A stretch of DNA of 64,000 nucleotides from positions 1,922,001 through 1,986,000 of the forward strand of contig NZ_LT629971.1 of assembly GCF_900108565.1 (NCBI RefSeq), read 5' to 3'. Source of the DNA: Mycolicibacterium rutilum. Lineage in GTDB: Bacteria > Actinomycetota > Actinomycetes > Mycobacteriales > Mycobacteriaceae. Below are positions 1 through 64,000 of this stretch, piece by piece; position 1 is the stretch's first letter, and every line of letters begins with the position of its first letter. The translations under genes and the position numbers were made by a program. Under the pieces are notes generated by a model. It saw only the letters and a program-made list of their open reading frames with translations, did no database searches and had not been told where the DNA came from.

Positions 1-457
1 GGTGGTACACCGAGCGGTGCACGAAGTACTCGACCATCTGCTCCCAGGTGCCCTTGTCGCGCAGGTAGTAGGAGGGACCCTCACCGTCGACGGGCTCGAC
101 CGAGAGCTTCTCCATCTCGGCCTCGGCGGTCTCGTCCTCGCCGATCTCGCCGACATCGTGGCGCACCGCGCTCAGGAACGCCTCCTCGAAGCGTCCGCGC
201 AGGTGCAGCAGCGCCGGGTTCCACTCCCATCGCGGATTCACTCCGGCAAAACCGCGGTAATGCAGTTCATAGCAGATGTAGAGGGCAAGCTGAAGGTCGA
301 GGCCGTAGGGGTCGGCCTCGCACATCGGAACATCGATCGGCCGCACGTGCAGTGCGGGCCGACCTCGCTGAAGGAGGTCGATTATCGCGGCGGACAGCGG
401 CCCGACGGCCTTCGGCAGCGCAGGTTCGACAAGCGTCGACGGAAGAGTCACGCCCAT
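1..457 (-). CDS. Iron-containing redox enzyme family protein (3' part missing)
   Basis: The frame is open from an ATG at 457 through the window edge, so the C-terminus is not seen. About 152 residues are visible. The segment around residues 50-85 has a YELHYRGF-like stretch followed by a WEW motif, which I associate with mycobacterial proteins annotated as iron-containing redox enzymes (heme-oxygenase-like helical fold, PF14518-type). Candidate metal ligands in this stretch are the Glu and His of YELHY. The 195-codon frame on the other strand is rich in Arg and Gly and reads as an antisense shadow. The family call is from memory of the motif; substrate unknown. Confidence 0.7.
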   Translation of the reverse strand, partial: MGVTLPSTLVEPALPKAVGPLSAAIIDLLQRGRPALHVRPIDVPMCEADPYGLDLQLALYICYELHYRGFAGVNPRWEWNPALLHLRGRFEEAFLSAVRHDVGEIGEDETAEAEMEKLSVEPVDGEGPSYYLRDKGTWEQMVEYFVHRSVYH

Positions 458-590
458 GCGATACCCGAGTCCGGGCCGGTCAAACACGTATGCCCCGGTC
501 AGGGCGCGGACGTGCACGAATGCGGCTTGTTTGGATTTAAAGTAGGAGGGGTAATTCGCCTACAACGTCGTGGGCCGAGGGGGCGATGAC

Positions 591-836
591 ATGTTCACCG
601 TTGAACTTCTGATGAGTCTGTACCTGTGTGGTTGGGCGATTGTGTCGCTCGGCCTCTACTTCGCAGGTCGGCGATTCGCGGTGACCGGTGCCGCCGCCGA
701 GCACCCGGTTCTGCTCAGCCTGGCCGGCGGCATGGTGTGGCCGCTGGTCGTCATCGGGGTCATCGAGATGAGTTCGGTGGTGGTCTACACGAAGGTGCAG
801 AACAAGCCCGGTCCGGGCGTCGGCATTCTCGCTTGA
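591..836 (+). CDS. Small two-helix membrane protein, unknown function
   Basis: An 81-residue protein starting at an ATG with a purine-rich site (aggggg) about 8 bases upstream; an in-frame GTG at 570 lacks such a site. Two hydrophobic segments (roughly residues 5-25 and 41-61) suggest a small inner-membrane protein with a short basic loop between them. No family recognised. It is divergent from the redox-enzyme gene and lies 52 bp before the EspG-like gene. Confidence 0.55.
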   Translation: MFTVELLMSLYLCGWAIVSLGLYFAGRRFAVTGAAAEHPVLLSLAGGMVWPLVVIGVIEMSSVVVYTKVQNKPGPGVGILA

Positions 837-888
837 TTCCACCGCCTCACCGCTGGCCGATCGCGCGGCCGGTTGCAGAATAGGGGTC

Positions 889-1680
889 ATGAGCTACGAG
901 TGGCTGGGCCGGGTCGCAGTGGTGGACCTGGAGGCGGCGTGCGCACTCTTCGGCTACGACATGCTGCCGGCGCCGCTGGGACGCAGCCGGCCGGTCGGGT
1001 CTGTCTGGCTGCTCACCAGAGACGTCGCCCCGATCGAGGATCGGCTACACGACGGGGATCTGCGCGGCGTTCGTGCATGGGTGGAATCCGTTGTGCGCGC
1101 TGACGTTCACGTCGAATGCACGGTTCACCGCTTCGAGGACGACGGTCCGGATCTTCGGGTGCACGGCCTGCGTGCGGGAGAGTCGTGCTTCATCGGGGTG
1201 CAGACCAGGGATGCCGACGGTGTCGACGTCGTCGACATTCACGGCGTCTCCGCGGGAGCGTTGGCCGCGGCGGTCGTGGACGCGGTCGGGTTGACCGGTG
1301 CCGGTGTCCGCCAACGCATCGCGGTGCCCGGCAGCGGGGATCGTCTCCCGGACACACCCGAGTTGCTCGACGAATACGACGATTTCGGCTTCCTGATCCC
1401 GGGCGCCGAGGTTGCGGCGGTGCCCGTCGTCGAGAGCGGTGACGTGACGGCGACCGGGACGGTGCGGGCGCGGTGCGATCCGGCACGATACTGGGGCGCG
1501 GATGCCGACCGACGGGTCCTGCAGTGGGTGCAGGTCGACGGCGACGGGGATTATCTGTACGAACCCGGCGACTCGGGATACGCCGAACCCGTCGACGCCG
1601 AGACGTTGACCTCCTACCTCGACGGCCTGATCGCCGACGAACTCGACGTCGTGCAGCGCTATTCCGCGACGCAGCCCTGA
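889..1680 (+). CDS. EspG-like ESX secretion-associated protein
   Basis: A 263-residue soluble acidic protein. The layout resembles the EspG family (PF14011), the cytosolic chaperones that recognise PE/PPE or related substrates of type VII secretion: a beta-rich N-terminal half, and a C-terminal segment near residues 200-255 that runs through a DPARYWGADA-like stretch to a terminal helix. ATG start with aggggtc just upstream. It converges on, and overlaps by 22 bp, a three-gene operon whose first gene encodes an EspC-like protein, which supports an ESX role. No core ESX genes (eccB-E, mycP) are in the window. The family call is by pattern and moderately secure. Confidence 0.55.
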   Translation: MSYEWLGRVAVVDLEAACALFGYDMLPAPLGRSRPVGSVWLLTRDVAPIEDRLHDGDLRGVRAWVESVVRADVHVECTVHRFEDDGPDLRVHGLRAGESCFIGVQTRDADGVDVVDIHGVSAGALAAAVVDAVGLTGAGVRQRIAVPGSGDRLPDTPELLDEYDDFGFLIPGAEVAAVPVVESGDVTATGTVRARCDPARYWGADADRRVLQWVQVDGDGDYLYEPGDSGYAEPVDAETLTSYLDGLIADELDVVQRYSATQP

Positions 1681-2402
1681 CCGAGGCGCTGCAGGGCGCG
1701 GCCGTCGCCGAGCTCGTCACGGTGTTGCGGGTGGCGCCAGTAGAAGCGCACCCATTCCCGCAGCGCCGCAACGTCTCCGGTGATGGCGTCGGCGATCAGC
1801 ACCGCGGTGCGGCCCTTCGGCAACGCGAACACGATCACTTCGTTGAACGGCTTGCCGCCCTTGGCGGGGTGGTCCGTGATGTCCTCGATCTCGTCCCAGG
1901 TGCCGCGGCGCAGTGTGCCCCACTGGCCGTTCCACACCTCGAAGCCGGCCGGGTCGACGCGCAGATGGCCGCCGCCGCCGTGTCTGGCCATCCGGTACAG
2001 CGTCGGCGCGCCGAACAACACGAGCGCGACGCAGCCGCCGGGGACGGCGAGTTGCATGACCCCGGTCGGGACGTAGTCGACCATGCCCAGCGGGGCGAAG
2101 ATCAAATACAGCACCGCGGCCACGAAGACCGTGCCGGTGGCAAGGACGAACGCCGCATCCACGAAGCGACCGGGACGCAGAATCGTTCCCGCCGAACCAC
2201 TTTCGAGGCGCGGTTTGGCTTTGCCCACCGTCGTGGCGAGGAAGTACGTCGCGAAGCCGACGGCCCAGACCGTCACGCCGCACACGATGAGCGCCGTCAG
2301 ATAGCTCCCGCGCAGCAACCACAGCACGGCCCACACGCCGGTGAAGACACCGACTCCGAGCAACGCGATCGAGAGCACGACCGCCCGTGCGGATCCTCTC
2401 AT
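1659..2402 (-). CDS. Membrane protein with C-terminal soluble (PH-like) domain
   Basis: A 247-residue protein with four predicted transmembrane segments (about residues 8-28, 36-57, 80-103 and 115-135), then a soluble domain of about 100 residues with alternating strands, suggesting a PH-like fold. The ATG overlaps the stop of the upstream gene by 4 bp (ATGA), so it is translationally coupled to the ESX-substrate-like gene. Its place directly downstream of a putative effector would suit an immunity or anchoring role; that is inference. Its 3' end overlaps the EspG-like gene convergently. Confidence 0.65.
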   Translation of the reverse strand: MRGSARAVVLSIALLGVGVFTGVWAVLWLLRGSYLTALIVCGVTVWAVGFATYFLATTVGKAKPRLESGSAGTILRPGRFVDAAFVLATGTVFVAAVLYLIFAPLGMVDYVPTGVMQLAVPGGCVALVLFGAPTLYRMARHGGGGHLRVDPAGFEVWNGQWGTLRRGTWDEIEDITDHPAKGGKPFNEVIVFALPKGRTAVLIADAITGDVAALREWVRFYWRHPQHRDELGDGRALQRLGQGCVAE

Positions 2403-3769
2403 CGCGGACAGAACGTGTTGCCGATCCAGTTGCCGAGCGCCGTGCCGCCGCCCCCGGCGACCAACGCGACCGGGACGGCGACCCACGGCCCGGCTCCCGA
2501 CGTCGCGATGCCGGCGATGGTGCCGGAGGCCAGCGAGGTCGCGCCCTCCGCTGCGGCGACACAGCGTTCGAAGCCGGAGTCGGCGACCGCCACGTCCCAC
2601 AGCGCGGTCGCGACGCTCAGGCCCGGGCCGCCGTACTTGGCGCCGACCTTGACGTGTTCGAGCGCTTCCTCGCTCAGCATCGGTATGCCCTTGCCGGCCT
2701 GCGCGTCCAGTCCGGTGATCGCGGCGTCGGTGGCGGTCAACGCCGGGTGGTTGAGCAGGTTCACCGGCACGTCCGCTTGGCGGCCGTCCGGCGTCGTGAC
2801 GGTGGCGCTCCTGCGTCCGTCCGGACGTTCGATGAAGGTGGTCAGGGTGCCGTCGGCCATCCTCACCGTGGTCACCTTCGCGTTCGCCATGTCGTTCCTG
2901 GCGAATTCGGTGTAGGTGACCGAACTCGTCTCCGACACCAGCTTTCCGTTCTTGTCGATGTGGCGTTCGACGACGGACGGGCTGCGGTCGGAGAAGTCGC
3001 TCTTGGTGTGGGCCGTCCTTTCGTGCCTACTGCCGTCCATCATGTAGATGGTCGTTTTCGTGTACAGCTCTTCCCCGGTGACCGGGTCGTATTTGGTCTC
3101 CACCTTCGTGTCCCGCACCGTCTGGCCCATCTCCGCGTCTCGCAGCGTGCCCTGCTGGATGGTTCCGACCGGGCTCAGCGGATTGGGCACTTCGTCGCCG
3201 GGTTTCTGGGCGCCGGGGACGATGACGCTCATCGGGTCGTTCGGGTTGGGCGGCTGGAATCCGTGTGGCTTCGCGGCGGCGTGGATCGCCGCGGCGGTCT
3301 GCTCGTCGGCGTTGCCGACGCCCAGCAGCAGGGTGTTGACGGTGACCTGTTCGGCCTGGGCCCGCCGCTCGAGCTCCGCGGCCTGTTCGGCGGTCATCTG
3401 CGCGCCGGTGATCATCACGACCCACTGCTCGCTGACGTACAACTGGCCGGTCATGTCGATCTCGTCGGCCTTGTTCAGCAGCGACGTCCTCGCGCCGCCG
3501 ATGGTGCCGGCACCGTTGGCGAGCGCTTCGCCGACCGCGGTGGTGTAGGTCGTGAACTCCGCGGTCTGCTCGCTCGCCCGCTCGAACATCCCCGTCGCCG
3601 CCTGGTGCGCAGGACCCGACCACGCCTTGGTGTCCGGCATGGTCTTGATGTTGGTGCTCATCGTCGTCACGGCGCTGTCGACGGCCGCGCCCGCGTCCGC
3701 GACGGCCTTGCCCGCGAACGTCAGCGAATCGGGATTCCAGCGTTCCAGCCGGGATCGGGAGGGCAGCAC
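2399..3769 (-). CDS. WXG-like ESX substrate / putative effector with glycine-zipper tail
   Basis: A 456-residue protein. I place the start at a GTG 5 bp after the stop of the EspC-like gene. The first ~110 residues are helical, with a W-S-G turn near residue 50 and a helical hairpin, as in WXG100/EspB-type ESX substrates. A middle region (about 200-350) is rich in short charged beta repeats. The C-terminal ~70 residues hold a long Gly/Ala hydrophobic stretch ending in NWIGNTF, a glycine-zipper arrangement often seen at the ends of LXG/ESX effectors. The coupled membrane protein downstream could be a partner or immunity protein. No catalytic motif recognised. Confidence 0.6.
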   Translation of the reverse strand: MLPSRSRLERWNPDSLTFAGKAVADAGAAVDSAVTTMSTNIKTMPDTKAWSGPAHQAATGMFERASEQTAEFTTYTTAVGEALANGAGTIGGARTSLLNKADEIDMTGQLYVSEQWVVMITGAQMTAEQAAELERRAQAEQVTVNTLLLGVGNADEQTAAAIHAAAKPHGFQPPNPNDPMSVIVPGAQKPGDEVPNPLSPVGTIQQGTLRDAEMGQTVRDTKVETKYDPVTGEELYTKTTIYMMDGSRHERTAHTKSDFSDRSPSVVERHIDKNGKLVSETSSVTYTEFARNDMANAKVTTVRMADGTLTTFIERPDGRRSATVTTPDGRQADVPVNLLNHPALTATDAAITGLDAQAGKGIPMLSEEALEHVKVGAKYGGPGLSVATALWDVAVADSGFERCVAAAEGATSLASGTIAGIATSGAGPWVAVPVALVAGGGGTALGNWIGNTFCPR

Positions 3770-3774
3770 GACGT

Positions 3775-4059
3775 TTAGAAGATCTTCCCGAAGCTGCCGG
3801 CCAAATCCGCGTCGGTCACCTCGTAGGTGTTGCCCGCGCCCCGCACCGCGGTGCCCATCTCGCTGACGCCGGCGGCGATCTTGTCGGCGATCTCCTTGAC
3901 GTGGGCGCCGACCAGGCGGGTCGCCCACTGCGTCGTCGATCCGTCCAGGCCGTCGGCGGCCGTGGCGACCTTGGTGCCCACGTCGGCCTCACGGATGACG
4001 CCGGCCGCGATATCCACCTGGCCGGCGAAGGCACGCAGGATCTCGGGGTCGACTTCCAC
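3775..4059 (-). CDS. EspC-like type VII secretion target
   Basis: A 94-residue protein with the length and helical layout of the EspC/ESX-1 secretion-target family (PF10824): an N-terminal MxVDPEIL segment, a long helix, a W near position 44, and a second helix, ending with an aromatic tail. GTG start with ggagaa about 6 bases upstream. It is the first gene of the minus-strand operon with the WXG-like protein and the membrane protein, and is likely secreted with or as a partner of the former. Confidence 0.7.
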   Translation of the reverse strand: MEVDPEILRAFAGQVDIAAGVIREADVGTKVATAADGLDGSTTQWATRLVGAHVKEIADKIAAGVSEMGTAVRGAGNTYEVTDADLAGSFGKIF

Positions 4060-4155
4060 TGGATTCTCCGTTCGACGGATGGGTACGACGCGGGCTGTAG
4101 AAAAGCCTAATTCAGTGCAGCAGTAGGTCCGATCGCCAATTCCGCGGACAGCAAG

Positions 4156-4187
4156 AAGGCCCCGAACCGGATCACCGGTCGGGGCCT
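4156..4187 (-). terminator. Hairpin terminator of tRNA-Pro
   Basis: A GC-rich inverted repeat (AGGCCCCGA / TCGGGGCCT arms with an inner CCGG pairing around a tgat loop) followed on the minus strand by TTCTT. It lies 20 bp past the 3' end of tRNA-Pro and fits an intrinsic terminator. Confidence 0.65.
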
Positions 4188-4207
4188 CTCACTTGCGGAC
4201 ACACGAG

Positions 4208-4281
<74 letters not shown>

Positions 4282-4638
4282 CGTGAAGCCACGACAGCCT
4301 ATCGCACCTGCCGGGCGGGAAGCCAAACGCCTTCCGGCCCGGAGCTGGCGGTCGGTGCGCCGAGATCTACACCAGGGCTGTGGCCGAGCGCCTGACCACG
4401 ACCCTGGTGTCGATCTCGCGGTATTCGCGGCTGCGCGGCCCGGCCGGCGTGAGTCGCACGTCACGCCACGTGCGGGGAAGCGCCGGATTGTCGGTGGCGT
4501 TGTTCATCATGAGATCAACCGTGGAAGCGAGGACGAGATGACTGGTCTGGGCGCATCGATCTACCTGGGTTTCTTCGCGTTTGCCGCGCTGTGGCTCTTC
4601 CTCACCTCGGACGCCCCGCTGACCGGCGGCGCCGACGA
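4282..4638. other. Gene-poor gap with an imperfect inverted repeat
   Basis: No convincing gene fills this stretch between tRNA-Pro and the PLP-enzyme gene. It holds a 23-bp imperfect inverted repeat (arms near 4361-4383 and 4397-4419, three mismatches). On the minus strand a short frame ending at 4367 reads like the tail of a larger protein (Arg/Val-rich, ...RVVVRRS...), possibly a gene remnant. A possible small membrane ORF starts at 4538. Confidence 0.4.
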
Positions 4639-4735
4639 TCAGGGCCAGCGGCCCGAGCGTTCGAAGTCGGTCAGCGCCGACTCGAATGCCGAGGGTGCCA
4701 GCCCCTGGCTGGTCAGCCACTCGTCGCAGAAGTAG
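4538..4735 (+). CDS. Possible small membrane protein (doubtful)
   Basis: A 65-codon frame with ATG at 4538 and gcgagga just upstream. Residues 6-25 form a good hydrophobic helix ([15 protein letters not shown]), but the remaining third overlaps antisense to the 3' end of the PLP-enzyme gene, where the composition looks accidental. It could be a real one-helix protein or a chance frame. Confidence 0.25.
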
Positions 4736-5748
4736 GTGTCGGCGTAGCGGTCACCGCTGTCGGCCAGCAGTGTGACCACCGAACCGCGACACCCCTCGGC
4801 CTTCATTTCCGCCAGTAGCCCGAACGCTCCCCACAGATTCGTCCCCGTCGACGGGCCGACCCGTCGGCCCAGCACCTTGCTCGCGTGCCAGGCGGCCGCC
4901 ACCGACGCGGCGTCGGGCACCACGACCATGCGATCCACCACCCCGGGCAGGAACGACGGTTCCACCCGCGGCCTGCCGATGCCCTCGATCCGCGACGAGC
5001 TCCCCGTGACGACGTCCGGGTCGTCCTGCGCGTAGGCGGGGAAGAACGCGGAGTTCTCCGGGTCCACGACGCACAACCGGGTGGCGTGGCGGCGATACCG
5101 GATGTAGCGGCCGATCGTCGCGCTGGTGCCGCCGGTGCCCGCGCCGACGACGATCCAGTCCGGGACCGGGTGCGCCTCGTCGCGCATCTGCTCGAAGATC
5201 GACTCGGCGATGTTGTTGTTGCCGCGCCAATCGGTCGCGCGTTCAGCGTTGGTGAACTGGTCGATGTAGTGCCCGCCGGTCTCCTCGGCCAGCCGCTCCG
5301 CCTCGGCGTACACCTGGCTCGACTCATCGACGAAATGGCAACGGCCACCTTGGGATTCGATGAGTGCGATCTTGCTGGCACTGGTCGAGGACGGCATCAC
5401 CGCGATGAACGGCAGGCCCAGCAGCGCGGCGAAGTACGCCTCGGACACCGCGGTCGAGCCCGACGACGCCTCGATGACCGTCGTGTGCTCGTCGATCCAG
5501 CCGTTGCACAACGCGTACAAGAACAGCGACCGCGCCAGCCGGTGCTTGAGGCTGCCGGTGATGTGCGTCGTCTCGTCCTTCAGGTACAGCTGCAGCCCGC
5601 ACCTCTCACCCCAGGCCGACGGCAGCGGATACCGCAGCAGGTGGGTGTCGGCGCTGCGCCGGGCGTCGGCCTCGATCAGCCGCACCGCGTTGTCCACCCA
5701 CGTGCGTGGCTGGCTGCGGTCCGCGGTGGTCGACGCCGGCCGGCTCAC
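4639..5748 (-). CDS. PLP-dependent cysteine synthase-family lyase (Rv3684-like)
   Basis: A 369-residue fold-type II PLP enzyme, related to cysteine synthase and cystathionine beta-synthase. The Schiff-base lysine is expected in TGSLKHRLA near residue 68. The substrate loop EASSGSTA follows the usual SSGNT-type asparagine loop, and a glycine-rich phosphate loop GAGTGGT lies near residue 205. The product is uncharacterised; by family it carries out beta-replacement or elimination on a serine/cysteine-type substrate. The start codon overlaps the stop of the upstream metallophosphatase by 4 bp, so the two are co-translated. Order and length match the Rv3684-Rv3683 pair of M. tuberculosis. Confidence 0.85.
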
Positions 5749-6704
5749 CGCACCGCGACGCTGGGATGCGACTTACCCGCCCGGGTGTCGGCGTCCCGGC
5801 CGCCGGTCGGCGCGGCGACCAGGGTCAGCAGCGTGGCCTCGGGCCGGCAGCAGAACCGCATCGGCGCGTACGGCGACGTGCCGATCCCGGCCGACACGTG
5901 CAGCTGCATGCGCGCGCCCCACCGCGACGGGCCCTTGACCCGCGACCGGTCCAGCTCGCAGTTGGTGACGATGGCGCCGTAGAACGGCAGACACAGCTGG
6001 CCGCCGTGGGTGTGGCCGGCCATCACCAGCTGGTACCCGTCGGCCGCGAACCGGTCGAGCACCCGGGGCTCGGGCGAATGGGTCAGTCCCAGAGTCAGAT
6101 CCGCTGCCTGACTGGCCGGGCCGGCGATCGTGTCGTAGCGGTCCCGCGTGAGGTGCGGGTCGTCGACGCCGGCCACCGCGATGTGCACGCCGCGCACCTC
6201 GAGCTCGCGACGCGTGTGGGTCATGTCGAGCCAGCCGCGTTCGGTGAACGCCGCGCGCAGGTCCTGCCACGGCAGCGGCTCGCCGTGGATGCGGTGCGTC
6301 GGCCGGGTGAGGTAGTTCATCGGGTTCTTCGGCCGCGGGCCGAAGTAGTCGTTGCTGCCGAACACGAACAGCCCGGGCACCGACAACAGCTCCGACAGCG
6401 ACTGCACCACCGCGGGCACCGCCTTGGGGTGCGCGAGGTTGTCGCCGGTGTTGACCACCAGGTCCGGCTCCAGGCTCGCCAGGTCTCGCAGCCAAGCCTG
6501 CTTGCGCCGCTGCCCGGGCCGCATGTGGATGTCGCTGATGTGCAGCACCTTCAGCGGCGCCGAGCCCGGCGACAGCACCGGCATGGTCAGCTCGCGCAGG
6601 ACGAACGCGTTGCGCTCGATCAGCGAGGCGTAGCCGATGCCGGCCACCAGGGCGCCGGTGGCCGCCGCGGCGGAGTTCTTCAAGACCGTCGAACGGGCAG
6701 ACAT
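5745..6704 (-). CDS. Metallophosphatase, YkuE-like (Rv3683-like)
   Basis: A 319-residue calcineurin-type phosphoesterase. The metal-binding blocks are visible in order: HISDIHM (about 55), NTGDN (about 86), GSNDY in place of the classical GNHD, and GHTHGGQ (about 230). The N-terminus has a hydrophobic Ala/Gly-rich segment that may anchor it to the membrane or act as a signal. It lies 68 bp downstream of ponA2 and is coupled to the PLP-enzyme gene, suggesting a ponA2-Rv3683-Rv3684-type operon connected with the cell envelope. Substrate unknown. Confidence 0.85.
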
Positions 6705-6772
6705 GTGCCCGAGCCTACTGCCAGAGGCCCGCCGTCACCGCCTTCGGACGGCCCGGCGTGCGCAACTGCACA

Positions 6773-9235
6773 TCACGGCGGCGGTGGCGGCGCGGGCGGC
6801 GGCGGTGGTCCGAGCACCGGCACCGTGATCGGCGGCAGGCCGGGGATCTGCACCACGGTCTGCCCGACCGGCGCCGGCAGCCCCGGAATGCCGGGGATCT
6901 CGCCGGCCGGCGGCGGCGGAGGTGGTGGCGGGATGCCGTTCGAGACCTGCAGCGTGATGATCGAGCCCGGCACCGTCTGTCCGGACGGCGAGGTGCCGAC
7001 GACCGCGCCCGAGGGCGCCGAGCTGTTCACCGAGTTCGCCTGGTCGGCGACCTGGAAGCCGGCGTCGCGCAGCCGCTGGCGGGCGGTGTCCTGCGTCAAC
7101 CCCGACACGCTGGGCACCCGCGAGCCGGGCCCGCCCTCGACGAAGCGCGGGTCGGTCGGCGGCAGGTTGACCTCACCGAAGTTGGTGGCGATCGGTTTCA
7201 TCGCGGCGAACCAGGTCCGGGCGGGTTCGTTGCCGCCGAACAGATCTCCGTAGCCGCACTTGCGCAGCGGGAACGAGCACAGCTCGCCCGGCGAGGTGGA
7301 GTCGTCGTAGATGTAGTTGCCCGCGGCGAGCTGATTGGTGAACCCGAGGAACGCCGAGGAGCGGTGCGCCTCGGTGGTTCCGGTCTTGCCCGACATCGGC
7401 AGGTCCCAGCCAACCGAGCCGGCCGCCGAGGCGGCGGTGCCTGCACCCTGGTCGTCCTTGCTCAGCGCGGTCGCCATCGTGTTGGCCAGCCCCTCGGGCA
7501 CGGCCTGCTCGCACGTCTCGGTGGTGACGGCGACCTCCTCGCCGTCGCGGTCCAGCACCTGCGTGATCGGCGTCGGCGGGCACCACACGCCGCCCGACGC
7601 CAGCGTCGCACCGACGTTGGAGAACTCGAGGGCGTTGACCTCGATCGGGCCCAGTGTGAACGAGCCGAGGTTCTGCCGCTTGATGAAGTCGGCGAGGCTC
7701 TCGTTACTCTCCGGGTCGTAGTCGCGCGCGGTGCCCGGCAGCGCGTAGGACCGCAGGCCCAGCCGCACCGCCATGTCGACGCTGCGCTGCACACCGACCT
7801 GCGAGATCAGTTTGGCGAACGCGGTGTTGGGCGACGTGGCGAGCGCGTCGGTGATGTTCATCGTGCCGCGGTAGCCGCCGGCGTTCTTCACGCACCAGGT
7901 CGCGGCTGGGCAGCCCGGGGTGTCGCTGCTGCCCAGTCCCTTGGCCTGGAACTGCGCGGGCACATCGAGCTGCGCGTTGATACCCATGCCCATCTCCATC
8001 GCCGCGGCGACGGTGAAGATCTTGAACGTCGACCCGGCACCGTCACCGACGAGCGAGAACGGCTGCGGCTGCATGGTTTCGTTCGCGTCCTGGTTCAGGC
8101 CGTAGGTCCGGCTGCTGGCCATCGCCAACACCGGATGCGACTCCTTGCCGGGCCGGATCACGCTCATCACGCTGGCCACGCCGTTGGCGTCGGCGGGGGC
8201 GAACTGGTTGACCGCCGCCTTGACCGGGCCCTGCACGTCGGGGTCGAGCGTGGTCTTGATCAGGTAGCCGCCGCGCGCGACCTGCTCCTTGCTGATGCCC
8301 GCGCGGGCCAGGTACTCGAGCACGTAGTCACAGAAGAACGCGCGGTCCCCGGCGGCGATGCAGCCGCGCGGCAGTTCCTTCGGCTGCGGCAGCACGCCCA
8401 GCGGCTGCTCCTTGGCCGCCCGCAGCGCCTCGGCCTCGGCCGGGATGTTCTCGATCATGGTGTCGAGCACCAGGTTTCGCCGGGCCAGCGCACCGTCGGG
8501 ATTGGTGTACGGGTTCAGCGTGCTGGTCGACTGCACCATGCCGGCCAGCAGCGCCGCCTGCTGCCAGTTCAGCTCCGAGGCGTTGATGCCGAAGTAGGTC
8601 TGCGCGGCGTCCTGCACGCCGAAGGCGCCGTTGCCGAACGACACCAGGTTCAGGTAGCGGGTCAGGATCTCGGACTTGGTGAACGTCTTGTCCAGCGTCA
8701 GCGCCATCCGGATCTCGCGCAGTTTGCGCGCGGGCGTCGTCTCGATCGCGGCGCGCTTCTCGGCGTCGGTCTGCGCCACCACCAGCAGTTGGTAGTTCTT
8801 GACGTACTGCTGCTCGATGGTCGACCCGCCGCGGGTGTCGAGGTTGCCCGACAGGTACCCGGACAGCCCGGTCAGCGTGCCCTGCCAGTCGACGCCGTTG
8901 TGCTCGGCGAACCGCTTGTCCTCGATGGAGACGATCGCCAGCTTCATGGTGTTGGCGATCTGGTCGCTGGGCACCTCGAAGCGGCGCTGGTTGTAGAGCC
9001 AGGCGATGACGTTGCCCTTCGCGTCGACCATCGTCGACACCTGGGGCACCTCGCCCTCGACCAGTTGCGCCGAGCCGTTCGCTACGACGTCGGAGGCCCG
9101 GTTGGACATCAGGCCGATTCCCCCGACCACGGGGAACATCAGCGCGGCGGCGATCACGCTGGCGAGCAGAACGCACCACGCGAGCTTGATGACCGTCACC
9201 GCGCGCGGCGGAGGAGACGGTTGGCGCTCCGGCAT
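6773..9235 (-). CDS. ponA2: Bifunctional class A penicillin-binding protein PonA2
   Basis: An 820-residue membrane-anchored peptidoglycan synthase. A short cytosolic tail and one helix (about residues 16-40) are followed by a glycosyltransferase domain (EDKRFAEHNGVDW near 107, with the catalytic Glu, and GGSTIEQQ near 137). The transpeptidase domain has the S-x-x-K box STFK, an SPN box and KTGT. A PASTA domain lies near residues 695-765, and the C-terminus is a proline-rich tail. PonA2 proteins polymerise and crosslink glycan and help survival in stasis. The ATG at 9235 gives a length close to the M. tuberculosis protein (about 810 aa). Confidence 0.95.
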   Translation of the reverse strand: MPERQPSPPPRAVTVIKLAWCVLLASVIAAALMFPVVGGIGLMSNRASDVVANGSAQLVEGEVPQVSTMVDAKGNVIAWLYNQRRFEVPSDQIANTMKLAIVSIEDKRFAEHNGVDWQGTLTGLSGYLSGNLDTRGGSTIEQQYVKNYQLLVVAQTDAEKRAAIETTPARKLREIRMALTLDKTFTKSEILTRYLNLVSFGNGAFGVQDAAQTYFGINASELNWQQAALLAGMVQSTSTLNPYTNPDGALARRNLVLDTMIENIPAEAEALRAAKEQPLGVLPQPKELPRGCIAAGDRAFFCDYVLEYLARAGISKEQVARGGYLIKTTLDPDVQGPVKAAVNQFAPADANGVASVMSVIRPGKESHPVLAMASSRTYGLNQDANETMQPQPFSLVGDGAGSTFKIFTVAAAMEMGMGINAQLDVPAQFQAKGLGSSDTPGCPAATWCVKNAGGYRGTMNITDALATSPNTAFAKLISQVGVQRSVDMAVRLGLRSYALPGTARDYDPESNESLADFIKRQNLGSFTLGPIEVNALEFSNVGATLASGGVWCPPTPITQVLDRDGEEVAVTTETCEQAVPEGLANTMATALSKDDQGAGTAASAAGSVGWDLPMSGKTGTTEAHRSSAFLGFTNQLAAGNYIYDDSTSPGELCSFPLRKCGYGDLFGGNEPARTWFAAMKPIATNFGEVNLPPTDPRFVEGGPGSRVPSVSGLTQDTARQRLRDAGFQVADQANSVNSSAPSGAVVGTSPSGQTVPGSIITLQVSNGIPPPPPPPPAGEIPGIPGLPAPVGQTVVQIPGLPPITVPVLGPPPPPAPPPPP

Positions 9236-9529
9236 GACCTACAGACTAACGACGTCGCAAAATCGCAGCATTAGACGGTCGATCAGCACATCCGGATACC
9301 GTGCCGAACGGCACGGACGTCAATTTTGAGACCCGTCGGCACGGTCGTCCCAAAATAGGGGGCTCCAACGTATTGCGCAGAACGCCGTTGACCATCTAAT
9401 TTGGTCGAACAGTGCGATATAGGTCACACTGACCCCCTGCACTGTGGCGTAGATCGCAGCAGCGTTCTACACCGGAGGACTACGCCGTGCCGGGTCGCCC
9501 GGGGGGCGGCTGGATCGAAGGGAACGCTG
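9236..9529. other. Divergent intergenic region ponA2-whiB4
   Basis: A 294-bp region that is AT-richer than its surroundings and carries the promoters of both divergent genes. A TATAGG hexamer at 9418-9423 could be a -10 for whiB4, and a CRP-like dyad overlaps it (listed separately). No gene is convincing here. Confidence 0.5.
9413..9428 (+). promoter_or_regulatory. Candidate CRP site upstream of whiB4
   Basis: The 16-mer TGCGA-TATAGG-TCACA matches the mycobacterial CRP dyad TGTGA-N6-TCACA at 9 of 10 half-site positions. It lies about 100 bp upstream of the whiB4 start and overlaps a possible -10 element. crp itself lies 4 kb away. Confidence 0.35.
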
Positions 9530-9886
9530 GTGTCAGCTACTAGGACAGCCCCACGCAGGACCGCGATGACGTCGTCGGCGAGCAGCGTCGTGCACGGCGC
9601 CGAGGCCGAAGCCCGCATCGCCTGGGTGTCACAAGCCCGCTGCCGCCAGACCGATCCCGATGAGCTGTTCGTCCGAGGCGCCGCCCAACGCAAGGCCGCG
9701 GTGATTTGCCGACACTGCCCGGTGATCCTGGAATGCGGGGCCGACGCCCTCGACAACCGCGTCGAGTTCGGCGTCTGGGGCGGGATGACCGAACGTCAGC
9801 GCCGCGCCCTCCTCAAGCAGCACCCCGAGGTCGTGTCCTGGGCCGACTTCTTCGCCGCCCAGCGCAAGCACCGCAGCGCGGTCTGA
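9530..9886 (+). CDS. whiB4: WhiB4, iron-sulfur redox-sensing regulator
   Basis: A 118-residue Wbl protein starting at a GTG with aaggga 7 bases upstream. This start gives exactly the length of M. tuberculosis WhiB4, and the first residues (SATRTAPRRT) align with it. The four cluster-binding cysteines are C38, C60, C63 and C69. They are followed by the G-V-W-G-G turn and a basic C-terminal tail for DNA contact. WhiB4 is a 4Fe-4S protein that senses oxidants and regulates antioxidant genes. It is divergent from ponA2. Confidence 0.95.
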   Translation: MSATRTAPRRTAMTSSASSVVHGAEAEARIAWVSQARCRQTDPDELFVRGAAQRKAAVICRHCPVILECGADALDNRVEFGVWGGMTERQRRALLKQHPEVVSWADFFAAQRKHRSAV

Positions 9887-9901
9887 CGACCGCTGGCGGC
9901 C

Positions 9902-11035
9902 TCAGGCCGCCGGATCCGCCTCGCCGGTGATCTGATCGGCGATCGCCCGCAACGCCTCCAGATCCGACACGTCGAACGGCAGCGACGGCACCCCCACGAT
10001 CGCCACGTGCGGATTTGCGCCGGTGAACCGCGACAGCAGCCGGATCTCCCGCTTGGCGGTCATCGCGCGGTCGGCGTGGATCCGCAACACCGCGGCCGTC
10101 AAGGATTCGGCGTCCTTCTTCTCGAGCTGCTCGGCGGCTTCCTCGGCCTTCTCGGCGTGCAGCTCCGACAGCATCGGGTGGGTGCGGTTGAGGATCAGGC
10201 CGGCCAGCGGCATGTTCTCCTCGGAGAGGCGGTCGACGAAGAACGACGCCTCGCGCAGTGCATCGGGTTCGGCGGCCGAGACGACGACGAACTGGGTCCC
10301 GCGCCGCTTCAGCAGGTCGTAGGTGCGGTCGGCCTTCTCCCGGAACCCGCCGAACGTGGAATCCAGCGACTGAACGAAAGCCGCTGCGTCGGAGAGCATT
10401 TGAGACCCGAGCACCGTGGACAGCGCCTTCATCGCCAGCCCCATCGCGCCGGTGACCAGCCGCCCGATACCGCGGCCGGGTCCGAGCAGCAGCTTCCACA
10501 ACCGGCTGTCCATGAAGCCGCCCAGCCGTTTCGGGGCGTCGAGGAAGTCCAGCGCGTTGCGCGAGGGCGGGGTGTCGACGACGACCAGGTCCCAGCGGTC
10601 CTCACCGAGAAGCTGGCCGAGCTTCTCCATCGCCATGTACTCCTGCGTGCCCGCCAGCGAGGTGGCCACGGTCTGATAGAACTGGTTGTCCAGAATCTCT
10701 TGTGCGCGTTCGGGTCCCGAGTACTGGATGACCATCTCGTCGAACGTGCGGCGCATGTCGAGCATCATCGCGTGCAGCTCGCCGGAGACCTCCGGCGCCA
10801 GCGGCACCCGCTGCGGGACGTTGCCGAGGTCCTTGATGCCGAGCGCCTGGGCGAGCCGCTTGGCCGGGTCGATGGTCAAGACGACGACGGTGCGGCCGTA
10901 CTCGGCCGCGCGCAGCGCCATCGACGCCGCCGTGGTGGTCTTGCCGACGCCGCCGGCGCCGCAGCACACCACGACCCGGTTGGACGTGTCCTTGAGAATC
11001 GACCCCATGTCGAGGGCCGGCGGTGTGGCGCTCAC
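9902..11035 (-). CDS. ArsA/Get3-like ATPase, second subunit (Rv3680-like)
   Basis: A 377-residue ATPase with a deviant Walker A motif ([14 protein letters not shown], about residues 25-38), a switch I stretch with DPAKRL near 58 and a switch II VVDTPPS segment near 153. It belongs to the ArsA/Get3 SIMIBI class. The M. tuberculosis pair Rv3679/Rv3680 has been described as a bacterial Get3-like complex linked to glycerol/methylglyoxal stress. The GTG start overlaps the previous stop by 1 bp (TAGTG), so the two subunits are made in a coupled way. Confidence 0.9.
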
Positions 11036-12054
11036 TATCGGACCCCCTGGCGTTCCAGCGCTTCTGCGAGTTCGTACAGGCTGCCGAGGTCGACCCCGTC
11101 GGCGATCTGCGGCAGCTCCAGCCGCGACACATCCAGCGCGTCGAGTTGCTCCGCGCTCTCGGCGCGCGCCCGGATCCGAGTGGCGTGCTGGATGGTCTCG
11201 GTGAGCAAGCCGGCGAAGTCATTGTCGGACAACGTGATTCCCGCCTCGTCGAGGCCTGCGCGCACGGCGTCGGCGTCGATGTCGCCCTCGGCGGCCTTGG
11301 TCAGCGCGGAGGCGGGCAGATACGCGGGGATGTTGCGGTTGACGATGACGCTGCCGATCGGCAAGTCGAGCTCGCGCAACTCGTCGATGGCCTCCAGCGT
11401 CTCCTGGATCGGCAGTGCCTCCAGCAGCGTGACGAGGTGGATCGCGGTCAGGTCCGAGTGCAGCACCTTGACCACGCTCTCGGCCTGCCCGTGCACCGGG
11501 CCGCCCTTGGCCAGGTCGGAGACGGCCTTGGTGACGTCGAGGAACCGGGCGATCCGGCCGGTCGGCGGCGAGTCGACGACGATCGCGTCGTACACGGGCT
11601 GCTTGCCCTTCTCGGCGCGGGTGACGATCTCGCGGATCTTGCCGGTCAGCAGCACGTCACGCAGGCCCGGCGCGATCGTCGTCGCGAACTCGACGGCCCC
11701 GATGCGGCGCATCGCCCGGCCGGCCAGCCCGAGGTTGTAGAACATGTCGAGGTACTCGAGGAACGCGGCCTCGGTGTCGATGGCCAGCGCGTTGACCTGA
11801 CCGCCGCCCTCGGCGGTCGCGATCTTGACCTCCTGGTAGGGCAGCGGCGGCACGTCGAACAGCTGCGCGATGCCTTGGCGCCCTTCGACTTCCACCAGCA
11901 GCACCTTGCGGCCGCCGGCGGCCAGGGCCAGCGCCAGCGCCGCCGCGATCGTCGACTTGCCGGTGCCGCCCTTGCCGGTGACGAAGTGCAGGCGAGCTTT
12001 GCTCAGCCGGGACGGCCAGCCGACGGATCTACCGTCATTGGTAGTGGAAGCCAC
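11035..12054 (-). CDS. ArsA/Get3-like ATPase, first subunit (Rv3679-like)
   Basis: A 339-residue SIMIBI ATPase with the deviant Walker [10 protein letters not shown] near residues 29-37, the signature lysine of Get3/ArsA ATPases, a VVDSPPTGR switch II segment near 155-163, and a DVTKA motif close behind. It is predicted to form a heterodimer with the product of the overlapping downstream gene. It diverges from the DUF4177/RidA operon across 75 bp. Length and order equal those of M. tuberculosis Rv3679. Confidence 0.9.
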
Positions 12055-12129
12055 CCGTGCATGCTAGCTAAAGCGGTTTCATGCTCCGCAGGTCCGCGGT
12101 GCCGATGCGGTGACCGATAGGCTCGCCGC

Positions 12130-12291
12130 ATGAGCGAAGCGACCAAATGGGAATACGCCACCGTCCCGCTGTTGACGCACGCGACCAAGCAGATCCTCGA
12201 CCAGTGGGGCGAGGACGGCTGGGAGCTGGTGTCGGTGCTGCCGGGCCCGACCGGCGAGCAGCACGTCGCCTACCTCAAGCGACCGAAATGA
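12130..12291 (+). CDS. DUF4177-type small protein (Rv3678A-like)
   Basis: A 53-residue soluble protein beginning MSEATKWEYATVPL and containing a GWELVSV block typical of DUF4177. Function unknown. Its stop overlaps the ATG of the RidA gene by 4 bp (ATGA), so it is the first gene of an operon continuing into RidA and the beta-lactamase-like gene. Confidence 0.85.
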   Translation: MSEATKWEYATVPLLTHATKQILDQWGEDGWELVSVLPGPTGEQHVAYLKRPK

Positions 12292-12743
12292 CAGTCTCGG
12301 CGCGGCTGGCCGAACTCGGCATCGAGCTGCCCGAGGTCGTCGCCCCGCTGGCGGCCTACGTGCCCGCGGTGCGGACCGGGAACCTCGTCTACACCGCGGG
12401 CCAGTTGCCGATCCAGGCCGGTGAGCTGCTGCAGACCGGCAAGGTCGGCGCGGCCGTCACACCCGAGCAGGCCCATGCGCTGGCCCGGGTGTGCGCACTC
12501 AACGCGTTGGCGGCGGTGCACTCGCTGGTCGGGATCGACGCGGTGACCCGGGTGGTCAAGGTGGTCGGATTCGTGGCATCGGCGCCGGGCTTCACCGGAC
12601 AGCCCGGCGTCGTCAACGGCGCATCCGAGCTGCTCGGCGAGGTCTTCGGCGACGCAGGCGCGCACGCCCGGTCGGCGGTCGGGGTGTCGGAGCTGCCGCG
12701 GGACGCGCCGGTCGAGGTCGAGCTCATCGTGGAGGTCGGGTAG
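12288..12743 (+). CDS. RidA/YjgF-family protein (Rv3678c-like)
   Basis: A 151-residue RidA-family protein. Such proteins form trimers and hydrolyse reactive enamine/imine intermediates of PLP enzymes. Visible family features are the VYTAGQLP block near residue 36 and a conserved middle helix. The C-terminal block is RDAPVEVELIVEV, whereas classic RidA has an Arg followed by VE-E, so deaminase activity is not certain. It is coupled to the DUF4177 gene by a 4-bp overlap. Confidence 0.85.
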   Translation: MTVSARLAELGIELPEVVAPLAAYVPAVRTGNLVYTAGQLPIQAGELLQTGKVGAAVTPEQAHALARVCALNALAAVHSLVGIDAVTRVVKVVGFVASAPGFTGQPGVVNGASELLGEVFGDAGAHARSAVGVSELPRDAPVEVELIVEVG

Positions 12744-12745
12744 CC

Positions 12746-13516
12746 CTGGAGCATCCCGCGTACGGATCGCTGCGACCGGTCACCGAGACCGCGTCGGTGT
12801 TGTTGTGCAACAACCCCGGGCTGATGACGCTCGAGGGCACCAACACCTGGGTGCTGCGCGGCCCCGGCAGCGACGAGATGGTCATCGTCGATCCGGGACC
12901 CGACGACGACGAGCACATCGCCCGCATCGCCGAGCTCGGCCCGATCCCGCTGGTGCTGATCAGCCACAAACACGAGGACCACACCGGCGCGATCGACAAG
13001 ATCGTCGAGCGCACCGGCGCGGTGGTCCGCTCCGTCGGCAGCGGATTCCTGCGCGGTCTCGGCGGACCGCTCACCGACGGTGAGGTCATCGACGCGGCGG
13101 GGCTGCGGATCACGGTGATGGCGACGCCGGGGCACACCGTCGATTCGTTGTCGTTCGTGCTCGACGATGCGGTGCTGACCGCCGACACCGTGCTCGGTCG
13201 CGGCACGACTGTCATCGACCAGGAGGACGGCAGCCTGGCCGCGTACCTGGACTCGCTGCAGCGGCTACGCGGATTGGGGCACCGCGCGGTGCTGCCCGGA
13301 CACGGCCCCGACCTCGAGGACCTCGAGGCGGTCAGCGACATGTATCTGCAGCACCGCGAGGAACGGCTCGAACAGGTACGTGCCGCGCTGCAGGAACTCG
13401 GCGACGACGCGACCACCCGGCAGGTCGTCGAGCACGTCTACACCGACGTCGACGAGAAGCTGTGGGACGTCGCGGAATGGAGCGTCCAGGCGCAGCTGGA
13501 CTACCTGCGCAACTAG
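12746..13516 (+). CDS. Metallo-beta-lactamase-fold hydrolase (Rv3677c-like)
   Basis: About 256 residues. Metal motif SHKHEDHTG near residue 73 corresponds to HxHxDH; further ligands lie in TPGHT (about 131) and LPGHG (about 186). The protein resembles LACTB2/glyoxalase II-type enzymes. The start is unusual: homology with the M. tuberculosis protein begins at EHPAYG, but no ATG/GTG/TTG precedes it in frame. A strong ggagg at 12731-12735 sits 10 bases before a CTG at 12746, so CTG initiation is likely; the next normal start is a GTG near 12797, 17 codons in. It overlaps the crp 3' end by 4 bp. Confidence 0.75.
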
Positions 13517-14187
13517 CGCGCTCGGCGGGCCAGCCGCTCTGAGTCCGAGATCAGAACGCTCTTGCCCTCCAGGCGGATCCAGCCGCGGTGCGCGAAGTCG
13601 GCGAGCGCCTTGTTGACGGTCTCCCGAGAGGCGCCGACCAGCTGGGCGATTTCCTCCTGGGTCAGGTCGTGCGTCACGCGCAGCGCCCCGCCCTCCTGGG
13701 TGCCGAAGCGCTGGGCGAGCTGCAGCAGCTGCTTGGCCACGCGGCCGGGCACGTCGGTGAAGATCAGGTCGGCGAGGTTGTTGTTGGTGCGACGCAGCCG
13801 GCGGGCCAGCACGCGCAGCAACTGCTCGGCGATCTCGGGCCGGTCGGCGATCCAGGCGCGCAGCGCATCGCGGTCCATGGATACGGCGCGCACCTCGGTG
13901 ATCGTGGTGGCGCTCGACGTCCGCGGGCCCGGGTCGAAGATCGACAGCTCACCGAACATGTCCGACGGCCCCATGATCGTCAGCAGGTTCTCCCGGCCGT
14001 CCGGTGACCGGCGGCCGATCTTCACCTTGCCCGAAATGATGATGTAGAGCCGGTCGCCCGGCTCACCCTCGGCGAACACGGTGTGTCCCCGGGGGAAGTC
14101 GACGGGCTGCAATTGCTTCGTCAGCGCGGAAACGGCGCTGGGTTCGACCCCCTGGAAGATTCCGGCCCTGGCCAGGATCTCGTCCAC
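13513..14187 (-). CDS. crp: cAMP receptor protein Crp (Rv3676-like)
   Basis: A 224-residue Crp/Fnr-family regulator, the same length as M. tuberculosis CRP. The cyclic-nucleotide pocket is at [16 protein letters not shown] (about 79-94), followed by a long dimer helix. The winged HTH has the recognition stretch [11 protein letters not shown] near 188-198. Mycobacterial CRP binds TGTGA-N6-TCACA-type dyads; three such sites are seen elsewhere in the window. It converges on the lactamase gene. Confidence 0.95.
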
Positions 14188-14275
14188 GTTGCCCCTCTTA
14201 AGCTGTTGGGTAAAGCCGACCTCTATCGGTTAGCGAGATCAGTCTAGAGGTACCCGGATTCGTGACCTGCTCACG

Positions 14276-14536
14276 CTACACACGATCGGCATGTCGGGTC
14301 GGCTGAAATTCCGTATTGACCCCGGCATGCGTATAGGGCTGCGTCGGCAGCGCCGACACCCGGATCGGCGCGCTGCGGGGGCCCGTCACCTGGTGGCCGG
14401 CGCCGGCCTGTTCGAGGAATTTCGCGACATCGGTCGCCGAGACGGTGTCCCTCTGCAGGCCCGCCTCGAGTCGCTGGAGCCCGAATGTCGCCACCATCAG
14501 CAACCCCGGAATCAGCCCGACCAGCAACCACGACAC
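14276..14536 (-). CDS. Small membrane-anchored protein (Rv3675-like)
   Basis: An 86-residue protein from a GTG at 14536. One N-terminal hydrophobic helix (LLVGLIPGLLMVATFGL) is followed by a polar, likely extracytoplasmic tail. Position between crp and nth matches Rv3675, although that protein is longer. Unknown function. Confidence 0.6.
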   Translation of the reverse strand: MSWLLVGLIPGLLMVATFGLQRLEAGLQRDTVSATDVAKFLEQAGAGHQVTGPRSAPIRVSALPTQPYTHAGVNTEFQPTRHADRV

Positions 14537-14630
14537 AAGGCTGAAGTAAACACGGCCAAGGTCTCAGCGGGATCACGAATTGTCACCGGTCCGCGTAGCG
14601 ATGTCGGGGCATCTCAGTACGCTGGCCAAT

Positions 14631-15413
14631 GTGACCGCGGGTGAGACATCGGCAAAAAAGCCGGCAGTGCCGAAACGCGCCAAGAGCCGGGACGGTGAGA
14701 CCCGCATCGGGTTGGTCCGCCGCGCGCGCCGGATGAATCGCACGCTGGCGCAGGCGTTTCCGCACGTGTACTGCGAGCTGGACTTCACCAACCCGCTCGA
14801 GCTGACGGTGGCGACCATCCTGTCGGCGCAGAGCACCGACAAGCGGGTCAACCTCACCACCCCGGCGCTGTTCAAGAAGTACCGCACCGCGCTGGACTAT
14901 GCGCAGGCCGACCGCACCGAGCTCGAGGAGCTCATTAGGCCCACCGGTTTCTACCGCAACAAGGCCAATTCGTTGATCCGGCTGGGCCAGGAGCTCGTCG
15001 AGCGGTTCGACGGCGAGGTGCCGTCGACGATGGACGAGCTGGTGACGCTGCCCGGCGTCGGCCGCAAGACCGCCAACGTCATCCTCGGCAACGCGTTCGA
15101 CATCCCGGGCATCACCGTCGACACCCACTTCGGGCGGCTGGTGCGGCGCTGGCGCTGGACCGCCGAGGAAGATCCGGTCAAGGTCGAGTTCGCGGTCGGC
15201 GAGCTGATCGAGCGCAGCGAGTGGACCGACCTGAGCCACCGGGTGATCTTCCACGGCCGTCGCGTCTGCCACGCCCGCAAGCCGGCCTGCGGGGTGTGCG
15301 TGCTGGCCGCCGACTGCCCGTCGTTCGGCACCGGCCCCACCGACCCGATGCAGGCCGCCCCGCTGGTGAGGGGTCCGGAGACCGAGCACCTGCTGGCGCT
15401 GGCCGGCCTCTGA
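14631..15413 (+). CDS. nth: Endonuclease III (DNA glycosylase/AP lyase)
   Basis: About 260 residues. Base-excision repair enzyme that removes oxidised pyrimidines and cleaves AP sites. Helix-hairpin-helix with catalytic Lys in [11 protein letters not shown], catalytic Asp in VDTHFGR, and a C-terminal 4Fe-4S cluster with spacing C-x6-C-x2-C-x5-C. Homology to M. tuberculosis Nth begins at about residue 25 here. The GTG at 14631 is chosen, but an ATG at 14601 in the same frame is possible and neither has a clear ribosome site. Confidence 0.9.
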
Positions 15414-15423
15414 ACGACGCACC

Positions 15424-16077
15424 ATGCGCAGCTCGACCCGCTGGACCGTGGTGGTGCTCGTCGTCGTGGTGGCGCTCGGCTGGGCGCTGTTTGACCAGCT
15501 CGGCGCCGACGCCCCGTCGGGACCGTCCGGGTCGAGCCAGCAGGACGCGGCGCGCGACCGCCGCGACGCCGACACCGCCGAGGCGCTGGCCGGGCCGCGG
15601 GCGCGGGCCGACCTGCCGCCGTGCCCGGGCCCCGGTACCGGCGCCGGCCCGGCGGCGCTGCGCGGCATCACGCTGGAGTGCGCGTCCGACGGCGCGCCGG
15701 TCGACGTGGCGAAGGCGCTGGCGGGTCGCACCGTGGTGCTCAACCTGTGGGCCTACTGGTGCGGACCGTGCGCCGAGGAGTTGCCCGCGATGGCCGAGTA
15801 CCAGCGGCGTGCCGGACCCGGGGTGACGGTGCTGACCGTGCACCAGGACGAGAACGAGACGGCGGCGCTGCTGCGGCTGGCCGAACTCGGGGTCAAGCTG
15901 CCGACGCTGCAGGACGGCAGGCGCCGGATCGCCGCCGCGCTGCGGGTCCCCAACGTCATGCCTGCCACCGTCGTGCTGCGCGCGGACGGTAGCGTGGCCG
16001 ATATCCTGCCGCGCTCGTTCGCCACCGCCGACGAGATCGCCGCCGCGGTGAACCCAGAGATAGGAGCCCCCGGGTGA
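15424..16077 (+). CDS. TlpA-like membrane-anchored thioredoxin (Rv3673c-like)
   Basis: A 217-residue protein with an N-terminal signal anchor (residues 6-24), a short Ser/Pro linker and a TlpA/ResA-type thioredoxin domain. The redox motif W-C-G-P-C is near residue 116. A cis-proline region (NVMPATVV) is near residue 180. It probably reduces or oxidises disulfides outside the membrane. Its stop overlaps the GTG of the Nudix gene by 4 bp; the chain continues into marP. Confidence 0.85.
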   Translation: MRSSTRWTVVVLVVVVALGWALFDQLGADAPSGPSGSSQQDAARDRRDADTAEALAGPRARADLPPCPGPGTGAGPAALRGITLECASDGAPVDVAKALAGRTVVLNLWAYWCGPCAEELPAMAEYQRRAGPGVTVLTVHQDENETAALLRLAELGVKLPTLQDGRRRIAAALRVPNVMPATVVLRADGSVADILPRSFATADEIAAAVNPEIGAPG

Positions 16078-16856
16078 GTTGGGTCAGCGAGGGCAGCGGG
16101 CTGGATCCCGCCGCGGCGCCGTCCTGGCTCAAACCGCTGCTGGACAACGCCTCCGACGTCAAGCAGGCCTACCGGCGGCGGGTGCCGCCCGAGGTGTTCG
16201 CGATGGTCACCGCCGAACGCGACAAGCTCGGCGCGTCGCCGTCCGGTCGCGAGGCCGCGGTGCTGGTGCTGTTCTCCGGCCCGCCCGACTCGGCCACCGG
16301 CGGCGTCCCGGACGACGCCGACCTGCTGGTCACCGTCCGCGCCTCGACGCTTCGCCACCACGCCGGTCAGGCCGCTTTCCCGGGCGGCGCGGTCGATCCG
16401 GGCGATCACAGCCCGGTGCAGACCGCGCTGCGCGAGGCCAACGAGGAGACCGGCGTCGACACTGCCCGGCTGCACCCGCTGGCCACCCTCGAGCGGTTGT
16501 TCATCCCGCCGTCGGGATTTCACGTCGTTCCGGTGCTGGCCTACTCGCCGGATCCCGGCCCGGTGGCGGTCGTCGACGAAGCCGAGACCGCGATCGTCGC
16601 CCGCGTGCCGCTGCGCGCGTTCGTCAACCCGGAGAACCGGATCATGGTGTACCGCAGCGACGCCACCCGCCGGTTCGCGGGCCCGGCCTTCCTGCTCAAC
16701 GAGATGCTGGTGTGGGGTTTCACCGGTCAGGTGATCTCGGCGATGCTCGACGTGGCCGGGTGGGCGCAGCCGTGGAACACCGACGACGTGCGTGAACTCG
16801 ATGACGCAATGGCGCTCGTCGGCCGCCAAGACGGTTACGGTGTTGCACAACCATGA
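16074..16856 (+). CDS. Nudix hydrolase, CoA pyrophosphatase-like (Rv3672c-like)
   Basis: A 260-residue protein of the NudL/CoA-diphosphatase branch: the UPF0035 signature HHAGQAAFPGGAVD near residue 96 is followed by the Nudix helix ALREANEETGV. It is predicted to cleave CoA or related dinucleotides to 4'-phosphopantetheine and 3',5'-ADP. GTG start overlapping the thioredoxin gene by 4 bp, and its end overlaps marP by 4 bp. Confidence 0.85.
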   Translation: MSWVSEGSGLDPAAAPSWLKPLLDNASDVKQAYRRRVPPEVFAMVTAERDKLGASPSGREAAVLVLFSGPPDSATGGVPDDADLLVTVRASTLRHHAGQAAFPGGAVDPGDHSPVQTALREANEETGVDTARLHPLATLERLFIPPSGFHVVPVLAYSPDPGPVAVVDEAETAIVARVPLRAFVNPENRIMVYRSDATRRFAGPAFLLNEMLVWGFTGQVISAMLDVAGWAQPWNTDDVRELDDAMALVGRQDGYGVAQP

Positions 16857-18040
16857 CTTCGTCTCAGTGGGTGGACCTCATCGTCCTCGGCATCGCCTTC
16901 GTCGCGGGCATCTCGGGCTGGCGCTCGGGCGCGCTGGGATCGATGCTGTCGTTCCTCGGCGTGGTGCTCGGCGCGGTCGCGGGCGTACTACTGGCGCCGC
17001 ACCTCGTCGCCAACATCGACGGGCCGCGGACCAAGCTGTTCGTGACGCTGTTTCTGATCCTGGCGCTGGTGGTCGTCGGTGAGATCGCCGGCGTGGTGCT
17101 CGGCCGAGCCGTGCGCAGCGCCATCCGCAACCGCGCGCTGCGGTCGGTCGACTCGCTGATCGGGGTGGCGATCCAGATCGTCGCGGTGCTGGTTGCGGCG
17201 TGGATGCTGACCTATCCGCTGCAGTCGTCCGATCAACCCAACCTCGCCGCGGCGGTGCGGGGTTCCAAGGTGCTCAAGGAGGTCGACGGGGTCGCGCCGA
17301 ACTGGCTGCGCTCCGTGCCGACCCGGCTGTCGGCGCTGCTGGACACCTCCGGTCTGCCCGACGTGCTGCAGCCGTTCGGGCGCACCCCGATCGTCGCCGT
17401 CGACGCGCCCGACGCCGCCCTGGCCGCCGACCCGGTCGTCGCCGCCACCCGACCGAGCGTGGTCAAGATCCGCGGGGTGGCGCCGAGTTGCCAGAAGGTG
17501 CTCGAGGGCACCGGTTTCGTGGTCGCGCCCAACCGCGTGATGTCCAACGCGCACGTGGTCGCCGGATCGGAGAGCGCCACCGTCGAGGTCGACGGCCAGA
17601 CCTACGACGCGTTCGTGGTGTCCTACGACCCGCAGGCCGACATCTCGATCCTCGACGTGCCGAACCTGCCGTCGGCGCCGCTGGAGTTCGCCGGCACCCC
17701 GGCGACCACCGGCACCGACGCCGTCGTGATGGGCTATCCCGGCGGCGGCAACTTCGTGGCGACACCGGCCCGCGTCCGCGAGATCATCGAACTCAGCGGC
17801 CCCGACATCTACCGCACCACCACCGTCGAACGGGAGGTGTACACGATCAGAGGCAGTGTGCGCCAAGGCAATTCCGGCGGCCCGATGATCGACCGCGAAG
17901 GCCGGGTGCTGGGGGTGGTGTTCGGTGCGGCGGTCGACGACGCCGACACCGGGTTCGTGCTGACCGCCAACGAGGTGTCGCAGCAACTCGCCAAGATCGG
18001 CGACACCCAGCGGGTGGCGACCGGCGCCTGCATCACCTAG
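16853..18040 (+). CDS. marP: MarP, periplasmic serine protease for acid resistance
   Basis: 395 residues. Four N-terminal transmembrane segments (about 7-25, 28-50, 61-83, 100-122) lead to a chymotrypsin-like periplasmic domain. The catalytic triad is H234 (SNAHVV), D263 (QADIS) and S341 (GNSGGP). Conserved cysteines near 213 and 393 match the regulatory disulfide known in M. tuberculosis MarP (Rv3671c), which keeps the cytosolic pH in acid and processes RipA. It overlaps the Nudix gene by 4 bp and the EphE-like gene convergently by 4 bp. Confidence 0.95.
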   Translation: MTSSQWVDLIVLGIAFVAGISGWRSGALGSMLSFLGVVLGAVAGVLLAPHLVANIDGPRTKLFVTLFLILALVVVGEIAGVVLGRAVRSAIRNRALRSVDSLIGVAIQIVAVLVAAWMLTYPLQSSDQPNLAAAVRGSKVLKEVDGVAPNWLRSVPTRLSALLDTSGLPDVLQPFGRTPIVAVDAPDAALAADPVVAATRPSVVKIRGVAPSCQKVLEGTGFVVAPNRVMSNAHVVAGSESATVEVDGQTYDAFVVSYDPQADISILDVPNLPSAPLEFAGTPATTGTDAVVMGYPGGGNFVATPARVREIIELSGPDIYRTTTVEREVYTIRGSVRQGNSGGPMIDREGRVLGVVFGAAVDDADTGFVLTANEVSQQLAKIGDTQRVATGACIT

Positions 18041-18981
18041 CCGTAGACCTGCCGAAGGAATCGGGTCAGCTGTTCGTTGACCGCCTGCGGGGCTTCCTCG
18101 TGGCCGAAATGCCCAGCCTCCGCGACAGATACGTACCGTCCGTGCGGCGCGTAGTGCTGCGTGCGGTACACCGGGTCGGCGAGCACGTAGGGGTCGGCGT
18201 CACCGCGCAGGTGCAACACCGGAACGTTGATCGGACGCTTCATCGACCGCATGAACCGCCTACCCTCCCCGCGCAGCTGGCTGCGTACCGCCCAGCGCTG
18301 GTACTCCAACGCCGAGTGCGCGGCGCCGGGAATCTGGATCGCCGTGCGCAGATATGCGATCGACTCTGAGAAATCCTCGGTAGCAAGCCATTTGGCGCTC
18401 GCTCGGCTGCGCACCAGGCGTTCGAGTTCGTCGGCGTTGTGGCGGGTCAACGACCTCTCCGGCCACCGGGGCAGCTGATAGCGCAGCATCGACGGCAGGA
18501 GCGCCCGGCCCTGGTCGCGGCGACGCAGCGCCGACGCCCGCAGCGCCACCGGATGCGGCGAGCTGACCACTGCGATGGCCTTCACCGCGCGCGGATGCAG
18601 CACCGCGGTCGCCCAGCACACCAGCCCGCCGTCGGCGTGGCCGACCAGCGTCGCGCTCTTGTGCCCCAGGGCGCGGACCAGACCGGCGGTGTCACCGGCC
18701 AGCGTCCAGCCGTCGTAACCGCGGGGCGGTTTGTCGCTGGCCCCGTAGCCGCGCAGGTCGACCGCCACCACCCGGGCGTCGGTCAGGCCGCGCAGCTGGT
18801 GGCGCCACGACCACCAGAACGACCCGAACCCGTGCAGCAGGATGACCAGCGGCCGCTCGGTCGACGGCTGCGCGTCGGCGGTCTCCGCTTCGACCACGTG
18901 GAAGCGAATTCCGTTGGCGTGCACCTCCCGATGCCGCCACGGTCCGTCGATGCGGACGACCGACGGAGCCGGTGGGGCCAT
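18037..18981 (-). CDS. ephE: EphE-like alpha/beta hydrolase with altered nucleophile elbow
   Basis: 314 residues with an alpha/beta-hydrolase fold: oxyanion loop HGFGSFWWSW near residue 50, DLRGYGASDKP after strand 4, and a C-terminal catalytic-type His in AGHFGHEE. In this family the elbow reads G-H-D/S-x-G; here it reads GHADGG, placing Ala116 at the nucleophile position and Asp117 one residue later. It may not be a normal epoxide hydrolase. Name from synteny with Rv3670. Starts directly after the stop of the upstream small membrane protein gene. Confidence 0.8.
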   Translation of the reverse strand: MAPPAPSVVRIDGPWRHREVHANGIRFHVVEAETADAQPSTERPLVILLHGFGSFWWSWRHQLRGLTDARVVAVDLRGYGASDKPPRGYDGWTLAGDTAGLVRALGHKSATLVGHADGGLVCWATAVLHPRAVKAIAVVSSPHPVALRASALRRRDQGRALLPSMLRYQLPRWPERSLTRHNADELERLVRSRASAKWLATEDFSESIAYLRTAIQIPGAAHSALEYQRWAVRSQLRGEGRRFMRSMKRPINVPVLHLRGDADPYVLADPVYRTQHYAPHGRYVSVAEAGHFGHEEAPQAVNEQLTRFLRQVYG

Positions 18982-19491
18982 CTACCAGCCCGACGGGTCG
19001 GCCGTCGACGCGGGCTTGTTGTCGGCCGCGGTGAGCTGCCGGTCCTTGTCGTGGCCCGGGGTCAACGCCTCGGGAATCTCCTTGACCGACGCGATGGTCT
19101 TCTGCGGGCCGCGGATCCGGCGCACCTTGAGATAGCCGAGGAACGCGAACACCAGCGTTACGGCGACCATCAGACCGAACACGATCAGGTAGGCCGCCCA
19201 CTTCACCAGCCACAGGTCGAGCAGCTCGCCGAGGAAGAAGAAGAAAAAGAACGTCGAGTAGAACAGCACGACCAACGCCAGGATGAAAAAGACGCTGCCG
19301 GTGAGGCCCTTCTTGACGTCGCGGGTGATCTCGGCCTTGGCCAGCTCCACCTCGGCGCGCACCAGCGTGGACACCTGCGCCGTCGCGTCCTTGACCAGGT
19401 CGCCGATCGACGGGTCGGCCTTCGGCGCGTGCGGGTCGACCAGCGGTATCGATGTCACGGTGCTCGGCACGCCATTCCTGCGATCGGTCAC
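18982..19491 (-). CDS. Phage-holin-like small membrane protein (Rv3669-like)
   Basis: 169 residues from a GTG at 19491, chosen because gggagga sits 7 bases upstream and the length then matches Rv3669 (172 aa). It has an amphipathic N-terminal helix, then two strong transmembrane segments, the first with six consecutive Phe (FFFFFF), and a charged tail. It is related to the actinobacterial phage-holin/YqjD-like family. Its stop is immediately followed by the ATG of ephE. Confidence 0.8.
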   Translation of the reverse strand: MTDRRNGVPSTVTSIPLVDPHAPKADPSIGDLVKDATAQVSTLVRAEVELAKAEITRDVKKGLTGSVFFILALVVLFYSTFFFFFFLGELLDLWLVKWAAYLIVFGLMVAVTLVFAFLGYLKVRRIRGPQKTIASVKEIPEALTPGHDKDRQLTAADNKPASTADPSGW

Positions 19492-19639
19492 GGACAGTTC
19501 CTCCCGCGTAAGCCGGATAGTCTTCCTCGGTCGCGGTTCATGTTGCCATGTGGCGAGCACTGAAACGATGTCGGCCGACGATAGACTGGTCTGGTTCATG
19601 GCACGGCAGGTCGGGGCGCGTCGATAGGGGGATGTTCAC

Positions 19640-20347
19640 GTGAAGTCCACCGGCCACCGGCTCGGTCTGCTGGCTACCGCGATCGCCGCCCTCCTTCTCA
19701 CCGCGTTCGGGAGCGGGGTCGCGCACGCCCAGGGGCCGATCACGCTCGGCGGCGGGTCCGGGCTCGTCGTCAACGGGGAGACGCTGTGCACGCTGACCGC
19801 GATCGGCAACGACAACCGCGGTGAGCTCGTCGGCTTCACCTCCGCGCACTGCGGCGGTCCCGGTGCCCAGGTGGCCGCCGAGGGTGCCGAAGCCGCGGGT
19901 GTGGTCGGCACGATGGTGGCGGGCAACGACGCGCTCGACTACGCGGTGATCCAGTTCGATCCCCAGAAGGTGCGCCCGACCAACAACGTCAACGGCTTCC
20001 AGATCGACAGTCTGGGACCCGATCCCACCGCCGGCGACATCGCGTGCAAACTCGGGCGCACCACCGGTTATTCGTGCGGTGTGACGTGGGGCCCTGGCCA
20101 GGACCCGGGCACGATCGTCAACCAGGTGTGCGGTCAGCCCGGCGACTCCGGCGCGCCGGTCACGGTCAACAACCGCCTCGTCGGCATGATCCACGGCGCG
20201 TTCTCCGAGGCGTTGCCGACGTGCGTCATCAAGTACATCCCGCTGCACACGCCCGCGGTGACCATGTCGTTCAACACCCAGCTCGCCGACATCACGGCCA
20301 AGAACCGACCGGGAACGGGTTTCGTCCCGGTCGGTGCGGCCGCCTGA
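19640..20347 (+). CDS. Secreted S1-family serine protease (Rv3668c-like)
   Basis: 235 residues. A Sec signal peptide (basic start, hydrophobic core, cleavage after AHA near residue 30) precedes a chymotrypsin-like protease domain. The triad is H70 (TSAHC), D100 (ALDYA) and S170 (GDSGAP). Cysteine pairs suggest disulfides outside the cell. GTG start with aggggga upstream. It is convergent with acs and divergent from the holin-like gene. Confidence 0.85.
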   Translation: MKSTGHRLGLLATAIAALLLTAFGSGVAHAQGPITLGGGSGLVVNGETLCTLTAIGNDNRGELVGFTSAHCGGPGAQVAAEGAEAAGVVGTMVAGNDALDYAVIQFDPQKVRPTNNVNGFQIDSLGPDPTAGDIACKLGRTTGYSCGVTWGPGQDPGTIVNQVCGQPGDSGAPVTVNNRLVGMIHGAFSEALPTCVIKYIPLHTPAVTMSFNTQLADITAKNRPGTGFVPVGAAA

Positions 20348-20353
20348 TCGCGC

Positions 20354-22312
<1,959 letters not shown>

Positions 22313-22315
22313 ATC

Positions 22316-22331
22316 TGTGAGGGTAGTCACC
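22316..22331 (+). promoter_or_regulatory. Candidate CRP site at the acs start
   Basis: TGTGA-GGGTAG-TCACC matches 9 of 10 half-site positions of the CRP dyad. It lies 4-19 bases upstream of the acs ATG, which would place it in the core promoter or leader and favours repression. A perfect palindrome TGACATGTCA follows at 22349-22358. Confidence 0.45.
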
Positions 22332-22438
22332 CGGGCGGGCGGCCACATTGACATGTCACACCCTTCTCCGTCGGCGGTCCGTCCGCAGCGCCGAACGTCG
22401 TGGCTGGCGGGTCCAGCGGTCGGCTACCGTGTGCTGCC

Positions 22439-23188
22439 GTGACCTCCGATCCGCTGGCGCCGCTGGCGCAACTGCCCGGCGTCGCCGAGGCGGCAGAGGA
22501 GGCGCGCGAGGCGCTGGGACGGGCGCACCGGCACCGCGCGAACCTGCGCGGTTGGCCGGCGAACGCGGCGGAGGCGGCGTTGCGTGCGGCCAGGGCGTCG
22601 TCGGTGCTCGACGGCGGTGCGCTGCAGCTGTCCGACGGGTCCGTCCCAGGCAGCCCGGACGCCGTGCTGGCCGGCGCGCTGCGCGTGTCGGAGGCGGTGG
22701 AGGGCGGCGAGACGACGCTGGTCGGTGTGTGGCGGCGGGCGCCGCTGCAGGCGCTGGCCCGGTTGCACGCGCTGGCGGCCGCCGACCTCGCCGACGACGA
22801 CCAGTTGGGTCGCCCGCGCGTCGATCCCGAGACGAGTCAGCGGCTGACGCTGCTGGCCGACATCGTCACCGCGAAGTCGTCGGTGCCCGCGCCGGTGTTG
22901 GCCGCCGTCGTGCACGGCGAACTGCTCACGCTCGCACCGTTCGGCACCGCCGACGGGCTGGTGGCCCGCGCCGCGGCGCGGTTGGTGACGATCACCAGCG
23001 GGCTCGACCCGCACGGCCTCGGAGTGCCGGAGGTGTACTGGATGCGGCAGTCCGGCGACTATCGCGCCGCCGCGCGGGGCTTCGCGTCGGGAACCGCCGA
23101 CGGGCTGACGGCGTGGATCCTGTTGAGCTGCCGGGCGTTGCACGCCGGCGCGCGCGAGGCGTTGTCGATCGCGCAAGACGCCGGCTGA
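22439..23188 (+). CDS. Conserved Fic-N-like/oxidoreductase-annotated protein (Rv3662c-like)
   Basis: A 249-residue alpha-helical Ala/Leu-rich protein from a GTG at 22439. It resembles Rv3662c in length and position, and its first half recalls the N-terminal helical domain of Fic-type proteins, but the catalytic HxFx(D/E)GN motif is not present. Function unknown. It converges on the putative Ms1 RNA. Confidence 0.65.
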   Translation: MTSDPLAPLAQLPGVAEAAEEAREALGRAHRHRANLRGWPANAAEAALRAARASSVLDGGALQLSDGSVPGSPDAVLAGALRVSEAVEGGETTLVGVWRRAPLQALARLHALAAADLADDDQLGRPRVDPETSQRLTLLADIVTAKSSVPAPVLAAVVHGELLTLAPFGTADGLVARAAARLVTITSGLDPHGLGVPEVYWMRQSGDYRAAARGFASGTADGLTAWILLSCRALHAGAREALSIAQDAG

Positions 23189-23213
23189 CCGACCCGGCTG
23201 ATCGACAATGCGA

Positions 23214-23256
23214 AGCGGGCGACGTTCCGAACTCGTGGTTCGGCTCGTCGCCCGCT
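23214..23256 (-). terminator. Strong hairpin at the 3' end of the Ms1-like RNA
   Basis: A perfect 10-bp stem (AGCGGGCGAC / GTCGCCCGCT) encloses a second stem CCGAAC/GTTCGG. It lies between convergent transcripts and could end both; on the minus strand it is followed by TTCGCATTGT, a weak T-run. Confidence 0.6.
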
Positions 23257-23513
23257 AGCACGGACACCGGCTACCAAGCGTGCTCAGGTGGGTTGCGTGG
23301 GTGGCCTCGGCGTCTTGTCGATGCGCTTCGACTGCAACCCCACCCAAGGGGCCGTCGTGGTCGTCCGCTTTTCGCAAATACGCAGGCCCGCAACACTTTT
23401 GCCTATTCCGCGGCATGTGCTCCGCGTGGGTGTCCGGGATCCGTGCTGGGGAGCCGGGATCGGGAGTCCGAGTCTTCTCTTCCGACTCGGCCTTGGCCTC
23501 TCCAAGCTTCCGT
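23214..23513 (-). ncRNA. Putative Ms1 / MTS2823 6S-like RNA
   Basis: In M. tuberculosis the abundant ~300-nt RNA MTS2823 (Ms1 in M. smegmatis, which binds core RNA polymerase) lies between Rv3661 and Rv3662c and is read in the direction of Rv3661. Here the same gap (421 bp) lies between their homologues and has no credible protein frame. On the minus strand a good promoter (TTGATG-17 bp-TACAAA at 23548-23520) is followed by a stretch rich in hairpins (for example CCGAGTC/GACTCGG) and a strong hairpin ending at 23214. The distance from the predicted start (~23513) to that hairpin is 300 nt. Identity rests on synteny, size and promoter, not on an alignment. Confidence 0.7.
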
Positions 23514-23519
23514 GGTTCC

Positions 23520-23548
23520 TTTGTACCTCGTGACCGCGGTCACATCAA
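23520..23548 (-). promoter_or_regulatory. Promoter of the Ms1-like RNA with CRP-like dyad in the spacer
   Basis: On the minus strand, -35 TTGATG (23548-23543), a 17-bp spacer and -10 TACAAA (23525-23520). The spacer and the -35 edge contain TGTGA-CCGCGG-TCACG (23544-23529), whose core GTGACCGCGGTCAC is a perfect 14-bp palindrome. A bound CRP dimer would cover the spacer and probably block polymerase. Confidence 0.6.
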
Positions 23549-23609
23549 GGCCCAACTCGCGCCGGATTCGGATTGTTACGCAGCCGCTCGACGCGCCGCG
23601 AAACGTCGG

Positions 23610-24497
23610 CTAGAAAGCGAAGCGCCGCAACAGCGAAAAGGTCAACGCGCCGGCCGCCAGCGCGCTCACGCCGACGGCCGCGGTGGTTGCCACGGCCGCG
23701 CCCGACGGGGCCGGGATCCGGTCCCGCAGCGAGACCGGCCGGGAGAAGTTCAGCACCGGCCAACCGCGGGTCGCCGCCTCTTTGCGTAACGCGCGGTCGG
23801 GGTTTACCACGGCGGGGTGGCCGACCGCCTCGAGCATCGGGATGTCGGTGACCGAGTCGGAGTAGGCGTAGCAGTGTTCGAGCGCGTAGCCCTCGCGGGC
23901 GGCCAGTTCCCGGATCGCGGCGACCTTGTTCTCGCCGTAGCAGTAGAACGCGATCTCGCCGGTGTACTTGCCGTCCTCGACGACCATCCGGGTGGCCATC
24001 GCATGGGTGGCGCCCAGTGCCCGCGCGATCGGCGCCACGATCTCCTCGCCGGAGGCGGACACGACGACCACGTCACGGCCGCATAACTTGTGGTCGGCGA
24101 TCAACTCGGCGGCCTCGGCGAACACCAAGGGATTGACGATGTCGTGCAACGTCTCTCCGACGATCGACTTCACCTGCTCGACGTCCCAGCCCGTGCACAT
24201 GGTGGTGACGTAGGACCGCATCCGGTCCATCTGATCGTGGTCGGCGCCCGACATGAGAAACAGAAATTGTGCGTAAGTGGACTTGAGCACTGCGCGGCGA
24301 TTGATTAGCCCCTGATCGAAGAAGGGTTTGCTGAAAGCCAAAGTGCTCGATTTGGCAATCACCGTTTTATCCAAATCGAAGAAGGCCGCCGTGCGGATCG
24401 GCGGATCCGCCGTCGCGGGTGTTTGCGGTGCATCCGACGGCGTCGTCGGGGACTCGGCTCCGGTCACAGCGTCAGCATAGGAGGCGGTGCGTGACAT
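23610..24497 (-). CDS. HAD-family phosphatase, SerB-like (Rv3661-like)
   Basis: 295 residues from an ATG at 24497. HAD motif I is FFDLDKTV, where the second acidic residue is the usual acid/base; motif II is VVVSASGEE; the motif III lysine is in YGENKVAA; motif IV is YSDSVTDIPML. This is the HAD-IB (SerB/PSP-like) pattern, so a small phosphomonoester such as phosphoserine or a lysophospholipid is plausible. A C-terminal hydrophobic helix suggests membrane attachment. It diverges from the 6C RNA. Confidence 0.85.
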   Translation of the reverse strand: MSRTASYADAVTGAESPTTPSDAPQTPATADPPIRTAAFFDLDKTVIAKSSTLAFSKPFFDQGLINRRAVLKSTYAQFLFLMSGADHDQMDRMRSYVTTMCTGWDVEQVKSIVGETLHDIVNPLVFAEAAELIADHKLCGRDVVVVSASGEEIVAPIARALGATHAMATRMVVEDGKYTGEIAFYCYGENKVAAIRELAAREGYALEHCYAYSDSVTDIPMLEAVGHPAVVNPDRALRKEAATRGWPVLNFSRPVSLRDRIPAPSGAAVATTAAVGVSALAAGALTFSLLRRFAF

Positions 24498-24614
24498 TTC
24501 GCGGGAGTGTGTACAAAGTGGCAGGTTATGACACCTGTCCCAAACCGCAACGTTTCTGGAATCGTGGTGATTTCGTAAGCAACGGACACTTGCGCCGGGG
24601 CCGACTGGCGTGTG

Positions 24615-24620
24615 TATAGT
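24615..24620 (+). promoter_or_regulatory. -10 element of the 6C RNA
   Basis: TATAGT on the plus strand, 7 bases upstream of the predicted RNA start near 24627; a weaker TTGCGC lies 19 bases further up. It fits a vegetative mycobacterial promoter. Confidence 0.5.
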
Positions 24621-24626
24621 GACCAT

Positions 24627-24723
24627 TACCCGGCCTATGCCGGGGGTGCATCAGCCCGACCCCCCGGGGCTGATACACGACGACCTCCGCCTCCTCCCCC
24701 CCTGGCGGGGGTCGTCCCTTTTT
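24627..24723 (+). ncRNA. 6C small RNA (B11-type)
   Basis: About 97 nt. Two stem-loops each present a run of six or more C: stem 24646-24657/24667-24678 with C24660-C24665 in its loop, and a second hairpin with C24696-C24702 closed by GGGGG and GACGAC/GTCGTC arms. The second hairpin is followed by a T5 run (24719-24723), a standard intrinsic terminator. This is the defining layout of actinobacterial 6C RNA (Rfam 6C; B11 in M. tuberculosis, between Rv3660c and Rv3661, as here). 6C binds mRNAs through its C-rich loops and affects growth and cell division. Confidence 0.85.
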
Positions 24724-24884
24724 CCGGGCCTTTCGCATACCGGATAAATCGGTGCAAATAGCAAAAGTTGCGGAATGCTGTTCTCAGCCCGGACCGCCGT
24801 GCGCGTCCATCCACAACGCCGGGCTCATCCACAGATTCACGTTGTGCCGTGGCGCTTCGCGGCAGCCGTCCGCAGGCTTCAGGG

Positions 24885-25955
24885 GTGGCTTCGTTAAGCG
24901 GACTTCTCGTGCTGGTCAGCGATACCGCGCTGCGTGAGGACGTCGACCGGGTGTGTGCGGCCACCGGGCTGACGGCGGTGCACGTTGCCGAGCCGTCCAG
25001 CCGCAAAGTCTGGACCGGCGCCGTCGCCGTGGTGTGCGATGCCGGCGCCGCGCAGCGCTGTGCCGCCCGGGCGATGCCGAGACGCAGGCACGTCGTCCTG
25101 GTGAGTCCCCGCGACCCCGGTGCCGCCGAGTGGCAGGCCGCGATCGCGGTCGGCGCCCAGCGCGTCGTCACGCTGCCCGCCGAGGACGGCGCGCTGATGG
25201 CTGAACTGGCCGAGGCCGCTGAGTCACTGCACGACGGCGCCGACCGCGGCGCGGTGGTCTCCGTGGTCGCCGGCCGCGGCGGCGCGGGTGCGACGGTGTT
25301 CGCCGCGGCGCTGGCCCGGGTGGCGTCCGACGCGTTGCTCATCGACGCTGACCCGTGGAGCGGCGGCATCGATCTGGTGCTGGGTGCCGAGGCCGACGCC
25401 GGGTTGCGCTGGCCGGACCTGGAACTGGGCACCGGCCGGGTCAACTTCGCCGCGCTGCGCGAGGCCCTGCCCAGGGCGGGCGGTGTCAGCGTGTTGTCGG
25501 CCGGCCGCGGCGCCGACGGCGGAGAAGTCGCCGCCGCCTCGCTCGGCGCGGTGATCGACGCGGGCAGCCGCGGCGGCGTGACGGTCGTCTGCGACGTGCC
25601 GCGGCGGTCGACGACGGCGGCTGAAGCCGCGCTCGGCTCGGCCGACCTCGCCGTGCTGCTGACGACCGCCGATGTGCGCTCGGCCGCGGCGACCGCAGCC
25701 CTCGCGTCCTGGGTGCCGACGATCAACCCGAACTGCGGGCTGGTGGTCCGCGGCCCCGCCCCCGGTGGACTGCGGTCGGCTCAGATCGCCGACATCGTCG
25801 GGCTGCCGTTGCTCGCCGCGATGCGTCCACATCCCGGTATCGCGCAGACCCTGGAACGCGGCGCCCTGCGGCTCCGGCGCCGGTCACCGCTGACCGACGC
25901 CGCGAACAAGGTGCTGGCAGTGCTGCGCCGGCACCCGGCGGGCGACGTCGCATGA
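24885..25955 (+). CDS. ssd: Septum-site-determining/TadZ-like ATPase (Rv3660c, Ssd-like)
   Basis: 356 residues from a GTG at 24885. An N-terminal receiver-like domain without recognised phosphorylation residues is followed by a MinD/ParA-like ATPase domain; its Walker A is degenerate (VAGRGGAGATV, lacking the terminal Lys-Thr/Ser), as in TadZ proteins. Rv3660c is known as Ssd, which affects septation. The ATG of the next gene overlaps its stop by 4 bp. First gene of the tad-like operon. Confidence 0.8.
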   Translation: MASLSGLLVLVSDTALREDVDRVCAATGLTAVHVAEPSSRKVWTGAVAVVCDAGAAQRCAARAMPRRRHVVLVSPRDPGAAEWQAAIAVGAQRVVTLPAEDGALMAELAEAAESLHDGADRGAVVSVVAGRGGAGATVFAAALARVASDALLIDADPWSGGIDLVLGAEADAGLRWPDLELGTGRVNFAALREALPRAGGVSVLSAGRGADGGEVAAASLGAVIDAGSRGGVTVVCDVPRRSTTAAEAALGSADLAVLLTTADVRSAAATAALASWVPTINPNCGLVVRGPAPGGLRSAQIADIVGLPLLAAMRPHPGIAQTLERGALRLRRRSPLTDAANKVLAVLRRHPAGDVA

Positions 25956-27112
25956 GCTCGTCGCTGATCGACCGGGTCCGCGAGCGGCTCGCCGCCGAGT
26001 CCGCGCCGCTGCGGCCCACGGTCGTCGCGGACGCGATCCGCGCGGAATCGGGCGGACTGCTCGGCGACAGCGATGTGCTGACCGGGCTGCGCCGGCTGGA
26101 GACGGAGCTGACCGGCGCGGGTGCGCTCGAGCCGCTGTTGTCCGCCGACGGCACCACCGACGTGCTCGTCACCGCACCGGACGCGGTGTGGGTGGACGAC
26201 GGCGACGGTTTGCGCCGCAGCGAGATCCGGTTCGCCGACGAGGAGGCGGTGCGGCGGCTCGCGCAGCGGTTGGCGCTGGCGGCGGGCCGCCGGCTCGACG
26301 AGGCGCAGCCCTGGGTGGACGGCCAGTTGACCGGTCTGCGACCCGACGGGTCGACCGTGCGGCTGCACGCCGTGCTGCCGCCGATCGCGGCGGCCGGGAC
26401 GTGCCTGTCACTGCGCGTGCTGCGACCGGCGACCCAGAACCTCGCTTCGCTGATCGCGGCGGGCGCCATCGACACCGACGCTGCGGCGCTGCTCGACGAC
26501 ATCGTCGCCGCGCGGCTCGCGTTCCTGATCACCGGCGGCACCGGCGCGGGCAAGACGACGCTGCTGGCCGCGATCCTCGGTGCGGTGCCCGCCGAGGAGC
26601 GCATCGTCTGTGTCGAGGACGCCGCCGAGCTGTCGCCCGCGCATCCGCATCTGGTGAACCTCGTCGCGCGCGGCGCCAACGTCGAGGGCGCCGGTGAGGT
26701 GACCGTGCGTGAACTCGTCCGGCAGGCGCTGCGGATGCGCCCGGACCGCCTCGTCGTCGGCGAGGTCCGCGGCGCGGAGGTGGTCGACCTGCTGACCGCG
26801 CTCAACACCGGCCACGACGGAGGCGCGGGCACTGTGCACGCCAACAGTCCCGACGAGGTGCCCGCCCGCATGGAGGCACTCGCCGCGCTGGGCGGCCTGC
26901 CACGCGCCGCGCTGCACAGCCAGCTGGCCGCGGCGGTGCAGGTGGTCATCCACGTGGGCCGGGACCGCTCGGGTGGTCGCCGACTGCGCGAGATCGCGGT
27001 GCTGACGCCGGGTGATGACGGCATCGTGCGCGCGGCGACGGCGTGGCGCTCCGGCACCGGATTCGCGGGCGGCGCCGCGCGATTGGCGGAGCTGATCGGG
27101 AGCCGACGGTGA
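25952..27112 (+). CDS. TadA/CpaF-like secretion ATPase (Rv3659c-like)
   Basis: 386 residues. An N-terminal helical domain leads into a type II/IV secretion ATPase core: Walker A GGTGAGKTT (about 193-201), an Asp box VCVEDAAEL, a Walker B-like RPDRLVVGEVRG (about 264) and a His box GTVHANS (about 292). It powers assembly of Flp/tad-type pili. It is coupled by 4-bp overlaps to its neighbours. Confidence 0.9.
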   Translation: MSSSLIDRVRERLAAESAPLRPTVVADAIRAESGGLLGDSDVLTGLRRLETELTGAGALEPLLSADGTTDVLVTAPDAVWVDDGDGLRRSEIRFADEEAVRRLAQRLALAAGRRLDEAQPWVDGQLTGLRPDGSTVRLHAVLPPIAAAGTCLSLRVLRPATQNLASLIAAGAIDTDAAALLDDIVAARLAFLITGGTGAGKTTLLAAILGAVPAEERIVCVEDAAELSPAHPHLVNLVARGANVEGAGEVTVRELVRQALRMRPDRLVVGEVRGAEVVDLLTALNTGHDGGAGTVHANSPDEVPARMEALAALGGLPRAALHSQLAAAVQVVIHVGRDRSGGRRLREIAVLTPGDDGIVRAATAWRSGTGFAGGAARLAELIGSRR

Positions 27113-27888
27113 CCGCGTCTGCCTTGGCCCTCGCGTTGGCGCTTCTGGTGGCGCCGGGGCCGCCGCGGCACCGGCTCCTCGCGGCAGGAACGCCGCGCCG
27201 ACTCGCCATCCCGACGACGCCCTGCCTGATCGCGGGGGTGCTGCTGCTGGCCGTTGTGGCGCCGATCGGGCTCGCGGTGGCCGCCGCGATCGTCGCGTTC
27301 ACCCTCGACATCGGCAGACGTCGCCGGCGAGCGCGCCGCGCCGCGGCCGATGAGGCGGCCGCCCTGCAGTCCGCGCTGGACGTGCTCGCCGGCGAGCTGC
27401 GGATCGGCGCTCACCCCGTGGTTGCCTTCGACACCGCGGCCGGCGAGGTCGGCGGTGTCGTCGCGGCGTCGATGCGCACGGTCTCGGCGCGGGCTCGGAT
27501 GGGCGCCGACGTCGTCGCGGGGCTGCGCGGTGCGGCGCTGTCCTCGGCGATGCCCGCGCACTGGGAGCGGCTCGCCGGGTGCTGGCAATTGGCGGATTCG
27601 CATGGTCTGGCGATCGCGACGCTGATGCGCACCGCTCAGCGCGACATCGTTGCCCGGCAGAGGTTTTCGAGCCAGGTTGCGGCGGGCATGGCCGGCGCGC
27701 GCACCACGGCGGCGGTGTTGGCGGGCCTGCCGCTGCTCGGGATCGGTCTCGGTGAGCTGGTCGGCGCGGAGCCGGTGCGCTTCCTGCTGTCCGACGGGAT
27801 GGGACAGTGGCTGCTCGTCGCGGGCGCGGCCCTGTCCTGCGCCGGCCTCGCCTGGTCCGATCGCATCACCGGGCAGGTCGTCAAATGA
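27109..27888 (+). CDS. TadB-like membrane platform protein (Rv3658c-like)
   Basis: 259 residues from a GTG that overlaps the ATPase stop (GTGA). Transmembrane segments lie at the N-terminus (two) and C-terminus (two, about 202-222 and 230-250), flanking a cytosolic type II secretion F-domain, as in TadB. It pairs with the TadC-like protein below. Confidence 0.8.
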   Translation: MTASALALALALLVAPGPPRHRLLAAGTPRRLAIPTTPCLIAGVLLLAVVAPIGLAVAAAIVAFTLDIGRRRRRARRAAADEAAALQSALDVLAGELRIGAHPVVAFDTAAGEVGGVVAASMRTVSARARMGADVVAGLRGAALSSAMPAHWERLAGCWQLADSHGLAIATLMRTAQRDIVARQRFSSQVAAGMAGARTTAAVLAGLPLLGIGLGELVGAEPVRFLLSDGMGQWLLVAGAALSCAGLAWSDRITGQVVK

Positions 27889-28451
27889 GCGTCGCCGCAA
27901 TGCTGTTGGCTGTCGCGCTGCTGCTGGGTGCACCGTCGTCGCGGCTGCGGCTGACAGCGGGGCGCTCGGCGAGCCCCCGGCCTGAGGCGCCGGAGCCGAA
28001 TGACCCCTTGGCGTTCGCGTCGAGCCTCGACGTGTTCGCCGCGTGCCTGCAGTCCGGGATGGCGGTGTCGGCGGCGGCTTCCGCGACGGTGCCGACCGCG
28101 CCGCCTGCGCTCGTCGCGGTGCTGGGCCGGGCGGCGGACCTGCTCGCGCTCGGGTCGGACCCGTCGACCGCATGGTCGACGCCGACCGAGGTGGACCGGC
28201 ATGTCGACGCGCTGCTGCGGCTTGCGCGCCGGTCGGCGGCGTCGGGAACGGCGTTGGCGCAGGGCATCACCGAACTCGCGGAGCGTTCCCGTGACGAGGC
28301 GGCCGATGCGGCGCGCGCCGCGGGGGAGCGCGCGTCGGTGTTGATCGCGGGCCCGTTGGGGCTGTGCTACCTGCCCGCGTTCCTGTGTCTGGGCATCGTG
28401 CCGGTGGTCGCCGGGCTGGCCGGGGACGTGTTGCGGTCGGGGATTGTGTGA
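27885..28451 (+). CDS. TadC-like membrane platform protein (Rv3657c-like)
   Basis: 188 residues from an ATG overlapping the tadB-like stop by 4 bp. Short F-domain (about 45-150) and a C-terminal hydrophobic stretch of about 30 residues. It is shorter than TadC of Gram-negative bacteria but typical for the actinobacterial locus. Confidence 0.8.
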   Translation: MSVAAMLLAVALLLGAPSSRLRLTAGRSASPRPEAPEPNDPLAFASSLDVFAACLQSGMAVSAAASATVPTAPPALVAVLGRAADLLALGSDPSTAWSTPTEVDRHVDALLRLARRSAASGTALAQGITELAERSRDEAADAARAAGERASVLIAGPLGLCYLPAFLCLGIVPVVAGLAGDVLRSGIV

Positions 28452-28470
28452 GGAACACCTGTGAGGGGGA

Positions 28471-28680
28471 ATGATGGAAATTGCCAACCAGATTCGAGCG
28501 GTGCAAGTGCGGTTGACCTTGCTGATGGTCGAAGACGACGGCATGTCGACGGTCGAGTACGCGATCGGCACCATCGCGGCCGCCGCGTTCGGCGCGATCC
28601 TGTACACCGTCGTCACCGGCGATTCGATCGTCAGCGCGCTGACCAACATCATCAGCCGTGCGCTCAACACCAACGTCTGA
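28471..28680 (+). CDS. Flp-pilin-like DUF4244 protein (Rv3656c-like)
   Basis: 69 residues. A charged leader (about 24 residues) ends in DDGMSTVEYAIG, the class IVb pilin-type junction with the conserved Glu five residues after the expected cleavage, followed by one hydrophobic helix. This is the probable major Flp subunit. ATG with gagggggaa upstream. No prepilin peptidase gene lies in the window. Confidence 0.85.
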   Translation: MMEIANQIRAVQVRLTLLMVEDDGMSTVEYAIGTIAAAAFGAILYTVVTGDSIVSALTNIISRALNTNV

Positions 28681-29000
28681 GCGGTGACCGTGGCGCGGCC
28701 ACCGTCGAGGCGGCATTCGCGATCGCGGCGCTGGTCGCCGTGCTGGTGCTGTGCGCCGCGGGGCTCACCGCGCTGTCCACGCACATCCGCTGCGTCGACG
28801 CGGCACGCGAGGCGGCCCGGCTGGCGGCCCGCGGCGACGACGGCGTCGCGGTGGCGCGCACCCTGGCGCCCGACGGCGCCGCGGTGCAACTGGGCCGCGA
28901 CGGCGATTACGTCGTCGCCACCGTCACCGCGCGCTCGCCATTGCCCGGACTCACCATCGGTGCACGCGCGGTGGCGGCGCTCGAGCCGGGCGGCCGCTGA
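28677..29000 (+). CDS. TadE-like minor pilin (Rv3655c-like)
   Basis: About 107 residues: a short DRGAATVEAAFAIAAL TadE-type N-terminus, one transmembrane helix and a small extracytoplasmic domain. No ATG, GTG or TTG precedes the conserved DRGAATVE in frame. The nearest candidate is a CTG at 28677 that overlaps the stop of the pilin gene (CTGA). The start is therefore uncertain, but the product is clear by position and sequence. Confidence 0.7.
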   Translation: MSGDRGAATVEAAFAIAALVAVLVLCAAGLTALSTHIRCVDAAREAARLAARGDDGVAVARTLAPDGAAVQLGRDGDYVVATVTARSPLPGLTIGARAVAALEPGGR

Positions 29001-29328
29001 CGACGGCGCGGCCACCGTGCTCGCCGCGGTGATGATCGCGGTGTTGCTGGCCGTCACGGTCGCCGCGGGATATCTCGGCGCGGCGGTGATCGCCCGGCAC
29101 CGCGCGCAGGCGGCCGCCGACCTGAGCGCGCTGGCCGCGGCCGGCCGGGTCGCCGACGGTCCCGCTGCCGCGTGCGCGCACGCCTCGACGGTGTCCGAGT
29201 CGATGCGCGCGCACCTGCGCAGCTGCCGCGTAGATGAGCTCGATGTCGTTGTGGCAGTGGAGGTCACGATCGCATTGGGCCGCTTCGGGGTCGGGCCGGC
29301 CGCTGCCGTCGCGCGCGCCGGACCCTAG
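28960..29328 (+). CDS. TadE-like/helper protein with TadG-like N-terminus (Rv3654c-like)
   Basis: 122 residues from a GTG at 28960, overlapping the previous gene by 41 bp. A basic leader is followed by DDGAATVLAAVMIAVLL, a transmembrane helix, and a short domain with ARHRAQAAADLSALAAA, typical of the actinobacterial TadE/Rv3654c type. Ends 4 bp into the convergent Rv3651-like gene. Confidence 0.75.
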   Translation: MHARWRRSSRAAADDGAATVLAAVMIAVLLAVTVAAGYLGAAVIARHRAQAAADLSALAAAGRVADGPAAACAHASTVSESMRAHLRSCRVDELDVVVAVEVTIALGRFGVGPAAAVARAGP

Positions 29329-30305
29329 GCGCGGCGCAGCATCGCCAGGCCGGCGAACACGCCGTCGCCGACGTCGATCCGGTTGACCGTCACCTGCACG
29401 GGTGTCCATCCGTCGTCCGACGCCATCCGCAGCACGCCCGATGTCGTACCCGTCTCGAATTCGGCTGCCATGCGGTCGATTTCGCCACTGTCCTCGGGGT
29501 GCACGGCGCGGTCACCCGCCATACCGGCGCGCCAGTCGAAGTACGCCGGCGGCGGGTCCAGCCACTTGAGCAGGGTCCAGCGCGGCACATCGATCAGCGC
29601 CCGCTGCACGCCGGGCTGCGCGAGCCCGTCGAGGATCCGCTGCGCGAGGTCATCCGGCGGGGTGGCGGCCGGGTCCGGCTCGCTGCGCCAGTTCATCGCG
29701 CGGCACAGCAGTCGCTCCGAACCGTCGTCCTGCGGTTCGCGCACCACCCGGATCACGAAGCCGACGGTGGCCGGTTCACCGCTGTGGTCGGTGACGTCCC
29801 ACGTGCTGCACAGCACGGCACCGGCTTCGCGGGTGATCGCCATGCGCAGCACCCGGGCTTCGCTGGGGTTCAGGTCGCGGGTGGGCAGGTCGTCGGCGAA
29901 GGTGCGGATCGGCCCTGCCTCGGCGTCCGGGGCGCGACCGCTGTTGAGCAACGACTCCGGAGTGCCGGTCGCGGTGCCGCGGTCCAGGTCCCATACCAGC
30001 GGACCGGGCACCGGCCGCTCGGTCGGTTCCATGTCGGGTGGCCCGATCCACAGGTGCACGCCGTGGATCCGCCCGTCGGTCATCTGCACGACCTCGGTAC
30101 GGATCACGCGGTCGTTCTTCGGGGTGATGCTGCTCAGTCCCTGCCCGGCGCGCACCGTCTCGCCGATGGCGGTCTGGATCGCCATGAGGTGGGGATTTCG
30201 CCTCAACAGCGCGCTGATCGGGACCAGGTTCACGGTTCGCCTGCCCTGCGCGACCACCACGGGCTCGTCGCCCAGCGTTTCCACGAGCAGCCAGTCGTGG
30301 ACCAT
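29325..30305 (-). CDS. PAS/GAF-like sensor domain protein (Rv3651-like, DUF5593)
   Basis: 326 residues, soluble. Resembles Rv3651, whose structure has PAS- and GAF-like domains but no known ligand. The N-terminal WLLVETLG and an internal HLWIG-type strand fit that family. It is transcribed alone. Function unknown. Confidence 0.75.
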   Translation of the reverse strand: MVHDWLLVETLGDEPVVVAQGRRTVNLVPISALLRRNPHLMAIQTAIGETVRAGQGLSSITPKNDRVIRTEVVQMTDGRIHGVHLWIGPPDMEPTERPVPGPLVWDLDRGTATGTPESLLNSGRAPDAEAGPIRTFADDLPTRDLNPSEARVLRMAITREAGAVLCSTWDVTDHSGEPATVGFVIRVVREPQDDGSERLLCRAMNWRSEPDPAATPPDDLAQRILDGLAQPGVQRALIDVPRWTLLKWLDPPPAYFDWRAGMAGDRAVHPEDSGEIDRMAAEFETGTTSGVLRMASDDGWTPVQVTVNRIDVGDGVFAGLAMLRRA

Positions 30306-30613
30306 GCCTGCATTCTATCGACGCGCCCGAGGCCGCCCTCGGGTCGACGGTGCGCCACGGATCGCGTTGAACATTGGCGCCACCGTTGTTTTCGGCTTCG
30401 TTAAAAGGCGAGGACGAAGTTGCAACAGGCCTATTTGCGCGGTATTTTTCGTCTACGCCCGGGTTTCCGGGAGTGAAACGGATCGAGTCGTCCGGCCGTT
30501 TCGCAGTACGAGTCTGTGCGCTCGGCGTCGAGTTTGCGCCCTGAGCCGCGGAACCGGTGGGGGCGACCGTTCGAGGGGTCGGTCGCCCCTCGCATTCCAG
30601 CGCAGCGCGCGCC
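30306..30613. other. Intergenic region with one hairpin
   Basis: 308 bp without a credible gene. The first 130 bp are AT-richer and probably hold the promoter of the Rv3651-like gene. The distal end carries a terminator-like hairpin (separate entry). Confidence 0.5.
30560..30589 (-). terminator. Hairpin downstream of the helicase gene
   Basis: Perfect 10-bp stem GGGGCGACCG / CGGTCGCCCC around a 10-nt loop, 25 bp past the helicase stop. No T-run, as is common in mycobacterial terminators. Confidence 0.55.
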
Positions 30614-32941
30614 TCAGAGCGGACGGCCAGCAATCTCGTCGAGCACCAACCGCAGCACCCGGACCGCGCCTGCCTTGTCCAACGGGTCATTGCCGTTTCC
30701 GCACTTCGGCGACTGCACGCACGACGGGCAGCCGGCCGGGCAGTCACAGGCCTCGATCGCATCGGCCGTTGCTGCCCACCACGTGGCGAGTTTGCGGTAG
30801 CCGCGGTCGGCGAAGCCCGCCCCGCCGGGGTAGCCGTCGTAGACGAAGATCGTCGGCAGGCCCTGCTCCGGCCCGACAGCCGTCGACACCCCGCCGATGT
30901 CGCCGCGGTCGCAGCTGGCGACCAGCGGCAGCAGCCCGATGGCCGCGTGTTCTGCGGCGTGCAGCGCTCCCGGCAGGTGGAGCAAATCGAGTCCGTTGCG
31001 CTGCAACGCCTCTGGAGTGATCGTGCACATCACCGCGGTGGTGTCCAGCGTGCGGGTCGGCATGTCGAGTTCGACGAAGTCGATCACCTCACCGCTCAGT
31101 TGCCTGCGCAGGTACCCGGTCACCGTGTTGCTGACCGACACCGGAACGAGCCCAACAGTAACCGCGCCGAACGTCTTTCGCTCCCCTTCCCCGGTGACCG
31201 CGATGTCGGTCAGTTCCCGCGCGGAGGTGGTGTATCCGGGGTCCTCTGCGTGTACGAACGCGACGCCGTCCTCGAAACTCAGCGAATCGACGAGATAACT
31301 CTCGCCCTGATGGAGATACACGGCGCCGGGGTGCACGGACGCCGGCGCCTGGCCTGCCCCGGTGCTGCCCAGCATGCGCCCGGTGCCGGCCTCCAGGATC
31401 GCGATCTGCCCGCCGGCCGACCCGCGGATGTCCACGGCCGGATGGGGATCCATGCCCGGGGTGGGGAAGTAACCGTTGGCGCGCCTGCGCAGCAGGCCGT
31501 CGTCGACGAGCGCGTCGGCCACCGACTCGGCATCCCACATGCGGACCTCGGCGTCGGTCAGCGGCAGTTCGGCCGCCGCGCAGAGCAGTTGGGGCCCGAG
31601 AACGTAGGGGTTCGTCGGGTCGATGACGACGCGTTCGATCGGCTTGTCGAGCAGCGCCGCCGGGTGGTGCACCAGATACGTGTCGAGCGGGTCGTCGCGG
31701 GCGATCAGCACGATCAGCGCGCTCTGGCCGCGCCGGCCCGAACGACCGGCCTGCTGCCAGAACGAGGTGACGGTGCCCGGGAAGCCCGCGAGCACGACGG
31801 CGTCGAGGCCGGCGATGTCGACGCCCAACTCCAGCGCGTTCGTCGTCGCCAGCCCGCGCAGTTCCCCGTCTGTCAGCGCACGTTCGAGCGCGCGGCGGTC
31901 CTCGGCCAGATAGCCGGCGCGGTAGGACGCGACCCGGTCGACGAGGTCCGGTGCGATCTCCTCGAGCCGGCCCCGCGCCCCCAGCGCGGTCAGTTCCGCG
32001 CCGCGCCGCGACCGCACGAACGTCAGCATCCGCGCGCCCTCGGCGACGAGGTCGGCCATCACGCTGGCCGCCTCCGCGCCGGCCGAACGCCGTACCGGCG
32101 CGCCGTTCTCGCCGACGAGATCCTCGAGAAGCGGCGGCTCCCACAACGCCACCGTGCGCGCGCCCTGCGGTGAACCGTCCTCGGTCACCTCGGCCACGGT
32201 CTGGCCGATCAACTCCGAAGCGGTCTGGCCCGGCGACGCGGTCGTGGCACTGGCGAAGATCACCGTCGGCATCGATCGGTCGGGGGAGTACCGCACGCAC
32301 AGGCGCAGCAGGCGACGCAGCACCATTGCGACGTTGGAGCCGAAAATGCCTCGGTAGTAATGGCATTCGTCGATCACCACGAAGCGCAGGTTGCGCAGGA
32401 ACACCGCCCAACGCGCGTGGTTGCGCAACAGCGACAGATGGATCATGTCGGGGTTGGAGAAGATCCAGCGCGACCGCTCGCGCGCGAAACGGCGTACGTC
32501 GGTGGGGCTGTCCCCGTCATACGAGCACGGTGCGACATCGGGCAGTGGCACGGCTTCGGTGAGCGCCACCGCATTCCGGAGTTGGTCGTGGCCCAGCGCC
32601 TTGGTCGGCGACAGGTACAGCACACGGGCCCGCGGATCGGTCTTCAACGCCGTCAATATCGGCAACTGGTAGGCCAGCGACTTGCCCGACGCGGTGCCGG
32701 TGCTCAGCACCACGTGGCGGCCGTCGCGGGCGAGTTCGGCGGCGGCGACCTGATGCGACCACGGGGCCTCGATACCGCGATCATGGAACGCCCGCACCAC
32801 ATCTGGATCCGCCCACTGCGGCCAGCCGCGCGGCCGGCCGGCCCGCGGGGGCAGATCTGCGACGTGCCGCAAGGGATCCGACCCGCCGGCGCCGGTGCCG
32901 TCGACCGCGCAGGCAAGCAGCTCGCGGCCGAAATCAGCCAT
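30614..32941 (-). CDS. DEAD/DEAH-box helicase of the MrfA/SftH type (Rv3649-like)
   Basis: 775 residues from an ATG at 32941, chosen because gggagga is 6 bases upstream. Superfamily II motifs: STGTASGKSLAYQLP (motif I), DECHYYRG (motif II, DECH), FASATT (motif III), and QQAGRSGRRGQ (motif VI). A C-terminal DUF1998-type region ends in a four-cysteine metal site CDCPAGCPSC plus a later Cys. Proteins of this clade (B. subtilis MrfA, M. smegmatis SftH) are 3'-5' DNA translocases involved in repair. Divergent from cspA. Confidence 0.9.
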   Translation of the reverse strand: MADFGRELLACAVDGTGAGGSDPLRHVADLPPRAGRPRGWPQWADPDVVRAFHDRGIEAPWSHQVAAAELARDGRHVVLSTGTASGKSLAYQLPILTALKTDPRARVLYLSPTKALGHDQLRNAVALTEAVPLPDVAPCSYDGDSPTDVRRFARERSRWIFSNPDMIHLSLLRNHARWAVFLRNLRFVVIDECHYYRGIFGSNVAMVLRRLLRLCVRYSPDRSMPTVIFASATTASPGQTASELIGQTVAEVTEDGSPQGARTVALWEPPLLEDLVGENGAPVRRSAGAEAASVMADLVAEGARMLTFVRSRRGAELTALGARGRLEEIAPDLVDRVASYRAGYLAEDRRALERALTDGELRGLATTNALELGVDIAGLDAVVLAGFPGTVTSFWQQAGRSGRRGQSALIVLIARDDPLDTYLVHHPAALLDKPIERVVIDPTNPYVLGPQLLCAAAELPLTDAEVRMWDAESVADALVDDGLLRRRANGYFPTPGMDPHPAVDIRGSAGGQIAILEAGTGRMLGSTGAGQAPASVHPGAVYLHQGESYLVDSLSFEDGVAFVHAEDPGYTTSARELTDIAVTGEGERKTFGAVTVGLVPVSVSNTVTGYLRRQLSGEVIDFVELDMPTRTLDTTAVMCTITPEALQRNGLDLLHLPGALHAAEHAAIGLLPLVASCDRGDIGGVSTAVGPEQGLPTIFVYDGYPGGAGFADRGYRKLATWWAATADAIEACDCPAGCPSCVQSPKCGNGNDPLDKAGAVRVLRLVLDEIAGRPL

Positions 32942-33216
32942 GAATAGTCCTCCCGAAGCACTTCCTGGCATGAATTGTTCCCCACTTGTTTGCGCCAGAC
33001 TGTCGCGGCAGCTCCGAACGTGATTGACTTATCGCGGTCGCAGCTTCTGTGTTCGTGTACTCGCACTCGCAGGATCGACGTTGCGATCGCGGTTCCTGCG
33101 AGGGTTGTAGGTCGGGTCAGTTCCGAGCACTCCACGAAGGAGAGCGGTCGGAACCGGCCCGGTGTACCGAACACGGTGGACCGCACCCGGTGAATAAGAG
33201 AAGGAAACAACAGGAA

Positions 33217-33420
33217 ATGCCACAGGGAACTGTGAAGTGGTTCAACGCGGAGAAGGGCTTCGGCTTCATCGCCCCGGAGGACGGCTCCGCTGACGTATTT
33301 GTCCACTACACGGAAATTCAGGGCAGCGGCTTCCGCACCCTGGAGGAGAACCAGAAGGTCGAGTTCGAGGTTGGCCAGAGCCCCAAGGGGCCGCAGGCCA
33401 CGGGTGTCCGGGCCGTCTAG
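33217..33420 (+). CDS. cspA: Cold-shock protein
   Basis: 67-residue single cold-shock domain with RNP1 (KGFGFIAP) and RNP2 (VFVHY); it binds single-stranded RNA/DNA as an RNA chaperone. ATG with aaggaaac upstream. The 275-bp upstream gap is divergent with the helicase gene and includes a long probable 5' leader, usual for csp genes. A terminator hairpin follows directly. Confidence 0.95.
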
Positions 33421-33440
33421 CTAGACCCCCAAGCTGAGGT

Positions 33441-33481
33441 AACACCCCGCGCGCGTCCAGACCCGGCCGCCGCGGGGTGTT
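33441..33481 (+). terminator. cspA terminator hairpin
   Basis: 11-bp stem AACACCCCGCG / CGCGGGGTGTT around a 19-nt loop, 20 bp after the cspA stop. Confidence 0.65.
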
Positions 33482-33546
33482 CGCTATTCGGGCCTGCCCC
33501 GGCCCGCCGACTCCGAAGATCCCGGCGACTGGCTTACTGTCGGTCT

Positions 33547-34125
33547 GTGAGCCAGCTGTCGTTCTTCTCGGCTGAGTCGGTGCCACCCACGGTCGCCGAC
33601 CTCACCGGGCTGCTCGCCGCACCCGGTCAGGTGGTGCTGGTGGGTTCGGGCGCGCGGCTGTCGGTCGTCGTCGAGGAACTGTGGCGGGCCGAGGCGCTGG
33701 CCGAGATGATCGTCGAGGCGGGCCTGGAGCCGGAGATCGCGCGCACCGACGAGAACACCCCGCTGGTGCGGACGGCGGTCGACGCCCGACTGCTGACCAT
33801 CGCCGGCGACTGGACCCGTGGCGCGGTCAAAACGGTGCCGCCGCAGTGGCTGCCCGGCCCGCGCGAGTTGCGGGCCTGGACGCTGGCGGCAGGCACCCCG
33901 GAAGCGGACCGCTATCTGCTCGGGCTGGACCCGCACGCGCCGGACACGCATTCGCCGCTGGCGTCGGCGATGATGCGGGTCGGGATCGCGCCGACATTGA
34001 TCGGCACCCGCGGATCCCGGCCGGCGTTGCGGATCAGCGGCCGCCGACGGCTGTTGCGCCTGGTAGAGAACGTGGGGGAACCGCCGGCGGGCGGCGCGGC
34101 GTTCACTCAATGGCCGCGCGTCTGA
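33547..34125 (+). CDS. Conserved protein of unknown function (Rv3647c-like)
   Basis: 192 residues, the same length as Rv3647c. Soluble alpha/beta protein from a GTG at 33547. No catalytic motif recognised. Always found just upstream of topA in mycobacteria, as here, so a role in DNA topology is possible but unproven. Confidence 0.75.
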   Translation: MSQLSFFSAESVPPTVADLTGLLAAPGQVVLVGSGARLSVVVEELWRAEALAEMIVEAGLEPEIARTDENTPLVRTAVDARLLTIAGDWTRGAVKTVPPQWLPGPRELRAWTLAAGTPEADRYLLGLDPHAPDTHSPLASAMMRVGIAPTLIGTRGSRPALRISGRRRLLRLVENVGEPPAGGAAFTQWPRV

Positions 34126-34273
34126 CGGCCGTAAACTGGGGGGTCAGTTTGCGTCGGCCCGCGTGGGGTGCCAAATTGTCAGTTGCCGACAGGATCGACT
34201 TCCGTGGCAAGAGCCATATTGATGGGCACTATCGACCCTGTGGGCAGTTGAAAGAAGTGGAGCGTGCGCAAAG

Positions 34274-37081
<2,808 letters not shown>

Positions 37082-38728
37082 TCAGCGCGAGACGTCGCTG
37101 GCGATCTCGTCGTCGACGTCCTCGTCCTCGTCGGCGCGGGCCTTGCCGGGGGTGGCCAGGTTGATCGGGCGTGCCAGCTGCGTCGGCGCGATCCGCCCGC
37201 GCAGCTCGACGATCTCGCCGACGTCCCAGCACAGCGCCTCGGCGTCCAGCGCGCCGCTGACCGCGATCGCCGAGGCGAGCACGTGGCCGTCCTCGAGCTT
37301 GGCGAGCTCGGTCAGCCGCGCGGCCTCGTTGACCGGGTCGCCGATCACGGTGTACTCGAAGCGGGCCTGCGCGCCGATGTGCCCGGCGATCGCCCGCCCC
37401 GCCGACACCCCGATGCCGAACTCGGTCTGGCCGAGCACCTGGATCAGGTCGTCGTGCAGCTCGCGCGACGCCGCCAGTGCGGCGCCGCACGCGTCGGGAT
37501 GTTCGATCGGCGCCCCGAAGATGGCCAGCGCCGCGTCGCCCTGGAACTTGTTGACGAAGCCGCCGTGCCGGTTGACGGTGTCGACCACGACGCGGAAGAA
37601 GTCGTTGAGCAGGTTGACCACGTCGGCGGCGGGGATGGTCGACGCCAGCTGCGTCGAGCCGACAAGGTCGACGAACAGCACCGCGACGTCGCGTTCCTGA
37701 CCACCGAGTTCGGTGCCGCGCTCCAACGCCCGGCGTGCGACGTCCTCGCCGACGTAGCGACCGAACAGGTCCCGCAGTCGTTGTCGTTCGGCCAGGTCGC
37801 GGACCATGTCGTTGAAGCCCGCCTGCAGCAGGCCCAGCTCGCTGGCGTCGTAGATCTGCATGTGCGCGTTGTAGTTGCCGCGCTGCACCTCACCGAGCGC
37901 CCAGCGCAGCTGGCGCAGCGGGTCGGCGATCGACATCGCGACCAGAACCGTGCCGGCGAGGCCCACCACCAGCGCCGAGATCGCCAGGATCAGGATCGGG
38001 GTGGTCAGTCGGTCGGCGGGCGCGGTGAGGATCTCGAACTTGCTGGCCACCAGCGCCAACACGATCGCGATGATCGGCACCGCCGTCGACAGCACCCAGG
38101 TCATCACCTGCCGCGCGATGACGCCGGGGGCGCGGAAGTTCTCCGGGACGCCGCCGCGCAGCGCCGCGACCGCGACCGGGCGCAACACCCGCTCGGACTG
38201 CAGGTAGCCGATGATCGCCGTCGCCGTCGCCCCCAGGCCGGTCGCGACCGCCACGACGGGCGCCGACTTACTGGCCACCGGCCAGCTGGCCACGATGAAC
38301 ACCACCGAGCCCAGGAACCAGTTCACGACGTTGATCACCGAGCGGTAGAACGGCATGCGCAGCGCCCGGGTGCGCGCGACCTCGGTGTCCTCGGTGTCGC
38401 GTTCGCCGAGCAGCATGTCGCGGCGCTGCCAGCGCATCACCGGGATGAGCAGCCGCAGGCTCCAGTACGCCGCGATGGTGAAGGAGATGAACAGGAAGCC
38501 CAGGAAGACCGCGAGGTTGAACGCCGGCAGATCCTGCAGCTGGATGCGGTCCTCCGGCGGCAGGCCGAACCGCAGGAAGCTCAGGACCAGCAGGGCGCCG
38601 ATGATGTCGGCCTGCACCATGCCCAGCGTGAACACCGGCCACGGGGTGCGCGCGGCCCAGCGGACGAATGCACCGATTCGCCCGATGGGTTTCGCGTCCA
38701 TGGCCACGCCGTCAACCGTATCGGGCAT
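37082..38728 (-). CDS. Membrane class III adenylate cyclase with HAMP domain (Rv3645-like)
   Basis: 548 residues from an ATG at 38728, as in Rv3645 (549 aa). Six transmembrane segments (about 25-280), then a HAMP linker, then a cyclase homology domain (about 355-520). Catalytic residues: metal Asp in LFVDLVGST, substrate Lys and second Asp in VNKFQGDAALAIF, and transition-state Asn/Arg in IGDPVNEAARL. Makes cAMP for CRP and cAMP-dependent acetyltransferase. Divergent from holB across 62 bp. Confidence 0.92.
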   Translation of the reverse strand: MPDTVDGVAMDAKPIGRIGAFVRWAARTPWPVFTLGMVQADIIGALLVLSFLRFGLPPEDRIQLQDLPAFNLAVFLGFLFISFTIAAYWSLRLLIPVMRWQRRDMLLGERDTEDTEVARTRALRMPFYRSVINVVNWFLGSVVFIVASWPVASKSAPVVAVATGLGATATAIIGYLQSERVLRPVAVAALRGGVPENFRAPGVIARQVMTWVLSTAVPIIAIVLALVASKFEILTAPADRLTTPILILAISALVVGLAGTVLVAMSIADPLRQLRWALGEVQRGNYNAHMQIYDASELGLLQAGFNDMVRDLAERQRLRDLFGRYVGEDVARRALERGTELGGQERDVAVLFVDLVGSTQLASTIPAADVVNLLNDFFRVVVDTVNRHGGFVNKFQGDAALAIFGAPIEHPDACGAALAASRELHDDLIQVLGQTEFGIGVSAGRAIAGHIGAQARFEYTVIGDPVNEAARLTELAKLEDGHVLASAIAVSGALDAEALCWDVGEIVELRGRIAPTQLARPINLATPGKARADEDEDVDDEIASDVSR

Positions 38729-38790
38729 GGGCGACCCATACGGGTGATGTGGGACGGACGTGTCGGTTCGCAGCATTACTGTGATGTGCG

Positions 38791-39999
38791 ATGTCTGGTG
38801 TTTTCTCCCGGCTGGTGGGTCAGCAGGCGGTCGAATCGGAGCTGGTGGCGGCTGCGCGTGCGGCGCGCGGTGAGACCGCTCACAGCGGCGGCACCGTGGG
38901 GACCATGACACACGCGTGGCTGATCACCGGGCCGCCGGGGTCGGGCCGCTCGGTGGCCGCGTTGTGCTTCGCGGCTGCGCTGCAGTGCACGTCCGACGGC
39001 CCGCCGGGATGCGGCGAGTGCCGGGCGTGCACGACGACGATGGCCGGCACCCACGCCGACGTGCGGCGGATCATCCCCGAAGGGTTGTCGATCGGGGTCG
39101 ACGAGATGCGCGGCATCGTGCAGATCGCGTCGCGGCGGCCCGGCACCGGGCGCTGGCAGATCGTGCTGATCGAGGACGCCGACCGGCTCACCGAGGGCGC
39201 GGCGAACGCCCTGCTCAAGGTGGTCGAGGAACCGCCGCCGTCGACGGTGTTCCTGCTGTGCGCGCCGTCGGTGGATCCCGAGGACATCGCGATCACGCTG
39301 CGCTCACGCTGCCGGCACGTGGCGCTGGTGACCCCGACCGTCGACGCGATCGCCGACGTGCTGATCGACAGCGACGGCCTGGCCGAGGCGGATGCCAAGT
39401 GGGCGGCGTCGGTCAGCGGTGGGCATGTCGGCCGGGCGCGGCGACTGGCCACCGACGATCAGGCCAGGGAGCGCAGGAAGCGGGCGCTGAGCCTGGCGCG
39501 TGACGCCGCGACCCCGTCGCGGGCGTACGCCGCGGCCGAAGAGCTGGTGAAGACCGCCGAGGACGAGGCGGTCGCGTTGACCGTCGACCGCAACGAGGCC
39601 GAGACCGAGGAGCTGCGCACCGCGCTCGGCGCCGGCGGGACGGGCAAGGGCGCGGCCGGTGCGTTGCGCGGGTCGGCGGGCGCACTCAGCGCGCTCGAGC
39701 GGCGGCAGAAGTCGCGCAGGACGCGCGCGTCGCGGGATTCGCTGGACCGGGCGCTGATCGACCTGGCGACCTACTTCCGCGACGCGCTGCTGGTGGCCTC
39801 GGGCGCCGGTGGTGTGCAGCAGAACCACCCGGACATGGGCGACGAGGTGGCCAGGATCGCCGCGCACGCCTCGCCGGAGAAGCTGTTGCGCTGCATCGAA
39901 GCGGTGCTGGAGTGCCGCGAGGCGCTGGCGGTCAACGTCAAACCGAAGTTCGCGGTCGACGCGATGGTGGCCACCGTGGGGCAGGCGCTGCGTGACTGA
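38791..39999 (+). CDS. holB: DNA polymerase III subunit delta'
   Basis: 402 residues. Clamp-loader subunit: GPPGSGRS in the P-loop position lacks the lysine, as expected for the non-hydrolysing delta' subunit; zinc-binding cysteines in CTSDGPPGCGECRAC; EDADRLTEGAANALLKVVEEPP as the sensor/SRC region. ATG at 38791. Confidence 0.92.
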   Translation: MSGVFSRLVGQQAVESELVAAARAARGETAHSGGTVGTMTHAWLITGPPGSGRSVAALCFAAALQCTSDGPPGCGECRACTTTMAGTHADVRRIIPEGLSIGVDEMRGIVQIASRRPGTGRWQIVLIEDADRLTEGAANALLKVVEEPPPSTVFLLCAPSVDPEDIAITLRSRCRHVALVTPTVDAIADVLIDSDGLAEADAKWAASVSGGHVGRARRLATDDQARERRKRALSLARDAATPSRAYAAAEELVKTAEDEAVALTVDRNEAETEELRTALGAGGTGKGAAGALRGSAGALSALERRQKSRRTRASRDSLDRALIDLATYFRDALLVASGAGGVQQNHPDMGDEVARIAAHASPEKLLRCIEAVLECREALAVNVKPKFAVDAMVATVGQALRD

Positions 40000-40067
40000 C
40001 TTGGGTCGGCGGCGGGCACTGCCGTAGACTCGTCCCGCCCGAGCCGCGCGCCAGCGTGGCAGGGCAC

Positions 40068-40140
40068 GCCACCTTAGCTCAGTCGGTAGAGCGGCTCACT
40101 CGTAATGAGCAGGTCAGGAGTTCGATTCTCCTAGGTGGCT
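40068..40140 (+). tRNA. tRNA-Thr(CGT)
   Basis: 73 nt. Acceptor GCCACCT/AGGTGGC with discriminator T, anticodon stem GCTCA/TGAGC around CTCGTAA (anticodon CGT), T-loop GTTCGATTC. CCA not encoded. A short T-run (ctcttttgg) follows. Confidence 0.95.
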
Positions 40141-40195
40141 CTCTCTTTTGGCCGCCGAGCGCACGCTTTTTCGCGGGTGTTCTCGGGTTTTGTGT

Positions 40196-41074
40196 TCAAC
40201 TTCCGTGCGCTCGGGGCAGGAATTCGCGGACCAGCGGCACCACTTCGGACAGATGCGTCTCGAGGAGCCAGTGCCCGCCGCCGAGCAGGCGCAGCGGCGC
40301 GTCGGGCACGTCGCGGTGGTAGGCCCGCGCCGAGGCCTCCGGCATGTAGCCGTCGTGGGGTCCCCACACGATCAGGGTCGGCGGCTGGTGCTCGCGCAGG
40401 TAGGCCTGCTCGTCGGGAAACCAGTTCAGGGTGGTGGGCTGGTCTTCGAGAAGGTGGATGAGGTTCGCCAGCCGCTCGGGGGTGTTCATCAGCGACCAGT
40501 GCAGCGTCCACAGGTCGGGGCTGATCCGGTCGGCGACGTCGTCGGGCAGTTCGCCGCGGAACTCGCTTTCGAACCCGGCCAGCGTGACGTGCTGGGCGAT
40601 GTGGCGCCGCGACGCGGGGCCGGGGTTGGCCCACAGTTCCTTGAGGAAGTCGTATTTGGAGCCGAACGCGTCGGCGTAGATGTCGCCGTTCTGGATGATG
40701 AGCCCGGCGACGCGCTCGGGTGCGGCCATCGCGAGCCGGAAGCCGAACTGTGAACCGTAGTCATGCAGCCAGATGACGTAGCGCCGCAAGTTCAAGGCGT
40801 CGACGAACGCCTGCAAAAACGTCGCGTACGCCTCGAAGGTGTAGCCGAAGTCATCGGGCGAAGGGGTTGCGCTGTAACCGAATCCGGGCAGATCGGGTGC
40901 GACGAGGCGCCACTGGTCGCCGAGTGCGGCCATGAGATTGCGGTAGACGTAGGACGACGCCGGGTATCCGTGCGGCAGCAAGACGACGGGGGCGTCCGGT
41001 GGTCCCGCCTGCCGGTAGAAGGTGTCGATGCCGTCGACGGTGACGCGGTGATGGGTGACCGGTGCGATGCTCAC
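40196..41074 (-). CDS. Alpha/beta hydrolase, epoxide hydrolase/haloalkane dehalogenase-like
   Basis: 292 residues. Oxyanion HGYPASSYVYRN (about 35), elbow LHDYGS with Asp as nucleophile near residue 105, DLPGFGYS after strand 4, and the acid and His of GPHDGY and GGHWLL near the end. A cap domain lies between. An Asp nucleophile points to epoxide or haloalkane hydrolysis. GTG start overlaps the CMD gene by 4 bp; last gene of a six-gene chain. Confidence 0.85.
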   Translation of the reverse strand: MSIAPVTHHRVTVDGIDTFYRQAGPPDAPVVLLPHGYPASSYVYRNLMAALGDQWRLVAPDLPGFGYSATPSPDDFGYTFEAYATFLQAFVDALNLRRYVIWLHDYGSQFGFRLAMAAPERVAGLIIQNGDIYADAFGSKYDFLKELWANPGPASRRHIAQHVTLAGFESEFRGELPDDVADRISPDLWTLHWSLMNTPERLANLIHLLEDQPTTLNWFPDEQAYLREHQPPTLIVWGPHDGYMPEASARAYHRDVPDAPLRLLGGGHWLLETHLSEVVPLVREFLPRAHGS

Positions 41075-41442
41075 TTCTCTCGCAACACCTCTTCGGCGAT
41101 TTTCATTGCGGCGGTGGCGGCGGGGAAGCCGGTGTATCCGGTGCTGTGGTAGATGACCTCGGCGATCTCGTCGTCGGTGAGCCCGTTGGTGCGAGCGATC
41201 CGGAAGTGAAGTTGAAGTTCCTCGGTCGCGCGCAGCGCGATGAGGATGCCCAGCGTGACGAGGCTGCGTTCGCGTCGGCTCAGGCCGTCGCGGGTCCAGA
41301 GCCGGCCGAACACGTTGTCCAACGCCAGCCCGAGCATTTCGCCGCCGAAACCGTCGGTGGGCAGTTCGGCGTCACCGTCCGGCAGGACGCCCGGAAGCAG
41401 TTCGCGGAATGCCTGAAGTCCTTGTTTGCGTACCTCTGTCAT
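41071..41442 (-). CDS. Carboxymuconolactone decarboxylase (CMD)-family protein
   Basis: 123 residues, the all-helical CMD fold of gamma-carboxymuconolactone decarboxylase (not the CxxC AhpD type): WTRDGLSRRERSLVTLG, ELQLHFR with conserved His, and EVIYHSTGYTGFPAA. Overlaps the lipoprotein gene upstream (ATGA) and the hydrolase downstream. Aromatic catabolism partners are not in the window, so the substrate is open. Confidence 0.85.
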   Translation of the reverse strand: MTEVRKQGLQAFRELLPGVLPDGDAELPTDGFGGEMLGLALDNVFGRLWTRDGLSRRERSLVTLGILIALRATEELQLHFRIARTNGLTDDEIAEVIYHSTGYTGFPAATAAMKIAEEVLREK

Positions 41443-42419
41443 ACCGACAGCGTGGCATGGAGCTCACGCATGCGATGCTCGTTAACCGGTGATAATGGCG
41501 AACCTATAGCCGTACTGGCGAATCGCATTACTGATGTGCTGAACGCCGCCAGGTACGCCGTCAGCTGGCTGTCATAGGCGCTCCAGCTGCCCTTGTTGAT
41601 CTGATTCGGGGAAAGCAGCCGACCCTGGCGGAAAAAGTCGGGACTGATGTACGGGTCACCGGGGCGCACTGACCGTGAGGCCACCTGATACATCACTTCG
41701 GTTTGCGCCTGCATCGGTGTCGCGACGGGTGACTCCGGATCGGCGATGTGGGCACCTGCCGCGAGGAGGCCTCTCAACCGCGCGGCACGCATCAGATCCT
41801 CCAGGGGGGCGGTGTTGCCCACAAGAGTCGGGTTCGCCGCTGCTTCTTCGGCGAAGCTGACCTCGAATGAGTGTGCGCGCTCATTGGCGGCTTCGGTGAA
41901 GATTCGGCTGGCTTCCGGATCTTTGTGAAATGCGGCGAATACTGCTGCGGTGCGCCGCATCTCAGTGTTCGAGGTGTCCAGGGCTTCGAAGCCGGAAACG
42001 CCCTGGAGGTCTCCCGCCATCGCGCCGATGTAAGGCACCAAGCTCCGGGCACAACTCCGCCAGAGGCCCGGATTTCCCGGCGTACCGGCGAGGGCATCTT
42101 TGTCATCGGCGATGAACGATGCGATAGCGTGCGCCGTCTCACCGGCACGGATCGCCGCAGCGGAATCCTCAGAGTGCGCGTCTTGCGGGATCCACGCGAA
42201 GAGTTCGCCGGCGCGGGCCCCGCCGTCGTCCCATGACGCCGCGACGATGTCCTGGAGGAAGGCCGGCCCGTCCGGGCCTGTGACCCGTTCGGCGATGGCG
42301 GCCGGGTCGGTGCTCGGTGGTAGGTCAGGCTCGCGGTTCGTCGTGCAAGCGGCGACCAAGCCGACCACGGCGACGACGACAACCAGCCAGCGAGCCGTGC
42401 GCGTATTCAGTCTGACCAT
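41439..42419 (-). CDS. ESX-linked lipoprotein paralogue 3 (divergent copy)
   Basis: 326 residues. Signal peptide with lipobox LVAAC (Cys25). Residues ~28-75 are almost identical to paralogue 2 (REPDLPPS.DPAAIAERV, AASWDDGGARAGELFAWIP), after which the sequence diverges but keeps the shared blocks NPGLWRS, EMRRTAAVFAAFHKD and YDSQLTAYL. The last ~40 residues are unlike the other copies, ending ...ELHATLSV. Predicted to be anchored outside the membrane. It follows paralogue 2 after 3 bp and overlaps the CMD gene by 4 bp. Function unknown. Confidence 0.85.
   Translation of the reverse strand: MVRLNTRTARWLVVVVAVVGLVAACTTNREPDLPPSTDPAAIAERVTGPDGPAFLQDIVAASWDDGGARAGELFAWIPQDAHSEDSAAAIRAGETAHAIASFIADDKDALAGTPGNPGLWRSCARSLVPYIGAMAGDLQGVSGFEALDTSNTEMRRTAAVFAAFHKDPEASRIFTEAANERAHSFEVSFAEEAAANPTLVGNTAPLEDLMRAARLRGLLAAGAHIADPESPVATPMQAQTEVMYQVASRSVRPGDPYISPDFFRQGRLLSPNQINKGSWSAYDSQLTAYLAAFSTSVMRFASTAIGSPLSPVNEHRMRELHATLSV
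42191..42362. repeat. Direct repeat shared by lipoprotein copies 3 and 2
   Basis: About 172 bp, matching 43139-43310 at a fixed offset of 948 bp with roughly eight substitutions and no indel. It covers the mature N-terminal region of each lipoprotein. Confidence 0.85.
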
Positions 42420-42422
42420 CCG

Positions 42423-43349
42423 TCACTGCCCGTCGGCGATCAGGCTGTAGGTGCTAGCGAACTGATCTATCGCGGCGTTGATCTGCGGCCACGGGACGAG
42501 ATAGACCCGGAGTTGGGCGCGGTAGATGCTCAGATCTTCTTCCGGTATCTCGTTGGGTGGCAACAGGCTTCCGTTTCGGAAGAACTCATCGTTGATATGC
42601 GGGTCGTCATCACGGGCAGTCAAGGACGCAACGCGATACATGACCACGGTTTCGGCGTACGTCGGGACGGGACGTGGGGCATCCGGATTTACCAGTCGAT
42701 CACCGGTCGCGACAAGGCTCCGGAGTCGAGCCGCCTGCAACAGGGCTTGTTGAGCATCCCCAGTGTCGGCTTGCAGGGGTTCGGTTACCGCTGCTTTGGC
42801 GAAGGCCTCTTCGTAGGTTTGTGCCTTGGCGTTGGCGGCGTCGGCCCAGGCGCGATCGGCCGTGCTGTCTTTCGTCATGGTGGCGAACAGCGAAGCTGTG
42901 CGGCGCATTTGAGATTCGGGACCCTCCAGCGGGGCAAAATCCGCGATTCCTTGGTCATCACCGACCAGGGCACCCTGATACGGGATCAAGCTGTCGGTGA
43001 ATGACCGCCATAGGGCGGGGTTGTCGGGGGTGTCCGTGATCGTGTCGCGTTCGTCTGCGAGGAACGCGGCGATTACATGTGCCGTCTGACCGGCGCGGGC
43101 TGCCACAGCAGGATCGTCCGAGTGAGCGTCCCGCGGTATCCACGCAAAGAGCTCGCCGGCGCGGGCCCCGCCGTCGTCCCATGACGCCGCAACGATGTCC
43201 TGGAGAAAGGCCGGCCCGTCCGGGCCTGTGACCCGTTCGGCGATAGCGGCCGGGTCGCTGCTCGGTGGTAGGTCAGGCTCGCGGTTCGTCGTGCAGGCGG
43301 CGAGCAAGCCAACCAAGGCGACGACGAAAACTGCCCAGCGGGCTGTCAC
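42423..43349 (-). CDS. ESX-linked lipoprotein paralogue 2
   Basis: 308 residues with lipobox LLAAC (Cys19). Same domain as copies 1 and 3 and as residues ~370-730 of the ESX-type substrate at the head of the operon. Shared blocks: WDDGGARAGELFAW, NPALWRSFTDSLIPYQ, QMRRTASLFATM, and DDDPHIN.EFFRNG..LPPNEI. GTG start overlaps the stop of paralogue 1 (GTGA). Predicted surface or periplasmic lipoprotein; not recognised as a named family. Confidence 0.85.
   Translation of the reverse strand: MTARWAVFVVALVGLLAACTTNREPDLPPSSDPAAIAERVTGPDGPAFLQDIVAASWDDGGARAGELFAWIPRDAHSDDPAVAARAGQTAHVIAAFLADERDTITDTPDNPALWRSFTDSLIPYQGALVGDDQGIADFAPLEGPESQMRRTASLFATMTKDSTADRAWADAANAKAQTYEEAFAKAAVTEPLQADTGDAQQALLQAARLRSLVATGDRLVNPDAPRPVPTYAETVVMYRVASLTARDDDPHINDEFFRNGSLLPPNEIPEEDLSIYRAQLRVYLVPWPQINAAIDQFASTYSLIADGQ
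42766..43175. repeat. Long direct repeat shared by lipoprotein copies 2 and 1
   Basis: 410 bp nearly identical to 43689-44098 (offset 923 bp, no indel, only a handful of substitutions), while sequence on either side is clearly more divergent. It looks like a recent gene-conversion tract. Confidence 0.9.
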
Positions 43350-44296
43350 TGGCCGAAGGCGATTCTGTTGTAGGTACGCGCGAATTGGGCTACCGCTTCG
43401 CTGATGCGCGGCCAGGGGGCAAGGTACACGGCGAGCTGGCTGTCGTAGATGCTCCAGTCAGTGTCCGGTATCTCGTTAGGCGGCAGAAGGTGTCCGTCAC
43501 GGAAGAACCCTTCATTGATATGCGGGTCGTCATCACGAGCGGTCAGGGACACTACCTGGTACATGATTCCGGTTTCACCGAGATTCGAGCTCGGCTTCGG
43601 TGACTCTGGATTCGCGAGGTAATGGCCGGTTGCGTTCAAACTTCGGAGCCGGGCTGCCCGTAGTAGGTCTCGCTGGGCGTCTCCTCTATCGGCTTGCAGG
43701 GGTTCGGCTACCGCTGCTTTGGCGAAGGCCTCTTCGTAGGTTTGTGCCTTGGCGTTGGCGGCGTCGGCCCAGGCGCGATCGGCCGTGCTGTCTTTCGTCA
43801 TGGTGGCGAACAGCGAAGCTGTGCGGCGCATTTGAGATTCGGGACCCTCCAGCGGGGCAAAACCCGCGATTCCTTGGTCATCACCGACCAGGGCACCCTG
43901 ATACGGGATCAAGCTGTCGGTGAATGACCGCCATAGGGCGGGGTTGTCGGGGGTGTCCGTGATCGTGTCGCGTTCGACTGCGAGGATCGCGGCGATTGCA
44001 TGTGCCGTCTGACCGGCGCGGGCTGCCACAGCAGGATCGCCCGAGTGAGCGTCCCGCGGTATCCACGCAAAGAGCTCGCCGGCGCGGGCCCCGCCGTCAT
44101 CCCAGGCGGCAGAGATGATTTCGCGAAGAAATCCTTGGCCGTCGGCGCCGGTGACCAGGTCAGCTATGGCCGCAGGGTCGGCGTTGGACGGCAAGTCCGG
44201 ATCCCGGTCCCGACTGCACCCCGACACGAGCCCGAAGAGCAGTAGACAGATTATGAGCGCTACACGAATTTGCGAGACGGACCCGGTGCGCTTCAC
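43346..44296 (-). CDS. ESX-linked lipoprotein paralogue 1
   Basis: 316 residues with lipobox VSGC (Cys27). Carries the same domain as the C-terminus of the substrate upstream: VTGADGQGFLREI, AAWDDGGARAGELFAW, LWRSFTDSLIPYQ, DPHINEGFFRDG..LPPNEI and SIYDSQLAVYLAPWPRI line up with LTGARGDDGQDFMMD, HEWNDDGKAAGGLFEW, LVKAFSNGLMPYQ, NPHIEDRFFDDEG and SIYDAQLTAAMAEHPRI there. GTG start overlaps the substrate stop by 4 bp. Confidence 0.85.
   Translation of the reverse strand: MKRTGSVSQIRVALIICLLLFGLVSGCSRDRDPDLPSNADPAAIADLVTGADGQGFLREIISAAWDDGGARAGELFAWIPRDAHSGDPAVAARAGQTAHAIAAILAVERDTITDTPDNPALWRSFTDSLIPYQGALVGDDQGIAGFAPLEGPESQMRRTASLFATMTKDSTADRAWADAANAKAQTYEEAFAKAAVAEPLQADRGDAQRDLLRAARLRSLNATGHYLANPESPKPSSNLGETGIMYQVVSLTARDDDPHINEGFFRDGHLLPPNEIPDTDWSIYDSQLAVYLAPWPRISEAVAQFARTYNRIAFGQ
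43689..44098. repeat. Long direct repeat, copy in paralogue 1
   Basis: Partner of 42766-43175 (see that entry). It encodes the stretch from the DDGGARAGELF block through the middle helices. Confidence 0.9.
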
Positions 44297-46485
44297 TCTT
44301 CGTACCCACCTGCTTGTCCGAGACTGGTGTTGAATCGCAGCATCATCGCCAAAATCCGCGGGTGCTCGGCCATTGCGGCTGTCAGCTGCGCGTCATAGAT
44401 GCTGATATCGGCGGTGCTGATGTCTTTCGGTGGCTTCAGGTTGCCTTCATCGTCAAAGAAGCGATCCTCAATATGAGGATTGCCTGCGCTGACGAACTGC
44501 GACGCAATGGTGTACTGCGCTTGTGTGTACTGGTGAGCGATCGATTGCTGGCTCGATGTTAGGCCGACGTCGGTGATGGCGCCGTCCCTGTCGAACTTGA
44601 TGTCGCCCGTGTCGGGCGGATCTCCGGCGAATGAATCGGCAAGTGCGTTGGTTACCAGGTCGCCTCCCGGAGCGTACGAGAAGACGCTGCGGAGAAGGTC
44701 CTTCTTGAGATCGTAAGCAGACCGCGCGTTCTCGGCTGCCTGGTCGGCATTCATCTCGCCGTTGCGAATATTCGACAGAGTCTCTTGACTGATACCACCG
44801 TCAATGACGCCCAGCATTCGGGCAGAAGCCTCAAGGTCGTCGACCCGGACGTCTCCCTTCGGAATGTTGGGGTTCTCTTTTGCGTAGTCAGCGAAGGATC
44901 GCTGTAGGTCCAATGCTTCTTGGTATGCCGCTCGGTTCCATTCCTTCGCCGCATCGGGCTGCGAGTCGATAACAGCGAATAGTCCTTTGGTTTTGTCCAT
45001 CGAGCCATGGAGGTCGTCGATCCGCTGGAAGGCCGTGTCGACCGAGGGCTGATCGGTGATCAACTCCTCCTGGTACGGCATCAGACCGTTGGAGAACGCT
45101 TTCACCAGTTCGGGGTTCATGTCGCCGATCTGACGGTTGCCGTCGATCGCCAGCAGGTCGTCGCTCTCGCGTCCCAGGAACTCCGCGTAGACGTTGGCGG
45201 TTTCGGCGGCGAACGGGCTCGTCGCGTCCTTCGTCCATTCGAACAGGCCGCCGGCGGCCTTGCCGTCGTCGTTCCACTCGTGGGTGCTGACATCCATCAT
45301 GAAGTCCTGGCCGTCGTCGCCGCGCGCGCCGGTGAGGTGGTCGTGGACGATTTCGTGATCACGGCCCGCTGAGTCGAAGATGTCCTGCAGAACGACGTCG
45401 TACTGCGGCCGCGACCCGTCGCCCGGCTGGCCGGTGCTCTTCTCGAACATCGGCGCGTCCATCATGCGGTCCGCCTTGCGCATCATCTCGCGATCGATCT
45501 CGGTGCCGGTCTGGAACTTCGCGTCGCCGTCCTTGACGATGGCCGCGATGTCCGACATCTGCCGGTCGGAGAACAATCCCGAAGACTTGATCGCGTCCTG
45601 CACGCTTTGCGGCAGGTTCTCGAACTTCCTGTCGCCCGAGGCGACTTCGCCGGTCTCGGCATCTGGGAAGTCGATGTCTTCGTTGGTCATCAACTGCCAC
45701 GAGTCACCGATGATCCGGCCGTGCTCCCCCAGCCGATCCTCGGCGGCTTTGAGGTCCTTGACGCTCATGCCCTTCTGCTGCGTCTGCATCTGGCTCAGAT
45801 ACGCGCTCTGCGCCGGTGACAGCGGTGTCGCGCCGGACATCTGGTCGGGTGTGATGCTGTCCAGCACGGACTGCACCCGGCCCGCGGCGTCCTTGTCGCC
45901 CTCCTTGAGCGCCTTCTCGACATCCTCCTCGGCCCGCTTCTTGATGTCTTCGGCGGCCTTGTCGTCGAGGACGTCGCCACCGCCGGCGAACTTCTGGTTG
46001 CCGAGCGCCTCGAACTCGCCTTTGAGCGCTCGGATGCGTTCGGCGGTGACATTCGACTCGGTGTTGGACTGCGTCATGATCTCCTGCAGCTGGGCCAGGC
46101 CCTTCTGCGCGATCACCATGCGGATGGTCTCGGCATTCTTGCCGGGCGGGACGCTGTTGGCAGCGTCGATCACCCAGGTGCGCAGCGCCTCGAGGTTGCG
46201 CCTGCCCGCGTCGACCGACCGCGCAGAGTTGTCGACCTCGGCGGTCAGACGCCGATCCAGGTCGGCCAGTGCACCGATCACTCGACGGTGTTCGGTGTTG
46301 ACGGCGCCGTAGTTGTCGGCCGCGCTGCCGGTCCACCGCGAGCCCGGTGCGGCGGCCTCCAAGTCGGTGGCCAGCGTGGTCAGCCGGCTGCTGTTGTCGT
46401 ACTGTTCGCCGGTCTGGGGGGTGCCTTCGCCATACGTCTGGCGCGCGCCGGACCACGTCGTGAGGAATGCGTCGATCGAACCCAC
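44293..46485 (-). CDS. EspA/EspE-type ESX substrate with TPR-like region (large head protein)
   Basis: 730 residues, no signal peptide, from a GTG at 46485. The first ~150 residues are an ESX-type helical hairpin with W51-T-G53 at the turn, like EspA/EspE- and Rv0026-type proteins annotated as 'TPR repeat region-containing'. Residues ~150-370 are highly charged and helical. Residues ~370-730 are homologous to the three lipoproteins downstream. Acidic overall. It is the first gene of the chain and is translationally coupled to paralogue 1. Likely exported by ESX; activity unknown. Another possibility is a structural ESX accessory rather than a toxin. Confidence 0.75.
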   Translation of the reverse strand: MGSIDAFLTTWSGARQTYGEGTPQTGEQYDNSSRLTTLATDLEAAAPGSRWTGSAADNYGAVNTEHRRVIGALADLDRRLTAEVDNSARSVDAGRRNLEALRTWVIDAANSVPPGKNAETIRMVIAQKGLAQLQEIMTQSNTESNVTAERIRALKGEFEALGNQKFAGGGDVLDDKAAEDIKKRAEEDVEKALKEGDKDAAGRVQSVLDSITPDQMSGATPLSPAQSAYLSQMQTQQKGMSVKDLKAAEDRLGEHGRIIGDSWQLMTNEDIDFPDAETGEVASGDRKFENLPQSVQDAIKSSGLFSDRQMSDIAAIVKDGDAKFQTGTEIDREMMRKADRMMDAPMFEKSTGQPGDGSRPQYDVVLQDIFDSAGRDHEIVHDHLTGARGDDGQDFMMDVSTHEWNDDGKAAGGLFEWTKDATSPFAAETANVYAEFLGRESDDLLAIDGNRQIGDMNPELVKAFSNGLMPYQEELITDQPSVDTAFQRIDDLHGSMDKTKGLFAVIDSQPDAAKEWNRAAYQEALDLQRSFADYAKENPNIPKGDVRVDDLEASARMLGVIDGGISQETLSNIRNGEMNADQAAENARSAYDLKKDLLRSVFSYAPGGDLVTNALADSFAGDPPDTGDIKFDRDGAITDVGLTSSQQSIAHQYTQAQYTIASQFVSAGNPHIEDRFFDDEGNLKPPKDISTADISIYDAQLTAAMAEHPRILAMMLRFNTSLGQAGGYEE

Positions 46486-46509
46486 CGTTCGATTATCCCA
46501 GCGCGCGGA

Positions 46510-48228
46510 CTACCTCGGTGCCACAAATCCGACCGGCCCCGACGCGATGCACACCGACAGCGCAGCGGTGTTCGCCGCGACCGTGATCGCGTCACCGGCA
46601 CCGGGTAGCCGGACGAACACCCGGTTCAGTCCCGGCCGCACCGGCACCTTGACCTCCGGTCCCTCCGACAGTGCCATCGTCATCGACCCGTCGCTGTTGG
46701 CCAGATAGTTGATCTCGGCGGTCCAGTCGGCAGGCAACAACGGACCGTCGAGCGGCATCCGCACCGGCGCATCGGGCTGGACCAGGTATCCGCAGTTCGG
46801 TGCCGGTCCCGGCGTGATGCTGCGTACCCAGGTGACCTTCGCGTCCACCACCCGACCTGCACTGTCGAGCATGCGCAGGTTCGTTGTCGCCGAGGCGAAT
46901 TCGGGTCGCTCCCGAACCAATGCGAACATGTGGCTGGCGCGGTTCTCCGGCCCCACCACCCGCTGCAAGACCATCGGGTCCACTTCCTGGTCGAGCATCG
47001 GCTCATCGGATTCCCGTGCGGCCGCGGCCAATCCGGCGACTGCGTGCTGCAGATACGGCTGCGCCGGGTTGTAGCGCCAACTGGTCAGGAAGGTCGCCGT
47101 CGAATACAGGCTGCTCGCGACGAACGCCGTCACCGCGACACCCACCGCGACCGTGCGCGCCCGCGACGCGTCCAGACACCGCGCGCGCTCCCGGTTCGGC
47201 GCGCACAGGCCCACCGCCGCCAACAATGCCAACACCACGACCAGATCCGGCAGATAGCGCAACGTCTGCGCCAGTTCGAGCGCGGTGAACCGCGACGACC
47301 GCATCAGATAGATCGGGATCTGGCACGCCACCGCATACCCGACCGCGACCGCCCACACCGCCGCGATCCGCTGCTTGCGCAGCACCGTCACCACGACCAC
47401 CGCCGCCAGCACCAGCCAGCCCAACACCATCACCGCGACCGGCGGCGTCCCCCACGGCGACGCCGGCGCCCACCGCTGCCACTCCCACGGGCCGCCGACA
47501 AGACCGGGCACGATGCCGTGCGTGATCGACCGTGCCAGCAGGTCGGTCGTCATCGCGATATCGAAGCTCCACCGCTTCTGGTCGACGACGGCCAGGTACA
47601 CCGCGACCCATGCCGCGGTGATCGCCAGCGCCGGCACCCACAACCGAATGCCCCTGCGCCACACCGACGCCGTCGACCACGCACCCGTCACGTGCCCGAG
47701 CAGCGCCACCACCGCGAACGCGACGAACGGGATCACCGCAGCCTTCTCGAAGAACAGCAACCCACCCAGGTAGACGACGAGGCCGGTGACCGCGTAGCGA
47801 CGGTTTCCGGTGCGCTGCAACAGGACCGCGTCGCCGCACACCCAGGCCAGCGCGGCCAGCATCGGCAGCGAGTTCAGTGCCGCGGCCCACCAGGCGAACC
47901 CCGGCACCGCCAGCGGCGTGAACAACGCAAACGTCAACGGCACCAACAACACCGGGCGCCAACCGAGGATCACGTGCAGCGCGCGCAACAGCGCCAGCGA
48001 CGCCAGCACCTGCAACACCAGCATGCTGATCGCCGCACCCGCCCAGTTCAGCGGCGCCAACCGGGTGATGCCGCCGGCGACGAGGAACGCCGCGGGCATG
48101 ACGTGACCGTCGTGATCGTCGAACAGGTACGCCGGCGACAGCAGGCTTTGTGTGCCCGCGCGCCCGATCAGGATCAGGTCGTCCCAGTAGAAGTAGCCGC
48201 CGAACGCCAGCACGGCGCGCACCGCCAA
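46510..48228 (-). CDS. Large polytopic membrane protein (Rv3635-like)
   Basis: At least 572 residues, with about ten transmembrane helices and a C-terminal extracytoplasmic beta-rich domain of about 190 residues. An early loop has a GGYFYWDDLILIGRAG motif with DD after the first helix, as in GT-C glycosyltransferases. That suggests a polyprenyl-sugar-using transferase for the envelope. The start is unclear: the frame is open to 48423 inside galE, and conserved residues begin around 48270, but the first usual codon is a TTG at 48228 inside the first helix. Sits directly after galE. Confidence 0.7.
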   Translation of the reverse strand: MAVRAVLAFGGYFYWDDLILIGRAGTQSLLSPAYLFDDHDGHVMPAAFLVAGGITRLAPLNWAGAAISMLVLQVLASLALLRALHVILGWRPVLLVPLTFALFTPLAVPGFAWWAAALNSLPMLAALAWVCGDAVLLQRTGNRRYAVTGLVVYLGGLLFFEKAAVIPFVAFAVVALLGHVTGAWSTASVWRRGIRLWVPALAITAAWVAVYLAVVDQKRWSFDIAMTTDLLARSITHGIVPGLVGGPWEWQRWAPASPWGTPPVAVMVLGWLVLAAVVVVTVLRKQRIAAVWAVAVGYAVACQIPIYLMRSSRFTALELAQTLRYLPDLVVVLALLAAVGLCAPNRERARCLDASRARTVAVGVAVTAFVASSLYSTATFLTSWRYNPAQPYLQHAVAGLAAAARESDEPMLDQEVDPMVLQRVVGPENRASHMFALVRERPEFASATTNLRMLDSAGRVVDAKVTWVRSITPGPAPNCGYLVQPDAPVRMPLDGPLLPADWTAEINYLANSDGSMTMALSEGPEVKVPVRPGLNRVFVRLPGAGDAITVAANTAALSVCIASGPVGFVAPR

Positions 48229-48271
48229 CTGCGCGACGATCAGCGCTGCGGCGGTGCGGGCGACCCAGGAC

Positions 48272-49249
48272 TTACCGCGGATACGCGTCCCCCGCTTGCC
48301 GGCGCGCGGTCCACGCCGACCGCACCATCTCCTCCAGCGAATGCCGCATCTGCCAGTCGAGGTCGCGGGCGGCCAGATCCCCGGAGGCGACGATCCGCGC
48401 GGGGTCGCCAGGCCTGCGCGCACCGATCTGAGGTTCGAAGTCGAAGCCGGTGACGTCGCGGATCGTCGTCATGATCTCGCGCACCGAGGTGCCGCTGCCG
48501 CTGCCGAGGTTGTACACGGGCTCGAGTGCCTCGCCGGCGTCGAGGCGCCGCGCGGCCGCGACATGCGCCAACGCCAGGTCCGCCACGTGCACGTAGTCCC
48601 GCACGCAGGTGCCGTCGGGGGTCGCGTAGTCGGCGCCGTTGATGCGCGGTGTCTCCCCGCGGCACAGCATGTCGAACACGACCGGGAACAGGTTGTGCGG
48701 ACTGACGTCGAACAACTCGGCCGAACCCGACCCCACCACGTTGAAGTACCGCAGGCTGGTGTGACGCAGCCCGGACGCCCTGCCGGCGTCGCGGATCATC
48801 CACTCGCCGATCAATTTGCTCACCCCGTAAGGGGATTCGGGGTTCGTCGGGGTCTGCTCGGTGACCAGGTCGACGTCGGGCGTGCCGTACGTCGCCGCGC
48901 TCGACGAGAACACCAGCTTGTCCGCGCCCGCGCCGTCCATCGCTTTGAGCAGCGTGACCATCGCCGAGACGTTCTGCTCGTAGGTGTGCAGGGGCCGCTG
49001 CACCGAGACGCCCGCGTACTTGAAGCCCGCGATGTGGATGACGCCGGAAACCTCGTGCTCGGCGAGCGTGCGGGCGACGAGGTCGCCGTCGAGCAGGGTG
49101 CCGCGCACCAGCGGCACCGTGGGCGGCACGAACTTCTCCAGCCCGGTGGACAGGTCGTCGAGCACCACGACCGGCACCCCGGCGTCCGACAACGCGCGCA
49201 CGACGTGCGACCCGATGTATCCGGCGCCGCCGGTCACCAGCCAACTCAT
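48272..49249 (-). CDS. galE: UDP-glucose 4-epimerase family (GalE)
   Basis: 325 residues from an ATG with agggggat upstream. Extended SDR: NAD-binding GGAGYIGSH (about 7-15), Ser of SSSAATYG and catalytic YGVSK (about 140), then a substrate-binding region with RYFNVVGS. Interconverts UDP-glucose and UDP-galactose or related sugars. Between a flippase-like gene and a GT-C-like gene, so probably part of a glycan pathway. Confidence 0.88.
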   Translation of the reverse strand: MSWLVTGGAGYIGSHVVRALSDAGVPVVVLDDLSTGLEKFVPPTVPLVRGTLLDGDLVARTLAEHEVSGVIHIAGFKYAGVSVQRPLHTYEQNVSAMVTLLKAMDGAGADKLVFSSSAATYGTPDVDLVTEQTPTNPESPYGVSKLIGEWMIRDAGRASGLRHTSLRYFNVVGSGSAELFDVSPHNLFPVVFDMLCRGETPRINGADYATPDGTCVRDYVHVADLALAHVAAARRLDAGEALEPVYNLGSGSGTSVREIMTTIRDVTGFDFEPQIGARRPGDPARIVASGDLAARDLDWQMRHSLEEMVRSAWTARRQAGDAYPR

Positions 49250-49313
49250 CTGATCCCCCTCGCTCGAGAACGGGGCCAGCATACGGATCGGCGCTGCGGA
49301 GGCCGCGTCGCGC

Positions 49314-50582
49314 TCACGGCGCACGTTTCCCGGCGAGCGCGGTCAGGTGCACGACGATGCCGACCACCGGCCCGCACAGCAGCGCGACGACGGTGCGGGT
49401 CTGCAGGTCCAGCGGCATCAGCAGCAACAGCGTCGAGGCGACGGTGGCCGACACCCACCCGAGTGAGTACGCCCGGTGCAGCGCGGCCGCCACCGCGGCC
49501 GCACCCGTCAAGGTGAGCAGCGCGATCGCGACCGCCGCCCCGGTGAGCCAGGCCAGCAGCGCGCCGTCGGCGTGGTAGTCCGCGCCGAATGCGCTGCGCA
49601 GCAGCCACGGTCCGATCGCACCGGCGGCGACGACACCGAGCGCGCCGACCCCGGCCACCACGGTCGCCGGCACCACCAGCGCCCGCAGCCGGTGCGCGCG
49701 CTGGTCGACGAAGTGCGCGATCAGGTTGCCCTGCATCGCGGTCAGCGGAACCAGCAGCGGCGCCCGGGTCAGCGTCACCGCCAGGATCACCACCCCGCCC
49801 GCGGCGCCCAGATCACCCGACGTGGCCTTGAGCAGCACCGGAAACCCCATCACGAGGATCGCGCTGGCACCGGCCGCGGCGATCGAATGCGACGCGCCGC
49901 GCAGGAAAGTCGCGGTGCCGCCCGGGGTCAGCAGCGCGGCCGCGTCCCGGCCGGCCGGCGAGGTCGCGAGCAGGATCAGCCATGCGACGGCCCCCGCCAC
50001 CGTCGCCCACAGGTAGCCGACCAGTCCCCACCCGACGATGAACGTCGCGACGGCCACCACCACCCGCAGCGCGGCGTCGGTGACCATCAGCGCGCCGTAG
50101 GCCGTCCACCGGTCCAGCCCCGCCAGCACCCCGAGCAGCGCCGCGTGCAGGCAGAAACCGGCCAGCCCGACGGCCAGCAGCGCGACGGACAACCACCGCG
50201 ACTCGACGAACACCCGGCCCGACCACAGCGGGGCGCTCAACGCGATCACCGCGGCCGCCGCCACCCCGACCAGCGCCGCCACCCGCAGCGGGTGGGTCCG
50301 CGGGCCGACGGCGATCTCGACATACGTCATGGACCGCACCTCGCGGGTGGATTCCTGCAGCAGCCCGAACGCGGCGCCGGTCACCAGCCCGAACGCACCC
50401 CAGAAGACCGCGAACACCGAGAACCCGGCCGGTTCCAGGTCGCGCGCGGCCAGGTAGAGCACCGCGTAGCCGCACAGCGCGGAGGCCGCGGTCGCCGCGC
50501 CGACCCGCACGACGCTGCCGCGGGTGACCGGCCCGGCCGTCGACGGACCGGTCGCACCCAGCGGTGCGCCCGCATCGGTCAC
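49314..50582 (-). CDS. Polysaccharide flippase-like membrane protein (MOP/Wzx-type)
   Basis: 422 residues with about 12 transmembrane helices, low in charged residues, resembling polysaccharide biosynthesis/oligosaccharide flippase proteins such as Rv3630. GTG start overlaps the M1 peptidase stop by 4 bp. Likely moves a lipid-linked saccharide or other polar product across the membrane. Confidence 0.75.
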   Translation of the reverse strand: MTDAGAPLGATGPSTAGPVTRGSVVRVGAATAASALCGYAVLYLAARDLEPAGFSVFAVFWGAFGLVTGAAFGLLQESTREVRSMTYVEIAVGPRTHPLRVAALVGVAAAAVIALSAPLWSGRVFVESRWLSVALLAVGLAGFCLHAALLGVLAGLDRWTAYGALMVTDAALRVVVAVATFIVGWGLVGYLWATVAGAVAWLILLATSPAGRDAAALLTPGGTATFLRGASHSIAAAGASAILVMGFPVLLKATSGDLGAAGGVVILAVTLTRAPLLVPLTAMQGNLIAHFVDQRAHRLRALVVPATVVAGVGALGVVAAGAIGPWLLRSAFGADYHADGALLAWLTGAAVAIALLTLTGAAAVAAALHRAYSLGWVSATVASTLLLLMPLDLQTRTVVALLCGPVVGIVVHLTALAGKRAP

Positions 50583-51910
50583 GGCGAGGCGTCCAGGTCG
50601 GGCAGCGCGGTCGAGTAGAGCCACGCCGTCCACAACGGGCGCAGCGAGTCGTCGGCGTAGTGCGACGCCAGACCGGTGAAGTCGTCGGTCACGACGGTGC
50701 TGTGCCGGTAGCGGCGTGTCCACTCCCGCAGCAGCGTGAAGAAGTTGTCGTCGCCGATGTGTCGCCGCAACACATGCAGGGTCAGCGCCCCCCGCTTGTA
50801 TACGCGGTCGTCGAACATGTCGCGCGGCCCGGGATCGGCGAGCACGAGGTCCTGCGGCGACTGGGCCAGCCGGCGGTGATAGTGCTGGGCCCACGCGTCG
50901 GCGCTGCGCCCGCCGGAGTTCTCCGACCACAACCACTCGGCGTAGCAGGCGAACCCCTCGTGCAGCCAGATGTGCCGCCAGCGCTGCGCGGTCACCGAGT
51001 TGCCGAACCACTGGTGGGCCAGTTCGTGCGCGATCAACCGCTCGGCGCCGCGTTCACCGTCGCAGTGGTTCGCCCCGAAGATCGAGATGCCCTGTGCCTC
51101 AAGCGGAATCTCCAGCTCGTCGTCGGTGACGACGACGGTGTAACCCTCCGCGAGCGGATAGTCGCCGAACAGTTTGACGAACAGCTTCATCATCTGCGGT
51201 TGCCGCGCGAAGTCGTAGTCAAAGGTGTCACGCAGGCGGTCCGGCAGCACGGCGTGGATCTCGACGCCGTTCTTGGCCATCCGGTGCCTGCCGTACATGC
51301 CGATCTGCAGCGTCACCAGATACGTCGACGTCGGCTCGGGCAGGTCGTAGACCCACGTCGTCATTCCGGCGCGGGCGCGGTGCGACACCAGTTCGCCGTT
51401 GGCGATCACCCGGTACGGGCTCTCGGCGGCGATCTGGATGCGAAAGCTCGCCTTGGCCGCGGGGTGGTCGTCACACGGGAACCACGACTGCGCGCCGTTA
51501 GGTTGGCCGGCGACCAGGGCGCCTTCGGTCAGCTCCTCGAATCCCACGTCGCCCCACTGGGATCGGATGGGGCGCGGGTTGCCGCCGTAGCGCACGACGA
51601 TCGTCATGGCCGCGCCGGCGGGCAGCGCGTCGCGCAGCGTGATGTGCAGCTTGCCCGAGGCGGTGCGGAACTGCGGGCGGTTGCCGTTGACGGTCACCTT
51701 CGACACCGACAGCGCCGGCGAGAGGTCGAGGGTGAAGGTGCGCAGCGACGCGAGCGTGACCGCGGTGATCGTGGCGGTGCCCGCGAGCCGGTTGCTCGCC
51801 ACCTTGTAGGTGAGCTCGAGGTCGTAGCGTGACGCGCGGTAGCCGAAATTGCCGCTGGTGGGCAGGTAGGGGTCGATGACCGGAGCGGGATTCTTCTTGG
51901 TTCTGGTCAC
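50579..51910 (-). CDS. M1-family zinc metallopeptidase
   Basis: 443 residues from a GTG at 51910 that overlaps the NRPS stop. Zinc motif H295-E-L-A-H299 with a downstream Glu in WLHEGFACYAEW; N-terminal M1 beta-saddle. It lacks the long C-terminal helical domain of PepN, and the usual GxMEN exopeptidase motif is replaced by a related stretch near EAQGISIFG, so peptide specificity may differ. No signal peptide. Coupling to an NRPS suggests it may process the peptide or its precursor. Confidence 0.85.
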   Translation of the reverse strand: MTRTKKNPAPVIDPYLPTSGNFGYRASRYDLELTYKVASNRLAGTATITAVTLASLRTFTLDLSPALSVSKVTVNGNRPQFRTASGKLHITLRDALPAGAAMTIVVRYGGNPRPIRSQWGDVGFEELTEGALVAGQPNGAQSWFPCDDHPAAKASFRIQIAAESPYRVIANGELVSHRARAGMTTWVYDLPEPTSTYLVTLQIGMYGRHRMAKNGVEIHAVLPDRLRDTFDYDFARQPQMMKLFVKLFGDYPLAEGYTVVVTDDELEIPLEAQGISIFGANHCDGERGAERLIAHELAHQWFGNSVTAQRWRHIWLHEGFACYAEWLWSENSGGRSADAWAQHYHRRLAQSPQDLVLADPGPRDMFDDRVYKRGALTLHVLRRHIGDDNFFTLLREWTRRYRHSTVVTDDFTGLASHYADDSLRPLWTAWLYSTALPDLDASP

Positions 51911-54900
51911 GCGGCCGTTTCTCGGGTCGAAGGTGTCGCCGCGTCGCGCCGTTTCTTGCGCACAGTCTGCCACGGTGCGATCGGGTTGCCCTGCCAGCGG
52001 GTCGAGGCGGGTACCTCGTCGCCGCGCATGACCAAAGACGCCGGCCCGACGGTGGCGCCCGCACCGACACGGGCCGCCGGCAGGGCCACGCAGTGCGTGC
52101 CGAGTGTCGAACCTGCCTCCAGCACAACGGAATCCACGCGCATGATGCGGTCATGGAACAGGTGGGTCTGCACGACGCAGCCCCGGTTGACGGTGGCGCC
52201 GTCGCCGAGGGTGACCAGGTCGGCCTCCGGCAGCCAGTACGTCTCACACCAGACGCCGCGCCCAATCCTGGCGCCGAGCGCACGCAACCACAGGTTCATC
52301 ACGGGCGTGCCGCTGGCCGCGCGGGCGAACCACGGGGCCGCCACCGTCTCGACGAACGTGTCGGCCACCTCGTTGCGCCACACGAACGCCGACCACAGCG
52401 GATGTTCGACGGCCCTGATCCGGCCCACCACAACCCATTTCGCGATCACCGCGACGCACCCGGCGATGGCGCCCGCCGCGAGTAACACCAGCCCGGACGC
52501 GGCGGCCGCCCAACCCCAGCCGAACTGGAGCGCCAGCCACTGCAGGGTCAGCAGCACCGCCACCCCGATGCCGAACGTCACGATCAGCGGCACGATCCGG
52601 CAGGTTTCGACCAGGCCGCGCAGCAGCTTCAGCCGCGCCGACGGGTGGAACGTGCGCAGCGCGTCGGCCGCGGTCGGCTTGCGGCGCAACCGGACCGGCG
52701 GGCTGCCCAGCCATGACGAACCGGCCTTGGCCTTGTGTGGCGCCGCGGACAGCACCGCGACCAGGCCGTCGTCGGGCACCTTGCGGCCCGGTTGGGTGAT
52801 GCCGGAGTTGCCGAGGAACGCGCGCTTGCCGATCGTCGCCCGGGCGACGTGGATCCAGCCGCCGCCCAACTCGTAGGAGCCGACCATCGTGTCGTCGGCC
52901 AGGAACGCGCCGTCCTCGACGACGGTGAACTTCGGCGTCAGCAGCGCGGTCGAGATCTCGGTTCCCGCACCGACCTTGGCGCCCAGCAGCCGCAGCCACC
53001 ACGGTGTCAGCAGGCTGGCGTAGATCGGGAACAGGTAGTTGCGCGCGGCGTCCATCAGCCGCTCGGTGGCCCAGATCTGCCAGCCGATCCGGCTGCGCAC
53101 CGGGTGATAACCCTCGCGTAACCGCACCGACAGCAGCCGCACCCCGAGTACGGTGAGCGCCGCGTATGCCGCCGCGGCCGCCAGCGTCGCGAGCGGTGCC
53201 CACAGCGCGGCCGGCGCGATCGCGGCGGCCAGGGACGGCGTGTCGCGGATGCCGTACCCGACAACGGCCAGGCCCGCGCCGATGGCCACCAGTGGCAGCG
53301 CGCTCAGCAGGATGCTCGTGACGCCGTAGACGCCGACCCACAGCGGCGCGCGCGGCGGCCGGTGATCGGGCCACGGGTGGCGCGCCTTGCCGGACTTCAC
53401 CGCCGGCGAACCCTTCCAGTACTGGCCGTTCTTCACCTTGCCGACGACGCCGGAACCCGGTGCCACGTCGGCATTCTTGCCGACCACTGCGCCGGGCAGC
53501 AGCGTGGTGCGGGCACCGACGGTGGCGTCGTTGCCGATGGTGATGGTGCCGACGTGGAAGTGGTCGCCGTCGATCCAGTGTCCTGACAGGTCGACCTCGG
53601 GTTCGACCGAACTGCGGTGCCCGAGTTTGAGCAACCCGGTCACCGGCGGCGTCGAGTGCAGGTCCACACCTTTGCCGACGCGGTTGCCCAACGCGCGCGC
53701 GTAGTACACCAACCACGGTGCGCCGGCGAGGTTTTCGGCGCCGCTGGCGTCGGCGAGCCGTTCGGCGAGCCACACCCGCAGGTGCACCGCGCCGCCGCGC
53801 CGGTACGTGCCGGGCTGCAGCCCGCCCAGCAGCATCCGCGCGCACAGCGCCGCGATGCCCATCCGGCCCAGTGGCGTGACGAACAGCAGGAACCCGACCC
53901 CGACGAGCCACCAGTTCACCGGCACGGCCCACGACACGAACGGCGCGGCAAGGTTGTTGAGCAGCGCCGCCCACACCACCCACTGCAGGCCCGCGAGCGT
54001 GGCCAGCGGCAGCGACAACGCGACCTGCGCGGCCTGGGTGAGGCGCGGCGTCGGCTTCACCGTGCGCGTCCGAACCTGTGGCGGCGGGTCGAGTTCGTCG
54101 AGGAAGCCGGCCAGTGAACCCAGCCGCGGATGGTCGTAGAGGTCGCCGACGGTCACCTGCGGGTAGCGCTGCCGCAGCGCGGCGACCAGTTGGGCCGCCG
54201 ACAGCGACCCGCCGCCGAGCGCGAAGAAGTCGGCCTCGGGGCCGTCGACGGGGGCGGCCAGCACCTCGCGCCACAGGCCGGCGACCCAGCCCATCGTGCC
54301 GGCCAGCTCGGGTCCGTCGGCAGCACCGCCGGCGTCGTCCACCGGCCACGGCAACGCGTCACGGTCCACCTTGCCGGACGTGCGGGTGGGCAGCTCCTCG
54401 ACGCGCACCAGCCGCGGGATCAGCGCGGCAGGCAGCGTCTCGGCCAGTGCGGCGCGCGCGGCGGCGAGGTCGAACGCCGGGTCCGCGCTGGCGATGTAGC
54501 CGACGAGCAGGGGAGTGCCACCCGCGGTGCGCCGGACCGCGGCTGCGCCGCCGCTGACCCCCGGCAGGTTCACCAGCGCGGTGTCCACCTCGCCGAGTTC
54601 GATGCGTCGCCCGCCGACCTTCACCTGATCGTCGGCGCGCCCCACGAAGTACAGCCCGTCGTGTTCGAGCCGCACGAGATCGCCGCTGCGGTAGGCCCGC
54701 GACCAGCCCAGCGTCGGCATCGGCGCGTACTTCTCGGCGTCCTTGTCGGGATCGAGGTAGCGGGCCAGCCCGACACCGCCGATGACGAGCTCACCGACCT
54801 CGCCGGGCCCGACCGGGGCGCCGTGCTGGTCGACGACCGCCAGGTCCCAACCCTGCAGCGGCAGGCCGATGCTCACCGGCCCGGTGCCGTCGAGTTTGGC

Positions 54901-55842
54901 CAGGCACGCCACCACCGTCGCCTCGGTGGGCCCGTAGGTGTTCCACACCTCGCGGCCTTCTACGGCGAGCCGTTCGGCGAGGTCGGGTGGGCAGGCCTCC
55001 CCGCCGAAGATCAGCAGCCGCACCGCCTCGAGCGCCTCGGCCGGCCATAGCGCCGCGAGCGTCGGCACCGTCGAGACCACGGTGATGTCCCGGGCGATCA
55101 GCCACGGACCCAGGTCCATCCCGCTGCGCACCAGCGACCGCGGTGCGGGCACCAGGCAGGCGCCGTGCCGCCAGGCCAGCCACATCTCCTCGCAGGACGC
55201 GTCGAACGCCACCGACAATCCGGCCAACACCCGGTCGCCGGGGCCGAGGGGATTGTCCTGCAAGAACATTCGCGCCTCGGCGTCGACGAACGCGGCCGCG
55301 CTGCGGTGGGTGACCGCGACGCCCTTCGGCGTGCCGGTGGAGCCGGACGTGAAGATGATCCACGCGTCGTCGCGGCCCAGCGGGGACGTGGCGCGCCAGC
55401 CGCGCGACGAGCCGGGCCCACGGACCAGGCCCGCCTCGGTGATGACCGCCACCACGTTGGCCTCGCCGAACACCAGGTCGGCGCGCTCCTGCGGGTCGTC
55501 CGCGTCGACGGGGACGTAGGCGGCGCCGGTGGCCAGCGTCGCGAGGATCGCCACGTAGAGCGCGTAGCTGCCCGACGGCATCCGGATGCCGATGCGGTCG
55601 CCCCGGCCGATGCCGCGCGCCGCCAGCCACGCCACGCTGTCCTCGATGTCGGTGATCAGCTCGGCATAGGTGAGCTGCACGGTGCCGTCGTCGATGGCCG
55701 GGGCTTCCGGGTAGCGCGCGGCCGTGTCGTAGAGGATGTCGATGAGCGTGCGCGGGGCGGGCGCGAACGCGGACACCAGGTACTGAGGCATCAGCGGCGA
55801 CGCGGTGTGCGGCGCCTCGCTGACCTGAAAATCCCCAGTCAC
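51907..55842 (-). CDS. Pls/PosA-type non-ribosomal peptide synthetase
   Basis: 1311 residues. Adenylation domain (about 30-510; IFTSGSTGTPKGVAVTH, FDASCEEMW, NTYGPTEATV, YRSGDLVR, GRADDQVKVGGRRIELGE), a carrier domain with phosphopantetheine Ser546 in FFALGGGSLSA, and a ~700-residue C-terminal part with six or so transmembrane helices separated by left-handed beta-helix (hexapeptide) acetyltransferase-like repeats. This layout is that of epsilon-poly-lysine synthetase (Pls) and PosA, with no condensation or thioesterase domain. It probably makes a short amino-acid homopolymer or links an amino acid to a surface glycan. Overlaps the M1 peptidase gene. Confidence 0.9.
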   Translation of the reverse strand: MTGDFQVSEAPHTASPLMPQYLVSAFAPAPRTLIDILYDTAARYPEAPAIDDGTVQLTYAELITDIEDSVAWLAARGIGRGDRIGIRMPSGSYALYVAILATLATGAAYVPVDADDPQERADLVFGEANVVAVITEAGLVRGPGSSRGWRATSPLGRDDAWIIFTSGSTGTPKGVAVTHRSAAAFVDAEARMFLQDNPLGPGDRVLAGLSVAFDASCEEMWLAWRHGACLVPAPRSLVRSGMDLGPWLIARDITVVSTVPTLAALWPAEALEAVRLLIFGGEACPPDLAERLAVEGREVWNTYGPTEATVVACLAKLDGTGPVSIGLPLQGWDLAVVDQHGAPVGPGEVGELVIGGVGLARYLDPDKDAEKYAPMPTLGWSRAYRSGDLVRLEHDGLYFVGRADDQVKVGGRRIELGEVDTALVNLPGVSGGAAAVRRTAGGTPLLVGYIASADPAFDLAAARAALAETLPAALIPRLVRVEELPTRTSGKVDRDALPWPVDDAGGAADGPELAGTMGWVAGLWREVLAAPVDGPEADFFALGGGSLSAAQLVAALRQRYPQVTVGDLYDHPRLGSLAGFLDELDPPPQVRTRTVKPTPRLTQAAQVALSLPLATLAGLQWVVWAALLNNLAAPFVSWAVPVNWWLVGVGFLLFVTPLGRMGIAALCARMLLGGLQPGTYRRGGAVHLRVWLAERLADASGAENLAGAPWLVYYARALGNRVGKGVDLHSTPPVTGLLKLGHRSSVEPEVDLSGHWIDGDHFHVGTITIGNDATVGARTTLLPGAVVGKNADVAPGSGVVGKVKNGQYWKGSPAVKSGKARHPWPDHRPPRAPLWVGVYGVTSILLSALPLVAIGAGLAVVGYGIRDTPSLAAAIAPAALWAPLATLAAAAAYAALTVLGVRLLSVRLREGYHPVRSRIGWQIWATERLMDAARNYLFPIYASLLTPWWLRLLGAKVGAGTEISTALLTPKFTVVEDGAFLADDTMVGSYELGGGWIHVARATIGKRAFLGNSGITQPGRKVPDDGLVAVLSAAPHKAKAGSSWLGSPPVRLRRKPTAADALRTFHPSARLKLLRGLVETCRIVPLIVTFGIGVAVLLTLQWLALQFGWGWAAAASGLVLLAAGAIAGCVAVIAKWVVVGRIRAVEHPLWSAFVWRNEVADTFVETVAAPWFARAASGTPVMNLWLRALGARIGRGVWCETYWLPEADLVTLGDGATVNRGCVVQTHLFHDRIMRVDSVVLEAGSTLGTHCVALPAARVGAGATVGPASLVMRGDEVPASTRWQGNPIAPWQTVRKKRRDAATPSTRETAA

Positions 55843-55926
55843 GGCTACAAAGTTACTCAGCGCGGTCCGCGGCCAGGGGTTTGACGTCGCCGATTTCGGT
55901 CATTCCGTTGTTCCTGGCAGAATCGT

Positions 55927-56053
55927 CGGCTGGAGGGGAGTATTCCTTCGCCGCGGCGTCGTCATCACGTCGGCCGTCATCGGACGACCGGTGCTGCGGG
56001 CTGACACGGCGACGTGCGGTGGAAGAGACCTCCGGCGCTTTGACGACCGGAGG
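55927..56053 (+). promoter_or_regulatory. yybP-ykoY-type (Mn2+) riboswitch before terC
   Basis: The leader carries the two hallmark blocks of the yybP-ykoY class: ggaggggagta at 55932-55942 and ggaagagacctcc at 56021-56033. P1 forms from GCTGGAGG (55929-55936) and CCTCCGGC (56029-56036). The 3' arm CCTCCGG is also complementary to CCGGAGG at 56047-56053, which is the terC ribosome site. The arm can thus pair with only one partner: with metal bound, P1 forms and the ribosome site is free. The class binds Mn2+ and controls exporters such as TerC/MntP. Confidence 0.75.
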
Positions 56054-56057
56054 ATAA

Positions 56058-57071
56058 GTGAACGTTTCTCAACTCGAATGGATCATCACGCTGAGCGTGA
56101 CGATCGCCATCCTGCTGTTCGACGTCGTGGTGATCGGCCGCCGACCACACGAACCGTCGAAGAAGGAAACCGGGATTGCGCTGACGTTCTACGTCGGGCT
56201 GGCCATCGCCTTCGGGTTGTGGACCTGGTTCTTCCACGGCAGCCAGTTCGGGTTGGAGTTCTTCGCCGGCTGGCTCACCGAATACAGCTTGTCCGTCGAC
56301 AACCTGTTCGTGTTCCTGATCATCATGGCCAGCTTCAACGTGCCGAGGAAGTACCAGCAGCAGGCACTGCTGGTCGGCATCATCCTGGCGCTGATCTTCC
56401 GCGGCATCTTCATCGCGCTCGGCGCGGTGGCGATCAACCAGTTCTCCTGGGTGTTCTACATCTTCGCCGCGTTCCTGATCTACACCGCGATCAACCTGGC
56501 CCGCGACACCGACCACGAGGACGACGGCGACAACGTCGTGGTTCGGTTCGCGCGCAACCACCTCAGCCTCACCGACAAGTGGGACGGCCTGAAGCTGTGG
56601 ATCAAGGAGAACGGCAAGCGGGTGATGACCCCGATGTTCCTGGTCATCGTCGCGCTCGGCACCACCGACCTGATCTTCGCGCTGGATTCCATCCCCGCGA
56701 TCTACGGCCTGACCCGCGAGCCGTACCTGGTGTTCACCGCGAACGTGTTCGCGCTGATGGGTCTGCGTCAGCTGTACTTCCTGCTGGGCGATCTGCTCAA
56801 GCGGCTGGTCTACCTGTCCCAGGGGCTGGCGTTCATCCTGGCCTTCATCGGTGTGAAGCTGCTGCTGCACGCGCTGCACGAGAACGAGGTGCCGTTCATC
56901 AACGGCGGCAACCACGTCCCGGTGCCGGAGATCCCGACGCTGTGGTCGCTGGGCGTCATCGTCGTCACGCTGCTCATCACCACCGTCGCGAGCCTGTACA
57001 AGACCCGCGTGCACGACGTGAAGAAAGCCGGCGACGAGACCGGTACCGACAAGACGTTGGATTCGCGCTGA
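56058..57071 (+). CDS. TerC-family membrane protein
   Basis: 337 residues, about nine transmembrane helices, with conserved intramembrane acidic sites in YSLSVDNLFVF and LIFALDSIPAI. TerC family members handle metal ions and are linked to Mn2+ efflux and tellurite resistance. GTG start with ggagga 4 bases upstream; that site is covered by the riboswitch hairpin. Confidence 0.9.
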   Translation: MNVSQLEWIITLSVTIAILLFDVVVIGRRPHEPSKKETGIALTFYVGLAIAFGLWTWFFHGSQFGLEFFAGWLTEYSLSVDNLFVFLIIMASFNVPRKYQQQALLVGIILALIFRGIFIALGAVAINQFSWVFYIFAAFLIYTAINLARDTDHEDDGDNVVVRFARNHLSLTDKWDGLKLWIKENGKRVMTPMFLVIVALGTTDLIFALDSIPAIYGLTREPYLVFTANVFALMGLRQLYFLLGDLLKRLVYLSQGLAFILAFIGVKLLLHALHENEVPFINGGNHVPVPEIPTLWSLGVIVVTLLITTVASLYKTRVHDVKKAGDETGTDKTLDSR

Positions 57072-57115
57072 TCGCAACCGTCGACGCAGGTCCGCGGCGC
57101 CTCTAGGTTCGACGG

Positions 57116-57511
57116 GTGCGTCTATTCGTGACCGATGCGCCCGACGGCGGCTGGACTGAAGTGACCGAGGGCGGGCAGCGGCCTGTCCGCGTTGCCGCGA
57201 CCGATCTGCAGGAGGCCCGCCGCGTGCGCGCGCGGATCCGGGCCGGCGCCGAGGACGTCGCGGTGATCCTCGACGTCACGGTGGCCGTGGCAGCGGACTT
57301 CCGCTCGGTGCATGACACGCTCGACCCGGTCGCCGGGGTGCGTTACGGCGGGCCGGTCGACGGGCTGGCCGGGCTCATCACCGACATCGAACTGGCCGAC
57401 GTCGCGGACGGCGTCACGCTGGTGCCGGCGTCACCGCGCCAGGATGTGCGCGCCCTCGCCCGCGACGTGCTGCACCGGCTGGCGGCGCGCGATCAGCCGA
57501 GAGCCTCGTAG
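57116..57511 (+). CDS. Conserved hypothetical protein
   Basis: 131 residues from a GTG at 57116. Beta-alpha alternation (MRLFVTDAPD, VAVILDVTVAV) suggests a small alpha/beta protein. Not recognised. It overlaps convergently with the serine hydrolase gene by 19 bp and follows terC by 44 bp. Confidence 0.6.
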   Translation: MRLFVTDAPDGGWTEVTEGGQRPVRVAATDLQEARRVRARIRAGAEDVAVILDVTVAVAADFRSVHDTLDPVAGVRYGGPVDGLAGLITDIELADVADGVTLVPASPRQDVRALARDVLHRLAARDQPRAS

Positions 57512-58644
57512 ATCGCGGTGGCGTAGCGGTTCGTGCGCTCGGTGCCGGTGGTGCCGGGGCCCATCTTGTTCATCACGTAGGTGATCGTGGCTCGACGGTC
57601 GGTGTCCATCACCGCCATCGAACCGCCCCAGCCGCCCCAGAAGCAGATGCGCCCCTCCGGGAACGCCGGGAACGCCGCGCTGGGCAGGCCGAAACCGATC
57701 CCGAACCGCAGCGGCACCATCAGCACGACGTCCGTGCCGTCGACCTGCTCCGAGAAAATCAGGTCGATCGTCTCGGGACGCAGCAGCTGGACGCCGTGCG
57801 CGGCGCCGCCCCGCGAGATCGGTGACAGTGCGCGCGCCAGCGCCCTGGCGTTGCCGTGACCGTTGGCGCCGCCGATGTCTGCCCGCCGCCAGCCGTCGGT
57901 CTCGGCGACGGCGGCGAAGTCGGCGGTCGTGCCCAGCAGCGGTCCGAACGTCTTGATCAGCGGATGGTCGGCGGGCAGCAGGTCGAGCGGCAGGTCCAGC
58001 GGCGGGGGAGGGACCAGTTCCGCGATGCGATGGGTGTCCTCGGGGCGGGCGCCGAGCTGGACGTCGGCCTGCAGCGGCGTGGCGATCTCGTCGCGGATGA
58101 AGTCCTTGAGCGACGAACCGGTGATCCGCCGGACCACCTCGCCGATCAGGTGCCCGTAGTTGAGCGCGTGATATCCCGATGCGGTGCCCGGTGCCCACCA
58201 CGGTTCCTGTTTGGCCAGCCGCTCGGTGGCCGCCGTCCAGTCGTAGATGTCGTCGATCCCGAACGGCGCCTCCCAGCCCGACACCCCCGAGGTGTGGGCG
58301 AGCAGATGGCGAATCTCGATGTCCTGCTTGCCGTTTGCGCCGAACTCGGGCCAGTAGGCAGCCACCGGGGCGAACGGGTCGAGCTGCCCGCGGTCGACGA
58401 GGATGAGCGCGGCCAGCGCGGTGAGCGTCTTGCTGCAGGACCAGAAGTTGACGATGGTGTGCTCGGCCCACGGGATCGTGGCGGCGCGGTCGGCGTGCCC
58501 ACCCCAGATGTCGACGACGAGTTCGCCGTCGAGGTCGACGGCGATCGACGCGCCGAGTTCATCACCCTTGGCGATCTCGTCGGCCAGCGCGTCGGCGACG
58601 CCGTCGAACCGCTTGTCCCACTGCCCGTGCACGGTCTGCTGCAT
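57493..58644 (-). CDS. Serine hydrolase, beta-lactamase-related (family VIII esterase-like)
   Basis: 383 residues from an ATG at 58644. Catalytic S69-C-S-K72 in the S-x-x-K box, a GYHALNYG block for the Tyr, and a late GGWGGS block near residue 342 corresponding to the K-T-G region. Typical of EstB/LipE-type esterases and class C-like hydrolases. No signal peptide, so likely cytosolic. Substrate unknown. Confidence 0.85.
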   Translation of the reverse strand: MQQTVHGQWDKRFDGVADALADEIAKGDELGASIAVDLDGELVVDIWGGHADRAATIPWAEHTIVNFWSCSKTLTALAALILVDRGQLDPFAPVAAYWPEFGANGKQDIEIRHLLAHTSGVSGWEAPFGIDDIYDWTAATERLAKQEPWWAPGTASGYHALNYGHLIGEVVRRITGSSLKDFIRDEIATPLQADVQLGARPEDTHRIAELVPPPPLDLPLDLLPADHPLIKTFGPLLGTTADFAAVAETDGWRRADIGGANGHGNARALARALSPISRGGAAHGVQLLRPETIDLIFSEQVDGTDVVLMVPLRFGIGFGLPSAAFPAFPEGRICFWGGWGGSMAVMDTDRRATITYVMNKMGPGTTGTERTNRYATAIYEALG

Positions 58645-58751
58645 CGGCTCATCATGCCGGTGCCGACCGCGCTGATGAGGGCAAACGGGCCGCTTGGGCG
58701 GTCGCCCCGGAGTAGCGTCTTGACGCGTCCGCCACATTCAAGGGGGTTCTG

Positions 58752-58988
58752 ATGCGGAAACTGGCGACCACACTGGCGGTGGGCGCGTTGATCGTCGGCC
58801 CACTCGCCACCGCTCAGGTGGCCGACGCCGCCTCGACGCCGCCCGCGACTCCGGGCCACGTCCAGGTGACGCCCGAGGCGCCGAAGGTCAAGGCGTACGA
58901 CTGCGAGGGCACGACGGGCCGGATGGGCTGCGGGCCGGGCTGGTTCTGGCGCGACGGCTGGCGCGGCTGGGCGTGCTACCCATGCTGA
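58752..58988 (+). CDS. Small secreted four-cysteine protein
   Basis: 78 residues. A clear Sec signal peptide (cleavage after ADA near residue 26) leaves about 52 residues: a Pro/Thr-rich spacer and a compact aromatic C-terminus with four Cys (C51, C60, C75, C78) and several Trp and Gly. ATG with aaggggg upstream. Two disulfides are likely. No family recognised. The next gene overlaps its stop. Confidence 0.7.
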   Translation: MRKLATTLAVGALIVGPLATAQVADAASTPPATPGHVQVTPEAPKVKAYDCEGTTGRMGCGPGWFWRDGWRGWACYPC

Positions 58989-59509
58989 GCGCGACGCGTG
59001 CCGGGCTGGTCTCGGCGGTGATGGGGCTCGGGTTGGTGTTCGGAACCGGTTCCGCCGCAGCGGAATCCACGGACTACAGCGTGCTGCCCGTCGACCCGAA
59101 CACGTTGACCGACTCGCTGGCGTACAGCGCGGCGCCGCTCGATCTCAACCCGAACGGCCAGCCGGGGGTGATGGCCGAGTACACGCACCGCGAGGGCGGC
59201 ACGCGTCAGATCACCACCACGATCCTGATCCTGCCCGACGCCGCGGCCGCCGCGGCGGCGCTGGCGGGCGCCGCGGCCGAGGTCGGCAATCCGCAGACCC
59301 AGCCGGCGGCGGTCGGCACCGGCGGCACGATGGTCACCGGGACGTCGCCGGACGGCACGGAGGCGGTCGCGGTGTTGACGTTCACCGAAGGAAACGCCGC
59401 CACCACAATCGAATTCGACGGTCCGCCCAACGATCCGGCGCCCGCGGACCTGATTCTCGAACTCGGTGAGCGGCAGGCGGCCAAGATCAGGGAGTGGCGA
59501 GCCGCCTAG
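58982..59509 (+). CDS. Secreted protein of unknown function
   Basis: 175 residues from an ATG at 58982 (a GTG at 58973 is an alternative), overlapping the previous stop by 7 bp. Signal peptide with cleavage after AAA near residue 24. The mature part is an alpha/beta domain rich in Ala, Thr and Gly, without cysteine. Probably an exported partner of the small protein upstream, since the two are coupled. Confidence 0.65.
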   Translation: MLSATRAGLVSAVMGLGLVFGTGSAAAESTDYSVLPVDPNTLTDSLAYSAAPLDLNPNGQPGVMAEYTHREGGTRQITTTILILPDAAAAAAALAGAAAEVGNPQTQPAAVGTGGTMVTGTSPDGTEAVAVLTFTEGNAATTIEFDGPPNDPAPADLILELGERQAAKIREWRAA

Positions 59510-59512
59510 CGG

Positions 59513-60043
59513 TCACCAGTTGTCGTAGCCGCCCTCGGGGCCGAGCATGCGTTCCAGCCGGGTGCGGTTGATCCGGGCCAGTTCGTTGCGCACGATCTTG
59601 CGCTCGGTGTCGGCGTCGTTGTGCAGCCGGTCGGTCATCGTCGCGAGCACCTGTTCGGCGTTGTAGCCGTTGATGAACATCACGAAGCCGAACCCGAAGT
59701 GTTCGAGGTATTGCCTGGCGGCGTTGGCCAGCCGCTCCATCATCTCCGGCTGGTCGCACCAGATCGCGCACTGTTCGGCCGCGGACTTCTCGCTGCCCGG
59801 CCGGCGCCCGACGTCGGGGTAGGCCTGCAGGATCGTGTCGATCGAGTCTTCACCGAGGCTGAACAGCGACGCGTCGGCCGCCCGGTACAGCGACTCGTGG
59901 TCGGGATAGGGCCGGCCGCGGCACAGGTCGGCGGCCAGCGGGACGCTGTAGCAGCACTCGTACACCGCGTGCACCGCTCTGCGCATCGGCATTGCGTTGA
60001 ACGCCTCGAGGCCGATCCCCTGATGCATCAACACAGAAGCCAT
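59513..60043 (-). CDS. OHCU decarboxylase-like protein
   Basis: 176 residues from an ATG at 60043. Helical protein resembling 2-oxo-4-hydroxy-4-carboxy-5-ureidoimidazoline decarboxylase (third step of urate to allantoin): N-terminal GIGLEAFNAMPMRRAVHAVYECC and a C-terminal FGFGFVMFINGYNAEQVLATM block, the latter matching the family's substrate loop and helix. Other urate genes are not in the window. Confidence 0.75.
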   Translation of the reverse strand: MASVLMHQGIGLEAFNAMPMRRAVHAVYECCYSVPLAADLCRGRPYPDHESLYRAADASLFSLGEDSIDTILQAYPDVGRRPGSEKSAAEQCAIWCDQPEMMERLANAARQYLEHFGFGFVMFINGYNAEQVLATMTDRLHNDADTERKIVRNELARINRTRLERMLGPEGGYDNW

Positions 60044-60121
60044 GATCAGAGGCGCAGAGAACACGCGGGTTACGCCGTGTTACGGCGAGGAAAATTCAGC
60101 GGCGGGTGTTCGCTGCGCGGG

Positions 60122-60610
60122 TCAGTGGCCGGACTTCTTGAACCGCTCGACCGAGGCGTTGACCTCGGCCTCGGCCTCCTCGCGGCCCACCCAGTCGGCG
60201 GCCTTGACGTACTTGCCCGGCTCGAGGTCCTTGTAGTGCACGAAGAAGTGCTTGATCGCCTCGAGTTCGAACGCGGGCACGTCGCCGAGGTCCTGGATGT
60301 GCTCCCAGCGCGGGTCGTCGGCGGGCACGCACAGCACCTTGTCGTCGCCGCCTGCCTCGTCGGTCATCCGGAACATCGCGACCGGGCGGGCCTCGACGAT
60401 GCAGCCCGGGAACACCGACTCCGGCAGCAGCAGCAGTGCGTCCAGCGGATCGCCGTCCTCGCCCAGGGTGTTCTCGAAGAACCCGTAGTCGGTCGGATAG
60501 GCCATCGACGTGTACAGGTAGCGGTCCAGCTTCACCCGCCCGGTCTCGTGGTCGACCTCGTACTTGTTGCGCGAACCCTTGGGGATCTCGATGACTACGT
60601 CGAACTGCAC
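60122..60610 (-). CDS. ppa: Inorganic pyrophosphatase
   Basis: 162 residues from a GTG at 60610 with aaggag 8-9 bases upstream, equal in length to M. tuberculosis Ppa. Family [21 protein letters not shown] and the metal-binding signature [10 protein letters not shown]. Hydrolyses PPi in the cytosol. Divergent from dacB. Confidence 0.96.
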
Positions 60611-60724
60611 CGCCGCGGCTCCTTGCCCTGTGCTCTGTCTGGGGGTCGTCTGTCGACGACGCGGGTCAACCTTAAACGAGCGATACGCTGCTGTGAGGGG
60701 GCGGTCTAGTCGAGCAGGAGAGTT

Positions 60725-62089
60725 ATGCGGCCCACGCGGTGGCGGCGATCGACGCATGTGGCGGTCGGGGTGGCGGTATTGCTGCTGGTGGCGGTCGTGG
60801 TCGCGGTGGCGGCGGTGCTGACCACCCGCGAGGCGCCCGATGCGGCGGCCATCAAGCCCACGCCTGCCGCCGCGACCGCGAACCCCGCCGTCGTGCCGGT
60901 GGCCGACTCGGCGCCCAAACCGGTCGCGGCCCGGCTGGCGGCGGCGCTGGCGCCGGCGCTGGCCGACCCGAACCTCGGCGACCTCACCGGCCGGATCACC
61001 GACGCGCTCACCGGCGCCGAGCTGTGGGCGCAGCGCGCCGAGGTGCCGATGCAGCCGGCGTCGACCAACAAATCGTTGACGACCGCGGCGGCCTTGCTGA
61101 CGCTGGACCGCGACGCCCGGCTGACCACCCGGGTGCTGCGCGGCAGCCGGCCGGGGGTGGTGGTGCTCAAGGGCGGCGGCGACCCGACGCTGTCGGCCGC
61201 GCCGCCCGGCGAGGACACCTGGTATCGCGACGCGGCCCGCATCAGCGATCTGGCCGAACAGGTGCGCGGCAGCGGCATCGAGGTCACCCAGGTGGTCGTC
61301 GACGTCAGTGCCTACAGCGGCCCGACGATGGCGCCGGGGTGGGACCCCCTCGACATCGACTTCGGTGACATCGCGCCGATGGAGTCGGTGATGCTCGACG
61401 GCGGCCGCACCCAACCGGTGAGCTACGACTCCGTGCGGTCCCACACGCCGGCGCTGGACGCGGGCCGCGCGCTGGCGGTGGCGCTGAAGGTCGACCCGGC
61501 CACGGTCACGGTGCTGCCGGGCGCCGCCACCGGCCAGGAGATCGCCGCCGTGCAGTCGCCGCCGCTGATCTCGCGGCTGCGCGACATGATGAACGCCTCC
61601 GACAACGTGATGGCCGAGGCGATCGGCCGCGAGGTCGCCGCGCAGGCCGGCAAGCCGCAGAGTTTTGACGGGGCGGCGCGGGCCGTGCTCGCCGCCCTCG
61701 ACGATGCCGGCATCGACGTCACCGGGGCTCGGCTCTTGGACTCCAGCGGCTTGTCAATCGACGACCGGCTCACCGCCAGGACCCTTGACGAGGTGGTGCA
61801 GGCCGCCGCCGGCGACGAGCACCCGGCGTTGCGGCCGCTGGTCGACCTGCTGCCGATTGCCGGGGGCAGCGGGACGCTGTCGAACCGCTACCTGGACACG
61901 GCGGCCGCCGGGTTCCTGCGTGCCAAGACCGGCTCGCTGACGGGCACCAACTCGCTGTCGGGCATCGTCACCGACGAGAGCGGCCGGGTGCTGACGTTTG
62001 CGCTGATCTCCAACAACGCGGGCCCGACCGGGCGCATCGCGCTCGACAACCTGGCCGCGGTGCTGCGCTCCTGCGGGTGCAGCGCATGA
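60725..62089 (+). CDS. dacB: D-alanyl-D-alanine carboxypeptidase/endopeptidase DacB (PBP4-type)
   Basis: 454 residues. N-terminal signal anchor (about 10-37), then a class C PBP domain: S113-T-N-K116, a SDN box near residue 292 and KTGS near 401. Trims or cuts peptidoglycan peptides in the periplasm. The next gene overlaps its stop by 4 bp. Confidence 0.92.
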
Positions 62090-63153
62090 GCACGGGCAAG
62101 TCCTCGCTGTCGGTGGGCCGCGCCGTGGACTGGAAGTTCGCGGCCACCGTCGGCGAGAAACTGGCGCGGCCCGGTCCGGCCGTCACCTCCTACACCCGCA
62201 ACCAGGTCATCGAGCAATTGTCGGAGGCGGCGCGCTCCGCCGAACTGCCGGTGCGCGAAGTCACCGGGCTCAACGAAGGCGGCGAGATCCCCGAGGCGCG
62301 AATCGTCGACCGCCCGCAGTGGATTCGGGCCGCCACGCAGTCCATGCGAGTGATGACCGGCGGGCACGACGACGGCGACTCCAAGGCCGGATCGATCAGC
62401 GGACGCATCACCGGCGCGCAGACCGGCGCGGTGCTCGCGTTCGTGTCGTCGGGAATCCTCGGGCAGTACGACCCGTTCGGTCCGGACCACGGGGAACTGC
62501 TGCTGGTGTATCCGAACGTGGTCGCCGTCGAACGCCAACTGCGGGTGCAGCCCTACGATTTCCGGCTCTGGGTGTGCCTGCACGAGGTCACGCACCGTGT
62601 GCAGTTCCGGGCCAACCCGTGGCTGGCCGAGCACATGTCGCGCGCGCTCGGGGTGCTCACCGAGGAGAGCAGCGACGACGTCGCGCAGGTCGTGTCCCGG
62701 CTGGCGGAGTTCGTACGCCGCCGCCGCGAACCATCGAACAACGGTGAGGCCGAACCGAATTCGGCCGGTATGGTCGGGCTGCTGCGGGCCGTGCAGTCCC
62801 CGCCGCAACGCGAGGCACTCGACCAGTTGCTGGTGCTGGGCACGCTGCTCGAAGGCCACGCCGACCACGTGATGGACGCCGTCGGTCCCGCAGTGGTGCC
62901 GTCGGTGGCCACCATCCGCAGGCGGTTCGACGAACGGCGTCAACGCAAGCAGCCGCCGCTGCAGCGGGTGGTGCGCGCGCTGCTGGGCTTCGACGCCAAG
63001 CTCAGCCAGTACACCCGCGGCAAGGCGTTCGTCGACGCCGTCGTCGGCAAGGTCGGCATGGCGCGCTTCAACGCGATCTGGACCGCACCCGAAACTCTGC
63101 CGCTGCCAACCGAAATCGATGAACCGCAACTATGGATCGACCGGGTGCTCTAG
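62086..63153 (+). CDS. Zinc-dependent metalloprotease, DUF2342 family (Rv3626c-like)
   Basis: 355 residues from an ATG overlapping dacB. Zinc motif HEVTH near residue 167; helical, no signal peptide. This actinobacterial family is annotated as zinc-dependent metalloprotease or F420-associated. It overlaps the tilS start by 22 bp. Confidence 0.85.
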   Translation: MSTGKSSLSVGRAVDWKFAATVGEKLARPGPAVTSYTRNQVIEQLSEAARSAELPVREVTGLNEGGEIPEARIVDRPQWIRAATQSMRVMTGGHDDGDSKAGSISGRITGAQTGAVLAFVSSGILGQYDPFGPDHGELLLVYPNVVAVERQLRVQPYDFRLWVCLHEVTHRVQFRANPWLAEHMSRALGVLTEESSDDVAQVVSRLAEFVRRRREPSNNGEAEPNSAGMVGLLRAVQSPPQREALDQLLVLGTLLEGHADHVMDAVGPAVVPSVATIRRRFDERRQRKQPPLQRVVRALLGFDAKLSQYTRGKAFVDAVVGKVGMARFNAIWTAPETLPLPTEIDEPQLWIDRVL

Positions 63154-64000
63154 CAGCGGTGCGGACCGCGGTCGCGGCGTTCGCCGCCGGCCTCGGCGAC
63201 GAGCGCTGGTGCGTCGCACTGTCCGGCGGCGCCGACTCGCTTTCGCTGACCGCGGCGGCGGCCGCGCTCCGGCCGACCACGGCGTTGATCGTCGACCACC
63301 AGCTGCAACCGGACTCTGCGAGCGTCGCCGCGAGCGCGCGCGAACAGGCGCTGTCGTTGGGTTGCATTGACGCTCAGGTGATTCCGGTTCAGGTCGGCAC
63401 GACCGGCGGGCCGGAAGCCGCGGCCCGCACCGCCCGCTACCAGGCGCTGGACACCGCGCGAGCCGGCGCCCCCGTGCTGCTGGGCCACACCCTCGACGAC
63501 CAGGCGGAGACGGTGCTGCTCGGGCTCGGTCGCGGCTCGGGCCCGCGGTCGATCGCGGGCATGCGACCACACGACCCGCCGTGGTGCCGCCCCCTGCTCG
63601 GGGTGCGGCGGGCGGTGACGGTGGCGGCGTGCGCCGAACTCGAGGTGACGCCGTGGCAGGATCCGCACAACACCGACCGGCGGTTCACCAGGGTGCGGCT
63701 GCGCAACGAAGTGCTGCCGCTGCTCGAGGACGTGCTCGGTGGCGGGGTCGCCGAAGCGCTGGCCAGGACCGCCGCCGCGCTGCGCGCCGACACCGACACC
63801 CTCGACGACCTGGCCGGCCAGTCGCTGGCCGGGCTCCGGGTCGCCGGAGCGCTGACCGTCGCGGGCCTCGAAGCGATGCCGGAGGCGTTGCGGCGCAGGG
63901 TCATTCGCCGCTGGCTGCTCGACGGCGGCGCCGCCGGGCTGACCGACAAGCAGATCCGCGCCGTCGACGCGCTGGTGGTTTCATGGCGCGGGCAGGGCGG
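63132..64000 (+). CDS. tilS: tRNA(Ile)-lysidine synthase (3' end cut by window)
   Basis: 289 residues visible. N-type ATP pyrophosphatase with PP-loop SGGADS near residue 35, VDHQL, and GHTLDDQAETVLLGLGRG. Adds lysine to C34 of the CAU anticodon of tRNA-Ile2 so that it reads AUA; essential. ATG at 63132 lies inside the protease gene. Confidence 0.93.
   Translation, partial: MDRPGALAAVRTAVAAFAAGLGDERWCVALSGGADSLSLTAAAAALRPTTALIVDHQLQPDSASVAASAREQALSLGCIDAQVIPVQVGTTGGPEAAARTARYQALDTARAGAPVLLGHTLDDQAETVLLGLGRGSGPRSIAGMRPHDPPWCRPLLGVRRAVTVAACAELEVTPWQDPHNTDRRFTRVRLRNEVLPLLEDVLGGGVAEALARTAAALRADTDTLDDLAGQSLAGLRVAGALTVAGLEAMPEALRRRVIRRWLLDGGAAGLTDKQIRAVDALVVSWRGQG

Follow-up and report, generated by a model that had tools for sequence, protein, structure and literature searches.

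A predicted ESX effector gene followed by three lipoprotein copies of its C-terminal domain that lack its Gly/Pro-rich insert: possible self-derived immunity

One locus in the window, by which we mean the whole 64,000-nucleotide stretch of Mycolicibacterium rutilum DNA that was analysed, encodes a predicted ESX effector followed by three predicted lipoproteins that copy its C-terminal domain without a Gly/Pro-rich insert of about 70 residues. That these copies confer immunity derived from the effector itself is our preferred explanation, with a chance that we would place just short of even. A broader version, which we put forward more tentatively, is that on at least two occasions in actinobacteria a type VII effector's C-terminal domain gained a lipoprotein signal and became an immunity protein against that same effector, and that mycobacteria also removed the insert; the tethered blank subunits would trap the incoming effector, the insert would carry the activity of a new class of effectors, and the copies would compete with another lipoprotein family for a single, exchangeable antidote slot. 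The preferred explanation draws its support from the homology and operon layout, the presence or absence of the insert, at least two births of the copies and a coupled slot used by two families, as well as from the varied N-terminal modules of the substrates, recombination in lipoprotein B, an open lipoprotein frame at locus L010 and adjoining EccC-type frames. The locus is laid out as follows.

46510..48423, minus strand: 637-aa protein, flanking gene on the upstream side, ends 24 nt ahead of the substrate start
44293..46485, minus strand: predicted ESX (type VII) effector/substrate gene, 730 aa, EspA_EspE and TPR_23
43346..44296, minus strand: lipoprotein A, 316 aa, lipobox VSGC27, insert-free copy of the substrate C-terminal domain
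42423..43349, minus strand: lipoprotein B, 308 aa, lipobox LAAC19, mosaic
41439..42419, minus strand: lipoprotein C, 326 aa, lipobox VAAC25
41071..41442, minus strand: carboxymuconolactone decarboxylase-family gene, flanking the shared chromosomal site
40196..41074, minus strand: alpha/beta hydrolase gene, also flanking that site
40068..40141, plus strand: tRNA-Thr (cgt), far edge of the shared site

An earlier note on this DNA had described a 730-aa substrate and three lipoproteins in one coupled chain, and the reading frames are arranged as it claimed: overlaps of 4 nt join the substrate to A, A to B, and C to the carboxymuconolactone decarboxylase-family gene, while B and C are separated by a 3-nt gap. 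The upstream 637-aa protein had no match in a Pfam scan. A mobile-element origin of the cassette was considered and rejected, as A had one plasmid match and no phage match and the substrate had no plasmid match.

The substrate itself combines a targeting module with a long C-terminal part, which can be divided as follows.

46189..46431, minus strand: targeting module of the EspA_EspE family, N-terminal residues 19-99, containing W51-x-G53
45235..45861, minus strand: TPR_23 region, residues 209-417, in whose last ~45 positions the lipoprotein-like domain begins
44791..45360, minus strand: C-terminal domain core 1, residues 376-565, common to the substrate and the three lipoproteins
44527..44790, minus strand: insert, residues 566-653, spanning 88 residues from one anchor to the other, ~72 of them without lipoprotein counterpart
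44296..44526, minus strand: C-terminal domain core 2, residues 654-730, common to the substrate and the lipoproteins

The EspA/EspE-like N-terminus that had been read from the letters is borne out by a Pfam match to EspA_EspE (PF18879) of 82.5 bits (cut-off 27), with W51-T-G53 as the WxG turn of the helical hairpin, and TPR_23 (PF23275) scores 181 bits. Among 24 orthologues, core 1 is the best conserved part (mean identity 0.73) and core 2 is joint-lowest (0.55). Different N-terminal modules sit atop one C-terminal part: in the 25 of 44 substrates that were scanned, TPR_23 was present in all 25; EspA_EspE (8) and Hydro_N_hd (3) scored above cut-off, 4 substrates had WXG100- or PPE-like matches below cut-off, and in 10 a named module was absent. 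As for export, the genome contains EccC-type ATPases, including two adjoining frames of 758 and 595 aa (1480652-1483250) which we take to be of a split ESX-1 type. A search in cis found no [YFHW]xxx[DE] in substrate residues 41-200; in some pairs the YxxxD/E signal that follows the hairpin is carried by the partner. Pfam, NCBIfam and PADLOC returned no toxin family for the substrate, and because no C-terminal toxin domain is recognisable we class it not as a type VII polymorphic toxin but only as a protein that may work like one. The AlphaFold2 models of the substrate (mean pLDDT 83.4) and of lipoprotein A (93.6) are essentially all-helical, and Foldseek gave no significant solved fold for either (best E 0.0048 and 0.26, respectively).

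All three lipoproteins are homologous to substrate residues ~376-720. By BLASTP, C matches the substrate at E 1e-20 (residues 389-564) and 1e-7 (654-706), B at 3e-13 and 2e-9, and A at 5e-13 and 1e-9, while A, B and C are 51-76% identical to one another. The substrate C-terminus aligned with the three lipoproteins at 73.9, 73.2 and 85.5 bits, compared with 25.8, 30.8 and 30.8 bits for the best of 500 shuffles per lipoprotein, the first 30 residues having been removed. The TPR_23 match of each lipoprotein is confined to the final ~45 positions of that family, with 27.7 bits for A (cut-off 27) and 24.2, below cut-off, for B and C; Pfam at E<=1 gave TPR_23 alone for the three, and DUF576 (the TilA family) was not matched. 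Lipobox patterns predict lipidation at C27 (A), C19 (B) and C25 (C). The earlier note had named profile searches as the test that could undo the kinship, and their outcome favours it; the proposed extent of homology, ~370-730, has to be redrawn, as the match is broken, with residues ~566-653 nearly without lipoprotein counterpart. Beyond that note, new observations are the absence of the insert, the interchange of lipoprotein families, the separate Nocardia birth and the mosaic middle copy.

The last of these concerns lipoprotein B, which is a recombinant of three blocks.

43170..43349, minus strand: C-like block, residues 1-60, 54/60 identical to C and 29/60 to A
42795..43169, minus strand: A-like block, residues 61-185, 120/125 identical to A and 69/125 to C
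42426..42794, minus strand: block like a third allele, residues 186-308

Over the first three windows of 30 codons, DNA identity between B and C is 0.82-0.96, and between A and B it reaches 0.96-1.00 over alignment columns 80-190, where identical residues share identical codons. The third block is closer to lipoproteins P0008 (100/123) and P0002 (96/123) than to A (82/123) or C (45/120).

The most consistent difference between the exported and the tethered forms is the insert. Between two shared anchors lie 60-102 residues in 142 scored substrates and 10-18 in 98 of 99 scored lipoproteins, so the lipoproteins can be described as the exported domain minus one Gly/Pro-rich insert. Scores were obtained for 142 of 150 substrates and 99 of 100 lipoproteins, of which 136 and 97, respectively, are distinct by their last 200 residues; those without a score were lipoprotein P0079 and substrates L049, L050, L051, L110, P0113, P0130, P0133 and P0147, and in the first four of these substrates the insert is visible in our 47-row alignment. 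In many substrates the insert is rich in Gly and Pro (e.g., PGVGxxxGP), and it is mildly hydrophobic: 0.66 in the window's substrate, with a mean of 0.87 over substrates compared with 0.57 in the preceding 180 residues. A membrane helix usually has a hydrophobicity of about 1.6, a value exceeded by at most 2 of the 142 inserts. The GxxxG motif occurs in 84/142 inserts and in 58/142 preceding stretches of equal length. A role as a pore helix was rejected, given the modest hydrophobicity, which is low in the group that contains the window's substrate (0.38-0.66 for L012, L048 and the window). The insert may still be the working part of the exported domain.

The copies arose at least twice, because forcing all 17 tree lipoproteins into one clade is rejected (AU p 9e-8, in a test run after inspection of the tree) and Lp_L017 has its own substrate as sister (support 98/91). 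A single clade of the 16 mycobacterial copies has support of only 67/87, and the lipoproteins have diverged in clades that roughly parallel those of the substrates. The underlying 47-row alignment left out 14 of 44 substrates, in which the W-x-D-x-G motif or the domain hit was absent; the substrate tree included all 44, with long branches flagged for L112, L106, L110 and L103. The Nocardia copy was born separately, and its insert is shortened, not lost: it has 61 residues compared with 87 in its substrate, with only a Gly-rich stretch lacking an aligned counterpart by eye. Convergent insert loss in Nocardia was therefore rejected, since 61 of 87 residues are kept and the best 19-residue hydrophobicity of the copy (0.87) is not below that of the substrate (0.73).

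A substrate with a coupled lipoprotein recurs in other genomes, as the search for gene order that had been proposed for this locus shows. A lipoprotein start lies -8 to +14 nt from the substrate stop at 27 of 44 loci, compared with 1 of 343 other genes at the same loci, and 19 of the 27 pairs overlap by 4 nt; among starts giving a lipobox, the scan preferred the one nearest a 4-nt overlap. It found no lipoprotein at the remaining 17 loci, one of which (L110) has one by eye. The coupled slot holds a domain copy in 12 loci (class I, over-sampled as lipoprotein queries were used to find loci) and a member of another lipoprotein family in 15 (class II), with no locus holding both. All 12 coupled copies have open frames and retain their lipoboxes, and loci carry one to three copies each. 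The two classes alternate on the substrate tree, where the best tree needs 4 switches; for example, L054 (class II) groups with L013 and L015 (copies) at support 100/100 and still carries a fragment of a copy downstream, and such fragments are also present at L014 and L015. We rejected the idea that class II consists of distant domain copies, as hhalign gave probabilities of 0.1-2.7% against both profiles for the 4 of 15 members compared (L056, L057, L059, L061). The class II HMM was seeded with 8 of the 15 members, which match by construction, and the 7 outside the seed match at E 6e-15 or better. At L010, a lipoprotein frame of 319 aa is open behind a substrate cut to 187 aa. Of the 218 substrates matched, we used the 120 listed matches, and L047 was dropped as a duplicate (its place is that of L015). 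The search tallies (35/98, 21/298 and 5/148) include the source genome and are not frequencies, because genomes were sampled and limited candidates were scored (at most 7 each in the 298-genome search).

How far these patterns speak for immunity depends on what else could produce them. The substrate and lipoproteins may instead form one envelope structure, such as an adhesin, channel or scaffold, in which lipid-anchored subunits of similar fold serve as a dock for the exported protein, without any toxicity. We regard this as rather unlikely: while the domain homology suits like-with-like assembly, as do the roughly parallel clades and a domain that is modelled as long and helical, such a structure sits poorly with a second lipoprotein family that fills this coupled slot in alternation with the copies, with the open L010 frame behind a truncated substrate, and with the recombination of unlike alleles in B. 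Less probable again is kin recognition, whereby matching lipoproteins on a partner cell would recognise a polymorphic exported protein, for example to gate conjugal transfer. An ESX-1-linked self-identity case, Msmeg0070 of M. smegmatis, is likewise polymorphic in environmental mycobacteria (PMC9040860), and here variation is seen in the C-terminal parts of the two partners, and B is mosaic. However, Msmeg0070 is described as a proline-rich protein of 388 residues with a predicted transmembrane segment and, in the portion of that report available to us, without similarity to other proteins, so that by description it does not belong to the family studied here (PMC9040860); moreover, several unlike lipoproteins per cell fit a tolerance array better than a single identity tag. 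It is very doubtful that the lipoproteins are export or folding helpers, that is, lipid-anchored receptors or chaperones that take over the substrate after membrane crossing: the tight coupling directly behind the substrate is what one would expect, but 17 of 44 substrates have no coupled lipoprotein in the scan, two families occupy the slot and the array is mosaic. Least credible is that the lipoproteins are functionless by-products of tandem duplication, to which the near-identical block that recombinant B has in common with A and the fragments at L014, L015 and L054 would point, but which the insert-free form of 98/99 scored lipoproteins, deeply diverged ones included, the open frames and lipoboxes of the 12 coupled copies and the at least two births of the arrangement speak against.

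Under self-derived immunity, the EspA/EspE module would target the 730-aa protein to ESX-1-type export, as its family match and the adjoining EccC-type frames suggest. The C-terminal domain would then act on the outside of the membranes of neighbour or sister cells, with the insert as its putative working part. The lipoproteins, by their lipoboxes, are predicted to be anchored to the inner membrane on its outer side, where copies that have the domain without the insert could pair with the incoming effector in a dead complex. Such trapping may be likened to the way in which a phage antiholin, itself a modified holin, blocks the hole. In phage antiholins and wtf poison-antidote genes alike, the antidote is an altered poison that acts by co-assembly; these systems differ from ours in being neither type VII nor based on lipoproteins, and the analogy is one of mechanism alone. 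Three unlike copies, one of them recombinant, may serve to widen the range of effector alleles tolerated. The earlier suggestion of immunity proteins or decoys stands alongside a confirmed homology, as a predicted function. Against our preferred explanation we count the lack of a known toxin domain and of a close solved fold, the mild hydrophobicity of the insert, the absence of clean insert loss in Nocardia, the 17/44 loci without a lipoprotein, the failure to find Yxxx[DE], the occurrence of GxxxG in 58/142 preceding stretches as well, and the over-sampling of class I.

Type VII effector-immunity pairs are best known from firmicutes. If the explanation is true, a mycobacterial ESX substrate family would be a family of antibacterial effectors, its antidote would derive from the weapon itself, the insert would be singled out as the candidate activity segment, and the at least two births from the effector would offer a natural experiment on the origin of antidotes.

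In the literature searched, as far as those sources were available, no described system has an immunity partner derived from the exported domain, and this derivation is what is new here. The earlier claim that the design is undescribed holds to that extent, and is narrowed by known lipoprotein immunity behind type VII toxins, namely TilA (PMC10730906) and TipC, which has a predicted lipoprotein signal (PMC9484751). TslA/TilA is a type VII lipase toxin of S. aureus and its immunity lipoprotein, with DUF576 arrays; a type VII-exported effector and a lipoprotein partner outside the membrane are also predicted here, and both systems have tandem variable lipoprotein arrays, but TslA has a known lipase domain, and the available text does not describe TilA as a toxin-domain copy (PMC10730906). 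EsaG/TipC arrays are likewise tandem and non-identical, and their genes are reported to be reshaped by intragenic recombination, as is seen in B; they belong to the firmicute T7SSb, and a toxin-domain origin of the immunity genes is not described in the parts of that account on which we draw (PMC9484751). The C-terminal domain of EspK and Rv3899c, Rv0029 and Rv2082 is also mycobacterial, ESX-linked and conserved, but it is described as combining an alpha/beta/alpha sandwich and a helix bundle (PMC9811218); our essentially all-helical models give no support to a possible kinship, and no EspK/Rv3899c-type entry was among those listed by PDB sequence and fold searches. Finally, EsxX with ExiAB and ExiCD resembles our system in pairing a type VII effector that has a Gly-rich membrane segment with two unlike immunity families (PMC12744356). 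The insert of our substrates has only mild hydrophobicity, and while ExiAB and ExiCD are reported to work in different compartments (PMC12744356), the two lipoprotein families here seem to be alternatives for a single slot.

The cassette is encoded on the minus strand of the window:
41439-46485, minus strand: one coupled chain of the substrate, a 730-aa predicted ESX (type VII) effector, and three lipoproteins, A, B and C, with a lipobox pattern
44293-46485, minus strand: the substrate itself

By Pfam, the substrate carries an EspA_EspE module (residues 19-99) followed by TPR_23 (209-417), and each lipoprotein aligns by BLASTP with its residues ~376-564 and ~654-720, with alignment scores far above those of shuffled copies. 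Since A, B and C, which share 51-76% pairwise identity, match TPR_23 just over its last ~45 positions, the Pfam model appears to run into the start of the lipoprotein-like C-terminal domain. AF2 models are essentially all-helical for the lipoprotein domain (mean pLDDT 93.6) and mainly helical for the substrate (83.4), and searching solved structures with them gave no match at E<=0.001. Across the whole genome, a TPR_23 search listed these four proteins alone. The same genome encodes three more EspA_EspE proteins (2100357-2100602, 2222913-2223158 and 255480-255722; frames of 452-479 aa). The cassette has a G+C content of 62-65% against about 70% around it (window 40001-46000), and a tRNA-Thr gene adjoins.

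Coupling to a lipoprotein extends well beyond the window. Loci were collected by lipoprotein queries, and the majority were extended to ~19 kb. In 27 of 44 substrate loci a lipoprotein start lies between -8 and +14 nt of the substrate stop, and in 19 of these the two frames overlap by 4 nt; the equivalent scan behind 343 other genes of the same loci gave one lipoprotein (six when the range was widened to -60 to +170 nt). Twelve of the 27 coupled lipoproteins are copies of the substrate C-terminal domain, a class over-sampled through the choice of queries, and 15 belong to a second family that was not selected for. Among its members (~260-320 aa, with a WTAEPGIDL-like motif), the four compared by hhalign gave no sign of kinship with the domain, and the two scanned against Pfam had no match; the family includes the lipoproteins of L056, L057, L059, L061, L109, L113, L115 and L116, with a tandem in L112. 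The scan returned no lipoprotein at the remaining 17 loci, one of which (L110) has one by eye; in four (L097, L100-L102) the neighbouring protein carries a membrane segment or a signal-like stretch at its N-terminus. At two loci from another family of the order (L100:6960-8538, L102:10497-12078), a tandem pair of proteins, both with a single N-terminal membrane segment, follows a related substrate.

The C-terminal domain has been turned into a lipoprotein at least twice. In a domain tree of 47 sequences, built with the insert left out, a single clade of all 17 lipoproteins is rejected (AU p 9e-8; test run after the tree was seen) and the Nocardia copy and its own substrate are sisters (support 98/91); the other 16 cluster together without firm support (67/87). 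Partners have also been exchanged: on the tree of 44 substrates, partner classes switch four times on the best tree, and the starred branches require at least three changes between the copy class and all others. The clearest case is the substrate of L054, which clusters at 100/100 with those of L013 and L015; the latter two have domain copies, and in L054 the coupled slot is taken by a member of the second family, with a domain-copy fragment behind it. The N-terminal modules vary as well: TPR_23 occurs in all 25 substrates scanned, EspA_EspE in 8 and Hydro_N_hd in 3, while 4 have sub-threshold WXG100- or PPE-like matches alone and 10 no named module.

What the lipoproteins generally lack is the insert, substrate residues ~566-653, which separates the two lipoprotein-homologous stretches. 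Measured between two conserved anchors (scorable in 142 of 150 substrates and 99 of 100 lipoproteins), it spans 60-102 residues in all scored substrates and 10-18 in 98 lipoproteins, the exception being the Nocardia copy with 61; in the window the values are 88 and about 16. Substrate inserts frequently contain a Gly/Pro-rich segment such as PGVGxxxGPxV (Gly+Pro fraction 0.179 vs 0.120 in the preceding stretch), and their hydrophobicity is mild (0.66 in the window, below the mean of 0.87 over substrates). Because nearly all copies are insert-free, the insert may be the part that has to be absent from an antidote. With the Nocardia copy as an exception, this is not a strict rule. It is 26 residues shorter than its own substrate in this region, and by eye the substrate's Gly-rich stretch LATGTGLGAGANPLIAEGF has no aligned counterpart in it; the 61 residues that it retains there are no less hydrophobic (0.87 vs 0.73 in the substrate), which gives no support to a second loss of the hydrophobic part of the insert. 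Clean insert loss is thus a feature of the other copies, not repeated in Nocardia.

We consider an ESX effector with self-derived lipoprotein immunity the best explanation, at slightly under even odds. The substrate would be exported through ESX-1, as suggested by two adjoining EccC-type frames in this genome, which we take to be the split ESX-1 pair; it might do harm outside the membrane, where the lipoproteins could neutralise it by mixed assembly. We are more doubtful of the fuller account, in which a type VII effector domain was turned at least twice into its own immunity, the insert is the working part, and the copies compete with the second family for the antidote slot. Both estimates were lowered a little, the first from an even chance and the second from somewhat below it, because the second hydrophobic loss in Nocardia was not borne out. 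Slot exchange is the strongest argument for immunity: that two lipoprotein families replace each other behind one effector family favours interchangeable antidotes, and would be less expected if the lipoproteins were structural subunits. Against immunity count the substrate's lack of a recognised toxin domain, an insert without a classical membrane helix, and the many substrates without a coupled lipoprotein.

Lipoprotein immunity in type VII systems is already known for TilA (PMC10730906) and TipC (PMC9484751), and one toxin can have immunity proteins of unlike families, as with EsxX (PMC12744356). Keyword literature searches, with subscription papers largely outside their scope, found no report of immunity copied from an effector domain or of this mycobacterial family. 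Recombined copies, reported for EsaG and TipC immunity arrays (PMC9484751), also occur here. Lipoprotein B is a mosaic: residues 1-60 are C-like (54/60 identical), residues 61-185 are A-like (120/125), with DNA 96-100% identical to A and matching synonymous codons over a large part of the block, and residues 186-308 are closest to a third allele (100/123 to P0008 vs 82/123 to A). Among 24 orthologous substrates, core 1 (residues 376-565) is most conserved (0.73), and core 2 (654-730) and the coil least (0.55 each).

The chromosomal site itself recurs. It was recognised by a homologue of the 637-aa protein together with one or more of the carboxymuconolactone decarboxylase-family, hydrolase, polymerase delta' and cyclase genes, and 14 of 47 loci share it. 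Domain copies are present at six of these, the second family at five and substrate remnants at two, and the scan gave no lipoprotein at the last one. In one remnant locus (L010) the substrate is cut to 187 aa, its EspA_EspE part, and the lipoprotein frame is open (319 aa); in the other (L014) the lipoprotein is split into two frames. Beside the domain copy at these loci, from two species, lie two more small lipoprotein families of 145-173 aa (L010:10883-11931, L014:10897-12439). In P0035, an EspA_EspE start is naturally fused to a whole lipoprotein, whose signal peptide is now internal. At L016:7837-10981, two tandem domain-copy lipoproteins occur with no full substrate within the fetched stretch; ahead of them lies a 134-aa protein with a weak, below-cut-off DUF6861 match, its first 50 residues like substrate N-termini and its tail Gly-rich and hydrophobic. 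In the plasmid collection, the substrate query had no match. The 434-kb M. arabiense plasmid pJCM18538, typed mobilizable (MOBF), carries a relative of lipoprotein A (NZ_AP022592.1; L127:7983-8932); the match is in two pieces, and the annotated CDS spans the first part only.
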